A DNA stretch of 64,000 nt, from positions 1 through 64,000 of the forward strand of contig JAFTFL010000015.1 in the NCBI GenBank assembly GCA_017449525.1, read 5' to 3'. The position numbers were made by a program, and so were the translations under genes. Positions 1 to 64,000 of the stretch are shown here, in pieces. Source of the stretch: Bacteroidales bacterium (lineage in GTDB: Bacteria; Bacteroidota; Bacteroidia; Bacteroidales; P3). Below the pieces are notes generated by a model. It did no database searches and was not told the DNA's origin. It worked only from the letters and a program-made list of their open reading frames with translations. The first letter of the stretch is position 1. Each line of letters starts with the position of its first letter.

Positions 1-136
1 AATGGTCTAATTCGATAATTTGTTTTCCTTCTTTTGTTTTTAAAATTAAGGAAGAATCTCTTTTCCTAAACTTATATTCAGAAAAGAAATCAAACTGAAT
101 TAGATCAGTAATTATTTCATTAAATATAAAATCCAT
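1..136 (-). CDS. Possible immunity protein, N-terminal part (runs off window)
   Basis: The minus strand opens with an ATG at 136 and stays open to the window edge, giving 45 residues that begin MDFIFNEIITDLIQFDFF and continue with a KFRKRDSSLILKTKEGK stretch. The pattern of a short helix, then a basic stretch and hydrophobic beta strands, resembles the start of DUF4304-type or similar immunity proteins, but this is only a resemblance. It lies directly downstream of a nuclease-toxin tail on the same strand, the usual toxin-immunity order. The AT-rich composition matches the toxin tail and differs from the rest of the window. The 3' end is missing, so the family cannot be settled. Confidence 0.5.
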   Translation of the reverse strand, partial: MDFIFNEIITDLIQFDFFSEYKFRKRDSSLILKTKEGKQIIELDH

Positions 137-160
137 AGTTTTGCACTTAAATATAGTATC

Positions 161-188
161 CCTCCCTTCCGATATCATAGAAGGGAGG
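161..188 (-). terminator. Hairpin between toxin tail and putative immunity gene
   Basis: Perfect 9-bp arms CCTCCCTTC (161-169) and GAAGGGAGG (180-188) flank a 10-nt loop containing GATATC. It sits between the toxin stop (207) and the immunity ATG (136). It could be an intrinsic terminator or an attenuator separating the two genes; the flank is A/T-rich but has no long T tract. Confidence 0.45.
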
Positions 189-206
189 ATATAAAGGTAA
201 CGTTTT

Positions 207-791
207 TTACTCTATTTTATTTACTCGATGATAATCTTTAACTCTAATTTTGTCTCCTTTAGAGAGACCTTGCCCTGGTCTGTTTGAACGTACTTCAAAA
301 ATTCCGTTACCATTGTCAACATGTTCCCGTGCTGCTTTTTGGCCTTTTGACAGATGTGTGGTTGAAGAGCGTTTTGTTTCTACGATTGAAAAAGTTCCAT
401 CATCGTTTTTTATTAATTGGTCAGTATTTGTCCTGTTTTCTTTAACATTGCCCTTTTCATTTTGAGGGACTAAGCGAGTCTGAGAAGATACGTTTTTACC
501 GCCATCAACTGCTCGCTTTAATTCATCAGCTTCAAATTTCCGACCATCAGAAATGGCTTCTGCATTTTTGAGACCTTTACGGGTATCTGATGCTTTATTT
601 AAACCTTTTGCGACTTTTGTTCCACCACTTACAATTTTAGATGCACCAGCCGGAACAAATGGTATTGCCTCATTGGTGTCTCTATTTACGTGTTTCAGAG
701 ACCACGCATATTCTGCCTTTTTGCCGTCAGCAGTGAGGAAGTGTTTCTGCCAATCGAAGCCATTCTTTTTTTTTGTGTAAAGTGTTGAAAA
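207..791 (-). pseudogene. Orphan polymorphic-toxin C-terminal nuclease module without a start
   Basis: An open frame of about 194 codons ends at 207 and is closed upstream by TAA at 792-794. It contains no ATG, GTG or TTG usable as a start. The distal half has the signature of a PD-(D/E)xK nuclease toxin: a helix with EADELKRAV, then GKNVSSQTRLVP, an Asp in NTDQLIK, the catalytic-type strand IVETK (E-x-K), and a following LSKGQKAAREHV helix. The proximal part (FVPAGASKIVSGGTKVAKGL) resembles the linker after an Rhs or polymorphic-toxin core. The core itself is absent, so this is probably a displaced C-terminal cassette. An A9 tract at 765-773 borders the opening of the frame. The strongly AT-rich composition suggests transfer. 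Confidence 0.6.
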
Positions 792-1135
792 TTAGTTTTA
801 ATATACTGACGAGTTTGTTGCTGCGTTTACATTTGTCTGCTTGGTGCTGGCCATTGTGGTTGTTGTGTCTAATGTGGCTTTTTGTTTTCTGCCACTGTTG
901 TGATAGGCCTGCTGCTGGTATTTGAGCTACCGGTAGTCGATATGCTTGCGTGGAGGGCAAACTGACATCTCTGTGCAGGATGGTTGATGAAAGATAACTG
1001 CTGTCTGCCCAACGCCGTACCTCTGTTATCGTTTGGCTTGTTTGTGGTAAAATAAAGTACTGTTCAAAAGCCGCTTTTGTCTTCCGTTTTCCATGATATG
1101 AATGCACAAAGTTCGCTTATTCCAAGAATTAGTAG

Positions 1136-1143
1136 TACCTTTG
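1136..1143 (+). promoter_or_regulatory. -7 box of rmlB promoter (TACCTTTG)
   Basis: TACCTTTG fits the Bacteroidetes TAnnTTTG -7 consensus, with TTCG about 20 bp upstream (1112-1115) as a weak -33 element. It leaves a leader of about 30 nt to the ATG at 1176, which argues against any earlier rmlB start. The rest of 792-1135 shows no convincing gene. Confidence 0.6.
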
Positions 1144-1175
1144 TAAATCAGAAATCCAACAATAGTAAAGTTGTT

Positions 1176-2291
<1,116 letters not shown>

Positions 2292-2350
2292 TGGCTGAAG
2301 TAACCACGCATCTACGGGTGCATGGTTGTTGATGTCCTGATAAAAGTAGC

Positions 2351-2382
2351 GCGGGGCGATGATCCGTTGGTCATCACCCCGC
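2351..2382. terminator. Hairpin between convergent rmlB and DUF4954 genes
   Basis: Arms GCGGGGCGATGA (2351-2362) and TCATCACCCCGC (2371-2382) pair with a single mismatch around an 8-nt loop. It lies between two convergent stops and probably terminates one or both, although the T tract is poor. Confidence 0.55.
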
Positions 2383-2456
2383 GTTGCTGTTTGTTGTCGA
2401 AAGAGTGGTTACACCTCGTAGGAATGTGAGGTTGCTCAGCCTGGTGTGGCTCTGTG

Positions 2457-2530
2457 TTTAGTCCAATACTTCCATGTGTTAAGTCTATGCCAGTCCAGCA
2501 TTAAATCCAGCGCAGCCATACACTTATCCC
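2457..2530. repeat. 22-bp phased repeat, TTAArTCC-type core, 4 copies
   Basis: Related 8-mers occur exactly 22 bp apart: TTTAGTCC (2457), TTAAGTCT (2479), TTAAATCC (2501) and CTTATCCC (2523). The last overlaps the stop codon of the DUF4954 gene (2524-2526). The intervening bases are not conserved. This is a weak member of the 22-bp lattice class seen elsewhere in the window. Confidence 0.5.
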
Positions 2531-4353
2531 AGTACAGCTTTGCGTTCGTCCTCGGATAGATAGGTGCTTTTACGGAACGGATTGTCCTCATCCTTTTGTC
2601 GGGTGAGGGCTATTTGCTGCGCCACATACTCTTGCACTTTGCTAAATTCGGCCTGCAGTTGTTCGGTAGTGTCGGCTTGTAGCAGGTATTTGGCGCGTAG
2701 TTCTTTTAGGATGGCGCGAGCATGCCGTGCGCGTTGTGTGGGGTAGTCCTGCCAAAGCGCGTCCAATCGTCTGCCGACCTCTTGCCACGATAGCAGTCGC
2801 TGATTCTCTATGTCGCTGAGTAGGTGCTCCACGTCGTGTGTTGCTACAATTTGGCCGCCGACGTTTTCCCACTGTGTTTCGCGTGGCTCGTTAGAGAGCG
2901 AGAGTGCATCATTTGCATCGATGTGCTGCAGAATGTAGTACAGCAGCATCTGAGTGTAGGCCTTTATGGCATGGTCTGCTTTCAGCACCACCGTAGGCCG
3001 CTTGCTGTTTTCCATGCCGGCAGCAGTGATGGTGTCGGAGGTGGAGTTGTGGAGCAACTGTTGCAAATCCAGCAACGCTTCCAAAACTTCCTCGGCCGTG
3101 TCTGGGGCGAGAGGGGCGAACTCCACATGTTGTTGTTTGCTGATGCGCTTGTCGCGTGCGGCAAATTTCCTGCTGCATCGGTCCAATGCATACATATTAT
3201 ACATCCACCAGTAGGCCGGCATTACCTCCAGTTGATTACGGCTCGTGTTGTTACTGATCAGTGCAAAGGGGTAACGGATGTTGAGTTCGTAGGGATAGTC
3301 TGCTTTGGAGAGTAGGCAGTACGATGCGAATCGACTGCTGTGTTTCAAGCTTGTGCACAATCCTGGCCAGAAGCCGCGACCTGCTGCCAGTTCGCCGTCG
3401 GCCGTTCGGCTGTTGTGATTGCTTCCCACGGTGGCACCAGCTGCCAAGTTGCTTTGCCCTTGTATGAGGGCAGCAATGAGAAACGAGTTGTTGTGGTGCT
3501 GCTCATGTGCGGGGAATATGAAGCTGCAGCCCACCTCGCAGCGGCATAGGGTGGAGTTGTCGCCCACCACGCAGTCGTTGATGCGAAGCCCTTCGCCCAA
3601 GCTGACGTGCTCGCCCAGCATGACGTGCTCGGCTATAACGCCTACCCCTATATGGCATCCGCCTGCCGCCACGACGTCGTTCAGCATGAGGCTGCTGTCG
3701 ATGCACACTGGGTCTTGCATTGTAGAGGTTGTATCCACATTGCGTACACTGACGCAATTACGCAGATGCGTGCCAGCGCCGAGGTGGTTCACCTGTCCTG
3801 CCGATGGACGGCTCATGGCTTCCATTTGTGCCATGAGTTGTGGTCGTCCGCGGTAGCGTGCCCATAGGTACGCCATTCCGATTGTCATACCCATCACTGG
3901 GTGAATGGTGCGTCCTCCGCACTCATTCATGGGACTGACGCTGTGGAAAGGAGCGCATGTGCCGTTGTCGTTTTCAACTTTTGCTACACGTCCTACCAGC
4001 TCGCCTATGTTGTACAGCAGGCAATGGTCTCCTATGATGTAATTACGCAGTAGTCGCACTTGGTGCACTGCGCTGTGCGCTCCTATGGTGCAATTACTTA
4101 GGTGGCTGTCGTACACTCCTTCGGGTAGCGAGAGGTTGATGCCGTCCGCTTCGGATTGCACTGTTTGGTTGGCCTGCATCGTTCCGATGTGCACGGCTCC
4201 ACATAGCCTGTTGCGCTGTATGGTCGTGAGGTCGCAACCTTCGGCAACGCGGATGGCTGTCCAGTTGTCGGCAGTATTTCCTTGAGTCTGAAGTTGCACT
4301 ATCTCCTGTTGGGATAGGGTGTGCAGGGTAGGGTTGACGTGTTGTGTCATCAT
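2524..4353 (-). CDS. DUF4954 family protein (left-handed beta-helix, hexapeptide repeats)
   Basis: The 609-residue product belongs to the Bacteroidetes DUF4954 family. The central region is rich in hexapeptide-like I-G-x-x-x runs (CHIGVGVIAEHVMLGEHVSL and following), typical of left-handed parallel beta-helices such as acyl- or nucleotidyl-transferases. A conserved block HNSRTADGELAAGRGFWPG follows. The C-terminal 200 residues are helical. The frame is open upstream to 4704, but that part is low-complexity and non-homologous, and a strong hairpin lies within it, so the ATG at 4353 (or the adjacent one at 4350) is taken. The substrate is unknown; a sugar-nucleotide or acyl-transfer role is inference from the fold. 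Confidence 0.85.
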   Translation of the reverse strand: MMTQHVNPTLHTLSQQEIVQLQTQGNTADNWTAIRVAEGCDLTTIQRNRLCGAVHIGTMQANQTVQSEADGINLSLPEGVYDSHLSNCTIGAHSAVHQVRLLRNYIIGDHCLLYNIGELVGRVAKVENDNGTCAPFHSVSPMNECGGRTIHPVMGMTIGMAYLWARYRGRPQLMAQMEAMSRPSAGQVNHLGAGTHLRNCVSVRNVDTTSTMQDPVCIDSSLMLNDVVAAGGCHIGVGVIAEHVMLGEHVSLGEGLRINDCVVGDNSTLCRCEVGCSFIFPAHEQHHNNSFLIAALIQGQSNLAAGATVGSNHNSRTADGELAAGRGFWPGLCTSLKHSSRFASYCLLSKADYPYELNIRYPFALISNNTSRNQLEVMPAYWWMYNMYALDRCSRKFAARDKRISKQQHVEFAPLAPDTAEEVLEALLDLQQLLHNSTSDTITAAGMENSKRPTVVLKADHAIKAYTQMLLYYILQHIDANDALSLSNEPRETQWENVGGQIVATHDVEHLLSDIENQRLLSWQEVGRRLDALWQDYPTQRARHARAILKELRAKYLLQADTTEQLQAEFSKVQEYVAQQIALTRQKDEDNPFRKSTYLSEDERKAVLG

Positions 4354-4490
4354 GGTAGGTGGTGTATCTGTCGGGCGCCGAAGGTAGAGGCGTACTCTAT
4401 CTGCGTGTCGCACCGCGTACAAAACGCAGATGGAATGGTAATAGTATATCCACCGTGGGTGGACTTGAATCGTTGGGTTCGGTAAGAAGC

Positions 4491-4538
4491 ATTCCGCCCA
4501 TCTGTCGGGTCGGTAGCGACCAGGCCGATGGGCGGAAT
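4491..4538. terminator. Two-tier inverted repeat upstream of DUF4954 gene
   Basis: Perfect 12-bp arms ATTCCGCCCATC (4491-4502) and GATGGGCGGAAT (4527-4538) enclose a second perfect 5-bp stem, GGTCG (4508-4512) and CGACC (4517-4521), with loop GTAG. It follows the stop of the 156-aa gene (4550) and precedes DUF4954, so it is probably a terminator or attenuator between them. Confidence 0.6.
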
Positions 4539-4549
4539 TGTCGTTGGGA

Positions 4550-5020
4550 TTAGTGGCGATGGTTGTAGAGCAATTCTTTGTACCATCTGTAGGCCGAACT
4601 CGCCTCCAGCATGGGGCGGAGCCGGTCGTCCTGCTTGCACAGGTCGAAACATTCACGCACCAGCCATCGAAAGCGTATGAGGAAACGGTGGTTCCACGGC
4701 ACATCGTCGGGGTCTGTCCAATCGGTTTCGTCGTCGGCGTCGAACAGCACCTCGGCTGCCATAATCATATATTTCATGGCTTTGATGTGGCGTCCCATCT
4801 GCCATAGCGAGCGGCTGTAGGCCTCGTAGTGTTCGCTGCTGTTGTGGGCATCAACGTATCGTTCGTAGCATAGGTCGCGGTAGGTGTTTTCGGGCTCTGC
4901 GCAGTAGTTGTGTAGGTAGTAGTGGGTGTCCGCTATATCTGCAAGCGAGGGATGCAGATGTATTTCGTCGCCGTTCGTCCAGGCCATCATCACAGGCCCT
5001 TTCCAATCAATGTTTTCCAT
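4550..5020 (-). CDS. Conserved hypothetical protein, 156 aa
   Basis: I do not recognise this family. The product starts MENIDWKGPVMMAWTNGDE and is acidic and aromatic-rich (YYLHNYCAEPENTYRDLCYE, AYSRSLWQMGRHIKAMKYM), with no signal peptide or membrane segment. It is likely a small soluble helical protein, possibly TPR-like. The frame reaches 5080, but the start at 5020 fits the downstream composition better. A clear promoter lies at 5258-5265, implying a leader of about 230 nt. It shares direction with DUF4954 but is separated from it by the inverted repeat at 4491-4538. Confidence 0.75.
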   Translation of the reverse strand: MENIDWKGPVMMAWTNGDEIHLHPSLADIADTHYYLHNYCAEPENTYRDLCYERYVDAHNSSEHYEAYSRSLWQMGRHIKAMKYMIMAAEVLFDADDETDWTDPDDVPWNHRFLIRFRWLVRECFDLCKQDDRLRPMLEASSAYRWYKELLYNHRH

Positions 5021-5257
5021 AACTTTACTTGTTGAGATTAGACAATGGTGTTGCATTGCGAAGAATAAGCAACCGTGCACGTCCGTCGGCTATATGTCAA
5101 AGAACTCACTGCTCTTGCTGTGCAAATAGTGTTCGCAATAGTGCACTATTCACCCTTCGAAGCAGTTCCGAAGAACGGCCGTGTGCCTTGTCTGTTCAAG
5201 TAAAGTTCTGGTTGTAAATAGGTCAGCTCATGGTACGTTGTGCTGCAAATTGTAGTG

Positions 5258-5265
5258 CAAAGATA
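5258..5265 (-). promoter_or_regulatory. -7 box TATCTTTG, promoter for the 156-aa gene
   Basis: On the minus strand the sequence reads TATCTTTGCA, with TTCG about 18 bp upstream. The transcript would carry an unusually long leader of about 230 nt before the ATG at 5020. I see no gene in 5021-5409; the leader is the only content I can assign to it. Confidence 0.6.
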
Positions 5266-5409
5266 CGCAATTTTTCGTGGTTTCGAAGGTTTGATGTGGT
5301 GGAATATTTTTTTGAAGAGGGTGCGAATTATGGGTCGACAACCTGCAGCGAACCGCCGATTGCTCGAAGGGAAGGGGACAATAATCTGTTGGAGAACAAT
5401 TGGAGCAGC

Positions 5410-6198
5410 CTATTGCTGTCGGCGAATGAGCCTGCGTAGGAGTAGGCCTCCTACAGCCACTCCGAGCAGGTTGGCCACGAGGTCGTTGATGTCGAAACCT
5501 CGGTACGGAAGCAGGTATTGTACGCACTCAGTGGCGCAGGCCATCAGCAAAGCCATCGCCCACGGCAGCCATCCTCTTCGGTGTGTCAGGGCAGCCATGG
5601 CCAGTACGCAGGGCAGATAGACCGAGGCGTGTAGCAGATGGTCGGCTCGGATGCCCAGCACAAAGTTGTTGAGTGGTAGTCCCAGCCCGTTGAGCGGCAA
5701 CCACATTAGGAGCAATACTGTGGCGATATACCAGGGGGCGACCTGTCGGTGCAGGGTGGGGTTGGTGCACTGGTGCTTGCAGGTTCTCCAAGCGCTGCGA
5801 CGCAGTGCTACTTTGTCGTTCTTGCGCCACAACGGGTCGGAGCAAAGTAGTCGGCTGCCGTCATCGCGCAGCACCTCGGTTACGGTGCCGTACACCTTGT
5901 CGGCAGTCGTCCTTTCTGTTTTTGTTGAGGCGTCGCCCCGTAGCACAATGGTGTCTCCATGCGTGCGAACCACGCGGTGGAGCAGCAGAGTCTTGCCGTG
6001 GAGAAACAGCACGATGTCGCCGCGGTGGGGTAGGGTGGTACAGGGGGTGAGGCGCACGTTGTCGTGCTGGTCGCGCAGGGTGGGCTCCATGCTGCGGCCG
6101 CGCACAGGCAACAACACTGGACTGCCTTCCTGCAGATGCTCCACGGCATCGCGCAGTACCAAGTCGGTGGGAAGAGGTCGTGGACTGCTCAGGGACAT
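5410..6198 (-). CDS. S26-type peptidase domain fused to VanZ-like membrane domain
   Basis: The 262-residue product has two parts. Residues 25-115 carry a signal-peptidase-like core of the Sec11/SipW kind: Ser36 in GRSMEPTL, a GDIVLF strand at 60-65, His74 in LLHRVV and Asp89 in RGDAS, which fits a Ser-His-Asp arrangement. No membrane anchor precedes it. Residues 155-255 form a VanZ-like multi-pass domain, with ADHLLHASVY and ECVQYLLPYRGFDINDL followed by a small-residue helix. The start at 6198 overlaps the stop of the kinase gene by 10 bp, indicating translational coupling as last gene of the operon. Whether it cleaves the product of the PqqD/kinase pair is inference. Confidence 0.75.
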   Translation of the reverse strand: MSLSSPRPLPTDLVLRDAVEHLQEGSPVLLPVRGRSMEPTLRDQHDNVRLTPCTTLPHRGDIVLFLHGKTLLLHRVVRTHGDTIVLRGDASTKTERTTADKVYGTVTEVLRDDGSRLLCSDPLWRKNDKVALRRSAWRTCKHQCTNPTLHRQVAPWYIATVLLLMWLPLNGLGLPLNNFVLGIRADHLLHASVYLPCVLAMAALTHRRGWLPWAMALLMACATECVQYLLPYRGFDINDLVANLLGVAVGGLLLRRLIRRQQ

Positions 6199-7049
6199 AC
6201 GGTGTCGAAAGCAAGTTGAGCTGCCTCTCGGTCGGGACGGCAGCGGAGCGAGTAGACGGGTATGGTACGGACAATGCTGTCCAATAGGTCGAAGAGTGGG
6301 TCGGCCAGCCATTCGGTGGACATGGCGGCAGGGGGAAACGAGGGCTGTACGGCTGCAAAGGCTTCGATGGCGTTAAGCCGCCTCATGCTGTTGGTGCTCG
6401 CTTGCGAAAGGCGTACGATGGCCGCCAGTGGAACCTGTGCCGTGCGGTAGCACGCCCCCTTGCCGCTCCATGGGGAGCCGCAGACTGTCAGCCCATCGGG
6501 TTGTAGTCGCAAGATGGGGCTGTCGTCGTTGAGCAGCGTGGTGCCCTCTATGTGCTCCATCCACAACTGGGCATGTGTACTCTTGCCCGTGCCAGACTCT
6601 CCGAGTAGGAGTATGGCTTTCTGGTTGTTGACTATGGTGGCGGCATGCACTGGCACTCGGCCTCGATGCGCCCCTACAAAGGTGTAGCCCATCCACAGGG
6701 CAAAGCGCAGCGCCGATGCGTCGTGGCATTCGATGTCGGCGCAGTCGCTACCTATGTTCCACAGCAGACGCAGGGCAACGCTTCGCGCGCGCGTGTTATA
6801 TAGTATAAGGTGTAGGGCGTCGGCCGTTTGCTCGGTGAGGCATTCGAACAGGCCGTCTACAGCGAGGCACTTGTATAGGGGGCGTGCATCGCCTGTGGGG
6901 GGGAGATGTTCCACCAAATGGAAATGCACGTCGGCCGTGGACTGCGATTCAAAAACAGCAAACCCCGATGGCATAGGCACATCGGGGAGAGCTGTCGTTT
7001 GGTCCACAGCGAGGTGCAACCCTGCTATGTCGTAGCAGGCACTACGCAT
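6189..7049 (-). CDS. HprK-related P-loop kinase
   Basis: The 286-residue product has a Walker A motif GESGTGKS (150-157) in the HprK-type context LLLGESGTGKSTHAQLW. It continues with LLNDDSPIL (Walker B-like), and GSPWSGKGACY matches the second phosphate-binding segment of HPr-kinase C-terminal domains. The N-terminal half lacks the HprK regulatory domain. Such kinases occur beside PqqD-like proteins in peptide-modification or secretion loci. Its ATG (7049) overlaps the PqqD-like stop by 8 bp. The target (protein serine, peptide or small molecule) is unknown. Confidence 0.8.
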   Translation of the reverse strand: MRSACYDIAGLHLAVDQTTALPDVPMPSGFAVFESQSTADVHFHLVEHLPPTGDARPLYKCLAVDGLFECLTEQTADALHLILYNTRARSVALRLLWNIGSDCADIECHDASALRFALWMGYTFVGAHRGRVPVHAATIVNNQKAILLLGESGTGKSTHAQLWMEHIEGTTLLNDDSPILRLQPDGLTVCGSPWSGKGACYRTAQVPLAAIVRLSQASTNSMRRLNAIEAFAAVQPSFPPAAMSTEWLADPLFDLLDSIVRTIPVYSLRCRPDREAAQLAFDTVCP

Positions 7050-7317
7050 CGGCTGTGATGAGGTTGTGCTGTGAGAGCAGGTCAACCCACTGCAGGGCAT
7101 CGCGCATCGCTGCGTTGGAGTCCACCTCGTAGCGTGTTGTCAGAAGCGAGGCCACTTCGTCGAGCGCAAAGTCTCTGTCCTGCAGCTGTCGCCACAGGTA
7201 GACAGCGGTGGCGTTCAGCTGCAGCACGCGCGTGGTGTCGCCTGCGCTGTGGCCTTGCAGGATGACGATGTGGTCATCGGCTACGCGGCGCAACTTGAAA
7301 TGGCTGTTGATACGCAT
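7042..7317 (-). CDS. PqqD-family protein (RiPP recognition-like), 91 aa
   Basis: The start at 7317 gives MRINSHFKLRRVADDHIVI, then a strand-rich half, LNATAVYLWRQLQ, a DEVASLL helix and a final helix ending HNLITADA. This is the typical PqqD winged-helix pattern (N-terminal strands, L-N-x-T-A-x-x-L-W motif, three helices). PqqD domains bind leader peptides and present them to modifying enzymes. It lies 26 bp after the EF-hand gene and overlaps the kinase gene, so it is within an operon. No precursor peptide or radical SAM enzyme was found adjacent, so its client is unknown. Confidence 0.85.
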   Translation of the reverse strand: MRINSHFKLRRVADDHIVILQGHSAGDTTRVLQLNATAVYLWRQLQDRDFALDEVASLLTTRYEVDSNAAMRDALQWVDLLSQHNLITADA

Positions 7318-7343
7318 GGTGTTTGTTCGTGGGTCGAGGTCTC

Positions 7344-9578
7344 TTATTCGGCTGGTGCTTCGGCTGCTGCCTCTTGCACGACGGCTGTCGTGTCGGCTGC
7401 AGCGGCGCGGTGGGTGCTCAGCCCGTAGCGTTCCAGCTTGCCAGTGAAGAAGAGGAAGAAGAATACTATTATGAGAATGAGTAGTATCCAGCGCAGCCAC
7501 CTCTTCCATGCTGGGGTGCGATCGGCAAACGGGTCATTGGTCTTCAGCTTTGGATACTTGGCCAGCGAGGTGAGTGTGGCACCAAAGCGGGTGTTGACCA
7601 GCACGTGGGCGTTGATGGCCCAGCCGTTGGCATTGAGGATGGGACCCAGATTGCGCTTGCGCAACTTGAGCCAAGCAAGGAGCATGGACGGACCGCTGAT
7701 GATGACCACTATTGCGCCAATGAGCAGGATGATGTTGTACCACTTGGTGGTAACAAAACCGCCTAAGGAGGCAAGGGCTCCGCCTATAGCACCTAAGGCC
7801 AAGCCTATGGCAGCAAAGATACCAGAGAACTTGGCTATGTCGAACATCTGTGCCTTCTTCTCTTCTGCGGTGGCGGCACCCCCTTCGGGCTTGGTCGTGA
7901 GGTTGGTGCTTGCAGTGTCGGCCTTGGCCGTCATTTCTTCAAACTGTTTGCTCTCCTTCTCTGCAGCGTTCTTGGTTATTTTGTCGGTAATCCAATTGCC
8001 CAGTTTGCGGTAGGGGCTCCAGAAGGCCTGGCGCACGCTAATCGGGTTGTCTATAATCTTGGTTACTACGGCATCGTAGTCGTTGCCTGCGCGGTCGTAG
8101 AAGAGGGCGTTCTGGCCTTCGCGCAGTCCGTAGACGTCGCCGTCGGTCAGTGCTGCCACAATGTCCATTTCGGTGGCCGTGGTCTTGGATACGCAGTGGC
8201 AATAGATGAGGTACATGCCGCTCAGGCCTGCCGAGGCCAACTGCTTGCCCATGTCGTTCACTCGAATACAGAGGTTGCAGCAACGCTGGTCGATGTAGAG
8301 CTGGCCAGCCTGGAAGATGGCCTGCTGGTTGACATCGGGTGAATAGAAATCGGTGAAGATAACATAGTTGCGCAGTAAACGGTAGAAGTCGCGATAGAGA
8401 TACATCAACTTGTCCACGTTGTTGATGGAGTCGGCTTCGGCCGCTAAGGCTTTGTCCTGCTCCACCAGGGCAAGGAGGTCGGCCTTGTGCCCTTCGGTGG
8501 CCATTTCGCTGATGGTGTCGTAGCCCAGCGACTCGACCGAGGTGCCTTTCTTGGCTGCACACCAGGCGGCATAGGCTTCAAATTTTGCTATGATGCCGTT
8601 CCATTCGGCTTCGCTGATGCTGTCGGCCGAGGGGAAGTCCACATCGAGGACGAGGCTCTTGAGCTGCGCAAAGGCGGCTTGCCATGCGGGGTTGATGGGG
8701 CCACGCAGTGGCAGACGTGCCTCTTTGGTGGGGCGAGCCAAGGGGTAGGATGCTATTTCGTCGGTGCAGGCGGTGAGCATGCCCGAGCCGATGGCCGATA
8801 CTTTCTCAACACTCACGTCGAGTGCATCGGTGCACTGCTCGTCAAAGGCCACGAGGTTGCAGCGCATGAAGTAGTCGGCTATCTTGTCGCGCATGGCCTG
8901 GCAAGCCTCGTAGGCTGTGGCCGTGTTGTCGCCGTAGGGTGCCATGGTGCTGCCGTCGGCACTGTCGTGCCACTCCTTGTAGTCGGCTATGGCAGCATAG
9001 AAGGCTTCGATGCGGTCTGCATCGACACCTTCGTCGCCGCTGCGGTCGGTTACGGTGCCTTGGGTGCTCATAATGGCCTCAATCTCGGCGCGCAGGGCCT
9101 CGTTGTCGGCAGTGGCGGGGGTGATGATGCCATCGCCGTTGAAGCGGGTCTGGGCGAAGATGGCTATCCGGTCCGAAGTGTCGGCTATGGAGATGCTGTC
9201 TTTATCTTGCTTTAGGTTGGCCAAAATTTGCTTGGCAGAACTGAGCAGCGCGCGTCCTTCCTCTGATTCGGAGTTGAAGTCGCTGAGCTTGATGCTGTCC
9301 TCTCCCTTAAGGAGCAGGGCGGGGTCGCGCAACACTTTGGTGAGCCATTGCGAAGCGGCCACTATCTCATCCACCCGTATCTTGCCGTCGCTGTCTGTGT
9401 CGAGCAGGGCGAGGGTGTGGTTGTCTATTTCCAATCCTTGTGCTGGGCAGCTCAGCACGGTCCATAGTTTTTGGTCGAGCTCGCCGAGGTGTGCGATGTC
9501 GTCGCCCGAAGCAATGTTGACGCGCGTTACACCGCCTACCGAGCAATACTTCCAGTTGTGTTTACCTTTTGTTGCCAT
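7344..9578 (-). CDS. EF-hand containing membrane protein, 744 aa
   Basis: The product begins MATKGKHNWKYC and has a canonical 12-residue EF-hand loop at residues 60-71 (DTDSDGKIRVDE), plus a weaker one around RFNGDGIITPATAD. A long helical, acidic soluble region follows. Near the C terminus there are hydrophobic segments: an FAAIGLALGAIGGALASLGG stretch, an NIILLIGAIVVIISGPSMLL stretch and a WILLILIIVFFFLFFTG stretch. An Ala-rich tail follows. It is probably an inner-membrane protein with a calcium-responsive cytoplasmic or periplasmic domain. The frame is open to 9740, but the promoter at 9627-9634 supports 9578. It is the first gene of the PqqD/kinase/S26-VanZ operon. The function is unknown. 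Confidence 0.8.
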   Translation of the reverse strand: MATKGKHNWKYCSVGGVTRVNIASGDDIAHLGELDQKLWTVLSCPAQGLEIDNHTLALLDTDSDGKIRVDEIVAASQWLTKVLRDPALLLKGEDSIKLSDFNSESEEGRALLSSAKQILANLKQDKDSISIADTSDRIAIFAQTRFNGDGIITPATADNEALRAEIEAIMSTQGTVTDRSGDEGVDADRIEAFYAAIADYKEWHDSADGSTMAPYGDNTATAYEACQAMRDKIADYFMRCNLVAFDEQCTDALDVSVEKVSAIGSGMLTACTDEIASYPLARPTKEARLPLRGPINPAWQAAFAQLKSLVLDVDFPSADSISEAEWNGIIAKFEAYAAWCAAKKGTSVESLGYDTISEMATEGHKADLLALVEQDKALAAEADSINNVDKLMYLYRDFYRLLRNYVIFTDFYSPDVNQQAIFQAGQLYIDQRCCNLCIRVNDMGKQLASAGLSGMYLIYCHCVSKTTATEMDIVAALTDGDVYGLREGQNALFYDRAGNDYDAVVTKIIDNPISVRQAFWSPYRKLGNWITDKITKNAAEKESKQFEEMTAKADTASTNLTTKPEGGAATAEEKKAQMFDIAKFSGIFAAIGLALGAIGGALASLGGFVTTKWYNIILLIGAIVVIISGPSMLLAWLKLRKRNLGPILNANGWAINAHVLVNTRFGATLTSLAKYPKLKTNDPFADRTPAWKRWLRWILLILIIVFFFLFFTGKLERYGLSTHRAAAADTTAVVQEAAAEAPAE

Positions 9579-9626
9579 AATATTACGGTTTTTATCTTCG
9601 ATAAAAGGGAATAAGAATAACTGCTG

Positions 9627-9634
9627 CAAAGTTA
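9627..9634 (-). promoter_or_regulatory. -7 box TAACTTTG, promoter of EF-hand operon
   Basis: The minus strand reads TAACTTTGCAGC, about 49 bp before the ATG at 9578. It is the proximal promoter of the four-gene operon. Confidence 0.65.
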
Positions 9635-9733
9635 CGATAATTTTCTCAGAAGACCTAATCGGTGCGGCGCAGGGCGTGGCGCGGTGCTGATGTAGTCCTG
9701 ATGCAGGACGGGGTAGGCTCGAGAGCAGGAGAG

Positions 9734-9934
9734 GCCACACGGAGGGGGCGTTGTGCGGCGCAGGGCGAGGCCGTGCGGCATCAAGGGCTATGCCGTACAG
9801 AACAGCCCTCTTTGCTGTGCGGCATGGGCTCCGCTGCCGTACGGCATGCGAAGGCTACAACAGGCAGAGTGATAGGAATATGGCACTGCTGATGGTCGGA
9901 TGCTGTACGGCAACACCCCGTGGTGCCGTACGGC
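9734..9934. repeat. GCCGTACGGC array A, 22-bp lattice
   Basis: Copies of the palindrome GCCGTACGGC or close variants start at 9770 (GCCGTGCGGC), 9792 (GCCGTACAGA), 9814 (GCTGTGCGGC), 9836 (perfect), 9902 (GCTGTACGGC) and 9925 (perfect). The steps are 22, 22, 22, 66 and 23 bp. Degenerate matches lie at 9734 and 9750. The bases between copies are not conserved. It lies downstream (minus strand) of the TACCTTTG box at 10057-10064. No credible coding frame spans it. Confidence 0.85.
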
Positions 9935-10056
9935 TGCTGCATCCGCATTCGTGTGGAAAAGAAGGATTTTGAGAAGGAAATCTTGGCTCGACGCTGCTGG
10001 GCGCGCCCCACCTGCTGCAAGGGAGAGAACGTCCTGCGCCGCAAGCAATGGAGATG

Positions 10057-10064
10057 CAAAGGTA
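10057..10064 (-). promoter_or_regulatory. Distal/orphan promoter box TACCTTTG feeding array A
   Basis: On the minus strand the box and following bases read CGTACCTTTGCATCTCCATT. They nearly repeat the start of array locus B at 31401-31420, which differs by one base. The next gene downstream (9578) has its own promoter at 9627, so this box either gives that operon a leader of about 480 nt or drives a non-coding transcript across array A. Confidence 0.6.
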
Positions 10065-10142
10065 CGAAAAAATGTGTGTTTCCACAAGTGGCGGCAGATA
10101 GGATGGCCACGACAGCGAGGGGTTGGGTAGCAGAAAAATGCG

Positions 10143-10150
10143 TATCTTTG
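10143..10150 (+). promoter_or_regulatory. -7 box TATCTTTG of lysS
   Basis: The context ATGCGTATCTTTGCAC is nearly identical to that of the guaB promoter. It lies 75 bp before the lysS ATG at 10225 and inside the upstream extension of the frame, which supports that start. Confidence 0.7.
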
Positions 10151-10224
10151 CACAGCACTTCGGGGCGGAGGATGAAGAACCGATGCCCACGTTGGCTGCT
10201 ATAAAACTTCATATTACATACAGC

Positions 10225-11943
10225 ATGGCCGAACTGACCGAACAAGAACAAATACGTCGCAACTCGCTGTCGGAGCTGCGCAAGTTGGGTATCAACCCCT
10301 ATCCCGCCAATCTTTACGAGGTGAACGCTACGAGTAGCGACATCCTCGCCCGCTTCCCACAGGACAACAGCCTTTTCCAGGACATCAGCATCGCTGGGCG
10401 CATCATGAGCCGACGCATCATGGGAGCCGCCTCTTTCGTAGAACTGCAGGACTCCACCGGTCGCATACAGCTCTATCTGAACCGCGACGAGTTGTGCCCT
10501 GGTGAGGACAAGACGCTCTACAACACTGTATTCAAACGTCTGTTGGACATCGGCGACATCGTGGGTGTAACGGGACATGTGTTCGTAACCAAAATGGGAG
10601 AGACCTCGGTGCACGTACGTACGCTGACCGTCCTCAGCAAGTCGCTGCGCCCACTGCCCATCGTCAAGGAGAAAGACGGCGTGGTGTATGACGCCTTCAC
10701 CGACCCTGAACAGCGCTACCGCATGCGCTACGTAGACCTTATTGTCAACCCCTCCGTGCGTGATACCTTTGAGAAAAGGGCCCGAATCATCAACACCATG
10801 CGCTCTTTCTTCAACGAGCAGGGCTATCTTGAAGTTGACACGCCTATCTTACAGAGTATACCTGGTGGGGCAGCAGCCCGACCGTTTATCACTCACCACA
10901 ATGCGCTTGACATCGACCTCTACTTGCGCATTGCCAACGAGCTCTATCTGAAAAGGCTCATAGTGGGTGGATTTAAGGGCGTGTACGAGTTCGCCCGCGA
11001 CTTCCGCAACGAAGGAATGGACCGCACCCACAACCCGGAATTTACCTGCATGGAGCTCTACGTGGCCTACAAGGACTACAACTGGATGATGCAATTCGTG
11101 GAGACGATGCTCGAACGCATTGCGACCACGCTCCATGGCACCACGGAACTGACTGTTTGGGGCAACGACATCTCGTTCAAAGCCCCATTCCGTAGGGCTC
11201 CGATGTGTGAGCTCATTCGCGAGGAAACCGGTGTGGATGTGAGCGGCATGAGTGAAGAAGAACTGCGCGAGGCCTGCCACAAACTGGGTGTTGAAGTGGA
11301 CGATACGATGGGCAAGGGTAAGCTGATAGACGCTATCTTCGGCGAGAAGTGCGAGCACAAACTGGTGCAGCCCACCTTTGTGACGGACTACCCCATAGAG
11401 ATGTCGCCTCTCTGCAAGCGCCACCGCAATAATCCTGAGCTGACGGAACGCTTCGAGCTGTTCGTCAATGGCAAAGAGCTGGCCAACGCATACAGTGAAC
11501 TGAACGACCCGATAGACCAGTTGGAACGCTTCCAAGAGCAACTGCGGCTCAGCGAGAAGGGCGACGACGAGGCTATGTTTATTGACATGGACTTTGTGCG
11601 CGCGCTGGAGTACGGCATGCCGCCCACCAGTGGGCTCGGCATGGGCATAGACCGCTTGGTGATGATGATGACCGATGCACAGAGCATACAGGACGTGTTG
11701 CTCTTCCCACAAATGAAGCCCGAAAAGAAGCCCGTGGTCAGCACGGACGAGGAGTTTGTGGCGGTGGGTGTGGACGCTCCGTGGGTGCAGGTGCTGCGCA
11801 AAGCTGGTATCAATACCCTGCAGCAACTCAAGGAGGCAAACCCAGGCAAACTGCTGAACGACCTCGGAGGACTGCGCAAGAAGCTCAAGTTGGATATACC
11901 GACGGTGAACAAGGAGACTATAGAAAAGTGGATTAACCACTAA
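10225..11943 (+). CDS. lysS: Lysyl-tRNA synthetase (class II) with C-terminal extension
   Basis: LysRS charges tRNA-Lys in the cytoplasm. The 572-residue product has an N-terminal OB-fold ([20 protein letters not shown]) and a class II catalytic core with motif 2 [15 protein letters not shown] and motif 3 [13 protein letters not shown]. coli LysS is about 505 aa. The extra 65-70 residues at the C terminus ([18 protein letters not shown] to the end) look like a helix-hairpin-helix module and are also found in Bacteroidetes LysRS. The frame extends upstream to 10123, but the promoter at 10143 excludes that. A hairpin terminator follows at 11971-12019. Confidence 0.95.
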
Positions 11944-11970
11944 GCCTGCTGGCTCACAACCCAAGGCTCG

Positions 11971-12019
11971 GGCACGGCAAGGACATCGGCAACGTGTGTG
12001 CGTGCGTCCATGCCGTGCC
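11971..12019 (+). terminator. Terminator hairpin after lysS
   Basis: 14-nt arms GGCACGGCAAGGAC (11971-11984) and GTCCATGCCGTGCC (12006-12019) pair with one mismatch and are followed by TTCTTATT. It lies 28 bp after the lysS stop. Confidence 0.65.
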
Positions 12020-12076
12020 TTCTTATTAGAACAGCACGACAATAGGCTACACCACTCCACGATACCCCATTCAGTT

Positions 12077-12721
12077 ATGCTACACATCAAGCAGTTTACA
12101 TTCAATCACTACGAAGTCAACAGCTACATACTATACAGCACCGAGGGCAAGTGCCCCTGTGTGTGGGTGGACCCAGGCATGAGTACCGAGGCGGAATGCA
12201 ACGAGGCGTTCGGATTTATCGCACGCAACGGTCTGCACCCGACCCACATTCTGTTGACCCATGCCCATGTGGACCACATGGCTGGCCTGCCAGCTGCTAC
12301 GCGTCGCTATGACCTTCCCGTCAGCACCCATGTCGACAGCGTGAGCCTGCTGTGCACAGCCTCAGCATTCGGCTCGTATATGGGCTTCGATGTGCCGAAC
12401 ATGGATGACCTGCCGAGGGTGCTCCTCAATGAGGGCGACCGTATCAAGGTGGCAGATGATGAGATAGAGGTGCGCTGTGTGCCAGGGCATTGCCCGGGCA
12501 GTTTGTGCTTTGTAGTGCCAGGGCTACAGGTGGTGTTGACAGGTGATGCCTTGTTTAGGGGCAGCATTGGCCGCACCGATTTGCCAGGGGGCAACTTTGA
12601 CCAGCTCATCGCGAGTTTGCGCTCCCGCGTGCTGACGCTGCCTCCAAGCTTTGAGGTATTGCCCGGCCATGGCGACATCAGTACCATCTCGGACGAACTC
12701 GCCCGAAACCCCTTTCTGTAA
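12077..12721 (+). CDS. Metallo-beta-lactamase-fold hydrolase (glyoxalase II-like)
   Basis: The 214-residue product has the Zn-binding HAHVDH motif (about residues 57-62), a second ligand region GHCPGS, the bridging Asp in TGDALF and a final His in LPGHGD. This order is typical of the small glyoxalase II/YcbL-like hydrolases, which act on thioesters such as S-lactoylglutathione-type adducts. The true substrate cannot be told. The start MLHIKQFTFNHYEVNSY at 12077 gives the normal family length. It stands 39 bp before ung and probably shares its transcript. Confidence 0.85.
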   Translation: MLHIKQFTFNHYEVNSYILYSTEGKCPCVWVDPGMSTEAECNEAFGFIARNGLHPTHILLTHAHVDHMAGLPAATRRYDLPVSTHVDSVSLLCTASAFGSYMGFDVPNMDDLPRVLLNEGDRIKVADDEIEVRCVPGHCPGSLCFVVPGLQVVLTGDALFRGSIGRTDLPGGNFDQLIASLRSRVLTLPPSFEVLPGHGDISTISDELARNPFL

Positions 12722-12760
12722 GACTGGCTTCGTTCCCACTCCACACCTTATTAATATTGT

Positions 12761-13441
12761 ATGATAGCCCCCCAGATAGAATCCTCGTGGCTCGAAGTGC
12801 TACGGCCGCAGTTTGAATCGCCCTACTTTGCTCAGTTGAAGGATTTCCTCGTTGAGGAACGCAGGCTTTACACCTGCTACCCGAAGGGTAAAGATATATT
12901 CCGTGCGTTTGACAGCACCCCGTTTTCGGCCGTGAGAGTGGTCATCCTCGGTCAGGACCCGTACCACGAAGAGGGGCAGGCGCAAGGCCTATGCTTCTCG
13001 GTGCCAAGGGGAGTGGCCTGTCCGCCCTCGTTGGTGAATATTATTAAAGAAATAAATAGCGACTTGGGTACCACGCTGTCGACCGATGTGGGCGACCTCA
13101 GTGGATGGGCAGCTCAAGGTGTGTTGCTGCTCAACGCCACGCTGACGGTGAGGGCTCACCAGGCTGGTTCGCATCAACGACATGGATGGGAACCGTTTAC
13201 CGATGCGGCGATAGCAGCTCTTTCGCAGCGTCGTTCGGGTATTATATTTCTGCTTTGGGGTAGTTATGCAATAGCTAAAGCGGCACTGATAGATCGGAAT
13301 AAGCACCACGTTCTCACAGCCCCGCATCCTTCGCCCCTCTCGGCTTACCGGGGCTTCTTTGGATGTAAGCACTTTTCGCAGACCAATAAAATACTATCGG
13401 CTCAAGGTCTTGAGCCGATAGATTGGACGCGCATCGGGTAA
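12761..13441 (+). CDS. ung: Uracil-DNA glycosylase, family 1
   Basis: Ung removes uracil from DNA, starting base-excision repair. The 226-residue product has the catalytic water-activating motif GQDPYHEEGQAQGLCFSV, the uracil-binding LLLNATLTV, and the leucine-loop motif HPSPLSAYRGFFGCKHF. All are intact and the length is standard. It follows the metallo-beta-lactamase-fold gene and converges on tex; the 73-bp gap to tex shows no clear terminator. Confidence 0.96.
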   Translation: MIAPQIESSWLEVLRPQFESPYFAQLKDFLVEERRLYTCYPKGKDIFRAFDSTPFSAVRVVILGQDPYHEEGQAQGLCFSVPRGVACPPSLVNIIKEINSDLGTTLSTDVGDLSGWAAQGVLLLNATLTVRAHQAGSHQRHGWEPFTDAAIAALSQRRSGIIFLLWGSYAIAKAALIDRNKHHVLTAPHPSPLSAYRGFFGCKHFSQTNKILSAQGLEPIDWTRIG

Positions 13442-13514
13442 GAAGGCGTGAAGGAAATTGTCCATCTGCCGAAGCGGCACAGAGGGCAAGCTGTACAATA
13501 AACAAATTTTGTGG

Positions 13515-15641
13515 TTACAGCCGCATGGTGAGTGAAATGCGGCGGCGTTCCAAATCTACCTCGAGAACTTTCACCTGCACGTGCTGATGCAACCTCACCA
13601 CCTGGGCAGGGTCGGATATGCGCTTGGTCGACAGTTGGGAAATGTGAACAAGGCCGTCTTGATGTACTCCCACGTCGACAAATGCGCCAAAGGCGGTGAT
13701 GTTGGTTACGATGCCGGGCAGCACCATGCCTTCGTGGAGGTCTTCAATAGAGGATACGCTCTTGTCGAACTCGAAGACTTCGAAACTGCTGCGTGGGTCG
13801 CGCCCAGGTTTCTCGAGTTCTTGCATGATGTCGTGCAGGGTGGGCATGCCACAGTCGTCGCTCACAAAGCGAGGTAAATCCACTCGTGCGCGGCACTCGG
13901 CCGAGGAAATCAAATCGCGGGTGGTGCAGCCAGCCTGTTGGGCCATCTGCTCTACGAGCGCGTAGCGCTCGGGGTGAACTGCACTGGCATCGAGTGGGTT
14001 CTCTCCGTCGCGGATGCGTAGGAAGCCAGCGCATTGCTCGAATGCTTTAGGCCCCAGACGGTCGACTTGCAGCAGTTGTTGGCGATTGGTGAACGGCCCG
14101 TGGGCATTGCGATAAGAGACAATGTTGGCAGCTACTACGGGACCGATGCCGCTCACGTACGAAAGTAGCTCTTTGCTGGCCGTGTTGAGCTCAACTCCCA
14201 CACTGTTAACGCAGCTTTCCACAACGTCATTGAGCCCCGACTGCAACTTTGCTTGGTCCACGTCGTGTTGGTATTGACCCACGCCTATCGACTTGGGGTC
14301 TATCTTGACCAGTTCGCTTAGGGGGTCCATGAGGCGGCGACCGATGCTGACGGCTCCACGCACGGTGATGTCGTAGTCGGGAAATTCGGCGCGTGCAACG
14401 TCTGACGCGGAGTAGACCGATGCACCGCTTTCGCTCACCATGACGGCGATGAGCGGGTTGCGGAAGTGGCACCGGCCGACGAGTTCTTCAGTCTCGCGAC
14501 CCGCAGTGCCGTTGCCAACGGCGATGGCCTCGGTATGGAAGGCCTCGGTGAGGGCTTCGAGTTTAGCAATGGCGGCACGCTCTTCGCGCACCGATGTAAA
14601 AGGATAGATGGTTTCGTTGTGCAGCAATTTGCCCTGCTCGTCGAGGCATACCACCTTGCAACCCGTGCGAAAACCAGGGTCGATGGCCAGCACGCGCTTG
14701 CGTCCCAGTGGGGGAGCCAACAGCAGTTGGCGCAGATTTTCGGAGAAGATGCCGATGGCTTCCTTGTCGGCACGCTCCTTGAGAAGCGCGCGAAATTCGT
14801 TCTCAACCGAGGGCTCCATCAGTCGGGTGTAGGCATCTTTTACCGACAGGGCAACCTGCTGCGACGTGGCGTGGTGGCCACGAACGAATTGGTGGGTGAG
14901 AGCATCGATGCACTCTTGCGACTCGTCGGGTGCAATGCTGACCTTCAGTAACCCTTCGACCTCCCCCCTGAAGAGGGCGAGGATGCGGTGAGAAGGCGCT
15001 TTCATGGCGGGCTCTTTCCAGTTGAACCAGGAGCGATATTTCGAGGCCTCTTTCTCCTTGCCCTTTGCAACGCACGACGAGATGCGCCCCTTTCGGCGGA
15101 AGATAGCTCTAATCTTGTTGCGTGCATCCGCTTGTTCGGCTATCCGCTCGGCCAAGATGTCGCGTGCTCCAGCCAAAGCCTCTTCGACGTTGTGCACCCC
15201 TTTCTCGCTGTCTATGTAGTCGGCCGCCAGGGCTTCAGGGTCTTCATCTTTTTGCAGGAAGAGCCGCTCTGCCAAGGGGATGAGACCACGTTCGGCAGCT
15301 ATGGTGGCGCGCGTTCTGCGTTTGGGACGATAAGGGAGGTAGAGGTCTTCCAGCTCGGTAAGACTCTCGGCAGTGAGGAGTTGTGCTTGAAGTGCTGCGG
15401 TGAGTTTGCCTTGCTTCTCAATGGTTTGTAGAATATACTCCCTGCGGTGGTCAATCTCCTTCAGTTTGGCCAGTAGGTCGCGAATAGCGGCAATTTGAAC
15501 CTCGTTGAGCCCGCCAGTGGCCTCCTTGCGGTAGCGAGCTACGAAGGGTATTGTGGCACCAGCATCCAGAAGTTCAATGGTTTTTTCTACTTGGCGCTGG
15601 CCTATCTTGAGCTGCGATGCAATGATTGAAGCGTAATCCAT
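13515..15641 (-). CDS. tex: Tex-family RNA-binding transcription accessory protein
   Basis: The 708-residue protein begins MDYASIIASQLKIGQRQVEK and has the Tex N-terminal helical domain. A YqgF/RNase H-like domain follows (RVLAIDPGFRTGCKVVCLD), then helix-hairpin-helix modules (LLSYVSGIGPVVAANIV, LLQVDRLGPKAFEQCAGFLR) and a C-terminal S1 RNA-binding domain (GMVLPGIVTNITAFGAFVDV). Tex binds nucleic acid and affects transcription and stress tolerance. Length and domain order are normal. It is separated from rnr by about 130 bp that contain the CGACTT phased repeat. Confidence 0.95.
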   Translation of the reverse strand: MDYASIIASQLKIGQRQVEKTIELLDAGATIPFVARYRKEATGGLNEVQIAAIRDLLAKLKEIDHRREYILQTIEKQGKLTAALQAQLLTAESLTELEDLYLPYRPKRRTRATIAAERGLIPLAERLFLQKDEDPEALAADYIDSEKGVHNVEEALAGARDILAERIAEQADARNKIRAIFRRKGRISSCVAKGKEKEASKYRSWFNWKEPAMKAPSHRILALFRGEVEGLLKVSIAPDESQECIDALTHQFVRGHHATSQQVALSVKDAYTRLMEPSVENEFRALLKERADKEAIGIFSENLRQLLLAPPLGRKRVLAIDPGFRTGCKVVCLDEQGKLLHNETIYPFTSVREERAAIAKLEALTEAFHTEAIAVGNGTAGRETEELVGRCHFRNPLIAVMVSESGASVYSASDVARAEFPDYDITVRGAVSIGRRLMDPLSELVKIDPKSIGVGQYQHDVDQAKLQSGLNDVVESCVNSVGVELNTASKELLSYVSGIGPVVAANIVSYRNAHGPFTNRQQLLQVDRLGPKAFEQCAGFLRIRDGENPLDASAVHPERYALVEQMAQQAGCTTRDLISSAECRARVDLPRFVSDDCGMPTLHDIMQELEKPGRDPRSSFEVFEFDKSVSSIEDLHEGMVLPGIVTNITAFGAFVDVGVHQDGLVHISQLSTKRISDPAQVVRLHQHVQVKVLEVDLERRRISLTMRL

Positions 15642-15687
15642 AGGGGGAAAAGTTGAGTGTGTCTTCTTGTGGTGGTGTGGAACAATG

Positions 15688-15783
15688 CGACTTTTATACA
15701 GAACTATTTCAGCTTGTCAGTGAGAAGTGGCTCGACTTATCGGTAAGTACATCTTCGACTTGAGGGGCTAATTACTTCGACTT
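15688..15783. repeat. 22-23-bp phased repeat with CGACTT core
   Basis: CGACTT occurs at 15688, 15733, 15756 and 15778, with a degenerate copy CAGCTT at 15710. The steps are 22, 23, 23 and 22 bp. The last copy overlaps the 3' end of rnr (stop at 15772-15774). It lies between rnr and tex; no other feature was seen there. Confidence 0.6.
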
Positions 15784-18084
15784 ACGGCGACGCGCTGAGC
15801 CTTTTTTATGCTGCGACTTGTCCTTGTCGGCACTTTTGCTTGTGCGTTTCGTACTTGTTTTGGGTTGTTTCTGTGCTTTGTAGCCGTCGCGTTTGGAACT
15901 ATAGTCAGAAGGACTATAGTCAGCGTTGTCTACCAGTTCGAAGTCTATCTGCTTCTTCAACATGTCTACTTTGCGTACGATGATGTTGACGGGGTCGCCC
16001 AATTTATAGGTGTGTCCCGTTCGGCGTCCAATTACTTGGTAGTTATCTTCGTCAAGCATGTAGTAGTCTCCCTTGAGTGATCCAATAGGGATCATGCCCT
16101 CACACTTGTTGCCTTCGACCTCGGCGTAGATGCCCCATTTGCTCACTCCACTAATGAGGGCGGGGAAAATCTGCCCGATTTTATCCGATAGGTACTCGGC
16201 TTGCTTGTACTTCACACTACTGCGTTCGGCGTCGGCCGCACGCTTTTCCATGAGAGAGCAGTGGTTGCAAAACTCTTCGTACTCGGACGCATCGACGCTT
16301 GCCCCACCGTCGAGGTAGCGTTGCAGTAGGCGATGCACCATTAGGTCGGGGTAGCGGCGAATGGGTGACGTAAAGTGTGTGTAGTAAGGGAAGCCGAGTC
16401 CGTAGTGGCCAATGTTGTCTGTGCTGTATCGTGCTTTAGCCATGGTGCGTATGGCGATGCTGTCTACCATGTATTCTTCGCCACGACCTGCTATTTGGCT
16501 GAATAGTTGATTGTAGGAGTTGGCCAAGGCTTTGCGGTTGCCTACCTTCATCTTGAAACCCAATTTGGCAACGAATTCCACGAAGGTGTTCAACTTCTCT
16601 GGGTTCGGTTCGTCATGGATGCGGTACACGAAAGTCTTGGCAGGAGCCTTTGTGCTGTGCGACTTTGTCTTGCCAGCTTCGCGAGGTGCGGATCCCACGT
16701 GTTCGGCCACTTTGCGATTGGCCAGCAGCATGAACTCTTCAATCAGCCAGTTGGCCTCTTTCGACTCTTTGATGTATACGCCAATAGGCTTTGCGTTTTC
16801 ATCGAGAAGGAATTTGACTTCTTGGGTCTCGAAGTTGATTGCCCCCGCTTTGAATCGAGCGTTGCGAAGCACGGATGCAAGTTTGTGGAGTGATAAGATC
16901 TCCTCTTTCAGGGGGCCTTCACCAGTCTCTATGATTTGTTGCGCTTCTTCGTAGGCAAAACGTCGGTCGCTTCGGATGACAGTTTTGCCGAACCATTGTG
17001 CGTGAACCGTGGCTTGGTCGTCCATTTCGAATACGGCACTGAAGCACAATTTGTCCTCTCCTTCGTTGAGTGAACAAAGGTCGTTGCATAGACGCTCAGG
17101 TAGCATGGGTATGGTGCGGTCCACTAAGTAGACGCTTGTGCCACGGTCGTAGGCTTCGCGGTCAATGGAGGAGCCTGGGCGGACGTAGTGCGACACATCG
17201 GCAATGTGAACGCCCACTTCGTAGTGGCCGTTGGGCAAACGGCGGAAGGAGAGTGCATCGTCAAAGTCTTTGGCGTCGGCTGGGTCGATGGTGAATGTGG
17301 TGATATCGCGGAAGTCGCGTCGGTTTGTGAGGTCTTTCTTCGTGGGCTTCTTGATGGCGGCCGCCTCTTTTTCGGCGGCTTCGGGGAAGTCCAAAGGGAA
17401 GTCGTATTCTGCAAGGATGGACTGCATCTCCACGTTGTTGTCGCCTGGTGTGCCAAGGCGTTTCACCACACGTCCCACGGGGTTGTGCATATTTTCTGGC
17501 CAGTCGGTCATCTCTACCACACATTTCTCACCGTCTTGAGCGTCGGCCAGGTCGGTAAGGGGAATAAAGATGTCGACCACCATGTTGCGGTTGTCCGGTA
17601 CAAGGAACGCAAATTTGCCCTGCCTTTGAATGCAGCCCACAAAGCGTGTCTTTGCACGGTGTAGGATTTCTACTACTTGGCCTTCAGGTTTGTGCATCTT
17701 GCGTTGAGGGAACATGCTTACGCGCACCGTGTCGCCATGCAGTGCATGGTTGGTGTAGTTAGGTGCAATGAGGATGTCCTCTTTGCCTTCTTCCTGTGGT
17801 ATGACGTAGGCCTTCCCAGTCTGCTTCATATCAATGGTGCCGACCACTTGCTTTGCGGGAAGCAGTTCTTCATTGATGTATTTCGGGTTGAGTTTATAAC
17901 GGCTTCGCCCTTCCTGCTGTAGGATGTCGGCTTCAGCCATTTCGGCCATGGTGGCGAAGACCAACTGGCGGGTGGCTTTATCATAAGCACCTACGCGTGC
18001 CGACACTTGTTTGGGATTCAGTACGTCGAAGGGACTATTGGCAAAGAGTCGCAGTATTTGTTCTTTGAGATTGTCTGTTTTCAT
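15772..18084 (-). CDS. rnr: Ribonuclease R
   Basis: RNase R is a 3'-5' exoribonuclease that degrades structured RNA. The 770-residue product has an N-terminal winged helix, cold-shock domains, and the RNB catalytic centre FTIDPADAKDFDDALSF with clustered Asp ligands. It ends with an S1 domain (LISGVSKWGIYAEVEGNKCEG) and a strongly basic Lys/Arg-rich tail typical of RNase R rather than RNase II. The frame extends 8 codons further upstream, but MKTDNLKEQILRLF at 18084 is the family-like start. It lies 33 bp after dcp and is probably co-transcribed with it. Confidence 0.95.
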   Translation of the reverse strand: MKTDNLKEQILRLFANSPFDVLNPKQVSARVGAYDKATRQLVFATMAEMAEADILQQEGRSRYKLNPKYINEELLPAKQVVGTIDMKQTGKAYVIPQEEGKEDILIAPNYTNHALHGDTVRVSMFPQRKMHKPEGQVVEILHRAKTRFVGCIQRQGKFAFLVPDNRNMVVDIFIPLTDLADAQDGEKCVVEMTDWPENMHNPVGRVVKRLGTPGDNNVEMQSILAEYDFPLDFPEAAEKEAAAIKKPTKKDLTNRRDFRDITTFTIDPADAKDFDDALSFRRLPNGHYEVGVHIADVSHYVRPGSSIDREAYDRGTSVYLVDRTIPMLPERLCNDLCSLNEGEDKLCFSAVFEMDDQATVHAQWFGKTVIRSDRRFAYEEAQQIIETGEGPLKEEILSLHKLASVLRNARFKAGAINFETQEVKFLLDENAKPIGVYIKESKEANWLIEEFMLLANRKVAEHVGSAPREAGKTKSHSTKAPAKTFVYRIHDEPNPEKLNTFVEFVAKLGFKMKVGNRKALANSYNQLFSQIAGRGEEYMVDSIAIRTMAKARYSTDNIGHYGLGFPYYTHFTSPIRRYPDLMVHRLLQRYLDGGASVDASEYEEFCNHCSLMEKRAADAERSSVKYKQAEYLSDKIGQIFPALISGVSKWGIYAEVEGNKCEGMIPIGSLKGDYYMLDEDNYQVIGRRTGHTYKLGDPVNIIVRKVDMLKKQIDFELVDNADYSPSDYSSKRDGYKAQKQPKTSTKRTSKSADKDKSQHKKGSARRRKSK

Positions 18085-18117
18085 TGGGTGATGTTGTATA
18101 TATATCATAGGTGTAAT

Positions 18118-20190
18118 TTAGGCGTCGTGCTGTTGCTCGCTTGTCAACCCGCAGCGACGTAGTAGGGCATCGGGGTCGGGATCGCGTCCCATAAAGTCTC
18201 GAAACAGGTCGGCTGCAGGTCGGCTCCCACCGCGTGAGAGCACTTTGTCTCGGAAATGATGGGCGCACTCCTTGTTGTCCAGCCCCTGTGCTTTTATGTG
18301 TTCGAAGAGGTCCGCTTCGAGTACTTCGGCCCACTTGTAGCTGTAATACCCAGCTGCATAACCACCTGCAAATATGTGGGTGAACGAGGTTGATGTGCAG
18401 CAACCTTCTACCATGGGCAATAGCTCCATGGTGTGCTGCTGCTCGAAAGTGGCGCAGGAAATGTCGTCGGCAGGCGGTGCGGTATGGAACGCCAAGTCGA
18501 TGAGGCCGAGGCTGAGTTGGCGTACAAAATACCAGCCAGCAAGGTAGTTGCGACTTTCGATGATTTTGTCGATTAGGTCTGTTGGCAGGGGACTCCCATT
18601 TTTGTAGTGGCATGCGAATGTCTGCAGAAAGGAAGGCTCGGTACACCAGTTCTCCATGAGTTGCGAGGGCATTTCGACAAAGTCGCGTTCCACGTTGGTG
18701 CAGGAGAGCGATGGATAGCGCACCTGGCTCAGCAGTCCATGTACAGCGTGCCCCATTTCGTGCATGAAGGTCTCTACTTCGCCGAAGGAGAGGAGCGCGT
18801 CGTGGTCGGCTGTCGGTTTGGTGAAGTTGCACACCACCTGTATGAAGGGGCGCACATCGTGTTCGCCGTCGTGGTATTGCATGCGAAATTCCGTCATCCA
18901 AGCACCTCCACGCTTTGAGGCGCGTGGGTGCATGTCGAGGTAGAGCACTCCGAGGAAGCGTCCGTCGCACATTACTTCGTAGGCCGAGGCATCGGGGTGA
19001 TAGAGTTCGATGTCGGGAGCGGGGGTGAAGTGCATGCCGTAGCGTTCTCTGTAGAGGGTGAATATGCCTTCACGGACTTTGTCCAATTGGAAGTAGGGGC
19101 GCAGTTCCTCGGTGTCAAAGTGGAAGTGCTGTTGCTTATGTCTTTCGGCATAGTAGGCGAAGTCCCACCGCTGCAGGGGCGTACTCAGTCCGTCGGCTTG
19201 CGCAAACGCCTCGATGCATTGCAATTCACGGCGAGCGGCGGGCATGGCAGCGGCGAGCAGACGGGTGTAGAAGTCGCTGAGTTGCATTGGGGTAGTAGCC
19301 ATGCGGTTCTCGAGCACATAGTGTACATAGGTTTCGCGGCCGAGAAGGGTGGCTTGCTGTTGGCGCAGATGGGCTATGCGTTTGGCTATCGTGTCGTTGT
19401 TGTGCTGGCCTGGGTGGTTGCCCCTGCTGTTGTAGGCGCGCCACATCTGTTCGCGTAGCGGACGGTTGTCGGCGTAGGTCAGCACGGCGTTGTAGCAGGG
19501 AAAATCGAGTGTCAGCAGCCATCCGTCCAATCCGCGCTTGCGCGCCTCGTCGGCTGCCGTGGTGCGGGCGTCAGTGGGCAGTCCGCTGAGGGCAGCCTCG
19601 TCGGTGATGTGGAGCGTGAAAGCGTTGGTGTCGTTCAGCACGTTGCGGTTGAATTGCTGACTCAGAGCAGCCAGCTCTTCGGCATTGGCTATGAACTCTT
19701 GCCGCTCTTCTCCCCGTAGGCCAATGCCACTCCGTTCAAAGCGACTGTAGTATTTGTGTAGCAGCCGCTGCTGCTCCTCGTCGAGGTCTGTAGCGGCATG
19801 GTCATGTAGCTGGTGCACGCGTTCAAACAACTGTTCGTTGGTGAAGGTGCTGAGTTCAAAACGTTCCAGTAGGGGTGCATAGGTCTCGGTCAACTGCTGC
19901 AAGTCGGTATTGGTATTACACTCATTGAGGTTGAAAAGAAGCGCAGTGCACTGGTCTAACTGCAGGGTGGACTCTTCAAGGGCACGGAGCGTATTGTCAA
20001 AACTGGGGGCTTCGCTTTGCGCAGCGATGCGCTCCACTTCGGCTTGTGCTTGTGCCATCAACTCGTCGAGTGCAGGAGCGAAATGCTCGATGTGCAGTTC
20101 TGAAAACGGGGGTGTCTGATGCGGAGTGGAAAGGTCGGTGCGGAGCAACGGATTGTCGGCAGGGGTGGTGTTGATAGGTGCTACAGGCAT
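18118..20190 (-). CDS. dcp: M3 family metallopeptidase (peptidyl-dipeptidase Dcp type)
   Basis: The 690-residue zinc peptidase has the thermolysin-like motif HEMGH (around residue 475) within ETFMHEMGHAVHGLLS. A downstream glutamate (LMENW) supplies the third ligand. The conserved C-terminal FAGGYAAGYYSYKWAEVLEADLF is characteristic of M3A peptidases. These enzymes trim oligopeptides in the cytoplasm or periplasm. No clear signal peptide is visible. The only codon further upstream in frame is a TTG at 20223; the ATG at 20190 is preferred. It is first in an operon with rnr. Confidence 0.92.
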   Translation of the reverse strand: MPVAPINTTPADNPLLRTDLSTPHQTPPFSELHIEHFAPALDELMAQAQAEVERIAAQSEAPSFDNTLRALEESTLQLDQCTALLFNLNECNTNTDLQQLTETYAPLLERFELSTFTNEQLFERVHQLHDHAATDLDEEQQRLLHKYYSRFERSGIGLRGEERQEFIANAEELAALSQQFNRNVLNDTNAFTLHITDEAALSGLPTDARTTAADEARKRGLDGWLLTLDFPCYNAVLTYADNRPLREQMWRAYNSRGNHPGQHNNDTIAKRIAHLRQQQATLLGRETYVHYVLENRMATTPMQLSDFYTRLLAAAMPAARRELQCIEAFAQADGLSTPLQRWDFAYYAERHKQQHFHFDTEELRPYFQLDKVREGIFTLYRERYGMHFTPAPDIELYHPDASAYEVMCDGRFLGVLYLDMHPRASKRGGAWMTEFRMQYHDGEHDVRPFIQVVCNFTKPTADHDALLSFGEVETFMHEMGHAVHGLLSQVRYPSLSCTNVERDFVEMPSQLMENWCTEPSFLQTFACHYKNGSPLPTDLIDKIIESRNYLAGWYFVRQLSLGLIDLAFHTAPPADDISCATFEQQHTMELLPMVEGCCTSTSFTHIFAGGYAAGYYSYKWAEVLEADLFEHIKAQGLDNKECAHHFRDKVLSRGGSRPAADLFRDFMGRDPDPDALLRRCGLTSEQQHDA

Positions 20191-20326
20191 GATGCAGATG
20201 TCTTTTTCCTTTGGGTACGGCAATAAATTGTGTAAGGGGCCGTTTCCAACGGGTGTTACATCTTGTAACGGGAGAAGAGCTATTTATATTGTACAACATA
20301 ATAACAGAAAAAGAAAGGAAAATGCT

Positions 20327-21205
20327 ATGAAGAACAGGTTCGTTTATGTGGCCACTTGTGTGGCACTGATGCTGACGGCTGCCTCCTGCAGCAACAACGA
20401 AGAACAGATTGCGGCGCAACAGCGTATGGATTCGCTGCAGAACATCATCGACACAAAGGACGGGGAAATAGAGGCTTTGTTTGATGTTCTTAATCAAATA
20501 GAGGACAACCTCTCGGTCATCTCGGCTAAATATAGCAATGTGAAGGAGATGAAGCGCGGCAATATGGAGTCGAACTACAACGTGAAGGGCGAAATTAAAG
20601 AGCAGATGACGACCATCGAGTCTATGATGGCCGAGAACAAGAAGAAGATTGGTGAGCTCAATGCCCGTCTGGCCTCCATGGGTAAGGAGAACAGCAAGCT
20701 GCAAGATTTCGTGAACAGTTTGCAGGAACGCATGGCACAACAAGAGGCTCAGATCAGCGACCTTACCAGCGAGCTCGAACAGAAGCAGGTGGTCATTCGC
20801 AACCTCAATGAGAACGTTACCACTTTGACACAAAGCAACCGCGAGAAGGACGAGTTCATCGCTATGCAAGCAGCCGAGGCCAATAAGGCTTATTTCGTAG
20901 TAGGCTCGTACAAGGAGTTGAAGGAACTTGGCATTGTGAGTAAGAGCGGCGGCTTTATAGGAATAGGCAAGAAGCAGAACACCACAGGCGACATGGATAC
21001 TGAGAAGTTCACCATGATCGACCGTTCACGCGTTACCACCATCAGCATCAACCAGCGCAAGGCTGTGGTGATATCGAAGCACCCGTCGGACAGCTACGAG
21101 CTTGTACCCGATGATGACGACCCCTCGGTGGTGGCCTTCTTGAAGATTCTCAATCCAGCAGCTTTCTGGAAATATACTGATTATCTCGTGGTTTCGACCA
21201 AGTAA
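20327..21205 (+). CDS. Coiled-coil lipoprotein, 292 aa
   Basis: The start at 20327 gives a lipoprotein signal peptide, MKNRFVYVATCVALMLTAAS followed by Cys, so the mature protein should be membrane-anchored. Residues 25-185 form a long predicted coiled coil with heptads (MDSLQNIIDTKDGEIEALF, LNARLASMGKENSKLQDF, QISDLTSELEQKQVVIRNL). A C-terminal globular part holds VVGSYKELKELGIVSKSGG and ISKHPSDSYEL. I recognise it only as a conserved Bacteroidales lipoprotein. It is divergent from dcp and is followed by a strong terminator. Confidence 0.85.
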   Translation: MKNRFVYVATCVALMLTAASCSNNEEQIAAQQRMDSLQNIIDTKDGEIEALFDVLNQIEDNLSVISAKYSNVKEMKRGNMESNYNVKGEIKEQMTTIESMMAENKKKIGELNARLASMGKENSKLQDFVNSLQERMAQQEAQISDLTSELEQKQVVIRNLNENVTTLTQSNREKDEFIAMQAAEANKAYFVVGSYKELKELGIVSKSGGFIGIGKKQNTTGDMDTEKFTMIDRSRVTTISINQRKAVVISKHPSDSYELVPDDDDPSVVAFLKILNPAAFWKYTDYLVVSTK

Positions 21206-21249
21206 ATTGAGCGTTGGGTGGTTGTCCGTAGTGGCAACCGCCCAGCTGC

Positions 21250-21296
21250 AAAGAGCGATGCGGCGTTGCTTTCGAGCTGCGCCGCATCGCTCTTTT
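21250..21296 (+). terminator. Strong rho-independent terminator after the coiled-coil lipoprotein
   Basis: Perfect 15-bp arms AAGAGCGATGCGGCG (21251-21265) and CGCCGCATCGCTCTT (21280-21294) with a 14-nt loop run into TTTT, about 45 bp after the stop. Confidence 0.85.
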
Positions 21297-21430
21297 GGTG
21301 CTTCTAAGCTGCGGATGTTGGGACGTTTCGGCAGGGGAGTGAGGGACGCTGTGTTGTATGATTGATGTTGATTTCTACGGTGTTATTCGATGTTGCGCGG
21401 TTTGTAAAGATCAGTGCCCAAGAAAAAGCG

Positions 21431-21438
21431 TACCTTTG
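21431..21438 (+). promoter_or_regulatory. Orphan promoter box TACCTTTG upstream of array C
   Basis: GCGTACCTTTGCAC matches the active promoters of this window. No plus-strand gene follows for 2.3 kb; the only content before the convergent radical SAM gene end at 21839 is the phased array. A short non-coding transcript is the simplest reading. Confidence 0.55.
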
Positions 21439-21571
21439 CACTGCCGAAGGTGCTTGAAAGGTGTTTGGGCCGAGGGCAACTGGGTGTGCAAGGAGTGCGC
21501 AAAACTCCAATCGTTTTTTCAGTTTATTTTCTTGCGAAAGAGGTGCTGCCCCGATGGGGCGGAGGGATGAT

Positions 21572-21735
21572 GCTGTACGGCTGCTTGCTCTCCGCCGTGC
21601 GGAAGGTGGGTTGAATGACTTGGTGGGTCTTCATTTTCATGTTGTTGAAGAGGAAATATGCCGTACGGCATCGGGCCGTAGGCTGTTGGGCACGGGCTCA
21701 GATGCCGTACGGCGTGCCCCCTCTGTCAGTACGGC
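21572..21735. repeat. GCCGTACGGC array C, 22-bp lattice
   Basis: Copies start at 21572 (GCTGTACGGC), 21594 (GCCGTGCGGA), 21660 (perfect), 21682 (GCTGTTGGGC, weak), 21704 (perfect) and 21726 (TCAGTACGGC). The steps are 22, 66, 22, 22 and 22 bp. It lies between an orphan promoter (21431) and the 3' end of the radical SAM gene (21839). Confidence 0.85.
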
Positions 21736-21838
21736 AGGACAGGTCGAAGTCGATGCGTGGGGATGTGCGGAGAGCGACTGCATCGGCGCACCGAGCGAGG
21801 AATGAGAGGGCGGTATGGCGAAGGGGGAAAGTGGCTGT

Positions 21839-23620
21839 CTATCGGCGCAGCAGGTGTCGGAACCAGCTGCGAGCGGGACGGTCCAGCCCGAGGCCGTTCA
21901 TGTAGTTGTAGGTGGCGATGCGTAGCACATTGCCGACCTCGTCGATGTCGTAGGGGAATTGGGGTGCCTCCTTGCTGCGGCTATCAATGGGTATCCAGTC
22001 CACCTCGTTGTTGCAGAATGGGTGGGGTGCGAGGTCGACTCGCTGGGCACCGTACTGCTGAGGGTTGCGCCCCGACGGACTATGGCAAGTCATGGCGTAG
22101 CGATGCCAAAAGGCACTTTGCACCAAGCCGTCGTCGAAGAGGTGTCGCACCGTTTCGAGGGCATCGATGGTCTCTTGTAAAGTCTCCGTTGGGAAGCCGT
22201 ACATGAGGTAAGTATGTACCATGATGCCAGCCTCCACCAGATGGCGACAGGCCTCAACGGTCTGGCGGATGTTCACTCCCTTACTCATCAATCGCAGCAG
22301 GCGGTCAGATGCCACCTCTAATCCGCCGCTGACTGCTATACATCCGGCCTCAGAGAGGCGGTTGCAGAGCTGCTCGTCGTAGGCTTTTTCGAAGCGGATG
22401 TTGCCCCAAAAACTTACGGTGAGGCGGCGGCGCACCAGTTCGTCGGCCACCTCGCCGAGCAGGCGTGGGGGGAGTGCCTCGTCTACGAAATGAAAGCCCG
22501 ACTGCCCTGTCTGCGCCATGATGCGCTCCATGCGGTCTACCACGGTGGCGGCCGAAGGCGCATGGTAGCGTGCAATGTAGTCGATAGAGGTGTCGCAGAA
22601 GGCACACTTGGCCCAATAGCAGCCGTGAGCCATCATCAGTTTGTTCCAGCGTCCGAAGGTCCACAGCCGGTGCATCGGATTGGTGGTCTCGGCCAACGAA
22701 AGATATAGGTGTAGCGGCAACTCGTCGAAGTCGGGACAGCATTCGGTCGAGGCCTGCAGCTCCTGCTGTGTAAGGTCGTCTCCAGCGTGCCACACCACCT
22801 GTTGGGTGCCGTCGATCAGGGTTTCGCGGGTGTAGGTGCGCACCAGTGGCCGCCCGTCAGCAATGCGGAGCAGGGGCGTCTCGCCATCGTCGAGGGTGAT
22901 GTAGTCCACATAATCGAACAAGCGCGTATCGCTCAGCGAGCGCCACTCTGTGTTTGGGTAGCCTCCGCCCAACTCCACCTTGACCTGCGTAGAGGCCTTG
23001 AGCCATGCGCCGCAGCGCAACGCGGCGTAGAGACATCCGGGGAAAGGCACTGTGAAGCATACCATGTCGGGCTGGTGGCGGTCGATGTGGGCGCGCAGCA
23101 GCGTGAGCATTAGCTCGTCCAGCCGCGAAGGGGGCTGCTTCAGCTCGTGTTCCAGCGCGTCGAATGTGGGAGAGGATTCGGCCAGATGTTCGGCGTAGCG
23201 CACCAGGTCGAAGTGCGAGTCAACACGCTCGCGCACCAGGTCGGCCACGTCCTCAATGAAAAGGGTGGCGAGGTGGATGGCCTTGTCCGTAGTGCCAGAC
23301 ACCCCGTAGGCCCATTCGAGGTCCTCTGCTTGGTTGAACCGAGGGCCCTCGGGCAGCAGGGTGCGGTTCACAATGCGAGGTGCCAAGCTGGCGTTCGCCC
23401 CGCGCAGGAACTGCTTGACGGCATCTATCACCGCGGCGTGCTGCTCCAAACCGATGTTGCTGAGAAACGAGGAGGACAGCACACGGTCGGCCAGCTCGAT
23501 GTTGAGGTCGGCCTGGTGTGCCTCGTGCCCGTGGGCGCAGAGGTAGGCCTTGAGGGCAGTGGTGGCAGGGTAGGGGGCATTGAGGCCAGTAAGCGGTGGG
23601 GTGATGAGCAAGATGCGCAT
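21839..23620 (-). CDS. B12-binding domain radical SAM protein
   Basis: The 593-residue product begins MRILLITPPLTGLNAPYPAT, a Rossmann-like cobalamin-binding start. It carries the radical SAM cluster motif C-x3-C-x2-C in GCYWAKCAFCD, followed by SGFHFVDEALPP and an FWGNIRFEK stretch typical of class B (MiaB-like/B12) TIM barrels. Such proteins catalyse methyl transfers or rearrangements on unknown substrates; a family member cannot be named from sequence alone. The frame extends 19 codons upstream of 23620, but that part is low-complexity. It is convergent with array C. Confidence 0.88.
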   Translation of the reverse strand: MRILLITPPLTGLNAPYPATTALKAYLCAHGHEAHQADLNIELADRVLSSSFLSNIGLEQHAAVIDAVKQFLRGANASLAPRIVNRTLLPEGPRFNQAEDLEWAYGVSGTTDKAIHLATLFIEDVADLVRERVDSHFDLVRYAEHLAESSPTFDALEHELKQPPSRLDELMLTLLRAHIDRHQPDMVCFTVPFPGCLYAALRCGAWLKASTQVKVELGGGYPNTEWRSLSDTRLFDYVDYITLDDGETPLLRIADGRPLVRTYTRETLIDGTQQVVWHAGDDLTQQELQASTECCPDFDELPLHLYLSLAETTNPMHRLWTFGRWNKLMMAHGCYWAKCAFCDTSIDYIARYHAPSAATVVDRMERIMAQTGQSGFHFVDEALPPRLLGEVADELVRRRLTVSFWGNIRFEKAYDEQLCNRLSEAGCIAVSGGLEVASDRLLRLMSKGVNIRQTVEACRHLVEAGIMVHTYLMYGFPTETLQETIDALETVRHLFDDGLVQSAFWHRYAMTCHSPSGRNPQQYGAQRVDLAPHPFCNNEVDWIPIDSRSKEAPQFPYDIDEVGNVLRIATYNYMNGLGLDRPARSWFRHLLRR

Positions 23621-23771
23621 GGTGGTAACGGTCGGTTCTGTACAGCACAATACGGCAAATCGGGCAAAATGTTGCATACGCCCCTGCCCCTTCTCGGCGC
23701 AAATGTTGCAGCGGAGCGCAATAAAGCATGCGCCTTGTCGTTACTTGCCCAACGTATTACTGCACATGAAC

Positions 23772-23781
23772 GCCGTACGGC
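23772..23781. repeat. Single perfect GCCGTACGGC upstream of a secreted-protein gene
   Basis: One perfect palindrome lies 26 bp upstream of the ATG at 23808, in the intergenic gap between two divergent genes. No phased partners are visible at 22-bp offsets. Confidence 0.6.
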
Positions 23782-23807
23782 AACACCATAATAAGAACAT
23801 TATCCCC

Positions 23808-24404
23808 ATGAAGAAACTACTTGTGGCTCTGTGTCTGCTGGCCTCGGTGGGCATCGGTATGGCTCAGCAGGTGAGCTCGCGCGCCAAGGCGATGCGCATG
23901 ATGGCCTATGCCAAACCCGAATATATGGTGAAAGATGTGAAGGTTTACACCGACACGATGACCATCTACACGCTGGCCGACTACGTAATCTATCCCCTCG
24001 GCAAGTGGGAAAATGTCGAACAGTACATCACCAACACGCAGTTGCACTGGTACCGCGAAATCGGCTACAAGCGCTACTTCGACTCAATGGAGGTGTCGGT
24101 CAACACGTTGAAAAGGCTCGACGATAGCTACGTGGACATGTATCGATCCATCACGACTGGACGGGTGGAAATGCTCGATGGCAAGATTTACGATTCAGAC
24201 GTGGTACTTGCCAACGGTATACATGCGGGCATGACGAAGGACAAGGTATTTGCCGTTTTCTTTAAGAAATTCCCCAGGTCGTATACAGAGGACATCCGCG
24301 TGCTGAAGGTTATTTCGGGCGCAGGCGAGGTGGGGCAGGTTTACACGTTCAAGGGCAGAAAACTGCGCCATATAGGCATCATCTCGCGCTACAAGTACTA
24401 TTAA
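23808..24404 (+). CDS. Secreted hypothetical protein, 198 aa
   Basis: The start at 23808 gives a classical signal peptide, MKKLLVALCLLASVGIGMAQ, with predicted cleavage after the Ala or at AQQ. The mature part is beta-rich with aromatic residues (YVIYPLGKWENVEQY) and ends FKGRKLRHIGIISRYKYY. I do not recognise the family; a periplasmic or surface role is likely. It is followed 39 bp later by nadD on the same strand, so the two may be co-transcribed. A perfect GCCGTACGGC lies just upstream. Confidence 0.8.
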   Translation: MKKLLVALCLLASVGIGMAQQVSSRAKAMRMMAYAKPEYMVKDVKVYTDTMTIYTLADYVIYPLGKWENVEQYITNTQLHWYREIGYKRYFDSMEVSVNTLKRLDDSYVDMYRSITTGRVEMLDGKIYDSDVVLANGIHAGMTKDKVFAVFFKKFPRSYTEDIRVLKVISGAGEVGQVYTFKGRKLRHIGIISRYKYY

Positions 24405-24443
24405 TGCCGTGGGTGCACCTCGGAGGTAGGCGGCACATCGCAG

Positions 24444-25058
24444 ATGAGCAAGCATATAGGTCTGTATTTCGGCACATTCAATCCCATCCACGTGGGGCAT
24501 CTGATTATTGCCAATGCCATGTTGGATCATACGGATATGGATGAGGTGTGGTTCGTTGTATCGCCCCACAACCCATTCAAGGATAGGCAGTCGCTGCTGG
24601 CTGACCACCACAGGCTGCAACTGGTGCGGGCTGCTATTGACGACAACTACAGGCTGCGTGCCTGCGATGTGGAGTTCAGTCTGCCGAAGCCTTCTTACAC
24701 GGCTGTAACACTGGCGCGCCTATCGGAGCTTTATCCCGACAAGCGGTTTTCGCTCATCATGGGGTCGGACAATTTGGAAAATTTGTCGAGGTGGCGCAAC
24801 TATGAGTACATCGTGGCGCACCATAATATATATGTGTACCCACGTCCTGGTCACCCCATAGGCAACTGGGCGGAATGTGCGACGGTGCACTGCGTGGACT
24901 TGCCAACGATGAGTATCTCGTCGAGCTATGTACGGCAACAAATAGCCGAGCGCAAATCGGTGCAGTATCTGCTGACCGAACCCGTGTGGAAATATGTTAC
25001 AGAAATGCACTTCTACGAGCGGCCAATCATCCCCGATGCCGAACCAACAAGAGGGTGA
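24444..25058 (+). CDS. nadD: Nicotinate-nucleotide adenylyltransferase
   Basis: NadD joins nicotinate mononucleotide and ATP to form deamido-NAD in the cytoplasm. The 204-residue protein has the nucleotidyltransferase motif GTFNPIHVGHLIIA near the N terminus, PHNPFKD and the C-terminal SISSSYVRQQI phosphate-binding motif. The length is typical. It is followed by a perfect 15-bp terminator hairpin at 25108-25146. Confidence 0.95.
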   Translation: MSKHIGLYFGTFNPIHVGHLIIANAMLDHTDMDEVWFVVSPHNPFKDRQSLLADHHRLQLVRAAIDDNYRLRACDVEFSLPKPSYTAVTLARLSELYPDKRFSLIMGSDNLENLSRWRNYEYIVAHHNIYVYPRPGHPIGNWAECATVHCVDLPTMSISSSYVRQQIAERKSVQYLLTEPVWKYVTEMHFYERPIIPDAEPTRG

Positions 25059-25107
25059 GGCTGCTGTAGTGGACGTTGCTGGCTGCGCGGAAAATGCTAA
25101 TATAAAT

Positions 25108-25146
25108 AAGAAGAGGACACTCCTGATTGCAGAGTGTCCTCTTCTT
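25108..25146. terminator. Bidirectional terminator between nadD and the Lys-rich protein gene
   Basis: Perfect 15-bp arms AAGAAGAGGACACTC (25108-25122) and GAGTGTCCTCTTCTT (25132-25146) enclose a 9-nt loop. The convergent gene ends at 25191, so it may serve both strands. Confidence 0.8.
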
Positions 25147-25190
25147 GATTGTGTGTAGGACTGCCCTGTCAGTCCTACGTGTGGTGGCAT

Positions 25191-26294
25191 CTATTTCTTA
25201 GAAGTGCGTGTGGTTTTCCTTGGAGCGGGCGCGTTATTGGACTTCACCTCGGCGCTCTTGGCCGTTCTGGAAGAACGTGTTTTCTTTGGGGCTGGAGTCT
25301 CGGCGGCCAACTCCTCGGTAGCCTTGGCTGTTCTGGAAGAACGTGTTTTCTTTGGATCTGAAGCCTCGGCAGTCAACTCCTCGGAAGCCTTAGTTGTTCT
25401 GGAAGAACGTGTTTTCTTTGGGGCTGGAGTCTCGGCGGTCAACTCCTCGGTAGCCTTAGTTGTTTTGGGAGAACGTGTTTTCTTTGGAGTAAGAGGCTCC
25501 ATGGTCTGAGTGGAGATATCCTCAGTTTGCACGACTTGAGCCTTCTTGTTGGCCACTTTCTTGGTGGCTTTGGGTGCAGGAGTGTCCTTTTCGGACGAGG
25601 ACTTGGAATTTGTTTCTGCAGAGGTGGTGGGGGTGGATTCGTTCTTTTGGGGAACCGATGCCTTTTTACGCGAGGGGCGCTTCCCAGCAGAAATCTCCTG
25701 AATGTCGTTCATCATCTCCTCGGCCGACAGCAGGCCATCGGCTATGACATCGTCGTCAATGTTCATCAGTTCCTCGCTCGAGGGTTCCTCTTCCTCGGCA
25801 TCGTCTGCACTGCCGTCGTCGGTGTAGTTGTCGAAGTCCTCTTCATCTTCCTCGCCGTCGTCGGTCAGACTCTTCTTTAAATCCTCATTGGACATTTCGA
25901 AATTGTCAACGGGAGTCTCGTCGGGGAACACGTCGTCGTAGGCTCCATGCTTAAGGGAACCGACCTTGTGCTGCGCAGAGCCCTCTTCTTTTTCGATGGC
26001 CTCCGACAACGGAGCATAGTCATCGTTCTCCTTGTTGTCATCGGAATAGTTGTCCTTCTCGAGGTACTCTTCCACCATGCCCGTATCAATTTTGACATCG
26101 AACTTGACCATGTAGGCCACCTCCTCTGTGTCAAGAGGAACCACGAAGATGGGCTCTCCGTTGGGTTTTATCGTTTTCTGTATGTAGTCCGAGTACCCGT
26201 CTGGATACTGTTCCTTGAAGAGCTCACGCAGTTCGTCAGTAAGGTTCTTATAGCTGATAATTAGATTTTTCTTGTGAGTTTTGTTGCGTATCAT
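25191..26294 (-). CDS. Conserved protein with acidic middle and histone-H1-like repeat tail
   Basis: The 367-residue product has three zones. Residues 1-85 form a folded domain (NLIISYKNLTDELRELFKEQ, IFVVPLDTEEVAYMVKFDVK) conserved in Bacteroidetes hypothetical proteins. Residues 90-200 are very acidic (EEDEEDFDNYTDDGSADDAEE). The tail from about residue 270 carries near-identical 22-residue repeats with core PKKTRSSRTTKA and ending EELTAE, then a Lys/Arg end. The tail resembles histone-H1-like or KTR-rich nucleoid tails and may bind DNA or RNA. The promoter at 26312-26319 gives a very short leader. The function is unknown. Confidence 0.75.
   Translation of the reverse strand: MIRNKTHKKNLIISYKNLTDELRELFKEQYPDGYSDYIQKTIKPNGEPIFVVPLDTEEVAYMVKFDVKIDTGMVEEYLEKDNYSDDNKENDDYAPLSEAIEKEEGSAQHKVGSLKHGAYDDVFPDETPVDNFEMSNEDLKKSLTDDGEEDEEDFDNYTDDGSADDAEEEEPSSEELMNIDDDVIADGLLSAEEMMNDIQEISAGKRPSRKKASVPQKNESTPTTSAETNSKSSSEKDTPAPKATKKVANKKAQVVQTEDISTQTMEPLTPKKTRSPKTTKATEELTAETPAPKKTRSSRTTKASEELTAEASDPKKTRSSRTAKATEELAAETPAPKKTRSSRTAKSAEVKSNNAPAPRKTTRTSKK
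25194..25493. repeat. 66-bp in-frame tandem repeats encoding the basic tail
   Basis: About four tandem units of 66 bp (22 codons) encode the PKKTRSSRT repeats. They are similar at the DNA level, so they probably expand and contract by recombination or slippage. Confidence 0.75.
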
Positions 26295-26311
26295 TGTCTA
26301 TAAAGTTTTTG

Positions 26312-26319
26312 CAAGTATA
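26312..26319 (-). promoter_or_regulatory. -7 box TATACTTG, promoter of the Lys-rich protein gene
   Basis: On the minus strand TATACTTGC lies 18 bp before the ATG at 26294. It is one base off the TAnnTTTG consensus. Confidence 0.45.
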
Positions 26320-26417
26320 CCAAGTTTCTACAGTTGAGGCAAATTTTTTTTCAGAACACAAAATAGTTTCTACAAGTGGCTGTACCGTCGTGCTGCAGTA
26401 CGGAACGGTGAATGGTG

Positions 26418-28313
26418 TTATCCAACGACGATGCTCTCGTCGTCTTCAATGCGCAAATTTTTCATGATGAACTCCCGACGCTCAGTGGTATTGTCGCCCA
26501 TGTAGAAGCTCAGAACCCCTTGTGTATCGAAGCTTTTGTGCAGAAGGACTGGGTCTAACCGCATGTTTTCTCCAATGAAGGCCTTGAATTCGTCTGGAGA
26601 AATTTCGCCGAGGCCCTTGAATCGGGTGATTTCAGCCTTAGGTGTATTGTGGATAGCCTCCACGCGTTCTTCGTCGGTATAGCAGTAGGTGGTCTTTTGC
26701 TTGTTGCGGACTCGAAATAGGGGGGTCTGCAGAATGTAGACGTGCCCCGTTCGAATTAAGTCGGGGTAGAAACGTAGGAAGAATGTCAGGAGCAACAGCC
26801 TAATGTGCATTCCATCAACGTCGGCATCCGTAGCAATAACGACATTGTTGTACCTTAAGTTCTCTATGCCGTCATCGATATCGAGGGCGTTATGCAAAAG
26901 ATTAAGTTCTTCGTTCTTGTAGACGTCCAGCTTAGAGATTTTATATGTATTCTGTGGCTTCCCACGTAAACTGAATACGGCCTGAGTCTGTACGTCCCGG
27001 CTCTTGGTGATGCTGCCGCTTGCGGAATCTCCCTCAGTGATGAAGAGTGTAGATTCAAGGCGACGATTGTGGTTGGTGTTGTAATGAACGTGGCAGTCGC
27101 GCAACTTGCGGTTGTTGAGACTTGCTTTTTTGCTGCTTTCTCGTGCAATCTTCTTGATGCCGGCGATGTCCTTGCGCTCCTTCTCGTTTTGGGCTATCTT
27201 CTGTTGCAGTGCGTCAGCTGTGCTGGCATTCATGTGAAGATAGTCGTCAAGATGACGCTTGAGGATGTCCATAACATAGGTCTTGAGCAGCGGGCTGTTG
27301 TTGGTGCCGTCTTTCTGATTGGGGGCCAGGTGGGTGGATCCAAGTTTTGTCTTGGTCTGAGCCTCGAACATGGGTTCTTGTATTCTAATGCATAGGGCGC
27401 AGACCAGTCCTTGTCGCACGTCATTGGGGTCGTACTCCTTCTTGAAGAAGTCTTTGACTACACGGGCGTAGCACTCGCGGAAGGCACTCTGGTGTGTACC
27501 GCCTTCGGTGGTGTGCTGCCCGTTGACGAAGGAGTAGTAGTAGTCGCTGCTGTGTCCATTCACATGGGTGAAGGCCGCCTCAAAGTCGCCTTCTTGTATG
27601 TGGATGATGGGGTAGAGGGCTTCACTATCAAGGTTGCGACCCAGAAGGTCAAGGAGACCGTTCTTGGAGTAGTAGCGTTTGCCGTTATAGTACAAGGTGA
27701 GGCCACGGTTTAGATAAGCGTAGTTCCAGATACGCTGTTCGACGTATTCGTCCACGAAGTGGAAGTTGCCGAAGAGTGTACTATCGGGAATGAACTCAAC
27801 GTAGGTGCCGTTCTCTTCGGTGGAGGGTACAACACCGCTGTCTGTGGTCAACGCGCCTTGGTTAAACTCTATTGAGCGGCTGCTGCCGTCGCGAACGGCC
27901 ATGACGCGGAAATAGCTCGAAAGGGCGTTCACGGCTTTGGTTCCGACGCCGTTCAGTCCTACGGATTTTTGGAATACCTCGCTGTCGTATTTGGCTCCTG
28001 TGTTGAGCTTAGATACTGCTTCCACCAGTTTCCCTAAGGGGATGCCGCGCCCGTAGTCGCGTATAGACACTTTGCGTTCGGCGAAGTTTATTGTTACATC
28101 AATGCGCTTGCCAAAGCCCGATGTGAACTCGTCTATCGAGTTGTCTATCACTTCTTTTATAAGGACGTAGATGCCGTCATCGTGCGATGAACCATCGCCC
28201 AGCTTACCGATGTACATGCCAGGGCGTAGTCTGATGTGGTCCATGTCCTCCAGGTGTACGATGCTGCTCTCATCGTATTGAGATGTGATTTGTTGCGTTA
28301 TGTCTTCGTCCAT
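26418..28313 (-). CDS. parE: DNA topoisomerase IV subunit B
   Basis: ParE is the ATPase subunit of topoisomerase IV, which separates replicated chromosomes. The 631-residue product has the GHKL ATPase motifs [19 protein letters not shown] and [14 protein letters not shown]. The Toprim motif EGDSASGS is followed by [20 protein letters not shown]. The short length and absence of a long Toprim insert favour ParE over GyrB. parC is not adjacent. The promoter at 28375-28382 lies about 65 bp upstream of the ATG. Confidence 0.9.
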
Positions 28314-28374
28314 TGTCTGAGTGTCTCGTTGTCTGGTGCGCTGATGCTTCTGTTGAGGCTGTAGCCTGTCCGTG

Positions 28375-28382
28375 CAAAGTTA
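28375..28382 (-). promoter_or_regulatory. -7 box TAACTTTG, promoter of parE
   Basis: The minus strand reads GTAACTTTGCACGG, 62 bp before the parE ATG at 28313. Confidence 0.6.
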
Positions 28383-28496
28383 CCTATATAATATGGTGTG
28401 GGGCTTGTGGGGGAACGTTATTTCTGCATTGGTGCATGTTGAAAACTTTTCAAGGGCAGGTGGGGGCTTGTGTGGCGAAATGTTAGTACTTTTGCA

Positions 28497-28504
28497 AGTC
28501 CATT
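28497..28504 (+). promoter_or_regulatory. -7 box TACTTTTG, promoter of tRNA-Leu
   Basis: TTAGTACTTTTGCAAG ends 8 bp before the tRNA gene, the spacing expected for a tRNA transcript. Confidence 0.65.
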
Positions 28505-28511
28505 TGGCAAT

Positions 28512-28592
28512 GCGGATATGGCGTAATTGGTAGCCGCGCTAGACTTAGGATCTAGTTCCTCTGGAGTGGGAGTTCGAGTCTCCCTATCCGCA
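28512..28592 (+). tRNA. tRNA-Leu (anticodon TAG)
   Basis: The acceptor arms GCGGATA (28512-28518) and TATCCGC (28585-28591) pair fully, with discriminator A at 28592. The anticodon stem around CTTAGGA shows TAG, and a class II variable arm (TTCCTCTGGA region) precedes the T arm GAGTTCGAGTCTC. CCA is not encoded. About 81 nt. Confidence 0.93.
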
Positions 28593-28622
28593 CAGTTAGC
28601 TAAGCCATAAGATAATGAGTGG

Positions 28623-28664
28623 GGATGAAGGATGGCCGTACGGTTGTCCTTCATCCTTTTCTTT
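28623..28664 (+). terminator. Terminator after tRNA-Leu with GCCGTACGGT in its loop
   Basis: Perfect 10-bp arms GGATGAAGGA (28623-28632) and TCCTTCATCC (28647-28656) are followed by TTTTCTTTT. The loop holds GGCCGTACGGTT, one base off the intergenic palindrome, and GCTGTACGAT lies 44 bp further on (28679). Confidence 0.8.
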
Positions 28665-28760
28665 TGTGCTGAGCGATAGCTGTACGATGTGGTGCTGGGA
28701 ACAGGGGAAATTGTTCTTTGGGAGCTGGAGGAGAAGGGTAGGAGTGTTAGGTGCATAAGT

Positions 28761-28792
28761 GAAGCGAGCAGACCATTTGGTCTGCTCGCTTC
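28761..28792 (-). terminator. Terminator after initiator tRNA
   Basis: Perfect 15-bp arms GAAGCGAGCAGACCA (28761-28775) and TGGTCTGCTCGCTTC (28778-28792) have only 2 nt between them. It lies 6 bp past the 3' end of the minus-strand tRNA. Confidence 0.75.
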
Positions 28793-28797
28793 TTTGG

Positions 28798-28869
<72 letters not shown>

Positions 28870-28899
28870 CTCTTGCCATTTCCTGTCGGAAACGTGATG

Positions 28900-28907
28900 C
28901 AAAGGTA
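28900..28907 (-). promoter_or_regulatory. -7 box TACCTTTG, promoter of tRNA-fMet
   Basis: The minus strand reads CGTACCTTTGCATC, 30 bp before the 5' end of the tRNA. Confidence 0.65.
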
Positions 28908-29016
28908 CGACTTTTGTTTGGAATGGCCAAATGTGCAGTACTATTATTTTTATTAGAACCTACATAAGGTGCTGATGCTCTTTTGAGAGTTGGATGCCCA
29001 CGTGTTGGGTTAAAGA

Positions 29017-29053
29017 GAGGGCGCACAGGGGTAGATATGCCCTGCGCGCCCTC
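29017..29053 (-). terminator. Terminator hairpin after dsbD-like gene
   Basis: 14-nt arms GAGGGCGCACAGGG (29017-29030) and CCCTGCGCGCCCTC (29040-29053) pair with one mismatch. It lies 42 bp beyond the stop of the minus-strand gene. Confidence 0.65.
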
Positions 29054-29095
29054 GCGTTGTCGAAAAATTGTGCGCTATGTGGCAGTGAGTCCTGC

Positions 29096-31141
29096 TTAGC
29101 GACGGTAGTTGTGCAACGCTTCGCGCAGAAATGCAGTGAATTGTGTGGGGTCTGGGTTGTAGGCGTAGTTGTTGGCGGTCAGTACGCGTTCGTCGCTGTC
29201 AATGATGACGTAATATGGCTGCGCATTCATACGAAAGGCACTCATCTGGTAGTTCAGATTGCGTCGGCCTAAAGTCTTGATGGTCTTTCCTTGTGCATCG
29301 GCGACCCATTCGTTGGTGGGCAACTCTATGTTGTTCGCATCGGTATAGAGGGCGCACAGCACGAAGTCGTTGCGCATGATTGTTGCCACATCGGCATTGG
29401 TCCACACCGCTTGTTCCATTTTTCTACAGTTGGCACAGGTGCGTCCGGTGAAGTCGATAAGGATGGGTTTGCCCACGGTGCGGGCGTAGGCTTTGGCCTC
29501 CTCCAGGTCGTAGAAGCCTTCGAAGCCCGGCGGCATGTGCAACTCGTTGACATATTTTCTTTCAGATGGCAGTGTGTGGGGCTGCTCGGCCGAGAGGGTT
29601 TGCATGCTGAACTGCTGGGTGTCCATCGGGGGCAGGTAGCCCGATATGGATTTCAGGGGGGCGCCCCACAGCCCAGGCACCATCCACAGGGTGAAGCTCA
29701 GCGTGGCTATGGCTAAAAAGAGGCGTAGGGGGGTGAGTGGTCGTGAAGGGTCGTCGCCTTTGAAGTGGATTTTGCCGAGCAGATAAAGACCGAGTAGTCC
29801 GAAGATAACTATCCACAGCGCTAAGTATATGTCTCGGTTGAGCAACCCCCAACCGCAGTAAAGGTCGGCCTGTTGTAAAAATTTCAATCCGAAGGCCAGC
29901 TCCAAGAAGGCGAATGTTACTTTCACCGTGTTGAGCCAGCTGCCCGACTTCATGTTCTTCAGTGTGGAGGGGAAGATGGCCAGCAGGGTGAAGGGGAGTG
30001 CAAAGCCCAGTCCGAAGCCCAGCATGGAGATGAGCGAAATCCATCGGTTCGTGTCGCTGGTGGTGAGGGTGGCGAGGGCTCCACCGATGATGGGGCCAGT
30101 GCAGCTGAAGGAGACCAGCACGGTGGTCAGTGCCATGAAGAAGGGGGCCAGCCAGCCACCCTTGTCGGCCTGCGCATCGCTCTTGTTTATCCATTTCTCT
30201 GGCATCCGTATTTCAAACAGGCCAAAGAACGAGAGCGAGAAGGTTAAGAATATAGCGAAGAAGATGAGGTTCGGTAGCCAATGGGTGGCCAAGAAGTTGA
30301 GCGAACTGGGTCCGAACAAAAGGGTGAGCAGTGCCCCGAGTACGGCAAAGATGAACACTATCGAGAAGCCAAAGAACCAGGCTTGACGGCGACTCTGTCG
30401 CGGATTGTCGGCACTGTGCAGAAAGTAGTTCACCGTCATGGGTATCATCGGAAAGACGCAGGGGGTGAACATGGTGAGTATGCCGATGCCGAGTGCGCCG
30501 AGGAAGAGTAGCAGCAGGCTTTGTGAGCGGGGCTGCGAGTTGTCGGTGGGCGTGGATGTGGTTGGCTCGGCTGGTTGTGCGGCGGCAGTCTCGCCCCAGT
30601 TGCTGTCGGCCGCTGGCTCTGTGGCCACTTCGGCCTCGGCTTGAGTGGCGATGGGCGAGGCGGCCTCAGCTGTGGCTTGGGCGGGTGTTGCTGCTGGCAC
30701 TTTGATGCTGAATGACAACTCGTCGGGTGGTATGCATGCTCCGTCGTTGCACAGCTGGTAAGCAACAGTGCCGTTCACGGTGAAGGCCTCGCTCGTGGCA
30801 CGTGCTATCTGTTGGCGAAAAACCACTTGGCCTTCGAACGAGCGCACGTTCACTCCGAACAGCTCATCATACTCCTCGTGGGGCTTCGGCTCCACCACAT
30901 TGCCTATGCGGCTGAAGGCTGGGTTGGTTTCGAATGTGAACTCGGTGGCTATGGGGCCTCCTTCGTCGGTGTGCTGCGAGTAGAGGTGCCACCCTTTGTC
31001 AAGGCGGACGGTGAGCTGCAGCTCAACCCGACCGTTGTCGAGATCCTTGTAGCCGAAGGTCCAGTGGGTGGGGTTGATGATTTGGGCGGCCATGCTCATG
31101 CAGAGGCCAATGGCTGCGAAAAGGAGCGAGAGTCGTTTCAT
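29096..31141 (-). CDS. dsbD: Thiol:disulfide interchange protein DsbD
   Basis: DsbD carries electrons from cytoplasmic thioredoxin across the inner membrane to periplasmic thiol proteins. The 681-residue product has a signal peptide (MKRLSLLFAAIGLCMSMAAQ). Next is an N-terminal alpha-like domain with paired cysteines in QLCNDGACIPP. A CcdA-type eight-helix membrane domain follows (FTPCVFPMIPMTV and SFSCTGPIIGGALATL hold the two redox cysteines). A C-terminal thioredoxin-like domain carries C-x2-C in GRTCANCRKME. All redox centres are present. The frame runs upstream to 31285, but the signal peptide fixes the start at 31141. Confidence 0.93.
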   Translation of the reverse strand: MKRLSLLFAAIGLCMSMAAQIINPTHWTFGYKDLDNGRVELQLTVRLDKGWHLYSQHTDEGGPIATEFTFETNPAFSRIGNVVEPKPHEEYDELFGVNVRSFEGQVVFRQQIARATSEAFTVNGTVAYQLCNDGACIPPDELSFSIKVPAATPAQATAEAASPIATQAEAEVATEPAADSNWGETAAAQPAEPTTSTPTDNSQPRSQSLLLLFLGALGIGILTMFTPCVFPMIPMTVNYFLHSADNPRQSRRQAWFFGFSIVFIFAVLGALLTLLFGPSSLNFLATHWLPNLIFFAIFLTFSLSFFGLFEIRMPEKWINKSDAQADKGGWLAPFFMALTTVLVSFSCTGPIIGGALATLTTSDTNRWISLISMLGFGLGFALPFTLLAIFPSTLKNMKSGSWLNTVKVTFAFLELAFGLKFLQQADLYCGWGLLNRDIYLALWIVIFGLLGLYLLGKIHFKGDDPSRPLTPLRLFLAIATLSFTLWMVPGLWGAPLKSISGYLPPMDTQQFSMQTLSAEQPHTLPSERKYVNELHMPPGFEGFYDLEEAKAYARTVGKPILIDFTGRTCANCRKMEQAVWTNADVATIMRNDFVLCALYTDANNIELPTNEWVADAQGKTIKTLGRRNLNYQMSAFRMNAQPYYVIIDSDERVLTANNYAYNPDPTQFTAFLREALHNYRR

Positions 31142-31401
31142 ATTGTGATGCTGTGTTTCGGTGTGCAAACGATTGCGCCGCACGGACTTGTATTCGGCCT
31201 GTTGGTGGCTGCACGCTTGGGGCGTGTGGGCGGCGAGATGCGGTTGTGCATGGGTTGATGATTTCCGTCGTCGACAATAGCGCACAAATGGTTGTTTTAT
31301 TGTGTGCAGGCTGTTTTCGGAAGCAATAAAGGTGGTGCAGCCGAGAGTCGCCTTGCCCAGACCTGGAGGCGTCGGCCGCTGCGCTATTCAAATCTTTTCC
31401 G

Positions 31402-31409
31402 TACCTTTG
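31402..31409 (+). promoter_or_regulatory. Distal/orphan promoter box TACCTTTG upstream of array B
   Basis: The box and following bases read CGTACCTTTGCATTTCCATT and match the start of locus A (10065 downward, minus strand) at 19 of 20 positions. The next plus-strand gene (31831) has its own promoter at 31755. Confidence 0.6.
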
Positions 31410-31507
31410 CATTTCCATTGGCGTGGCATTCGGGGCTTGGGAGCCCGACGGAGCGCGCTTTCCATCGTTTCAGATTTGAGAAAAGGAAGCTGAGCGCAGA
31501 GGCTTAT

Positions 31508-31672
31508 GGCGTACGGCACGTAGGTATTGTGCTGTACGGCGTCGGTGTGTCGTCCGTGCTTTTCTGTTGGCGTTCATCTTGTTGTGCACGGTTGAAGCCG
31601 TACGGCATGGCCTCATGCACCGCACGACGTGTCCACAGGTTCCGTACGGTGTCGAGCCGTGTGCCGCAGGGC
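31508..31672. repeat. GCCGTACGGC array B, 22-bp lattice
   Basis: Copies start at 31508 (GGCGTACGGC), 31531 (GCTGTACGGC), 31553 (TCCGTGCTTT, weak), 31597 (perfect), 31619 (ACCGCACGAC), 31641 (TCCGTACGGT) and 31663 (GCCGCAGGGC). The steps are 23, 22, 44, 22, 22 and 22 bp. There is no coding frame of note. It sits between the distal promoter (31402) and the proximal promoter (31755) of the small lipoprotein gene. Confidence 0.85.
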
Positions 31673-31754
31673 ATCAGAATGCGTTGTCCTGCAACGGTGG
31701 TGTTAATTATGTCTAAATGACTGCATCAGCCGCCGTGTTCGCTTGGCTTTTTTG

Positions 31755-31762
31755 TACTTTTG
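31755..31762 (+). promoter_or_regulatory. -7 box TACTTTTG, promoter of small lipoprotein
   Basis: TTTGTACTTTTGTGCC lies 69 bp before the ATG at 31831. Confidence 0.6.
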
Positions 31763-31830
31763 TGCCTGCATTTTGGAGCAGCCGAAAACCATATAGAGTA
31801 GGCAACATAAACAATAATAGCGAGAAAACA

Positions 31831-32052
31831 ATGAAGAAAGTAGTTTTAGTATTGGGCGTTGCAGCCATGATGTTTGGCATGGCAAGCTGCAGCAAGACCT
31901 GCAAGTGCACTTACACTGTGGCTGGTATTTCCGCAACACAGCACGACATCGACATTTCGGACAATGACGATGTGAAGAAGTGCAAGGACCTCAACGACTC
32001 TTTCACCGTGAACGGTGTAAAAGTAGCCGATGCTGATTGCAGCGCTGAGTAA
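31831..32052 (+). CDS. Small lipoprotein, 73 aa
   Basis: The product begins MKKVVLVLGVAAMMFGMASC, a lipoprotein signal with Cys at the cleavage site. A short mature part with four further cysteines follows (SKTCKCTYTVAGIS, KKCKDLND, ADADCSAE). The cysteines may form disulfides in the periplasm. I do not recognise the family. It stands alone between its promoter and a strong hairpin terminator. Confidence 0.8.
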   Translation: MKKVVLVLGVAAMMFGMASCSKTCKCTYTVAGISATQHDIDISDNDDVKKCKDLNDSFTVNGVKVADADCSAE

Positions 32053-32081
32053 ATAGAACAGGTGTCGCCCAGAGGGCGGCG

Positions 32082-32089
32082 CAAAAGTA
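32082..32089 (-). promoter_or_regulatory. Antisense-facing promoter box TACTTTTG
   Basis: The minus strand reads TGTACTTTTGCGCC just past the small lipoprotein stop and faces back across that gene. There is no minus-strand coding frame until dsbD at 31141. If active it would make an RNA antisense to the lipoprotein mRNA. Confidence 0.35.
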
Positions 32090-32092
32090 CAA

Positions 32093-32132
32093 CAGCCACG
32101 GCAATACTCCTCTGCGAGTGTTGCCGTGGCTG
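32093..32132 (+). terminator. Terminator after small lipoprotein
   Basis: 16-nt arms CAGCCACGGCAATACT (32093-32108) and AGTGTTGCCGTGGCTG (32117-32132) pair with one mismatch and are followed by TGTTTTAT. Confidence 0.75.
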
Positions 32133-32260
32133 TGTTTTATGTGGTGGGGGATTGGAGCGCGGATTGCCGCATCCTTCTGCTGCAACTGGTGCCACTGTAG
32201 GGTGGGGACTACTGCAGAACGCTGCGCTTCGGTAGGGGTGCAAACGCTTGGTTAGCAGTG

Positions 32261-33724
32261 CTATTTCAGGTTGAAGCGGAGCGTCTTTTCGCCCTTGTTG
32301 GTGCGAATGTGCAGTGTGTAGCTGTCCTTGGGCATCTTGCTGATGGTGATGCGCTGCCCGTTGCGATATTGGGGCAGGGTGCGCACGCTGCGTCCGTCGC
32401 TGCCCACGAATTCTACTTCGGCCGCCTCGCTCTCCATGCTGATGGTGATGTAGCCCTGGCTGAGGAAGGGGTTGACTGTAATTTTCTCTGTGGAGCGGCC
32501 TTGGGCTTCCATGCCCGACGAGAGGGTGTAGTCTTCGTTGAGGAGGCTGCGGCTGAGGCTGCTGTATTGGCGCGATTCGGGTGTGGCACTGCGCCCTTCG
32601 CTGACTGGCCGAGCTACAAAAGTGCTGCCCACAGGCAGGTGGGCGGTGTAGCGCCCCTCCTTGTCGGTCGTTACGGTGGCGTTGCCTATCGAGAGGGTGA
32701 TGCCCTCTATTGGCGTGCCGCGTTCGTCGCGCACCGTGCCGGCAATGCTTTGTCCGCTGAAGCGTACGAGCCCACGCGAATCGGTGCCAAACCATTTGGA
32801 GCCCTGCGCGTCAATGGCAATGCAGTTGACTGAGGCTTGGGGTATCGGACTGTTGGCTGGGGTGAAGGTCTGCCAATGTTTGTGTCCGTCGAACGAGGCC
32901 ACCCCCTTGGCTGTGGCAATCCATAGCAGGCCGCCCTCGTCGATGGCCAGATCGTTCACCTGGTCGGAGGGCAAGGGGCTGTTGTCCACGGTGTAGGTGG
33001 TCCATCGCGACCCGTCGTAGTGCGCCAGGCCACCGAGGGTGCCCATCCAAAACGAGCCGTCGGCAGCCTCCACAATGGAGGGTACATTGTTGTGGGGTAG
33101 GGAACTATTGGTGGTAGTGAAGGTGGACCACTGCTCCCCGTTCAGCAGCGAGATGCCCTCGTTGGTGCCTATCCATTTGCGTCCGCGCTTGTCGATGGTA
33201 ACGCAGTGTATGAAGTCGCTCACCAAGCTGGAGGACTGCTGGGTGTACTTCTGCCAGTGGGTGCCATCAAAGCTGAGCAAGCCGCCGAGCGTTACGCCTA
33301 TCCAGAGTGTACCCTGGCGGTCGATGGTAATCTCGCGTATGAATTTCATGCCGTAGCGTTTGGTTTCGGCTGTGTATTCGGTCCAGTGCACCCCGTCGAA
33401 TTTCATCACGCCGTAGTCGTCGGTGCCGAGCCACAGGTTGCCCTCCTTATCGGTGGTGAGGCAGTTGATGAACTGGTCCTTCAGCTTCTTGTTGAACATG
33501 GTGTAGTCGGTCCAAGTGCGGCCAGTGAGGCGGCACAGGCCGAGGTTGGTGCCCACCCACTTGTTGCCCTTAGCATCGGTGGTGAGAGCCAAGATGTTGT
33601 TGCCCGCAATGTCGGAATTGGAGGTGTTGAAGATGGTCCAAAGTGTCTGCTGGGCAAAAGCAGTGTGAGATAGCAGCATCAGCAGCAGGCCTACGAGGGA
33701 ACGAAAGGGGCGCATGTTGGGCAT
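32261..33724 (-). CDS. Beta-propeller (reg_prop-like) protein with T9SS sorting domain
   Basis: The 487-residue product has a signal peptide (LVGLLLMLLSHTAFAQ). Seven or so propeller blades follow, with the repeat pattern D-x-x-G-x-x-W-x-G-T-x-x-G (GNKWVGTNLGLCRL, GNLWLGTDDYGVMKFDG, GRKWIGTNEGISLLNG), as in two-component periplasmic propellers. A carboxypeptidase regulatory-like domain (GTVRDERGTPIEGITLSIG) is next. A type A T9SS sorting domain ends it (ITVNPFLSQGYITI to DSYTLHIRTNKGEKTLRF). There is no kinase part. It is likely a surface or secreted protein. It begins 15 bp after the preceding gene's stop, so it is in an operon. Confidence 0.85.
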   Translation of the reverse strand: MPNMRPFRSLVGLLLMLLSHTAFAQQTLWTIFNTSNSDIAGNNILALTTDAKGNKWVGTNLGLCRLTGRTWTDYTMFNKKLKDQFINCLTTDKEGNLWLGTDDYGVMKFDGVHWTEYTAETKRYGMKFIREITIDRQGTLWIGVTLGGLLSFDGTHWQKYTQQSSSLVSDFIHCVTIDKRGRKWIGTNEGISLLNGEQWSTFTTTNSSLPHNNVPSIVEAADGSFWMGTLGGLAHYDGSRWTTYTVDNSPLPSDQVNDLAIDEGGLLWIATAKGVASFDGHKHWQTFTPANSPIPQASVNCIAIDAQGSKWFGTDSRGLVRFSGQSIAGTVRDERGTPIEGITLSIGNATVTTDKEGRYTAHLPVGSTFVARPVSEGRSATPESRQYSSLSRSLLNEDYTLSSGMEAQGRSTEKITVNPFLSQGYITISMESEAAEVEFVGSDGRSVRTLPQYRNGQRITISKMPKDSYTLHIRTNKGEKTLRFNLK

Positions 33725-33739
33725 GGAATGTCGGGGGTG

Positions 33740-35026
33740 TTAGGTTTTGTGTTTTTCTTTTTTGGCGGCAGGAAAGAGAATATTGTTCAAGATGAGTCGG
33801 TAGCCTGGGGAGTTGGGGTAGAGCGACAGGTCGGTCTGGGGGTCGCCCACGAAGTGGCTGTAGTCCTCGGGGTCGTGGCCGCCGAGGAATGTCCAAGTGC
33901 CCCGACCGTACTCTCCGTGGAGGTAACGCACTTCGCCCAACGCCTTGTTCTCTCCCAGAATGAGGGCGCTGCTCTTGACGTGTTGTTTGCGGAAGGCGGT
34001 GGTCTGCCCCATGAATCCGTGGATAACACGGGTGTGGTTCTGGGTCAGCATGGTCGGTATACAGTCCCACTTGGCTGAGAAGTCGAAGAGTGTGAAGAAG
34101 TCGTTCTTCTCGTTGACAGTGCGCGAACGACTACGCGCATCGATGTCGATGGTCGATATCTCGTACTCCGAGGGATTGGTGCTGATGCGGAAGTCCTTAA
34201 AGGCAAAGGTTTTGGAGAAGTCTAAGAGCTGCTGCGCGTTGGGTTGCATAGGGTCGCCGTCGAACATGGACTCGCAGATGTCCACTCCCTCTGCGGCGAG
34301 GGCTACGTCGTAGCTGTCGGGTGCGGAGCACATGGCGAAGAGGAATCCCCCTCCGGCCACAAAGTCGCGTATCTTCAAGGCAACGGCCAACTTCAATTGA
34401 GACACCTTGCTGTAGCCCATCTTGTGTGCCAAATCTTCCTGTGCGCGCACGTCCTCGATATACCACTGTTGGTGGCGGTAGCTGCCCCAGAACTTGCCGT
34501 ACTGGCCAGTGAAGTCTTCGTGGTGGAGGTGCAGCCAGTCGTACATAGGCAGCACGCCTCCCAGCACCTCTTCGTCGTACACTACGTCGTAGGGTATGTC
34601 GGCGTAGGTGAGGACGAGGGTTACCGCATCGTCCCATGGGAGCTTGTTCTTGGGCGAATAGACCGCTATCTTGGGTGCTTTCTGCAGACGCACTGCGTCC
34701 TGGTTGACGCTGGGGTCGGCTATGTGGGAGAGGATTGCGGTGGATTGGCCGTCGGCTATCACTTCACAGCTCACGCCGCGCAACTTGCACTCGCGTTCTA
34801 TGCCGTCGGCATGCTTCATCATAAAGCTACCGCCGCGATAGTTGAGCAGCCACTGCACCTCCACGTCGTGTTGTAGCACCCAGTAGGCCACACCGTAGGC
34901 CTTGAGGTGATTCTTCTGCACATCGTCCATGGGAATGAGCAGGTAGGCGGCACGCAGGGGCGGCGCACTAAGTAGGCAAAGAAGGAATAGGAGGACGGGA
35001 ACGGTGATGCGACGTAGGGCCGACAT
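33740..35026 (-). CDS. Conserved exported Bacteroidetes protein (GATase-like), 428 aa
   Basis: The product has a signal peptide (ITVPVLLFLLCLLSAPPLRA) followed by AYLLIPMDDVQKNHLKAYGVAYW. This opening belongs to a Bacteroidetes family often labelled asparagine synthetase B, although no asparagine synthase domain is visible. Motifs include GGGFLFAMCSAPDSYDVA and FLGGHDPEDYSHFVGDP, suggestive of a class I amidotransferase-like fold with a Cys nucleophile. The enzymatic role is unproven. The frame extends to 35065; the ATG at 35026 is the better signal-peptide start. It is first in an operon with the propeller protein. Confidence 0.8.
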   Translation of the reverse strand: MSALRRITVPVLLFLLCLLSAPPLRAAYLLIPMDDVQKNHLKAYGVAYWVLQHDVEVQWLLNYRGGSFMMKHADGIERECKLRGVSCEVIADGQSTAILSHIADPSVNQDAVRLQKAPKIAVYSPKNKLPWDDAVTLVLTYADIPYDVVYDEEVLGGVLPMYDWLHLHHEDFTGQYGKFWGSYRHQQWYIEDVRAQEDLAHKMGYSKVSQLKLAVALKIRDFVAGGGFLFAMCSAPDSYDVALAAEGVDICESMFDGDPMQPNAQQLLDFSKTFAFKDFRISTNPSEYEISTIDIDARSRSRTVNEKNDFFTLFDFSAKWDCIPTMLTQNHTRVIHGFMGQTTAFRKQHVKSSALILGENKALGEVRYLHGEYGRGTWTFLGGHDPEDYSHFVGDPQTDLSLYPNSPGYRLILNNILFPAAKKEKHKT

Positions 35027-35133
35027 CGGCGCATGAAGCAATGGGATGCAGGTGCGATTGTCCATGCGGACAGTAACTCAAAAATGGCGATTATAGTATG
35101 CTCGTACGGGAGTTCCCCCTACGGCGGCAGGGG

Positions 35134-35607
35134 CTACTGGGCTTGGGACGGGCTGTAGCGCGTGCCGACAAAGCCGTGGGCTACCGTGTTGTGCTGCAGG
35201 TCGAAGTGCAGAAAGAGGGGTGGGGTGGGCTTGAGGTCGTAGTAGTCTAATGCGCGGATGCTCATCTTGAAGTAGGCGATTTCCGTATAGTCGCTGTAGA
35301 GGCGTGGCAGTACGGGATTGCGCTGGAAGATGAGTTGCTGATGTGCGTCGTCCACGTTGAAGTCGGCATCGCCCTTGCACCGCACTGAGGTCTGGTCAGC
35401 CATGGTCAACAGTTCTATGTGTGGATTGGCCTGCAGTTGGCGGTAGACATCCTTGCGGGGCGAGGTGGCAAAGTATAGGGTGGAGCCTTCGATGTGCATC
35501 ACCTGAAAGGCGCGCAGTTGTGGATAAGAGTCCTCGCAGGTGGCGAAGACCAGTTCGTTGTGTTCGGCTATGAAGCGCAGTGCTTGTTCAAGATTGACGT
35601 TGTTCAT
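35134..35607 (-). CDS. Pyridoxamine 5'-phosphate oxidase-like flavin-binding protein
   Basis: The 157-residue product has the split-barrel FMN-binding pattern. It begins MNNVNLEQALRFIAEHNELV, followed by FATCEDSYPQLRAFQVMHIE and an LYFATSPRKDVYRQLQANPH stretch. These are typical of the small PPOX/general-stress FMN family that reduces or senses flavin-linked substrates. The start at 35607 gives family length; an ATG at 35649 in the same frame overlaps the SirTM stump and is less likely. It directly abuts the decayed sirtuin and is preceded by the macrodomain gene. Confidence 0.85.
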   Translation of the reverse strand: MNNVNLEQALRFIAEHNELVFATCEDSYPQLRAFQVMHIEGSTLYFATSPRKDVYRQLQANPHIELLTMADQTSVRCKGDADFNVDDAHQQLIFQRNPVLPRLYSDYTEIAYFKMSIRALDYYDLKPTPPLFLHFDLQHNTVAHGFVGTRYSPSQAQ

Positions 35608-35768
35608 GTGGATAGGTGGGTTGAGGATGTCGGCAATCGGCTCCAGCATAGTCCAGCCCAGCTGGCGGTCGACAGGCCTGTGCCGGCTCCTATCAGAAGG
35701 GCATCAGCATCGGATAGCAGCTGCTGCAGGGGCTGCAGTCGGGCAGAGTAGCTGTTGGTAGATTGCAT
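35604..35768 (-). pseudogene. Decayed SirTM-type sirtuin, N-terminal stump
   Basis: A frame from ATG at 35768 encodes MQSTNSYSARLQPLQQLLSD followed by ADALLIGAGTGLSTA, the Rossmann start of SirTM sirtuins. The reading then shifts by one base: the next frame reads AGLDYAGA, the expected continuation, but homology ends there. The rest of the roughly 300-residue enzyme is missing and the PPOX gene begins. Its 5' end overlaps the macrodomain gene by 65 bp. SirTM (protein ADP-ribosyltransferase) and Zn-macrodomain genes are known operon partners, which supports the call. Confidence 0.7.
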
Positions 35769-36522
35769 AGTCTATGTTTTTGAATACGTTGAAGACGACG
35801 GTGCGCACACTGCGTCGGGGGTAGGCACGCACGGTTTGGATGGCCACTTCGGCAGCCTCGCGGTTGGGATAGCCAAACACGCCCGTGGAGATGCAGCAGA
35901 AAGCTATGCTGCGGAGCGAATGGGATTCGGCCAGGTCGAGGCAGGCTTGGTAGCACGAGGCCAACAAGTTGCGCTGTTGGGGTGTGGGGTGTCCATCCTC
36001 GATAATGGGGCCCACGGTGTGGATGACGTGGCGGGCGGGCAGGTTGTAGGCCTGCGTGATTTTGGCTTGCCCCGTGGGTTCGGGATGCCCCTGCTGCTGC
36101 ATCAAGTCGTGGCACTCGCACCGCAGTTGCAGGCCAGCCGCCGAGTGGATGCAGTTGTCGATGCAGGCGTGCAGCGGATGCCAGCAACCGAGCAGCTGGC
36201 TATTGGCCGCGTTGACGATGGCGTCGACGCGCAGCCGTGTGATGTCGCCTTGCCAGAGACATACACCTTCTTCGCTGATTTCCACCACCCCTCGGTCTAC
36301 AGTTTGTTGCTGCAGTTCGCGGTCTTGCGCCTCGAGCAGTGTGGAGGAGGCGGGAAGGGGCGGACGGGTGTTGAGGAGGGCACGCATGAGCCGTTGCTTC
36401 TCGGGCAAACGGCTGGGAAGGGGATGCTCAACGTGCTGTTCCTGCATGAGCAACCGTATGGTTAGGTCAAGATTTGCAAGTCGATCCATGTCGCGAAGCG
36501 TGTCTTCTTTGATGATGCGCAA
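35704..36522 (-). CDS. Zn-macrodomain protein-ADP-ribose hydrolase
   Basis: This 272-residue macrodomain protein removes ADP-ribose from proteins. The core reads GDITRLRVDAIVNAANSQLL, GCWHPLHACIDNCIHSAAGL, TGQAKITQAYNLPARHVIHTVGP and CISTGVFGYPNREAA, matching the zinc-dependent macrodomains paired with SirTM. The His and Cys residues around HACIDNCIH and the CISTGVFGYP loop are in place. The C-terminal residues after IYQQLL read through the start of the sirtuin stump in another frame, so the natural stop may have been lost. No GcvH-like or lipoate-ligase partner is nearby. Confidence 0.88.
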   Translation of the reverse strand: MRIIKEDTLRDMDRLANLDLTIRLLMQEQHVEHPLPSRLPEKQRLMRALLNTRPPLPASSTLLEAQDRELQQQTVDRGVVEISEEGVCLWQGDITRLRVDAIVNAANSQLLGCWHPLHACIDNCIHSAAGLQLRCECHDLMQQQGHPEPTGQAKITQAYNLPARHVIHTVGPIIEDGHPTPQQRNLLASCYQACLDLAESHSLRSIAFCCISTGVFGYPNREAAEVAIQTVRAYPRRSVRTVVFNVFKNIDYAIYQQLLCPTAAPAAAAIRC

Positions 36523-36566
36523 TGTACTGTGTTGGCACGTGCGCCAAGCACGATGTGAAACGTGGT

Positions 36567-36612
36567 GCCGTACGGTTTAGTATGTACGGCCTGCGCCCCG
36601 ATGCGGTACGTA
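36567..36612. repeat. Minor cluster of GCCGTACGGC variants
   Basis: GCCGTACGGT (36567), TATGTACGGC (36581) and GCGGTACGTA (36603) lie upstream of the macrodomain gene. The last two are 22 bp apart; the first is out of phase. Confidence 0.5.
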
Positions 36613-36700
36613 CAATAATAACGTGTGTTTGATTATCTTGATAAATGCCACCATGTGAATTGTTTAGGTTGTGAATGATAGGGTCGTTTTCATGTGTCTT

Positions 36701-36832
36701 TTGTCAAGGTCTCAGCTTTACATTGTCAAGGTCTCAGCTTTACGTTGTCAAGGTCTCAGCTTGACATTGTCAAGGTCTCGACTTTACATTGTCAAGGTCT
36801 CGACTTTACATTGTCGAAGTCTCGGCTTGCAG
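36701..36832. repeat. Tandem array 1: six 22-bp units
   Basis: Units start at 36701, 36723, 36745, 36767, 36789 and 36811, all exactly 22 bp. The core is TTGTCAAGGTCTCAGCTTTA, with AG to GA changes in later copies; the last copy is diverged. A 22-bp unit breaks any reading frame, so the array is non-coding. Confidence 0.93.
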
Positions 36833-36915
36833 AAGAGGGTTTTTGATGCTTGCAGAAGAGGGTTTTTGATGCTTGCAGAGGAGGACTTTTTGATGCTTGC
36901 AGAGGAGGGCTTGAT
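36825..36915. repeat. Tandem array 2: four 21-24-bp units
   Basis: Units start at 36825, 36848, 36871 and 36895, with core GCTTGCAGAAGAGGGTTTTT. The lengths are 23, 23, 24 and 21 bp. The unit sequence is unrelated to array 1, which it overlaps by a few bases. Confidence 0.9.
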
Positions 36916-37000
36916 GTAGGTGTAGTCCGACGGAGGGTCAGAGGCAGCACTCGTCGCGTGCCGCACTTGCTCTACGGATGACCGCCGCCTCCCCAAAATG

Positions 37001-37150
37001 GCATGTGCATGTCCATCTTGGGGAATGTGCATGTCCATTTTGGGGATGTGCATGTGCATCTTCGGAGCATGTGCATGTCCATCTTTGAGGATGCGCATGT
37101 CCATTTTGGGGCATGTGCATGCCCATCTTCGGACGCGCATGTACCGTTCC
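37001..37150. repeat. Tandem array 3: about seven units of about 22 bp
   Basis: The core ATGTGCATGTCCAT recurs at 37003, 37025, 37046, 37069, 37091 and 37113, with a decayed copy near 37135. Units end in a variable TTTTGGGG or CTTCGG block. The steps are 22, 21, 23, 22, 22 and about 22 bp. It is unrelated in sequence to arrays 1 and 2. Confidence 0.88.
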
Positions 37151-37159
37151 TCGGAGGTC

Positions 37160-37258
37160 TTACCGTACCGCAGTGAGTTTGCGGATGGTGATGCCTTTAG
37201 AGGTGGTGATGGGTAGGAAGTATACGCCTGTGGGCGTAGGGCGCTGTGTTGAGCGTTG
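37160..37258 (-). pseudogene. C-terminal remnant of a T9SS cargo protein
   Basis: A minus-strand frame ending at the stop 37160-37162 reads QRPTPTGVYFLPITTSKGIT then IRKLTAVR, which matches the last strands of a type A T9SS sorting domain (P-x-G-V-Y-F-x-x-I ... K-L). Upstream the frame loses similarity and there is no start, so only a tail fragment seems to remain between the peptidase terminator and array 3. Confidence 0.5.
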
Positions 37259-37296
37259 TTGAGGAGGCAGAAGCCTCGCGTGTAAGAAGAAGTAGA

Positions 37297-37326
37297 GTCC
37301 TGGTTGCCGTCTCCGGCAGCCAGGAC
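37297..37326 (-). terminator. Terminator after the C1B peptidase gene
   Basis: 13-nt arms GTCCTGGTTGCCG (37297-37309) and CGGCAGCCAGGAC (37314-37326) with loop TCTC pair with one mismatch, 9 bp after the stop. On the minus strand a T-rich CTCTACTTCTTCTTA follows. Confidence 0.75.
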
Positions 37327-37334
37327 TGAGGGCT

Positions 37335-38561
37335 TTATTTGATGCCGAGCTTGTCTTTGATGTCTTGTGGCAGTGCGTCCTTGTGGACTACAATGTTCAT
37401 CGTCTTGTAGCGCACAAAGGCTTTGGATGCGTAGAACATGCCGTGGTAGGTGTTGTAGTCGCCCCAGCTGTTCTTCACCATGTAGTACTCGTTGCCGGTT
37501 TGGTCCGTGGCGATGCCGTAGATGAGCATGCCGTGGTCATCGGTGGTCTCCCAGTTGTCATAGCCTTCTTGACGTTCCTCTTGGGTAACCCAGCGTTGAG
37601 GAGTGGGGTGCTTGGCGGCCTCTTCGGATATGGCCTTTGCACTCATGCCAGTCCAATGTGCCATGTCGCTACCCAGTCCGCGCATGTTGGCAGCATCGGT
37701 TTCTGGCAGCACACAGAAGTCGCGCTTGGCCGAAAGACGGAAGCCAGGCTCGCTGACGTCGCTTCCCCATGCAATGGTATATCCACGGTAGATTGCACTG
37801 TCGAATACGCGCATGAAGTCATCCAAGGGGATGTTGTAGCTCTGCCCCCAGCGCCAGTTGTCTTGAATTTCCAGCACAAACTTCTCCCAGAAAGGATGGT
37901 GGGTATAGGAGGTGATGGAGACATAGTCATCGGCATTGAGCCCCAGAGACTGGTAGAACGACATGGGGGTGTAACGGATGCCCTTGTAGGTGAACTCGGA
38001 TGGACAGCTGCCGAGGTAGATGTCATGGACGGCTTGCAGTGCTTTGGTCCACATCATCTCGCCCTCTTTGTTCTTCTGCAGCTTTTTCAATTTGCCCTTA
38101 GCCACTGCGTTCACCATGGCATCGGTCAAGGCGCTGAGCTCGCTGTGGTCAGACAGTGTGTCGCCATACATAACGCCAGGACGCATCTGCTCCTCGGGCA
38201 CAAGGCCAAAGGTCTTCATGCCGTAGATGACATCGTAGAACGAGCCGCCTTGCGAGAAACTTACGTCGCCGTGTGTACGCACCGAGGCCTTGGCGCGGTC
38301 GGCGTAGGTCTTGCTTACGATGTACATTTCGCTCAGGTCATACGTGCCCTTGCCCATGCGCAGCAGTTCTGCCTCGATGAAACCCAGGCCACTGTAGCAC
38401 CAGCAGGTACCAGCACGGTTCTGATTTTTGACGGAGGTGACGGGATTCTCCTTCACCACTGAGAAGACGTATCCCTCATCTTCGCTCTTCTTGGTCTCCT
38501 TCTTTGCAAAGGAGGGGCTGCACAGCAGTGCTGCAACAGCCAGAATGAGTGTTTTCTTCAT
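37335..38561 (-). CDS. Exported C1B cysteine peptidase (bleomycin hydrolase/PepC-like)
   Basis: The 408-residue product has a signal peptide (MKKTLILAVAALLCSPSFA). The papain-like triad of family C1B is visible: Gln-Cys in KNQNRAGTCWCYSGLGFIEA, His in DDHGMLIYGIA and Asn in VKNSWGDY. It should act as an aminopeptidase in the periplasm or at the surface. It is shorter than the second C1B protein upstream and lies at the end of a three-gene minus-strand group with a beta-barrel between them. A terminator follows the gene. Confidence 0.9.
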   Translation of the reverse strand: MKKTLILAVAALLCSPSFAKKETKKSEDEGYVFSVVKENPVTSVKNQNRAGTCWCYSGLGFIEAELLRMGKGTYDLSEMYIVSKTYADRAKASVRTHGDVSFSQGGSFYDVIYGMKTFGLVPEEQMRPGVMYGDTLSDHSELSALTDAMVNAVAKGKLKKLQKNKEGEMMWTKALQAVHDIYLGSCPSEFTYKGIRYTPMSFYQSLGLNADDYVSITSYTHHPFWEKFVLEIQDNWRWGQSYNIPLDDFMRVFDSAIYRGYTIAWGSDVSEPGFRLSAKRDFCVLPETDAANMRGLGSDMAHWTGMSAKAISEEAAKHPTPQRWVTQEERQEGYDNWETTDDHGMLIYGIATDQTGNEYYMVKNSWGDYNTYHGMFYASKAFVRYKTMNIVVHKDALPQDIKDKLGIK

Positions 38562-38630
38562 GACTTTTGTTAGGTGTTTTTTATGTGTTAATGATTTGAT
38601 GTTTGACGCTTGGTTTGTTGATGTTCGTTT

Positions 38631-39377
38631 TCAGTTGCCTACAGAACCGAAATTCAGACCCCAAGTCAGCCCGATGTACACAGGCTTGTAGTGGCCGTAG
38701 GTAAATTCGGTATTGGGTTGGTTAGGCACAACCACTTGCCCCTTGGCATCGTGGTCTCCCATCATGCGCAGGTGTAGTGCCAGTTGCATGTGGCTCCGCA
38801 GGAATATCACGCCGCCCGATAGGCTGAAGGCATAGGACAGCGTGCGGTCAAAGTCGCAGGTGAGGTTCTGTTTTGTCGTAGCCGAGGAGATATAGCAGTT
38901 AATGTCCGAGGCAGTGGCTATGCTCATGCCCGTCAGCGCTTCCACATACCAAGCGTGACGGGTGAGCGGCAGTGTATAGCGCAACCCTATTTGCAGCGGT
39001 ATGATGTGGTAATCTGGTGTGTTGCACGATATGTCGGCATCGGCTCCGCCCATGTCGGCCATGTCTTGGCGCAGTGCCTCCATGGCATCTTTCTGTAGTA
39101 ACATGTCGTTCCACTGGGCATCCAACACCACACCCACCTGGCTCGATGCGATGCTGTGGTGGTATTGCGCTCCAATGCTATAGCCCCACAGAGCGCCGCC
39201 TTTGCCATCGGCATAACTATGGGTCAGCACGCTGGCTGGTTGTTCGTTGTAGGGGATGGTAGCTGTCTGTCCGAACTCGCCCACAGGCATCATGGCACCA
39301 ATGTGCAAGCTCAGTTGAGCGTGTGCTGCGCAGCCCACTGCCAGAAGGAGAAGTATCGCTACAAAAGGTCGCTTCAT
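38631..39377 (-). CDS. Outer-membrane beta-barrel protein, 248 aa
   Basis: There is a signal peptide MKRPFVAILLLLAVGCAAHA with cleavage near AQ. The rest has alternating amphipathic strands ending in aromatic residues (LSLHIGAMMPVGEFGQ, YSIGAQYHHSIASSQVGVVL, IPLQIGLRYTLPL, PVYIGLTWGLNFGSV), the pattern of an outer-membrane beta-barrel (porin-family/OmpW-like size). No specific family is recognised. It lies between two C1B peptidase genes on the same strand (gaps of 69 and 7 bp), suggesting a shared transcript. Confidence 0.8.
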   Translation of the reverse strand: MKRPFVAILLLLAVGCAAHAQLSLHIGAMMPVGEFGQTATIPYNEQPASVLTHSYADGKGGALWGYSIGAQYHHSIASSQVGVVLDAQWNDMLLQKDAMEALRQDMADMGGADADISCNTPDYHIIPLQIGLRYTLPLTRHAWYVEALTGMSIATASDINCYISSATTKQNLTCDFDRTLSYAFSLSGGVIFLRSHMQLALHLRMMGDHDAKGQVVVPNQPNTEFTYGHYKPVYIGLTWGLNFGSVGN

Positions 39378-39384
39378 GATGGCT

Positions 39385-40812
39385 CTACTCTTCGGGGGCG
39401 AACATGGGGTCCCAAGCAGGGAGCATGATGGGCTTTTGGTTGAGTAGGGCGCGCAGGTTGGTAGGTATGTATTTCTCTTCCAGTACTACGCGGAACATAT
39501 ACTCGTCAAACCACTTGTTGCTCATGATAAGGTTGCCTTGGTATCCGTAGTTGGGGCCCCAGCTGTTTTCGACCATCCACTTCAGTGGTTTCCCGTCAGC
39601 ATCCAGGTCGACGGCGCACAGCGTCATGGCATGGCTACTACCGCTGGCGAAGGTGCGGACGCGCTGCTCTTTGTTCATGCCGAAAGTGGTGCCGAGCAGG
39701 GTGGCGTAGTCAAAGTTGTCGGGGTCCATGAAGCCCTTGTCGCGATCCAGAAATTTTCCGACGTCGCAACTGAAGTACATCATGGTGCTATCCTTAAGCG
39801 AGGCTATGCACATCGGTGCAATGTCGCTCATCGGCAGGTTGAGGTAGCGCCAGTTTTGCCCGTCGTATACGTGTCGGTCGTATTGAATTTCGTACACCTT
39901 ATAGTACTCGCGCGTGGGGTCGTTCATTACCATGTAGAACTTCGAGAAGTCGGTCTTGGCGTACTTTTCATAAAAGGACATGGGCGTATAGTTTTCGGTG
40001 CTGACGGCGTTGCCCTTCTCGTCGCGCTGAGTCCATGTGAACTCTGAGGGTGGTTCGCCAAAGGTGAGAGCCAACATGCGGTAGATGGTGCCGAGCATTT
40101 CCGTTTTGCGTGCTTGCAGTTTCGCAGCCGTCATGCCTTTTTGGGCGGCCATCGTGCGTAGCTCCAGCCCGTTCTCGCGCAGCTTAAGCGCCAGCAGACT
40201 GCTGATGGAGCTGGTGTTGTTGGTGTTGAATGTTTCAGGCATGGCCTCTTTGGGCACCAGGCCGTACTTCTCAATGAGGTTGGCTATGCCAGTGAATTGG
40301 CCACCGTCGCCGATGGGGTTCTTGAAGAGCCATTCCACCTCTTTGTCTTCGAAAGGCTTCTTGTAGGTGTCGATGACAGCCTGTAGGAACAGATTGCTTT
40401 TTTCCAGTTGGTCGTAGAAGAAAGTGTAGGCTTGCGAGAATTGGAAGTCGGCTGGCAGATGATATTTGCGTATTGCTTTGTTGCGCAGTACGTTCATGCC
40501 AGTAAACATCCAGCATCTACCGCTTGATTTCTGGTCGGTTACGGCCTTGGAGACCACCCGGGTGCTGAAGTGGGAATCGAATGCGTTTTTGTTGTCGTAG
40601 TTCACGGCCATCTTTGCGGGACTGTTGCTCACCATGATGTTGCGCAGCGCTTTGTCAGCAGGATTGGTGCCGAAACTTTTCTTGATTTGCTGCATCATGG
40701 TCGTACTGATGCCGCCGTTGTCGGCTGCGGCCGTGGATTGATTGCCTTTTTGTGCCATGGTGCTACCCGTAGCGAGCAGCAAGGCAGAGAGTAAACACAG
40801 GTGTAGTTTCAT
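39385..40812 (-). CDS. pepC: Exported aminopeptidase C (C1B)
   Basis: The 475-residue product has a signal peptide (LHLCLLSALLLATGSTMAQ) and a complete C1B active site: Gln-x5-Cys in TDQKSSGRCWMFTGMNVLR, His in GSSHAMTLCAVD, and Asn in VENSWGPNYGYQG. Length and motifs fit aminopeptidase C/bleomycin hydrolase, which trims N-terminal residues from peptides; here it is exported. The promoter at 40928-40935 lies 116 bp upstream. It is first in a group with a beta-barrel and the second C1B peptidase, so the operon looks devoted to extracytoplasmic peptide processing. Confidence 0.93.
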   Translation of the reverse strand: MKLHLCLLSALLLATGSTMAQKGNQSTAAADNGGISTTMMQQIKKSFGTNPADKALRNIMVSNSPAKMAVNYDNKNAFDSHFSTRVVSKAVTDQKSSGRCWMFTGMNVLRNKAIRKYHLPADFQFSQAYTFFYDQLEKSNLFLQAVIDTYKKPFEDKEVEWLFKNPIGDGGQFTGIANLIEKYGLVPKEAMPETFNTNNTSSISSLLALKLRENGLELRTMAAQKGMTAAKLQARKTEMLGTIYRMLALTFGEPPSEFTWTQRDEKGNAVSTENYTPMSFYEKYAKTDFSKFYMVMNDPTREYYKVYEIQYDRHVYDGQNWRYLNLPMSDIAPMCIASLKDSTMMYFSCDVGKFLDRDKGFMDPDNFDYATLLGTTFGMNKEQRVRTFASGSSHAMTLCAVDLDADGKPLKWMVENSWGPNYGYQGNLIMSNKWFDEYMFRVVLEEKYIPTNLRALLNQKPIMLPAWDPMFAPEE

Positions 40813-40927
40813 TGTGGTGTATATTGTGTTTTGTTGTGTATCAGTTGTCTGTATGGCGGTCGGATGCGTATTCGCGCCTGTACGGTGTCTCGCGCGCGTG
40901 GCGTAGTCTTTGTCGCCAATACGGGTG

Positions 40928-40935
40928 CAAAATTA
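40928..40935 (-). promoter_or_regulatory. -7 box TAATTTTG, promoter of pepC operon
   Basis: The minus strand reads CGTAATTTTGCACCC after a run of T bases. Between 40936 and 41084 I see nothing else. Confidence 0.6.
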
Positions 40936-41084
40936 CGCAAAAAAAACGACTTGTGCATACCCTTTGTGCTTGTGTGGTGGCGGTTTTTTTGTGCAATATT
41001 ACTGTTGCTGCTGTGGGGTAAAGGGGAAAGTGGATTGCAGGGCGAAGCTCGGTGGGGTACGGATCGGGGGCGAGCGGCTGTAGG

Positions 41085-42302
41085 TTAGAGCAGTCGTTTG
41101 CGCCAGCAGTAGCGCAGGTAGAGGCCAAAGGCTACGTCGGTGGAGTGCTGCAGCAGGTCGTGCCAAGCTGTGATGTCGGCACCGAGCTGGCATTCGCCGA
41201 ATGCTATTTCGGCCGTGGCGTTGAGCGTAAGGATGCTGCGTGTGGGGAGTACGGTCTCTGGATGCAAGGCGTAGTCGCACTGCGAGGCGTAGTGTCCGTC
41301 GCCTCTTGCCGACAGGAAGTGCTGGCCATACCAATAGCTGGCCGAGCCCTGCAGTCGGTAGGGCGATGTGGCGTTGGGGGCGACCGATGTGTAGTCAATG
41401 GCAAGGGTGGTCTGCAGTGCCTGCCCCGAAGTGTAGGGCACGTAGGCAGTGGCTTTTCCTGAGGCCATGTGGTAGTTGAACAGCGTGGCGCTGAGGCTGG
41501 CTGTGGTGCTTTGGTCGGTCGAACGCAGGTTCAGACGTAGCCCGATGCTCTCGTTGAAGCGCGATTCGATACAGGTGTCGAGCGTACTTATTTGGCCTCC
41601 TCGATGGCTGCCGATGAAGGTGAGGGGCATGTCGAGTTGCCAACGGGCTCCCTTGCCGTTGGCACCGAGCGGCAGGTGCAGCTCGTGGTGCGAGCCGAGC
41701 GTGAAGCGTTCTTGCGCGGCGGTCCACGGCATGAGCAGTTCTTCCCAGTTTATCCAGGTGTCCGACTGCCAATGGCGTGTGTGTGTGATGAGCTGCACTC
41801 CCTCTTCAAGAAAAGTGTGGGTGGGCAGAAACAGTCGTTCGGGATCGAGCAAGGCCGGCGGAACATCGTGGCTGCTACTTCCGCCGAGGGTGCCCATGAC
41901 CACTTGCAGCAGGTCGTTTCCGAAGGGTTGGCAGCGCAGGGTGGCTCGAGGGCGCATTAGGCTGATGCCTTGATCTCCGGCCAATAGTTCAGTGAGGAGC
42001 CCTATTTCGATGTCGGCATGTCGGCTGAAGGTGTATTGCAGGGTGGGGGAGATGCGGCTGCCGATGGCTGTGTAGCCCAGCGAGGTGGGGTTGAAGCACT
42101 CGGCATCGCGCAGGAATGCCAGTGCGTCGACGGCTATGTGTAGCCTACCGCTGTCGGCCGTGGAAATGGGGGTTGGACGGTTGCACAGCATCTGAGGAAG
42201 GGTGCTCTGTGCGCGAACGCCATTTCCTACAAGTAGCATTCCGAGCAAAAGCCCGCACAGGGCTGCGGTGAGCGGTAGAGGGTGAGAGGAGGTCATCGTC
42301 AA
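41085..42302 (-). CDS. Outer-membrane beta-barrel protein, 405 aa
   Basis: There is a signal peptide (LTAALCGLLLGMLLVGNGVRAQ). Many amphipathic strands follow (LQYTFSRHADIEIGLLTELL, SIGLRLNLRSTDQSTTASLS, AFGLYLRYCWRKRLL), ending in a basic C terminus, consistent with a beta-barrel of 14 or more strands. I do not recognise a family. The start overlaps the stop of the TlpA-like gene by 4 bp (ATGA), so the two are translationally coupled. Confidence 0.75.
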   Translation of the reverse strand: MTMTSSHPLPLTAALCGLLLGMLLVGNGVRAQSTLPQMLCNRPTPISTADSGRLHIAVDALAFLRDAECFNPTSLGYTAIGSRISPTLQYTFSRHADIEIGLLTELLAGDQGISLMRPRATLRCQPFGNDLLQVVMGTLGGSSSHDVPPALLDPERLFLPTHTFLEEGVQLITHTRHWQSDTWINWEELLMPWTAAQERFTLGSHHELHLPLGANGKGARWQLDMPLTFIGSHRGGQISTLDTCIESRFNESIGLRLNLRSTDQSTTASLSATLFNYHMASGKATAYVPYTSGQALQTTLAIDYTSVAPNATSPYRLQGSASYWYGQHFLSARGDGHYASQCDYALHPETVLPTRSILTLNATAEIAFGECQLGADITAWHDLLQHSTDVAFGLYLRYCWRKRLL

Positions 42303-43408
42303 CTGGCGGGGTTGAGCAGTTTCTCGAGCAGCGGCTCTATCTGGTTGCCCTGGAGGTCGCGAGCTGCTATGGTGCCGTCGCGGTCTATCACGACAAGTTG
42401 CGGTATGGCGTCGATGCCGTAGGTGGTGGTGGCGGTGTGTGCCTCCGTGGTGTCAACCAGTTGGGGGTAGGTGATGCCGAGCTGCTCGGTGGCCTTTCGG
42501 TGGGCATCGGGTTGGTCCCACACGTCGATGCCGACAAATACCACACCGCGTTCGGCGTAGCGCGCATGGAGGTCGAGGAGGAAATTGCTGATGGTGTGGC
42601 GGCAAGGTGCACACCAAGAAGCCCAGAAATCCACCACGGCAATGTGGCCGTCGATGAGCTGGCTCAGCAATGCTGTTTGGCCGGTGGCAAAGTCCACCCC
42701 TTGCAGGTCCGCGTAGGGCTTGCCTGCCGAGGTGCGGTCCGTTGCCTGCAGGTGCAGTAGCAGGTCGCGGTTGTGCTTGAAGCCGCTGACGGTGGGTGTG
42801 GCTTCCCTCATCAGGTCGTCGAAGTGCAGATAGTCCATGTCGCTCTCCGATGCCATCATGTGGAGTGCATACGCCCCGACAATGTTGTCTTTATTCTCGT
42901 TGTAGCACTGTTCGGCACAGGCTACGTTGGCCTGACTGATGAGCAGGCTGATGCTGTCGAACTGTTGGGCAAGCATCTCGCGCTCCATCGATGTTTCGGC
43001 AGCGAGGTAAGCGTAGTAGCAGCCTTCCAGTTCGTTGCGCAGCTGGCTGTTGTGGCAGCAGCGTTGCAGCTCCCACAGGCGGTCGTTGAGTGGGGTGCCA
43101 CCGACGATGCTCTTGTCCACGTCAACCATCACTGTGCCGCGCTCCAGCACGCACAGCGTTTGACTGCTGCCAATGATCACCACGGCTAAGCGTGGTTGCG
43201 GTGTTTTGCCAGTGAAGACGATTTCGGACTCCTGTACGTTGACCGAGTCGATGTATTGTTGAGTTTCGTAATCAGCTAAGTATGCAGTCTTGATGTCGGC
43301 GAGGTCGGTGTCGATGGCGCAGCGGAGGGTGTATGATTCGGAGCGGCTACAGGCCGATGCCACGAGGAGCAGGCAGCCTATGAGAGCGGTGTGTAGGCGG
43401 AGGTGCAT
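42299..43408 (-). CDS. TlpA-like thioredoxin lipoprotein with DUF4369-type N domain
   Basis: The 369-residue lipoprotein (LIGCLLLVASAC with lipid-modified Cys) has an N-terminal beta domain (SVNVQESEIVFTGKTPQPRL) like DUF4369. A helical linker follows, then a C-terminal thioredoxin fold with redox motif C-x2-C in VVDFWASWCAPCRHTISNF and cis-Pro region GIDAIPQLVVIDRDG. It should reduce or shuffle disulfides in the periplasm. The promoter at 43470-43477 is 62 bp upstream. It is coupled to the downstream barrel gene, which may be its client. Confidence 0.88.
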   Translation of the reverse strand: MHLRLHTALIGCLLLVASACSRSESYTLRCAIDTDLADIKTAYLADYETQQYIDSVNVQESEIVFTGKTPQPRLAVVIIGSSQTLCVLERGTVMVDVDKSIVGGTPLNDRLWELQRCCHNSQLRNELEGCYYAYLAAETSMEREMLAQQFDSISLLISQANVACAEQCYNENKDNIVGAYALHMMASESDMDYLHFDDLMREATPTVSGFKHNRDLLLHLQATDRTSAGKPYADLQGVDFATGQTALLSQLIDGHIAVVDFWASWCAPCRHTISNFLLDLHARYAERGVVFVGIDVWDQPDAHRKATEQLGITYPQLVDTTEAHTATTTYGIDAIPQLVVIDRDGTIAARDLQGNQIEPLLEKLLNPAS

Positions 43409-43469
43409 GGCGGTTTAGATGTTGATAACGTGTGTTTCGTGCGCGCAGGTCGTTGCGCTGTGAGTGGTG

Positions 43470-43477
43470 CAAATGTA
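43470..43477 (-). promoter_or_regulatory. -7 box TACATTTG, promoter of TlpA-like gene
   Basis: The minus strand reads GACGTACATTTGCACC, 62 bp before the ATG at 43408. Confidence 0.6.
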
Positions 43478-43517
43478 CGTCTTTTTTTGCAGATGTGGTT
43501 GTGGCGCAGGATGTGAT

Positions 43518-43694
43518 GCCGTAGGGGTAGAGGAGTGGATGCCGTACGGATGGGACATTGGCGGCCTTGGGTTGGAGAGTGTATGCCGTACGGCATGGTG
43601 GTGATATAACAAGATGAATGGCAGTGTGGTAGTGGTGGATGAATGTGGGAGCTGTGCGGCATGTGTGGCTACGCCGTACGGCCTGGCGTATGGC
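43518..43694. repeat. GCCGTACGGC array D, 22-bp lattice
   Basis: Copies start at 43518 (GCCGTAGGGG), 43541 (GCCGTACGGA), 43585 (perfect), 43651 (GCTGTGCGGC), 43673 (perfect) and 43685 (GGCGTATGGC, out of phase). The main steps are 23, 44, 66 and 22 bp. It lies between the distal promoter at 43850 and the proximal promoter at 43470 of the TlpA-like gene. Confidence 0.85.
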
Positions 43695-43849
43695 ATTCAC
43701 TGCGTGTGGAAACGGGAGGTGAGACAAAGGGAACTTGGCAGGACTGCTGCCAAACGCGATGGGTGCTGCCAACCGAGGTGGGTGGGCGTTCGACAAATGG
43801 GGTAACCTTTGGACAGGTTGCGTTCAAAATCTGCAGCCCAACTCGGTTG

Positions 43850-43857
43850 CAAAAGTA
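43850..43857 (-). promoter_or_regulatory. Distal/orphan promoter box TACTTTTG upstream of array D
   Basis: The minus strand reads ATGCGTACTTTTGCAACC. It points across array D toward the TlpA-like gene 440 bp away, which has a closer promoter of its own. Nothing else was seen in 43860-44060. Confidence 0.55.
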
Positions 43858-44069
43858 CGCATTTTTCGGCAATCGTCAGCAGGTTGGCCTCCTAACGTTG
43901 CACGGCGTGTGATAGCCTGCGCTTCGGGTGTGTCAAAAAATCAGCGGCGCGCTTTGTAGGGCACCGCACAAGCCGGTGCACGGGGCTGTTCGGTGCAGAG
44001 CTGAGTGTTGACAATCATGCCTATGCAAAATTGCACAGAGGTCGGCTCGAGTGTGTGGTAAAAAATGCG

Positions 44070-44077
44070 TATCTTTG
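44070..44077 (+). promoter_or_regulatory. -7 box TATCTTTG of guaB operon
   Basis: ATGCGTATCTTTGCAC lies 20 bp before the guaB ATG, giving a very short leader. It is nearly identical to the lysS promoter. Confidence 0.7.
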
Positions 44078-44097
44078 CACGAAAATTGTATTATATA

Positions 44098-45570
44098 ATG
44101 TATACTGACCAATCTAAATTCATAGGCGAAGGCCTTACCTACGACGACGTGCTGCTCGTCCCCTCGTACTCCGATGTGCTTCCTCGTGAAGTGAAAGTGA
44201 AATCACGCTTCAGTCGTAATATCACAGTTAACGTACCACTTGTGTCGGCTGCCATGGACACCGTAACCGAGGCTGCCATGGCCATCGGCATGGCTCAAGA
44301 GGGTGGCATCGGTGTGCTCCACAAGAACATGACGATAGAACGCCAGGCAAACGAGGTGTTGAAGGTGAAGCGCTCGGAGAACGGTATGATAGTCGACCCC
44401 GTTACGCTCAGTAAGGATGCCTTGGTGAAAGACGCAGTGGAACTGATGCACGAGTACGGTATTGGCGGTATACCTATTGTGGACAGCAACCGTATGCTTA
44501 TTGGCATGGTAACCAACCGCGACCTGCGCTTTGAACGCAATATGAGTCGTCCGTTGAGCGAAATCATGATCACCAAGCTCATCACTACCCATGAGGGTAC
44601 CACCTTCGAGGAAGCAACAGACATCTTGCAGCAGTACAAGATTGAAAAGCTGCCCGTGGTGAACAAGGAGGGTCAGTTCGTGGGCTTGATTACCTACAGC
44701 GACATCATGAAGACCAAAGAGCGTCCCAACGCATGTAAGGACAAGAACGGTCGGCTGCGCGTGGCTGCAGGTGTAGGCATCACGGCCGACATGATGGAAC
44801 GTGTGCAGGCACTGGTGAAGGCCGGAGCCGACGCTATTGTGATAGACACGGCGCACGGCCACTCCATACGCGTTGTTGAAGCCTTGAAACGGGTGAAGGC
44901 TACCTATCCGGAAGTGGATGTGGTGGTGGGCAACATCGCCACTGGCGAGGCTGCACTCATGCTGGCCGAGGCCGGAGCTGACGCCGTTAAAGTGGGTATA
45001 GGCCCAGGCAGTATATGCTCCACACGTGTTATTGCAGGCATCGGCGTGCCACAGCTCACGGCTGTGTGCGAAGTGGCGGGCGCCTTGAAGCAAGGTGGCT
45101 ATGATATTCCGCTCATTGCCGACGGCGGCATACGCTACAGTGGCGACGTGGTGAAGGCACTGGCTGCTGGAGCAGGCACGGTCATGATCGGCTCGCTGGT
45201 GGCTGGCACCGAAGAGGCTCCAGGCGAAACCATTATATTCGAAGGACGCAAATTCAAGTCGTATAGGGGTATGGGCTCTTTGGAAGCCATGCAGAGTGGC
45301 AGCAAGGACCGCTACTTCCAAGACAAGGAGACCGACGTTAAGAAACTGGTGCCGGAAGGCGTGGTGGGAAGAGTGCCCTACAAGGGAACGCTCAACGAGG
45401 TGCTCTACCAACTGGTGGGCGGCTTGAAGGCTGGTATGGGCTATACCGGTAGTAAAGACATAGAAACCCTCCAAAAGGCCAAGTTCATCCGCATCACCTC
45501 GGCAGGCTTCACGGAGAGCCATCCGCACGACATAGCCATTACACGCGAAGCTCCTAACTATTCACGATAA
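44098..45570 (+). CDS. guaB: Inosine-5'-monophosphate dehydrogenase
   Basis: GuaB oxidises IMP to XMP with NAD, committing purine flux to GMP. The 490-residue product has the N-terminal barrel half ([19 protein letters not shown]), two CBS domains (residues about 95-205; [40 protein letters not shown]), and the catalytic Cys loop [15 protein letters not shown]. The [17 protein letters not shown] phosphate site and the flap Arg-Tyr (SKDRYFQD) are also present. The frame extends 11 codons upstream, but the promoter at 44070 sets the start at 44098. A foldase gene follows after 15 bp. Confidence 0.97.
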
Positions 45571-45585
45571 TTCAGCATCAACCAC

Positions 45586-47775
45586 ATGACGCCTTTGATG
45601 AAAGGGAAAATGCCGCACGTGGCAGAGTCGGGTGTCCGCAGCCCCCGGCACGACAAGAGGACAACGAGCCCGCTGTGGGCTTTGGCCATCGTATGTCTGT
45701 TGGCAGCACAGACAGCCTTTGCGCAAACGGATTCGGTAGTGATGGAGATAGGTGGCAAGCCTGTCTACAAAAGTGAATTCATGAGAGAATTCTTGCGCAG
45801 TATAGGTAAGAAACCAGGCGATGCACCCACGGCATGTACCTACGAGAAGCGTCAAGCGTTGGAAGAGTACGTGCAGACCTATGCGAACTATCGCGCCAAG
45901 CTGGCAGATGCATTTGCCAAACGCTACGACAAAAACCGCCGTCTGCAACGCGAGTTCAAGGGCTACCGTGCCGAGTTGGCTGCGCCCTACTTGATTGACT
46001 CGGCTACACTGCAACGTCTCATGGCAGAGGCTTATGAGCGTAATCACTATGTGCTCAGCGCCTCGCACATCCTCGTCCCTCTGGGAGAGAACGCCATGCC
46101 AGCGGATACACTGGCTGCATACAACCATGCGCTCGAGTTGCGCAAGCGCGTAACGCAAGGTGGCGAAGACTTTGCAGAGGTTGCCAAGGAGGAGTGGATA
46201 CGCAATAATAAACTGGATGACGACTTGGGCAATGGAACCGGAGATCGTGAGCCAAACGATGGGACACTCGGAAGCTTTACGGTATTCGACATGGTGTACC
46301 CGTTCGAAAGTGCCGCTTACGCTCTTCAGGTCGGTCAAGTCTCAAAGCCAGTGAGGACGCGGTACGGCTACCATATTATTAAGCTCCACGGAAAGACACC
46401 TTACTTCAATGTGGCAACGGTGCAACACATCTGGATAAGCGACGAGCAGAACAAGGAGTACGCCAAAGGGAAAGTACAGGAGGCATATCGCCAAATCTTG
46501 AGTGATACGATTGGCTTTGCAGTGGTGGCACGCAACTACAGCGATGACCGATCCACTTCCTTCAACGGCGGTCTTATACCCAACTCTAATATACACCAGT
46601 TGCCTCCCGAATATGTGGACCGGCTGGGTCGTATGAAGGCGGGCGAAGTGAGCGAACCGTTCCACACTGCCTACGGTTGGCATATCCTCTACTTGGTGAA
46701 GAAGGATGCCCTGCCTCCCATGGAGGAAATGGAGCCCTACTATAGACAAAAGATGGCTCACGACAACAGAAATGACCAGTCGACCAAAGTGTTCGTGGAG
46801 CAATGCAAAAGACGTTACCACGTGGTGGACAACGTGAATACCACACACAAAGTGAAGGTGGGTAAGACGTACAAAACGATGCCTGTGGCCACGCTGGACG
46901 CTGCCAAGTCGATGCTCAATGACTCGGTGTTCAGAAAGAGATGGCGTTATCGTGTTCCGCAGAACCCCGACAGCACCGTCCTCCTTGTCATTAAGGAAAA
47001 CCAGTACACGGTGCATGACTTTTTGAAGTACTTGGAACAAAACCAAGAACTAATACGTAAGTACGACGTCAGTCTGTGGGTAGACGGAAAATATCCAGAG
47101 TGGGTAGACCGTATGGTGTTGGACTATGCGGACAGCCACTTAGAGAGTGAGCATCCCGAGTTTGCAGCATTGATGTCGGAATACTTGAATGGGTTGACCA
47201 TCTTCTCTTACAACCACGTCAATGTGTGGGACAAAGCACAGACCGACAGCGTGGGACTGCTGCAGTTCTATCAGGAGAACAGCAGCCGTCGCAGCTATGA
47301 CAATCCAGCAGACTCGTCTTATTTTTGGAATGAGCGCGCCAGCCTCGTGATGGTTACAGTGGCAGATAGCCTGTGTATCGCTCCCTCAAAAGTGGAGAAG
47401 CAACTCAACAAAGCGTTGAAGAAGGGCGAGGTGGATGAGGCTTCCATCGGAAACAAACTATCGGGCATGCTCAGCAAAGAGTGCTCGGCTGCCAAGCCGG
47501 TTGAGGTGTTGCAGACCACGGCGGAGAAAGGCCATCAGATGTTGCTGCGTTCCGATGAATGGCACCAGGGAGTGTATGCCCGCAGTGGTGTGCGTGGCTA
47601 CACCTTCTATATAGTTACTAAGGTGCAGGAACCGACCCTCAAATCCCTTTCGGAAGCAAAAGGGTTCTACATGAACGACTACCAGAATTTCCTGGACGAA
47701 CAGCTTATCAAGAGTCTTTGGGAGACCTACCAAGTGAAGATTCATCAAAACGTTGTTGACGAGATTACCTATTGA
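45586..47775 (+). CDS. Periplasmic peptidyl-prolyl isomerase with two parvulin domains
   Basis: The 729-residue product has an N-terminal signal or anchor segment (LWALAIVCLLAAQTAFAQ). Two PpiC/parvulin domains follow: the first around residues 155-265 (LSASHILVPLGENA to VRTRYGYHIIKLHGKTP), the second around 275-385 (ATVQHIWISDEQ to FHTAYGWHILYLVKKD). A long C-terminal helical region follows. It should assist folding of exported proteins. The N terminus before the signal is uncertain; other in-frame ATGs exist. It is second gene in the guaB operon. Confidence 0.88.
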   Translation: MTPLMKGKMPHVAESGVRSPRHDKRTTSPLWALAIVCLLAAQTAFAQTDSVVMEIGGKPVYKSEFMREFLRSIGKKPGDAPTACTYEKRQALEEYVQTYANYRAKLADAFAKRYDKNRRLQREFKGYRAELAAPYLIDSATLQRLMAEAYERNHYVLSASHILVPLGENAMPADTLAAYNHALELRKRVTQGGEDFAEVAKEEWIRNNKLDDDLGNGTGDREPNDGTLGSFTVFDMVYPFESAAYALQVGQVSKPVRTRYGYHIIKLHGKTPYFNVATVQHIWISDEQNKEYAKGKVQEAYRQILSDTIGFAVVARNYSDDRSTSFNGGLIPNSNIHQLPPEYVDRLGRMKAGEVSEPFHTAYGWHILYLVKKDALPPMEEMEPYYRQKMAHDNRNDQSTKVFVEQCKRRYHVVDNVNTTHKVKVGKTYKTMPVATLDAAKSMLNDSVFRKRWRYRVPQNPDSTVLLVIKENQYTVHDFLKYLEQNQELIRKYDVSLWVDGKYPEWVDRMVLDYADSHLESEHPEFAALMSEYLNGLTIFSYNHVNVWDKAQTDSVGLLQFYQENSSRRSYDNPADSSYFWNERASLVMVTVADSLCIAPSKVEKQLNKALKKGEVDEASIGNKLSGMLSKECSAAKPVEVLQTTAEKGHQMLLRSDEWHQGVYARSGVRGYTFYIVTKVQEPTLKSLSEAKGFYMNDYQNFLDEQLIKSLWETYQVKIHQNVVDEITY

Positions 47776-47782
47776 TAGTCCT

Positions 47783-48637
47783 ATGTACCGACGCATGCGC
47801 GCAACTGGCTTAGTGGTAGCCATGATGGGGCTTTTGCTCTGCTCTTGTTCTGAAAAAGCAGGGGAAGAGAAGCCTGTGGCACGTGCATTTGATAACTACC
47901 TATATCAGTCGGACTTGGAAAACTTGGTGCCAGAAGGTGTGGGTGGAGAAGACAGCATCACGATTGTCAATAACTACATCAACCAGTGGATGCAGCAGAT
48001 GGTGGTGCTGGAGAAGGCCAAGAGTAATGTGTCGTCAGACTTTGAGCGCGAGTTGAATAACTACAAGAATAGTCTGTTGACTTACGAGTATGAGCGCATG
48101 GTGATAGCCCAACTACTGGATACGGTGGTGAGCAATGGTGAAATAGAGACGTACTACAACGAGCATAAGGACAACTTCACGCTACGTATGAATATTGTGA
48201 GAGCCGTGTATGTGAAAGTGGCGAAGGATGCTCCCGTGGTGAACCGACTGAAGAAACTCATCTCTGGTAAATGGTCGGACGACACGATGTTGGAGTTGCA
48301 GCGTATTGCCTCGATGTATGGGAAGGACTACTCTTTTGAAGAAGACCAATGGATGCCCTTTCAAAAGCTGCAGATGGTTGTGCCTATTGAGACATACAAT
48401 GAGAGTTTGTTCCTCCGAAACAACAGTAGCGTCCTTATTAAAGATGATGCCTATGTGTATGCCGTACGGATATTGGATTTCAAGATTACGGACGAGGTGT
48501 CGCCGCTGGAGTATGAGAGGGAACGCATCTGTACTATTATTCTCAATGCGCGCAAAATTGACATCATCAAGAATATGCAGCGAGACCTGCTGAAAAAAGC
48601 AGAAGTGAGTTGCGACATAGAACGATACAAGAGTTAG
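47783..48637 (+). CDS. Lipoprotein of the foldase cluster (SurA N-like, no parvulin core)
   Basis: The 284-residue product has a lipoprotein signal (VVAMMGLLLCSC) and a helical SurA-like layout: YLYQSDLENLVPEG, a NYINQWMQQMVVLEKA helix and a long basic helix. The parvulin signature seen in both neighbours is missing, so isomerase activity is doubtful. The pattern suggests a chaperone-only member anchored in the membrane. It starts 7 bp after the preceding stop and is followed by surA, with no promoter between. Confidence 0.8.
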   Translation: MYRRMRATGLVVAMMGLLLCSCSEKAGEEKPVARAFDNYLYQSDLENLVPEGVGGEDSITIVNNYINQWMQQMVVLEKAKSNVSSDFERELNNYKNSLLTYEYERMVIAQLLDTVVSNGEIETYYNEHKDNFTLRMNIVRAVYVKVAKDAPVVNRLKKLISGKWSDDTMLELQRIASMYGKDYSFEEDQWMPFQKLQMVVPIETYNESLFLRNNSSVLIKDDAYVYAVRILDFKITDEVSPLEYERERICTIILNARKIDIIKNMQRDLLKKAEVSCDIERYKS

Positions 48638-48688
48638 AATAAGGACAACAACGTATGGGAAACCATACGGAAAGTATACTGGAAGAAC

Positions 48689-50077
48689 ATGGAAAGACAC
48701 GACAGAAAGCACTCCTTAGGAAGATTGGCCGTACTGGTAGTGGCAATGGGTGCCATTCTTGCTACCAGTCGACTGCAGGCGCAAGAGTCTGCCACCGTCA
48801 TAGATGGTGTGGCTGCTGTGGTAGGGAAGAACATCATAAAGTTTTCCGACATAGAGAATGCCATGCTGCAAGTGCGCATGCGCGAGGGTTACGAAAGTGC
48901 CCAAGCCAGCAAGTGCGAACTACTCGAAAGTGCACTGATAAGCAAACTGCTGGTGCACAAAGGTCAGGTGGATAGTGTGGAGGTTACGGACGAAGAGGTT
49001 GAGACCCAAGTGGACTACTACTTACGCAACTACATACGGCAGTATGGGAGCAAGGAGGCTTTGAAGACGGCCATGGGCTTTTCATATGATGAGATGCACG
49101 ACTTATTCTTTGACATGATGAAGGATAGGATGTTGAGCCAACGAGTCGAGCATCAGCTGACGCAAAATATAAAGGTAACGCCTGCTGAGGTGGCAGCCTA
49201 CTTTGCGAAGATGCCAAAGGACAGCATCCCAACCATTGCTGAAGAGTATGAGTTGGAAGAGATAGAGATTGCCCCATCGATTGCTCAAGAGGAAAAGGAG
49301 CGCGTTAAAGCGGATTTGGCCGAATTGCGCGAACGCATTCTGAAGGGGGAGCGTTTCGCTATGCTGGCCACGCTCTACTCCGAAGACCCAGGCTCCGCTA
49401 AGAAAGGGGGAGAACTCGGCTTCTTCACGCGTGGCGATATGGTGCCCGAGTTTGAGGCCGCTGCGTTCGCATTGAAGCCAGGCGAGGTGTCGCCCATCAT
49501 AGAGAGTTCCTACGGATATCATGTACTACAACTGATAGAGCGGAGAGGAAACACTATCAATGTCCGCCACATATTGAAGATTCCTAAGGTGTCGTCTGAT
49601 GACATGCTCCACACGCGGGTGTTGCTTGACAGCGTAGCCAATCAGATAAGACTGGGCAACATCTCTTTTGAAGAGGCAGCCAAGAAGTACTCGATGGCTC
49701 CAAACAAGGCACAGGGTGGAGCTGTAACGAACCCGTATACAGGCAATAACCGCTTCAATAAAGAGATGGCTGCCGAGCGCTACCCAGGTATATCCTTTTC
49801 TGGTATGCACGAGGGAGACATCAGCGCAGCCTTGAACATGAAGAACGATGAGAGCAAAGATGTGTATCGTATCGTGCGGCTGAAGCGCAAGATAGAGGCT
49901 CATGCTGCTAATCTGACGGATGACTACGATAAGATAGCCAATGCGGCACTGCAGGAGATGCAACATCAAAAAGTAATGGATTGGGCTTCGAAGATGATCA
50001 AGACGACCTACATTCACTTGTCAGATGCCTATAAGGATTGTACATTCGAGTTGAACTGGACGAAAACCAACAAATAG
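48689..50077 (+). CDS. surA: SurA-type periplasmic chaperone/peptidyl-prolyl isomerase
   Basis: The 462-residue product has a signal peptide ([20 protein letters not shown]) and a SurA N domain ([20 protein letters not shown]). A parvulin domain follows ([23 protein letters not shown] in part, then [20 protein letters not shown]), and a second, weaker parvulin-like domain ([16 protein letters not shown]). It escorts outer-membrane proteins across the periplasm. It is third foldase gene in the guaB operon; moxR follows after 7 bp. Confidence 0.9.
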
Positions 50078-50084
50078 CGAACGC

Positions 50085-51059
50085 ATGGAGACATCAGCAA
50101 ATATAGAACTGCTCTCAACGCTCGTCACTAAGTATGAGCAGCTGAAAGAGGAGATAGGAAAGGTTATAGTAGGTCAGTCAGATGCGGTGGACAGTATGCT
50201 GACAGCCATTTTCTCAGGCGGTCATTGTCTTCTTGTTGGGGTGCCAGGCTTGGCAAAGACGTTGATGGTAAACACGCTTGCCAAAGTTCTCGGATTGGAG
50301 TTCAGTAGAATCCAATTCACTCCAGACCTCATGCCATCGGATATCACTGGTTCGGAAATCCTGGATGAGTCGCGCCAGTTTCGCTTTGTAAAAGGACCCA
50401 TATTTGCTAACATTGTGTTGGCCGATGAAATTAATCGTACTCCGCCGAAGACGCAAGCCGCTTTGCTGGAAGCTATGCAAGAGCGGTCGGTAACGGTGGC
50501 TGGTGTGGCGCATAGACTTCAAGCCCCCTTCTTTGTACTGGCAACCCAGAACCCGATAGAACAGGAAGGTACTTATCCATTGCCAGAGGCGCAGTTGGAT
50601 AGGTTTATGCTTAATGTGAAGTTGGACTATCCTTCTTTTGAAGAGGAACTGGATATTGTGAAGAACACTACTGTAGCGCAGAGTGGAGCGGTGAAGACTG
50701 TACTGACTGGAGGTGAAATAGTGAATCTGCAGGAGGTAGTTAGGCAACTGCCTGTACCCGACAATGTGTATCGATATGCAGTGAGATTGGTGGAGATGAC
50801 GAGAGTGGGGACTGGTCGTGAGTGTGAGTATGCAAAGAAGTACCTTTCGTGGGGAGCAGGGCCTCGGGCATCGCAGTTCTTGGTCATGGGTGCAAAGACT
50901 CACGCCGCAATGCATGGCAAGTACTCGCCTGATATAGAGGATGTGCGTTCGGTCGCTACCGAAGTGTTGCGTCACCGCATTGTTCGTAACTATTATGCGG
51001 AGGCTGAAGGTGTCTCCTCGGATGCGGTTATTGAAAGGCTACTACAGGAAAATAAGTAA
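50085..51059 (+). CDS. MoxR-family AAA+ ATPase
   Basis: The 324-residue product has Walker A GVPGLAKT, Walker [22 protein letters not shown], and sensor motif [22 protein letters not shown]. All three are diagnostic of MoxR ATPases, which act as chaperones for metal insertion or assembly of secreted or membrane complexes. MoxR genes are often next to VWA/Bat genes, but none follows here; instead an exported protein does. It lies within the guaB-foldase operon. Confidence 0.93.
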
Positions 51060-51081
51060 TGTAATAGAACGTAAACAGAGC

Positions 51082-52338
51082 ATGAAACGATTGTTATTCT
51101 TTGGGCTCATAGGTGTGTGCCTAATGTCGTTTCGCACGGCGTATGCGCAGACTGGTATCTATATTCCGAGTGCCAAGCCTGTGAAGAACATGAAGCGGGC
51201 AATGCAGAATCCAGAGCAATTCTGTTTGCTTATACAATATCAAGGTCAAGATAGTACGTTCGGTACATCGGCGTTGGATTGGTTGGACTCCTCCTTTAAC
51301 GTGGCATTTCGGGAAAGCAATCCCATGCTGTACACCATCACAATTGAAGGGTATGGTACATCGGATGAGGCATTGAACAAGGCACGTGTAGAGGGTGTGT
51401 ACAAGTATTATTCCATGCGTTGTCATGCTTCTTTCCCTATCCGCTATGCGGTGAATGCAATACATTGTTCTTGCCATGGAGATACAACGGAAAGGCTTCG
51501 GTATGAGGTGCCTGTGGCTCGAAAGGTCTATGACTGCGCCCAGTTGCCAGAGAGCCGCACCCTATTCAATGGCTCAATAAAATTGCAGAATGCGGTGTTG
51601 ATTACCTTTAAGAACAATCCTGACGAGTGTATTGGTATGTCGCGGGGTTGCTTCTTACCAGCTCAAGATAGTACTATCAGAGGGTACTATGCATCGGTAT
51701 TTATGAAGAAGGGGGCTTTGTATTCTGTCTCCAACACCAAAGACTCATGCCCCAAGGTGCGTTTCTCCATTGAAGAGCACTTGGATTATAAGGAGGTGGT
51801 GGAACGGTACTTCTTAGTACCCCATCCTAAGCAGATAATCGTGCAGGCTGGTTACGTTGTTCTGCACAGCAATATACATAGAGAGTATGGTGAATGTTCA
51901 CAGGTGTTGAACGATTCCATATATGTGCGCTTCCCAGTTACGGCCGAGCAGTGGGACAATAAGATTCGCATATTTGGCAAGAAGTATACTGAGAAGGGAG
52001 CAACCTATCGTGCCTTGACCACAAAGAAGGTCCCCTCAAAGATATCAATCAATGTACAGTCGGGCTTGAGTGCGATGCAACTTGATACAATCTATTTGGG
52101 TAAGAGGATTGATGCATCAGAGCTCAAAAACTACTTCTACGAAGTGAAGACCGACATGGAGGAGGGCTCTTTTACCGTGGAGGGGAAGCATTACAAGGCT
52201 TACCAGTTGGATAAGCATGGCAAGTATGAAATCAAGAAACCTCTGAAGCAGTTGCTGCGCATTGTGGACGATGCGGATGAAGAGGTGCCAGATAAGAAGC
52301 AGGACAAGCGTTACTCGGATGATGAGGAGATAGAATAA
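51082..52338 (+). CDS. Exported hypothetical protein, 418 aa
   Basis: The start at 51082 gives a signal peptide (LLFFGLIGVCLMSFRTAYAQ). The mature protein has a domain with several cysteines (VNAIHCSCHGDT, VYDCAQLPESRTLF) and a beta-rich C-terminal part (KRYSDDEEIE end). The family is not recognised. It is the last gene of the guaB-foldase-moxR operon (22 bp after moxR) and may be a client of the foldases. The frame also runs upstream into moxR in a different frame, which is not coding. Confidence 0.75.
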   Translation: MKRLLFFGLIGVCLMSFRTAYAQTGIYIPSAKPVKNMKRAMQNPEQFCLLIQYQGQDSTFGTSALDWLDSSFNVAFRESNPMLYTITIEGYGTSDEALNKARVEGVYKYYSMRCHASFPIRYAVNAIHCSCHGDTTERLRYEVPVARKVYDCAQLPESRTLFNGSIKLQNAVLITFKNNPDECIGMSRGCFLPAQDSTIRGYYASVFMKKGALYSVSNTKDSCPKVRFSIEEHLDYKEVVERYFLVPHPKQIIVQAGYVVLHSNIHREYGECSQVLNDSIYVRFPVTAEQWDNKIRIFGKKYTEKGATYRALTTKKVPSKISINVQSGLSAMQLDTIYLGKRIDASELKNYFYEVKTDMEEGSFTVEGKHYKAYQLDKHGKYEIKKPLKQLLRIVDDADEEVPDKKQDKRYSDDEEIE

Positions 52339-52421
52339 TGAGGTGCAGGGCAGATGAGTGCATGCACCCATGAGGAGCACCCCGCTCGGCCCAAACTTAC
52401 AAGGGATAAGAAAGGCATTTA

Positions 52422-52475
52422 GTTCGATTGGAAAAGTTTTTTTTGTGCGGTTGGAAAAGACATCAAGTACGGTTG
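52422..52475. repeat. 22-23-bp phased repeat, GTnCGrTTG core, 3 copies
   Basis: GTTCGATTG (52422), GTGCGGTTG (52445) and GTACGGTTG (52467) are spaced by 23 and 22 bp; the first two continue with GAAAAG. It lies in the leader region of panB. Confidence 0.55.
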
Positions 52476-52504
52476 ACTCTTAGTTTTACTATACATATAA
52501 TATA

Positions 52505-53326
52505 ATGGGAGCATATCTGCAGACCGACGTTACCAAAGTAACTACACGTGTTTTGAAAACTATGAAGCAGCATGGAGAGAAGATTGCCATGCTGACAGCC
52601 TATGACTATTCGATGGCCTGTCTGCTCGATAGTACCAAGATTGATGTGGTGCTTGTGGGCGACTCGGCAGCTAATGTCATGCAGGGCTACAAGACCACTC
52701 TGCCCATCACGCTGGATGAGATGATTTTCTATGCTGCATCGGTTGTGCGTGGTATCAAACGTGCATTGGTGGTTGTGGACATGCCGTTTGGAACCTATCA
52801 AGGTAACTCGAAACAGGCGCTGGCCTCGGCCATCCGCATCATGAAGGAAACCGGTGCCGACGCGGTGAAGTTGGAAGGTGGTGAGGAGGTATTGGAGTCG
52901 ATAAGCCGTATTCTATCGGCAGGTATTCCTGTTATGGGGCATTTGGGCTTGACACCGCAAAGCATTAATAAGTTCGGTACTTACGTGGTTCGTGCCACGG
53001 AGAAAGAAGAGGCCGACCGGCTTCTAAAGGATGCTCACATATTGGAGCAGGCTGGCTGCTTTGCCATGGTACTGGAGAAAATACCCGCCGTGCTGGCCGA
53101 GCAGGTTACGAAAGAGGTGAATATACCCACCATCGGCATTGGAGCAGGGGCTGCGGTGGACGGACAGGTGCTCGTGTTGCAGGATATGTTGGGCATTACG
53201 CAGCAGTTCAAGCCGCGCTACCTGAGGCATTACGGTAGTTTCGGTGAGGGGATCTCAACCGCGGTGCGCCAGTATATAACCGATGTAAAAGAGGGCTCCT
53301 TCCCCAACGAAAAGGAGCAGTATTAA
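52505..53326 (+). CDS. panB: 3-methyl-2-oxobutanoate hydroxymethyltransferase
   Basis: PanB makes ketopantoate, the first step of pantothenate and coenzyme A synthesis. The 273-residue TIM-barrel product contains [36 protein letters not shown] (metal and substrate site) and [17 protein letters not shown]. Length is normal. panC and panD are not adjacent. The gene begins 29 bp after the GTnCGrTTG repeat and is followed after 29 bp by uvrA. Confidence 0.96.
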
Positions 53327-53355
53327 GGGAGATATAGAAGAAGTGTGTTGGTGAT

Positions 53356-56211
53356 ATGCCTACCAAGCAAGTGAGTATTGAAGATTGCATCCTTCTAAAA
53401 GGAGTCAGAGTAAATAATCTAAAAAACATTGATGTCTCGATTCCACGGGACAAGTTGGTTGTTATTACGGGTGTGAGTGGGTCGGGAAAGTCTTCGCTCG
53501 CCTTCGACACCCTGTTTGCCGAGGGGCAGCGTCGGTATGTGGAGAGTCTCAGTTCGTATGCACGTCAGTTTTTGGGACGTAAGTCCAAACCTGAGGTAGA
53601 TAATATTATAGGGATAGCACCAGCTGTCGCAATAGAGCAGAAGGTGAACACCACAAATCCGCGCTCCACTGTCGGCACTTCGACAGAGATTTACGAATAC
53701 CTGAAGTTGCTTTTCGCGCGCATCGGGCGCACGTTTTCTCCCGTGTCAGGAGCGGAAGTGAAGCGGCACAGTGTGAGCGATGTGGTGGACTACATATACT
53801 CTTGCCCAGAGGGTGTTCGACTTGTGGTGTATGCTCCGCTGACTGTAACTCCCGAGCGAGGTCTGCGTCAGCAGTTGGAAATATTACAACAGGAAGGGTT
53901 CACCCGGCTCTGCGTCGGAGGAACAATTGTGCTCATTGAGGAGTTTCTGCATACCTATAGCGAGGATGCTGTTCACAAGGATCCGATGTTGCTTATAGAC
54001 CGAATTGTAGTGCATCATGGTGATGACGACCAGTATGCACGCATTTCGGAATCGGTGCAGACCGCTTTCTTCGAGGGTAGGGGAACGTGTTGCATCATGA
54101 CCTATGCCGACGACGAAGAGGGGGCGAGACGGTTCTTCTCCAACCTTTTTGAGGCTGATGGTATCACGTTCGAAAAGCCCAACCCGAATTTCTTTAGCTT
54201 TAATAATCCGTATGGTGCTTGTCCGAAATGCAACGGATACGGCCACACGATAGGGATAGACGAGGCACTGGTGGTGCCCAACAAAACGCTTTCCATCTAT
54301 GACGATGCCGTGGTGTGCTGGAAAGGTGATAAGATGAGCGAGTGGAAATCTCATTTCATTAGGTTTTCTACTCAGTATGATTTCCCCATACACAAGCCCT
54401 ATTGCGAGTTGTCGAAAGCGGAACTCGACCTGCTATGGAACGGCAGGGGTCCTTTTGCGGGTATAAACGGCTTCTTCCGTTGGGTGGAATCGCAGAGCTA
54501 CAAAATCCAATACCGTGTGCTGCTGTCGCGCTATAGGGGGCGTACTGTATGTCCTGAGTGTCATGGTGCAAGGCTTCGCAAGGATGCTCTGTATGTGAAA
54601 GTGGGTGGCTGCAATATCGGTGAACTGTGTGAGATGTCAATAGAAGATTTGCACTTTTTCTTGAACTCCCTACAGCTGACCGATACGGAGCAGGCCATCA
54701 CGACGCGCATTATGCAGGAGCTCTTCAACAGGGTGGAATACTTGCTCGATGTGGGTTTGGGCTATCTGACGTTAAGTCGCCTCTCTAATTCGCTAAGCGG
54801 TGGCGAATCGCAACGTATTAATTTGGCCACCTCGCTGGGAAGTTCTCTGGTGGGGTCGATGTACATTTTGGATGAACCTTCAATCGGGTTGCATCCGCGC
54901 GATACATATCGTCTTATCAAGGTTTTGAAACAGTTACGCGACGCTGGTAATACGGTTATCGTCGTGGAGCACGATGAGGAAATTATGCGCGAGGCCGACT
55001 ATATCATTGACATCGGGCCAGGTGCAGGCCAGCATGGAGGAGAGGTAGTCTTTGTGGGCACCTATGCAGAGTTGATGCGCCATGCTGAGGATGGGCGGAC
55101 GCTGACGGCGCAATATCTTACGGGTAGGCGTCAGATTGTCCTGCCGAAACATAGGCGCAAATGGCGTGATAGGTTGACTATTCGTGGTGCTTTTTGCCAC
55201 AATCTGAAGAACGTTGATGTGGAAATACCGCTACGCGTCTTTACAGTCGTAACGGGTGTGAGTGGCTCTGGCAAGACTAGTCTGATAAAGCACGTGCTGT
55301 ATGACGTGCTGTCCAAACGGCTGGAAGGGCACTCGGACTACAGTGGGCAGTGTGCCTCTATTGAGGGCGACTGGTACGCTGTCAACGCGGTGGAAATGGT
55401 AGACCAAAACCCCATAGGCCGTTCTACACGCAGCAATCCAGCTACCTACATGAAGGCCTACGACGAAATACGGGCTCTCTACGCCATGCAGCCCTTAGCT
55501 AAGGCAAGGGGGTATAGGACAGGATGGTTCTCTTTCAACGTAGAGGGAGGCCGTTGCGAGACGTGTGAGGGAGAGGGTGAGGTAACTATCGGAATGCAGT
55601 TCATGGCCGACGTACATATCGTATGTGAGGAGTGTCATGGCTCAAGATTCAAGGAGGAGACATTGGAAGTGCTGTACCACGGTAAGCACATCGGCGACGT
55701 ACTTAATATGACTGTCGACGAGGCTATATCCTTTTTCTCCGCCACGCAAGGCGACCTACGCGAGATGGTGTCGGCTTCGGGTCGCATTGTGGATAGGCTT
55801 CAGCCGCTGCACGATGTGGGTCTAGGCTACCTGAAGCTTGGACAGAGCAGCAGTAGTCTGAGCGGTGGCGAGGCACAACGTATCAAATTGGCATCCTTTA
55901 TGGTAAAGGGAGAGGAGGTGCAGCCGCGCATGTTCATCTTCGATGAGCCATCCACTGGTCTGCATTTCCACGACATACAGAAGCTGGTTGTGGCATTCGA
56001 TACGTTGTTGCAACATGGCCACACGGTGGTCGTCATAGAACATCATCCCGACATTATCAAAATGGCCGACTGGGTGATAGATATGGGGCCCGAGGGAGGG
56101 GCGAATGGTGGCCGCGTGGTCTTTGCAGGTACTCCCGAGCAGCTGGTGCAACGGTCTGCCTCCTACACGGCAAAGACTCTTGCACCGAAACTGAACCACA
56201 AGTTAAACTGA
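53356..56211 (+). CDS. uvrA: UvrA, excinuclease ABC subunit A
   Basis: UvrA recognises damaged DNA in nucleotide-excision repair. The 951-residue product has the first Walker A ([20 protein letters not shown]), a zinc finger (CPKCNGYG and CPECHGARL), a first signature (LSGGESQRI), a second Walker A ([15 protein letters not shown]), a second zinc finger ([19 protein letters not shown]), a second signature LSGGEAQRI and Walker [15 protein letters not shown]. All functional centres are intact. It is likely co-transcribed with panB and the 4-TM gene. Confidence 0.97.
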
Positions 56212-56224
56212 ACCAACTAATACC

Positions 56225-56776
56225 ATGTACAGTAACTATCTGAAGCGCATCCGCACGTCGTCCAATATTGGCCTCTTCGGTACTCTCCTCGCGGTCGCGA
56301 CGGTGGCTATTCTCCACTATGTGCTACCGTGGAAGGCCGCTCCGAATGCCTACACCGCCATGTGGCTGCTGTCCATTTCTAGCGCGTTGGCCGTGGCTGA
56401 CGTCATGCTGACGCTACACATTATTCGCCGCCGTATACCACATATACGGCAGGCTGCGGAACTGGAGTTTAAACTTCGTGAATACGCTCGCTGCGTGGCT
56501 ACTATCTATTGGATGAACCTGATGGTGGCACTGGTGGAGTGTGCCATAGTGCTTTTGCTGAACGAGATGGCTCTGCTCATGATACTGCTACTAATGGTTG
56601 TCATGCTCTTTATGGCCTTTCCCAACATGTATAAGATAAAGATCGATTTGGGGTTGGACGACGTTCAGATGCGGCTACTCTTCGGGGAGCGTTATGTAGA
56701 TGAGGGGGCTTCGGAAGTGTCCGAGGCTGTCATTGTTGATTCGGAGAATGGAAATGGCGATGGTACAGCATTCTAA
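56225..56776 (+). CDS. Four-helix inner-membrane protein, 183 aa
   Basis: The product has four hydrophobic segments: TLLAVATVAILHYVLPW, AMWLLSISSALAVADVMLTL, WMNLMVALVECAIVLLL and LLMILLLMVVMLFMAFPN. A soluble acidic tail rich in Glu/Asp follows. It starts 13 bp after uvrA and ends 73 bp before the chosen mnmE start, so it is probably in one transcript with them. No family recognised. Confidence 0.8.
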   Translation: MYSNYLKRIRTSSNIGLFGTLLAVATVAILHYVLPWKAAPNAYTAMWLLSISSALAVADVMLTLHIIRRRIPHIRQAAELEFKLREYARCVATIYWMNLMVALVECAIVLLLNEMALLMILLLMVVMLFMAFPNMYKIKIDLGLDDVQMRLLFGERYVDEGASEVSEAVIVDSENGNGDGTAF

Positions 56777-56849
56777 TCAGCCTGTTGAACATAAGCTTAT
56801 ATCCGATGTGATGCACGCTCACTCAGCGCCTGAAGAGTGCGGTGGGCGG

Positions 56850-58235
56850 ATGGGCGGAGTTCTTGCAGTTGACACGATTGTGGCTGTGGCCACACCTGCA
56901 GGACAAGGTGGGGTGGCGCTACTTCGCATTAGCGGAGCGGAGGCTTATGCGGTGGCTATGCGAGTTGTTAGCGTGCGGCGGCTCGCACCGAGGCATGCTA
57001 CCTATTGCCAATTTCTGTCACTCAGCGCGGAGGAAGGCAACGAGGAGGCGCAGCGAGTCTATATCGACGACGGGGTGGCTACATTCTTTCCAGCTCCCCA
57101 CAGCTATACGGGCGAGGATACAGTGGAGCTGTCATGCCACGGATCTCCTTATGTGCAGCAGGCACTTATGCGCACTGTCATGGCGGCAGGTGCTTGCATG
57201 GCGGAGGCGGGAGAGTTCACGCGGCGCGCTTTTATGCATGGACGGCTCAATCTGTCACAAGCCGAGGCGGTGGCCGATCTCATAGAGGCTACTACACCCA
57301 TGCAGCACAGGCTGGCAGTGAGCCAGTTGCGTGGAGGTTATGCGCGCCATCTGAGCGCGCTTCGCGCCCGTTTGCTCGACTTGGCGTCGCTTTTCGAACT
57401 GGAGCTCGATTTCACTGAGGAGGATGTGGAATTTGCCAACCGAGGCGAGTTGAGTGCTTTGCTGGCGGAGTTGGAAGGCAGTGTGTCAACGTTGTTGAGC
57501 AGTTTTGCAGCTGGCAACGCACTGAAGCTCGGGGTGCCTGTGGCCATTGTAGGCGAGCCCAATGTGGGCAAAAGCACGCTTCTCAATGCTTTGGTGGGCG
57601 ATGATAGGGCTATTGTGTCGGCTACACCAGGCACTACACGCGACACGGTGGAGGAGCTGCTGACGGTTGGTGAAATTACTTTTCGCATGATAGATACGGC
57701 TGGCCTGCGGGCGAGCGATGATGAGGTGGAGCGTATGGGAATGGCACGCAGCCTGCAGGCGGTGCGTTCGGCCGCGGTGGTGATGTTGATGGGCGAAAGC
57801 CGCGAGTCGGTTAAGGCCGTGGAGGATATACTTTCGGCTGAGGTGCTGCAGGGCAAACACGTGCTACGGGTGCTGACCAAGGAGGACATGTCGGCCCATC
57901 CGCAGTATGGCGCATTGGGACAGACGAACGGCTGGTTTCGCATTTCTGCCCTGATGGAGATGGGGTTGGATGAACTGAAGGAGGAAATGGTGCAGGCTGT
58001 GGAGCACACAGCGCAGGGCGACGTACTGCTTACCAACGAGCGGCATCGTGAGGCTTTGCAGCGCGTAGAAGAGGCTTTGCATCGCACGGCCACTGGACTT
58101 CGCGAGGGGTTCCCTACCGATTTGGTGGCCATCGATATGCGCGACGCACTCTTCTATTTGGGATCCATTACTGGCGAGGTTACTACCAATGAACTGCTGG
58201 ACAATATTTTCGGTCGCTTTTGCGTCGGAAAATGA
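56850..58235 (+). CDS. mnmE: tRNA uridine-5-carboxymethylaminomethyl modification GTPase
   Basis: MnmE with MnmG modifies the wobble uridine of several tRNAs. The product has the formyl-THF-binding N domain (VDTIVAVATPAGQGGVALLRISG), helices, the G domain (GEPNVGKST, DTAGLR) and the C-terminal FCVGK motif with the catalytic Cys. The frame opens at 56700, overlapping the previous gene, but MnmE homologues begin just before the DTI-x-A-x-A-T motif, so the ATG at 56850 (461 aa) is preferred. An ATG at 56748 is possible but would add a non-homologous leader. Confidence 0.93.
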   Translation: MGGVLAVDTIVAVATPAGQGGVALLRISGAEAYAVAMRVVSVRRLAPRHATYCQFLSLSAEEGNEEAQRVYIDDGVATFFPAPHSYTGEDTVELSCHGSPYVQQALMRTVMAAGACMAEAGEFTRRAFMHGRLNLSQAEAVADLIEATTPMQHRLAVSQLRGGYARHLSALRARLLDLASLFELELDFTEEDVEFANRGELSALLAELEGSVSTLLSSFAAGNALKLGVPVAIVGEPNVGKSTLLNALVGDDRAIVSATPGTTRDTVEELLTVGEITFRMIDTAGLRASDDEVERMGMARSLQAVRSAAVVMLMGESRESVKAVEDILSAEVLQGKHVLRVLTKEDMSAHPQYGALGQTNGWFRISALMEMGLDELKEEMVQAVEHTAQGDVLLTNERHREALQRVEEALHRTATGLREGFPTDLVAIDMRDALFYLGSITGEVTTNELLDNIFGRFCVGK

Positions 58236-58252
58236 GGAGGATAGAAGGGTGT

Positions 58253-58308
58253 ACGTCAGAGGAGAGAAAGGCACACGTCAGATAAGGATTTGTCAGAACT
58301 TTGATAAG
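58253..58308. repeat. Weak 22-bp repeat, ACGTCAGA and GATAAG pairs
   Basis: ACGTCAGA occurs at 58253 and 58275, and GATAAG at 58281 and 58303, each exactly 22 bp apart. It lies in the purine-rich 193-bp gap between mnmE and serS, where I see no other feature. Confidence 0.4.
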
Positions 58309-58428
58309 CATACATTACGAGTGAGAAAGGCTCACGAAAGACGGGCGGAATACTCACTTTGAGAAGGGTAAAAGGATAGATAAGGAATGAGAAAAAGATA
58401 AGGAAGGAAAATAAATAATCTACAGGTT

Positions 58429-59703
58429 ATGTTACAGATACAATACATAAGGGAACACACGGATGAGATTGTGGAACGGCTGGGCATTAAGAATGTGCCA
58501 GATGTGAGGACTCGGGTTGAGGAACTGCTCAGGATGGACGACGAAAGGCGTGCGTTGCAGAAGCAGTTGGATGACATTAAGGCGCGTCAAAACCAGTTGG
58601 CCAAGGAGATAGGAGGCCTCTTCAAGGCAGGCCGATGCGATGAGGCCGAGCAGCTGAAGGCTGAGACGGCGCAGTTGAAGGGGCAAGAAAAGGAGCTGGG
58701 TGAGCATTCGGTGGGGGTGGAGAAAGTGCTGAGGGAGGCGCTGCTGTCGCTTCCCAACGCGCCGCATATCAGTGTGCCACGTGGGCGCAGTAGCAACGAC
58801 AATGTGGAGGAAGGCCGCTATGGCACGATGCCGGTGCTTCCGCCCGACGCGGTGCCCCATTGGGAACTGTGTGTGCACTACGATTTGGTGGATTTCGAGT
58901 TGGGCAACAAGATTACGGGGACTGGTTTCCCAGTCTACAAGGGGCGCGGTGCGCGCCTGCAGCGTGCGCTCATTAATTTTTTTCTCGACCGTGCGGCGGC
59001 GGCCGGTTTCAGCGAAGTGCAGCCCCCGCTGATGGTGAATGAGGCCTCGGGCATAGGTACTGGCCAACTGCCCGATAAGGAGGGGCAGATGTATGCCATA
59101 CCTTTGGACGGCTATTATATGATACCTACGGCCGAGGTACCCATCACCAACATCTACCGCGACACCATTGTGGCTGCCGAGAGGTTGCCCATCCGCCATG
59201 CGGGCTATAGCGAATGCTTCCGCCGCGAGGCTGGAAGCTACGGCAAGGATGTGCGCGGACTGAATCGGCTGCATGAGTTTAGCAAGGTGGAAATCGTAGT
59301 CATTGAGCACCCCGACCGTAGCTACGCCCAGCTCGAACTGATGAAGCAGCACGTGGGTGGCCTACTCGATGAGTTGGGGTTGCCATACCGCATCCTCAAG
59401 CTGTGTGGTGGCGACATCAGTTTTACTTCGGCCATGACGTTCGACTTCGAAGTGTGGAGCGCAGCTCAGCAGAAGTGGTTGGAGGTGAGCTCGGTGTCCA
59501 ACTTCGAGGCCTACCAAGCCAACCGCATGCACCTGCGCTTCCGCGACGCGGACGGTCGCATTCACCTTGCTCATACGCTCAATGGCAGCGCTTTAGCCCT
59601 GCCACGCATCGTGGCGGCATTGTTGGAAAACAATCAATCCGCTGACGGCATCCACATGCCCGCCTGTCTGCAACCCTATCTGGGTTTCGACACGATAAAC
59701 TGA
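58429..59703 (+). CDS. serS: Seryl-tRNA synthetase
   Basis: SerRS charges tRNA-Ser. The 424-residue product has the N-terminal long coiled-coil arm (residues about 25-105), class II motif 2 (ECFRREAGSYGKDVRGLNRLHEFSKVE) and motif 3 (LALPRIVAALLENNQ). The length is typical. It is followed by about 250 bp with no gene, and then a phased-repeat region. Confidence 0.96.
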   Translation: MLQIQYIREHTDEIVERLGIKNVPDVRTRVEELLRMDDERRALQKQLDDIKARQNQLAKEIGGLFKAGRCDEAEQLKAETAQLKGQEKELGEHSVGVEKVLREALLSLPNAPHISVPRGRSSNDNVEEGRYGTMPVLPPDAVPHWELCVHYDLVDFELGNKITGTGFPVYKGRGARLQRALINFFLDRAAAAGFSEVQPPLMVNEASGIGTGQLPDKEGQMYAIPLDGYYMIPTAEVPITNIYRDTIVAAERLPIRHAGYSECFRREAGSYGKDVRGLNRLHEFSKVEIVVIEHPDRSYAQLELMKQHVGGLLDELGLPYRILKLCGGDISFTSAMTFDFEVWSAAQQKWLEVSSVSNFEAYQANRMHLRFRDADGRIHLAHTLNGSALALPRIVAALLENNQSADGIHMPACLQPYLGFDTIN

Positions 59704-59959
59704 CGACCTGTTAGGGTTTATTTCGACGGTCTGCAGGTGCCCATTAGCCTCATGATGGGCATCGCTTTCGGGGAGGCTTTACACAGCGAAGTTTCCCCTT
59801 GGTGTATTCGTAGATGCATGATTTGGAACTTTTGTACTCCAGAGGGATGGGTTTCGCAGACGAGGGGAATACATTTTGTGCATTATATATAGGTAAGAGT
59901 GCGCGCGAAGAGCCTTCCTCACAGGTGAGGAATGGGGAGAGGATTCCTGCGAAAAATAT

Positions 59960-60113
59960 ACATCAGATTTGATGTAAGCCTACATCAGTTGCTGACAACG
60001 TGTTTTCAGCAACTTTGCTACACGTTGTAAAGTGCTTTACAACGTGTAGTGAGATTATTGAGAACGCGTTATAAAAAATATCACTACGTATACTAAACTT
60101 CTTCACAACGTGT
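59960..60113. repeat. 22-bp phased array with ACAACGTGT core
   Basis: ACATCAG occurs at 59960 and 59982. ACAACGTGT or variants start at 59995, 60039, 60061 (AGAACGCGT), 60083 (ACTACGTAT) and 60105, all multiples of 22 bp; an inverted copy, ACACGTTGT, is at 60020-60028. Internal inverted repeats include perfect 15-bp arms CTACACGTTGTAAAG (60018-60032) and CTTTACAACGTGTAG (60035-60049). Nothing coding is visible in 59704-60250. Confidence 0.85.
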
Positions 60114-60152
60114 TATTAGTAGTACGTGATATACCTTTACCTCACGACTGAT

Positions 60153-60201
60153 AAATCCTTTCATCAGCCCAGATGAAAGGATTTCGTGGTCGCGATGAAA
60201 G
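60153..60201. repeat. Perfect inverted repeat and GATGAAAG pair at 22 bp
   Basis: 13-bp arms AAATCCTTTCATC (60153-60165) and GATGAAAGGATTT (60172-60184) pair perfectly around AGCCCA. GATGAAAG recurs 22 bp later at 60194. It appears to continue the lattice of the preceding array and ends just before the HU-like pseudogene. Confidence 0.7.
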
Positions 60202-60250
60202 AGCAAACTACACATGAGAAACTACACATAAAAACTGGAGGGAAGTACGT

Positions 60251-60695
60251 ATGGCCTACAACAAACAACGCAAATCGAGCCTCACAGGACGGTGGACCCC
60301 GTGGTCGTATCGGCACAGCGAGCCGATACCGACTACCTCTCGCAGTGCATTGGCGAGCGCAGTACGGTGCACGCATCTGATATTGCCGCCGTACTCACCG
60401 CACGGCCCGAAGTCATCGGCGAGGTACTGGCGCTCGGATACAGCGTCCAATAGGGCAAACTCGGCACATTTAGCCTGGTGGTGGAATTTGAAAAAAAACT
60501 GGTGTCGACCCCCCTGCAGAAGTGGTTCCGAGCCAGATAACCAACGTCAAGGTGCACTTTTGTCCGCCCCGTAAAATGCGCTTGGTGAGCGGTGGCCGAA
60601 GGTGTCAGAACTTGCTTGGGGAGCGTCCGATAGACTGGGTGGAATTGCCACAAAGGCCTGGTACGCAGGTTTCCGACGTACCCGATGAGCCCTGA
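60251..60695 (+). pseudogene. HU-family (HU-like) DNA-binding protein, decayed
   Basis: The ATG at 60251 starts MAYNKQRKSS. After a frame change the sequence reads TVDPVVVSAQRADTDYLSQC, then RSTVHASDIAAVLTARPEVI and GEVLALGYSVQ, then a TAG at 60451, then GKLGTFSLVVEFEKK. A second frame change at the A8 tract (about 60491-60498) restores TGVDPPAEVVPSQITNVKVH. These blocks match the order of Bacteroidetes HU-like proteins (helices, LGTF turn, Ile-x-x-Val-x-Val-x-F end). Three lesions make it a pseudogene unless the sequence has errors. Confidence 0.75.
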
Positions 60696-60753
60696 CGCCA
60701 CCTACATGCTCTAGGCTGTGTGCCGAAAACCCTGTGCCCTTACATCCAGTAAA

Positions 60754-62601
60754 ATGAAAACGAAACATTGGATAATCAAAGAAGAGTATGATAGAGAGCT
60801 CGTTGGAAAGTTGGCTGCCGACCTGGGAGTAGACCCAATAATTGCTACACTGCTCCTACAGCGCGGCGTGAGAACCTTCGAAGAAGCCCGCCGATTCTTC
60901 CACCCCAGCCTCGACCAACTGCATGACCCCTTCCTGATGAAAGACATGCGCCGCGCTGTGGACCGCATACGCCAAGCTATAGCAGCGCACCAGCGCGTGC
61001 TCGTATACGGCGACTACGACGTTGACGGCACCTCTGCCGTAGCCCTCGTATACTCCTTCTTTCAGCCCCTGCACGACAACATCGATTTCTATATACCCGA
61101 CCGAGATACAGAAGGCTCGGGCATATCTCTCAAAGGCATAGACTACGCCCACACCACTGGAGTGAGCCTTATCATAGCCCTTGACTGTGGTATCAAAGCC
61201 CACGACTCCATAGCCCACGCTCGCCAATTGGGCATCGATGTCATCGTGGGAGACCACCACCTGCCTGGAGAATCCCTACCCCCCGCCTACGCCATACTCG
61301 ACCCCAAGCAGAGCGACTGCCACTACCCGTATAAAGAACTCTCTGGTTGCGGTATCGGATTCAAAATAGTAGAAGCCTACGTAGAAGACGAAGTGGGTGT
61401 GAGGCTCAGCTACCCGCCCGCCGAAAACGACTCCCAAGGCCGCATCTACTATGAGCAACTGCAGCGCCTGTTGATGAAATACCTCGACCTCGTAGCAGTC
61501 AGCATAGCCTCCGACATCGTTCCCATGACTGGCGAAAACCGTGTCCTTGCCGCTCTCGGCCTCAAAGTCATCAACCACCGACCCCGTCCGGGCATCGAAG
61601 CGATACTGCACTACAGCCATGTAGACCCACGCACCATCGAAGACGAACCCACTGACGACACCCACCCCAAAGGCTATTTTGAGCGCGAATTGACTGTCAG
61701 CGACCTTGTCTTTATGGTAGGTCCTCGCATCAATGCCGCTGGACGAATCCACAGCGCCTTTGACTCCGTGCGCCTCCTATTGGCACACGACCTCAGCCAA
61801 GCTATGATACTCGGCGAAGAAATAGACCGCTACAACCGCGAACGAAAAGGCCTCGACGCCCTGGCCACCGAAGAAGCCCAGCGCACCATACGCACCAACG
61901 CTGACATGAAAAAGCGCTCCTCCATCGTCCTCTACAGCCCCACCTGGCACAAAGGAATCGTAGCCATCGTAGCCTCGCGCCTTGTCGAAGAATACCATAA
62001 ACCCACCATCATTTTTACCCCAACGGCCGACGGCACCATGTATGTAGGCTCGGCTCGCTCGTTCAAAGAATTCGACGTTCACGCCGCACTCGAACAATGC
62101 GCCGACCTCTTAGTGTCCTTCGGCGGCCACCGATGTGCCGCTGGTGTCTCCCTAAAGGCAGAACACTACGAGCAATTCGTACACCGCTTCGACGACGTAG
62201 TGCGCTCCACTATGCCACGAGAGGATATCGAACCCAAGATTGAAATTGATGCCGTTATCAGTTTTTCCGAACACATCAAGCCCTCATTCCTCCGTATCCT
62301 TAAGCAATTCGCACCCTTCGGCCCCGACAACCCTGTACCCGTCTTCCGCACTAACAACCTCGTAGACACAGGCTACCCACGCATCGTAGGCAACAAAGAT
62401 GTGAAGCATCTCAAATTTGCCCCCATCCAATTCGAGACGCGCTCACGATCCTACCCCGCCATAGGCTTTCAACTTGGCGAATATTACGGCCGTGTAAAAG
62501 CCGGAGACCATTTCGATATCTGTTATCAAATAGAAGAGAACTTCTGGCGAGGCAAAAGCGACATTCAACTCAATGTGAAGGATATTCGCTTTGTAGACTA
62601 A
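60754..62601 (+). CDS. recJ: Single-stranded-DNA-specific exonuclease RecJ
   Basis: RecJ degrades single-stranded DNA 5'-3' in recombination and mismatch repair. The 615-residue product has the DHH motifs VYGDYDVDGTSAVALVY, IALDCGIK and GDHHLPGE, SIASDIVPMTGENR, and the DHHA1 motif VSFGGHRCAAGVSL. Three further N-terminal Met candidates lie upstream in frame, but MKTKHWIIKEEYD at 60754 is the family-like start. Length is normal. No promoter is obvious; the HU-like pseudogene lies directly upstream. Confidence 0.95.
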   Translation: MKTKHWIIKEEYDRELVGKLAADLGVDPIIATLLLQRGVRTFEEARRFFHPSLDQLHDPFLMKDMRRAVDRIRQAIAAHQRVLVYGDYDVDGTSAVALVYSFFQPLHDNIDFYIPDRDTEGSGISLKGIDYAHTTGVSLIIALDCGIKAHDSIAHARQLGIDVIVGDHHLPGESLPPAYAILDPKQSDCHYPYKELSGCGIGFKIVEAYVEDEVGVRLSYPPAENDSQGRIYYEQLQRLLMKYLDLVAVSIASDIVPMTGENRVLAALGLKVINHRPRPGIEAILHYSHVDPRTIEDEPTDDTHPKGYFERELTVSDLVFMVGPRINAAGRIHSAFDSVRLLLAHDLSQAMILGEEIDRYNRERKGLDALATEEAQRTIRTNADMKKRSSIVLYSPTWHKGIVAIVASRLVEEYHKPTIIFTPTADGTMYVGSARSFKEFDVHAALEQCADLLVSFGGHRCAAGVSLKAEHYEQFVHRFDDVVRSTMPREDIEPKIEIDAVISFSEHIKPSFLRILKQFAPFGPDNPVPVFRTNNLVDTGYPRIVGNKDVKHLKFAPIQFETRSRSYPAIGFQLGEYYGRVKAGDHFDICYQIEENFWRGKSDIQLNVKDIRFVD

Positions 62602-62812
62602 CCTTACATACCGATAGCACACACCTCACGCCTGAGGAACGAACACACATGTTCATATAAACGCACACAATGCAGCAAGGACGTATACACACATTAGGTC
62701 ATACAAAAGCTCATATAAAACCTGACATAAACTAACCTCACCTGGCATGTGCCTACCCGCTCGAAGCGCTGTGCACACGTCCCTCGAAACACAACATCTA
62801 ATCCAAACAGCG

Positions 62813-64000
62813 ATGGAAGAAAAACCAAAAATCATCTTTTCCATGGTCGGCGTTGGCAAAATCATTTCCCCAAACCGCCAAATATTGAGGGATATCTACC
62901 TCTCATTCTTTTACGGGGCGAAAATAGGCATTATCGGACTCAACGGGTCTGGTAAATCTTCGCTTCTGAAAATCATTGCCGGCCTCGACAAAGATTACCA
63001 AGGTGAGGTGGTGTTCGCACCTGGCTACTCGGTGGGATACCTTGCCCAGGAACCCCAATTGGACAACTCGAAGACGGTGCGTGAGGTGGTCGAAGAAGGG
63101 GTGGCCGAAACGGTAGCCTTGCTAAAGGAATACGAAGAGGTGAATAACGCCTTCGCCGAGCCAGACGCCGACTTTGACAAGCTGTGTGAAAGGCAGGGTG
63201 AGCTGACAGAACTACTTGACCAGTACGATGCTTGGACGCTTGATAGTCGGTTGGAACGCGCTATGGACGCACTGCGATGCCCTGACGAGGACCAGTTGGT
63301 AGCTAATCTCAGTGGCGGCGAAAGGCGCAGGGTGGCCCTGTGCCGCCTATTGCTCCAAGAGCCCGATATCCTTCTGCTGGACGAACCTACGAACCACTTA
63401 GATGCGGAGGCTATAGACTGGCTGGAGCAGCATCTCAATCAGTACAAGGGCACAGTGATTGCCGTCACGCACGACCGATACTTTTTGGACCACGTGGCGG
63501 GTTGGATTCTAGAGCTTGACAGGGGCGAAGGTATTCCCTGGGAGGGTAATTACTCGTCATGGCTCGACCAAAAGAGCAAGCGTCTGGCAATGGAAGAAAA
63601 GCAGGAGAGTAAGCGTAAGAAGACGCTGCAGAGAGAGTTGGAGTGGGTGCGTATGGCACCTAAAGCACGCCATGCCAAAGGGAAGGCACGTCTTGCGGCA
63701 TACGACCGTCTGCTCAACGAAGACGTGAAAGAGAAGGAGGCGCAACTGGAAATTTACATTCCCAATGGCCCACGTTTGGGTAACAAAGTGCTTGAAGTGG
63801 AGGGCGTGTCAAAGGCTTTCGGAGAAAAGGTACTGTATGAGAATCTGTCGTTTAGCCTTCCACCTGCAGGCATTGTGGGCGTTATTGGACCCAATGGGTG
63901 TGGGAAGACCACGCTTTTCCGCCTTATTATGGGGTTGGAACATCCCGATACAGGCTCGTTTGTGGTTGGGGAAACGGTGCGTTTAGGATACGTTGATCAG
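62813..64000 (+). CDS. ettA: ABC-F protein EttA, 5' part (runs off window)
   Basis: EttA is a ribosome-binding ABC-F ATPase that gates the first elongation step in response to energy state. The 396 codons present start MEEKPKIIFSMVGVGKI and include Walker A GLNGSGKSS, signature LSGGERRRVALCRLLLQEPD, Walker B LLLDEPTNHLD, the linker (RKKTLQRELEWVRMAPKARH), and the second Walker A GPNGCGKTT. The EttA-type linker and PKARHAK motif distinguish it from resistance ABC-Fs. The full protein should be about 555 residues. 62602-62812 contains nothing I can identify. Confidence 0.92.
   Translation, partial: MEEKPKIIFSMVGVGKIISPNRQILRDIYLSFFYGAKIGIIGLNGSGKSSLLKIIAGLDKDYQGEVVFAPGYSVGYLAQEPQLDNSKTVREVVEEGVAETVALLKEYEEVNNAFAEPDADFDKLCERQGELTELLDQYDAWTLDSRLERAMDALRCPDEDQLVANLSGGERRRVALCRLLLQEPDILLLDEPTNHLDAEAIDWLEQHLNQYKGTVIAVTHDRYFLDHVAGWILELDRGEGIPWEGNYSSWLDQKSKRLAMEEKQESKRKKTLQRELEWVRMAPKARHAKGKARLAAYDRLLNEDVKEKEAQLEIYIPNGPRLGNKVLEVEGVSKAFGEKVLYENLSFSLPPAGIVGVIGPNGCGKTTLFRLIMGLEHPDTGSFVVGETVRLGYVDQ

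What the first reader, a model, noticed from the sequence alone, without database searches (positions are those of the whole stretch)
9734..9934. GCCGTACGGC palindromes on a strict 22-bp lattice (locus A) and the wider class
Six copies of a 10-bp palindrome fall at steps of 22, 22, 22, 66 and 23 bp, with unconserved bases between. Similar lattices occur at three other loci, and other words sit on the same 22-bp period elsewhere in the window. I counted eight perfect GCCGTACGGC copies by eye, all intergenic; chance in 64 kb is well below one. A period of two helical turns would place all sites on one face of DNA. In RNA, neighbouring copies could pair into 10-bp stems with 12-nt loops. I know no described repeat family with a fixed period but a changing core.
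Basis: partly seen in the sequence, partly recalled or inferred. Interest (0 to 1): 0.9.

Follow-up and report, generated by a model that had tools for sequence, protein, structure and literature searches.

The report
Evenly spaced helically phased DNA-site arrays
This uncultured gut-type bacterium carries a short palindromic DNA word in fixed-layout arrays sitting between genes at remarkably even distances along the chromosome, related species have similar arrays with different words, and the pattern looks like docking sites for an unknown protein that organises the chromosome.

Summary
The lattice is real and larger than claimed. GCCGTACGGC occurs 134 times in the genome against 3 for the reversed control; 36 congeners have 0-7. 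In the 853 kb examined (a third of the genome), 43 of 46 copies are intergenic and 41 of 46 lie in 39 copies of one stereotyped element. That element has eight slots about 22 bp apart: four palindromes, a different word (YAACAAGnTG), a weak slot, then two palindromes. Spacers are nearly random; no terminal repeats were seen. Locus A is one copy; the window holds four. Sites show no strand bias and no compensatory pairing, which argues against RNA hairpins and for duplex-DNA sites of a symmetric protein. Congeners carry intergenic arrays on an 11/22-bp period with other words. Arrays are evenly spaced in all five species tested: none closer than 5 kb. Best explanation: chromosome-organising protein-docking arrays whose word co-evolves with an unidentified reader. 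The main rival is a mobile element with target immunity. Nothing described that I found matches exactly; BrickBuilt of Porphyromonas gingivalis (23-bp intergenic repeats) and Noc-binding sites are closest. Reader and function are inferred, not shown.

The parts
9770..9934 (+). Element 1 (locus A). A-sites 9770, 9792, 9814, 9836; slot 5 word CAACAGGCAG 9858-9867; slot 6 9880-9889; A-sites 9902, 9925
21572..21735 (-). Element 2, reverse orientation. A-sites on + coordinates 21726, 21704, 21682 (weak), 21660; slot 5 (CAACAACATG on - strand) about 21638; A-sites 21594, 21572
31508..31672 (-). Element 3, reverse orientation. A-sites 31663, 31641, 31619 (weak), 31597; slot 5 (CAACAAGATG on - strand) about 31575; A-sites 31531, 31508
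43518..43682 (+). Element 4. A-sites 43518, 43541, 43563 (weak), 43585; slot 5 TAACAAGATG about 43607; A-sites 43651, 43673
23772..23781 (.). Lone perfect GCCGTACGGC, outside any array, 6 bp inside a predicted start codon
10137..11943 (+). lysS-like gene (lysyl-tRNA synthetase; name recalled, not from a family search) downstream of element 1; its relatives were used to place the organism. Divergent predicted gene 7344-9578 lies on the other side

Best explanation
Each array is a docking platform for a sequence-specific DNA-binding protein. SHOWN: 10-bp palindromic sites stand on a 22-bp lattice in a fixed 4+1+1+2 order; they are conserved while spacers are nearly random; they lie between genes; arrays are kept at least 5-7 kb apart and evenly along the stretches examined; related species have arrays of the same or half period with other words. 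INFERRED: a symmetric (dimeric) protein reads the palindrome, several dimers line up about every two helical turns into one nucleoprotein complex, slot 5 seats a partner or an oriented contact, and complexes roughly every 10-20 kb anchor, bridge or insulate the chromosome (nucleoid organisation, topological-domain borders or nucleoid occlusion). The word drifts together with the protein's reading surface, so each species has its own.
For: Discrete family: 39 elements score 49-110, the next two hits 24-25, simulated sequence at most 9.7. Slot 4 GTAC is invariant in 39 of 39 (the elements were picked with a site profile, which favours conserved sites somewhat). Core pairwise identity 0.68 against spacers 0.34 and flanks 0.26-0.28. 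Symmetric substitutions and no covariation point to dsDNA recognition by a dimer. Even spacing: own genome 33 intervals, minimum 6659, CV 0.55, 0 under 5 kb against 7.4 expected; G029 32 intervals, minimum 5105, CV 0.44, 0 against 10-12 expected (2000 random-IGR draws, P at most 0.0005). With IGR type matched: own P(count) 0.008 or 0.0008 and P(min) 0.0004 or 0 of 5000; G029 0 of 5000. Also G023, G015 and G016: P(min) 0.0006, 0.0038, 0.0084; 0 under 7 kb against 4.4, 3.0 and 1.3 expected. Words are private: each of 7 words is most frequent in its own species among 6 genomes. In G029 placement roughly follows intergenic length.
Against: No reader protein found: ParB_N has one match in the own genome, two in G029 (the second weak, E 1.6e-6) and one in each of four others; HU (recalled as not sequence-specific) gives no lead. 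G029 copies look near-identical by eye, which suggests recent spread. In the own genome 25 of 39 elements lie in divergent intergenic regions that hold 20% of other intergenic bases (P 1.6e-9), which suits gene regulation too. Position is only weakly conserved between own and G029: upstream 5 of 15 against 10 of 85 (one-sided P 0.047), downstream 0 of 2 against 10 of 98. The reversed control word, itself a palindrome, is also common in some congeners (0-41 copies). No binding or conformation data.
Confidence: 0.45

Rival explanations
1. A non-autonomous mobile repeat (MITE-like) whose transposase binds subterminal 11/22-bp sites; target immunity or selection against dense insertion keeps copies apart.
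For: G029 copies look near-identical by eye at scattered loci and form inverted repeats. BrickBuilt, the nearest described intergenic 23-bp repeat, is a MITE with IS5-type ends and duplications. Immunity would give even spacing. That Mu/Tn7-type transposases bind about 22-bp end sites is recalled.
Against: Own-genome copies share sites but hardly spacers and not flanks and show no terminal repeats. PF01797 has 0 matches in the own genome while present in many congeners. PF09299 0 of 8, but that search's control was silent, so it shows little.
Confidence: 0.25
2. Upstream operator arrays of a global transcription regulator acting on divergent genes.
For: 25 of 39 own elements are in divergent intergenic regions and 1 in a convergent one; slot 5 orients the element.
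Against: In G029 all four intergenic types are used roughly in proportion to their length (17 divergent, 9 and 7 tandem, 6 convergent of 39 with both neighbours). A regulon would not need even spacing. In locus A the array lies between, not over, the two promoter-like TTTGC motifs (motif recalled; read directly).
Confidence: 0.15
3. Transcribed RNA hairpins (termination, stability or small RNA).
For: Palindromes give a fold z of about -3 (20 of 39 elements folded); G029 arrays are long inverted repeats.
Against: The z is the same on both strands (-2.91 and -3.00). No wobble bias, no covariation. No credible Rfam match. Several congener arrays read as direct repeats only (G015, G016).
Confidence: 0.06
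4. Neutral minisatellite expansion with a preferred unit near two helical turns, homogenised by recombination.
For: Intergenic arrays of period 21-23 with unrelated words occur in other Bacteroidales families and at 36701-37133 in the window.
Against: Does not explain conserved cores with randomised spacers, the 4+1+1+2 order at 39 loci, or even spacing.
Confidence: 0.06

Closest known systems
BrickBuilt minisatellite/MITE of Porphyromonas gingivalis (PMC4596501: abstract, sections 5 and 9 and passages read)
   Same: Same order (recalled); intergenic only; about two-turn (23-bp) period; many dispersed copies; its authors found it in P. gingivalis and some P. gulae strains and report no BLASTn match outside P. 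gingivalis otherwise
   Different: Contiguous 23-bp units, variable number (1-22.8), leader and tail with IS5-like terminal repeats and duplications; 19 copies. Here a fixed slot number, palindromic cores with random spacers, no terminal repeats seen, even spacing
Noc-binding sites of Bacillus subtilis (PMC4331003, passages read)
   Same: About 70 discrete palindromic sites around most of the chromosome, bound by a dimer that oligomerises on DNA
   Different: The passages describe discrete sites, no phased multi-slot element; no second ParB-type protein seen in the own genome
REP/BIME with RAYT (PMC2817692, search listing and passages read)
   Same: Extragenic, palindromic, often >100 copies per genome, species-specific word co-evolving with a protein
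   Different: Longer palindromes with a GT(A/G)G head and a PF01797 transposase; own genome has 0 PF01797 matches and no such head is in the site consensus
MatP/matS and SlmA sites of E. coli (matS: abstract start of PMC3330122 in the listing; SlmA: listing and recalled)
   Same: Short sites repeated along part of a chromosome for nucleoid organisation
   Different: Single sites (recalled), macrodomain-specific; not lattices
Plasmid iterons (recalled)
   Same: Direct sites about 22 bp apart
   Different: Located at one replication origin, not at dozens of intergenic loci

Membership tests
BrickBuilt / MITE | Terminal inverted repeats with flanking duplication | tested here: not met
   39 elements: no column above 0.46 bits from 120 to 3 bp left of slot 1; right of slot 8 none above 0.81, the highest being a partial ninth slot at alignment columns 190-193. 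Empty sites not available
BrickBuilt / MITE | Contiguous 23-nt units without spacers | tested here: not met
   10-bp cores, 12-nt spacers with 0.34 pairwise identity
BrickBuilt / MITE | Published unit sequence | tested here: not met
   0 of 393 Bacteroidales genomes incl.
BrickBuilt / MITE | Intergenic location | tested here: met
   43 of 46 cores
REP/RAYT | Cognate PF01797 transposase in the genome | tested here: not met
   0 in G000 (94.65% complete); also 0 in congeners G006, G008, G009, G014 (26 genomes searched, 20 with a match)
Noc/NBS-type system | Palindromic dsDNA site at many chromosomal places | tested here: met
Noc/NBS-type system | ParB-like reader distinct from chromosomal ParB | tested here: not met
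   One ParB_N match in G000, a draft of 94.65% completeness
Noc/NBS-type system | Sites absent near the terminus | not tested
   Draft of 26 contigs; origin and terminus not located
Structured RNA | Compensatory base changes | tested here: not met
   15 core pairs z -1.0 to 1.7; 21 spacer pairs, highest z 1.4, lowest not printed
Helically phased protein array | Specific binding of a protein, cooperative along the lattice | not testable with these tools
   needs EMSA/footprinting

The most novel reading that the evidence does not exclude
A genus, and perhaps a wider part of Bacteroidales, uses evenly spaced multi-dimer docking arrays on a one- or two-turn lattice to partition the chromosome, and the recognition word is swapped wholesale between species as the reader protein diverges: a bacterial chromosome-organising code with rapid word turnover.
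Probability: 0.35. Interest if true: 0.93.

Novelty: new variant of a known kind. Interest (0 to 1): 0.82.

Why it matters
My searches (listings only, and one search is the one aimed at Bacteroides chromosome organisation) showed no described site-specific chromosome-organising system in Bacteroidota; one listed paper on chromosome folding in intestinal bacteria (PMC10197239) was not read. If the mobile-element rival wins instead, it would be a clear genome-wide footprint of target immunity or spacing selection.

Tried and rejected
RNA hairpin model: wobble asymmetry, core covariation, spacer covariation and folding on both strands all negative or symmetric. The G029 arm-covariation test gave negative z (-1.8 to -2.8), but many of the 37 elements used have arms of unequal unit number, so the frames are not aligned and I draw nothing from it. 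A computed identity among G029 copies failed (no copy passed the length filter), so 'near-identical' there rests on reading. REP/RAYT: PF01797 absent from the own genome. Mu/Tn7-like transposase PF09299: 0 of 8 genomes but the control was silent too, so no conclusion. HU (PF00216): 6 matches own against 2-3 in five congeners, no link made. Phage and plasmid records: no match to locus A. Rfam: only two implausible miRNA hits below gathering score. BrickBuilt unit: 0 of 393 genomes.

Literature: nine searches; no paper describing the element was recognised among the listings. Absence from print is therefore limited to this open-access library and these terms.

Limits of the counts: own-genome work used 852.7 of 2530 kb: contigs C3 and C6 whole and 84-99% of C1, C2, C4 and C5, not a random sample. 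Genes were called with my own script. In one search, of 18 congener stretches of 9 kb or more (17 genomes), lag 11 was among the six strongest intergenic lags in 10; three shorter congener stretches and five shorter outgroup stretches were dropped, and pooled congener lag 11 ranked third after 18 and 9. One more congener stretch, G376, showed no lag-11 peak. G008 was too sparse (3 array regions) for a spacing test. Spacing in G023, G015 and G016 used intergenic-region starts, not array positions; the G023 list (12 regions, z >= 4) misses two word-bearing regions at about 28.7 and 39.5 kb seen. Several reciprocal-best pairs have only 22-31% identity and may not be orthologues.

Full report
WHAT IS THERE. 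The window lies on contig C3 of a 2.53-Mb, 26-contig draft of a Bacteroidales species; the closest lysS relatives (79-85% identity) are mostly rumen, horse and other animal-gut MAGs, one named Candidatus Colimorpha. GCCGTACGGC occurs 8 times perfectly in the window and 134 times in the genome against 3 for the reversed pattern. Thirty-six congeners have 0-7 copies and 24 other Bacteroidales have 0-6, so the word is amplified in this species alone among the 61 genomes searched. The reversed pattern is itself a palindrome and reaches 41 copies in one congener, so it is a fair control for this genome but not a neutral word in the genus.

ANATOMY. In 852.7 kb examined (about a third of the genome) there are 46 perfect cores, 43 intergenic (0.291 against 0.0043 per kb in predicted coding sequence), 41 of the 46 inside 39 copies of one element. 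The element has eight slots. Slots 1-4 and 7-8 are GCCGTACGGC variants, usually flanked by AT. Slot 5 is another word, YAACAAGnTGA. Slot 6 keeps mainly T-R. Of 273 steps 242 are 22 bp, 30 are 23 and one is 21. Elements occur in both orientations. Scores are bimodal (39 at 49-110, then 24-25; simulated sequence at most 9.7). Slot 4 GTAC is invariant in 39 of 39. Spacers are close to random (pairwise identity 0.34; 0.25 expected from base frequencies alone) and flanks at 0.26-0.28, while cores are at 0.68. No conserved ends were found beyond a partial ninth slot about 22 bp after slot 8.

DNA, NOT RNA. In 234 sites, substitutions that keep pairing in one strand's RNA (C>T, A>G) number 120 and the mirror class 107; mirror positions match (C3T 45, G8A 47). 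Sites of one element do not complement each other better than sites of different elements (15 pairs, z -1.0 to 1.7), and spacers do not either (highest z 1.4 of 21 pairs). Folding z-scores are equal on both strands (20 of 39 elements). This fits a palindrome read on duplex DNA by a symmetric protein.

OTHER SPECIES. In 80 kb each of five congeners (G029, G023, G016, G015, G008) the intergenic lag profile has 11 or 22 among the strongest lags. Units differ: CGATTGTTCTT in G029, GTTCTTCAGTA and CTACGGCCCCT-like in G023, CATAGACCTAC in G015, CGACCTTAATA in G016. Seven words counted in six genomes are each commonest in their own species. G029 has 41 elements in 466 kb, near-identical by eye, inverted repeats of 11-bp units around a short variable centre. 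A survey of 18 further congener stretches shows lag 11 among the top six lags in 10; it is not universal at that depth, and one more congener stretch (G376) shows none. Intergenic arrays of period 21-23 with other words appear in several other Bacteroidales families, and a 21-bp lag in the sister genus g26; even spacing was not tested there.

EVEN SPACING. Own genome: 33 within-contig intervals, 6.7-46.8 kb, none under 5 kb against 7.4 expected if the same number of intergenic regions is drawn by length. G029: 32 intervals, 5.1-23.7 kb, none under 5 kb against 10-12 expected. With intergenic type matched the result holds (own: P 0.008 for the count and 0.0004 for the minimum under length weighting; G029: none of 5000 draws). 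Unsupervised detection in G023, G015 and G016 gives P(min) 0.0006, 0.0038 and 0.0084. So all five species tested show it. Own elements favour divergent intergenic regions (25 of 39 against 20% of other intergenic bases); G029's roughly follow intergenic length.

POSITION. Among 100 reciprocal best pairs between own and G029 stretches, 5 of 15 genes with an own array upstream also have a G029 array upstream, against 10 of 85 without (one-sided P 0.047); downstream it is 0 of 2 against 10 of 98. This is weak and confounded by intergenic length and by low-identity pairs.

MECHANISM. Conserved sites in random spacers mean that the sites, not the DNA copy, are what is kept; even spacing argues for a chromosome-scale role. 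The chief rival is a mobile repeat with target immunity, which the G029 copies and the BrickBuilt precedent (PMC4596501) support but which shared-site/unshared-spacer anatomy in the own genome and the lack of terminal repeats oppose. No reader was identified; ParB_N gives one match in the own genome.

KNOWN KINDS. It is not BrickBuilt (terminal repeats, contiguous 23-bp units: not met), not REP/RAYT (no PF01797 in the own genome), and no Rfam family fits. It may work like Noc-binding sites (PMC4331003: about 70 palindromic sites around most of the chromosome) but no second ParB-like protein was found. I rate it a new variant of a known kind (dispersed intergenic palindromic repeats / chromosome-wide docking sites), with a real chance of being a separate kind.

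Noticed in passing
36701-37133: Three adjoining tandem arrays with unrelated units of 22, 23 and 22/66 bp in one 813-bp intergenic region; not the GCCGTACGGC family.
   Followed up: partly
25257-25487: 66-bp unit repeated 3.5 times inside a predicted coding sequence (25191-26294): would be a 22-residue protein repeat, so its 66-bp lag is not part of the lattice.
   Followed up: partly
L221:9498-9904: Roughly 20 imperfect 21-bp units (AGTTATTAATCATTNTGNNAA-like) in an intergenic region of another Bacteroidales family.
   Followed up: no
L234:8229-8297 and 9644-9750: 23-bp unit CTCACAATCTTGTCAATTTTTAT in two arrays 1.4 kb apart in yet another family, so the 5-kb rule is broken there.
   Followed up: no
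L090:12153-12270: 22-bp intergenic array (GCAACAAGATTTCGCAACGGCC-like) in Bacteroides sp. 224.
   Followed up: no
L248:6049, 11711, 18270: Sister genus g26: related GAATCCATTTTTTC/GATTCAGAAAA-like words in three regions 5.7 and 6.6 kb apart on a 21-bp lag; the spacing rule may reach the family.
   Followed up: no
L023 upstream of lysS (before 6001): Long near-perfect inverted repeat of 11-bp units (ATATCAACGAT) in the lysS upstream region, the counterpart of locus A.
   Followed up: partly
G000 against five congeners: Six HU-family (PF00216) matches in the own genome against 2-3 in five congeners.
   Followed up: no
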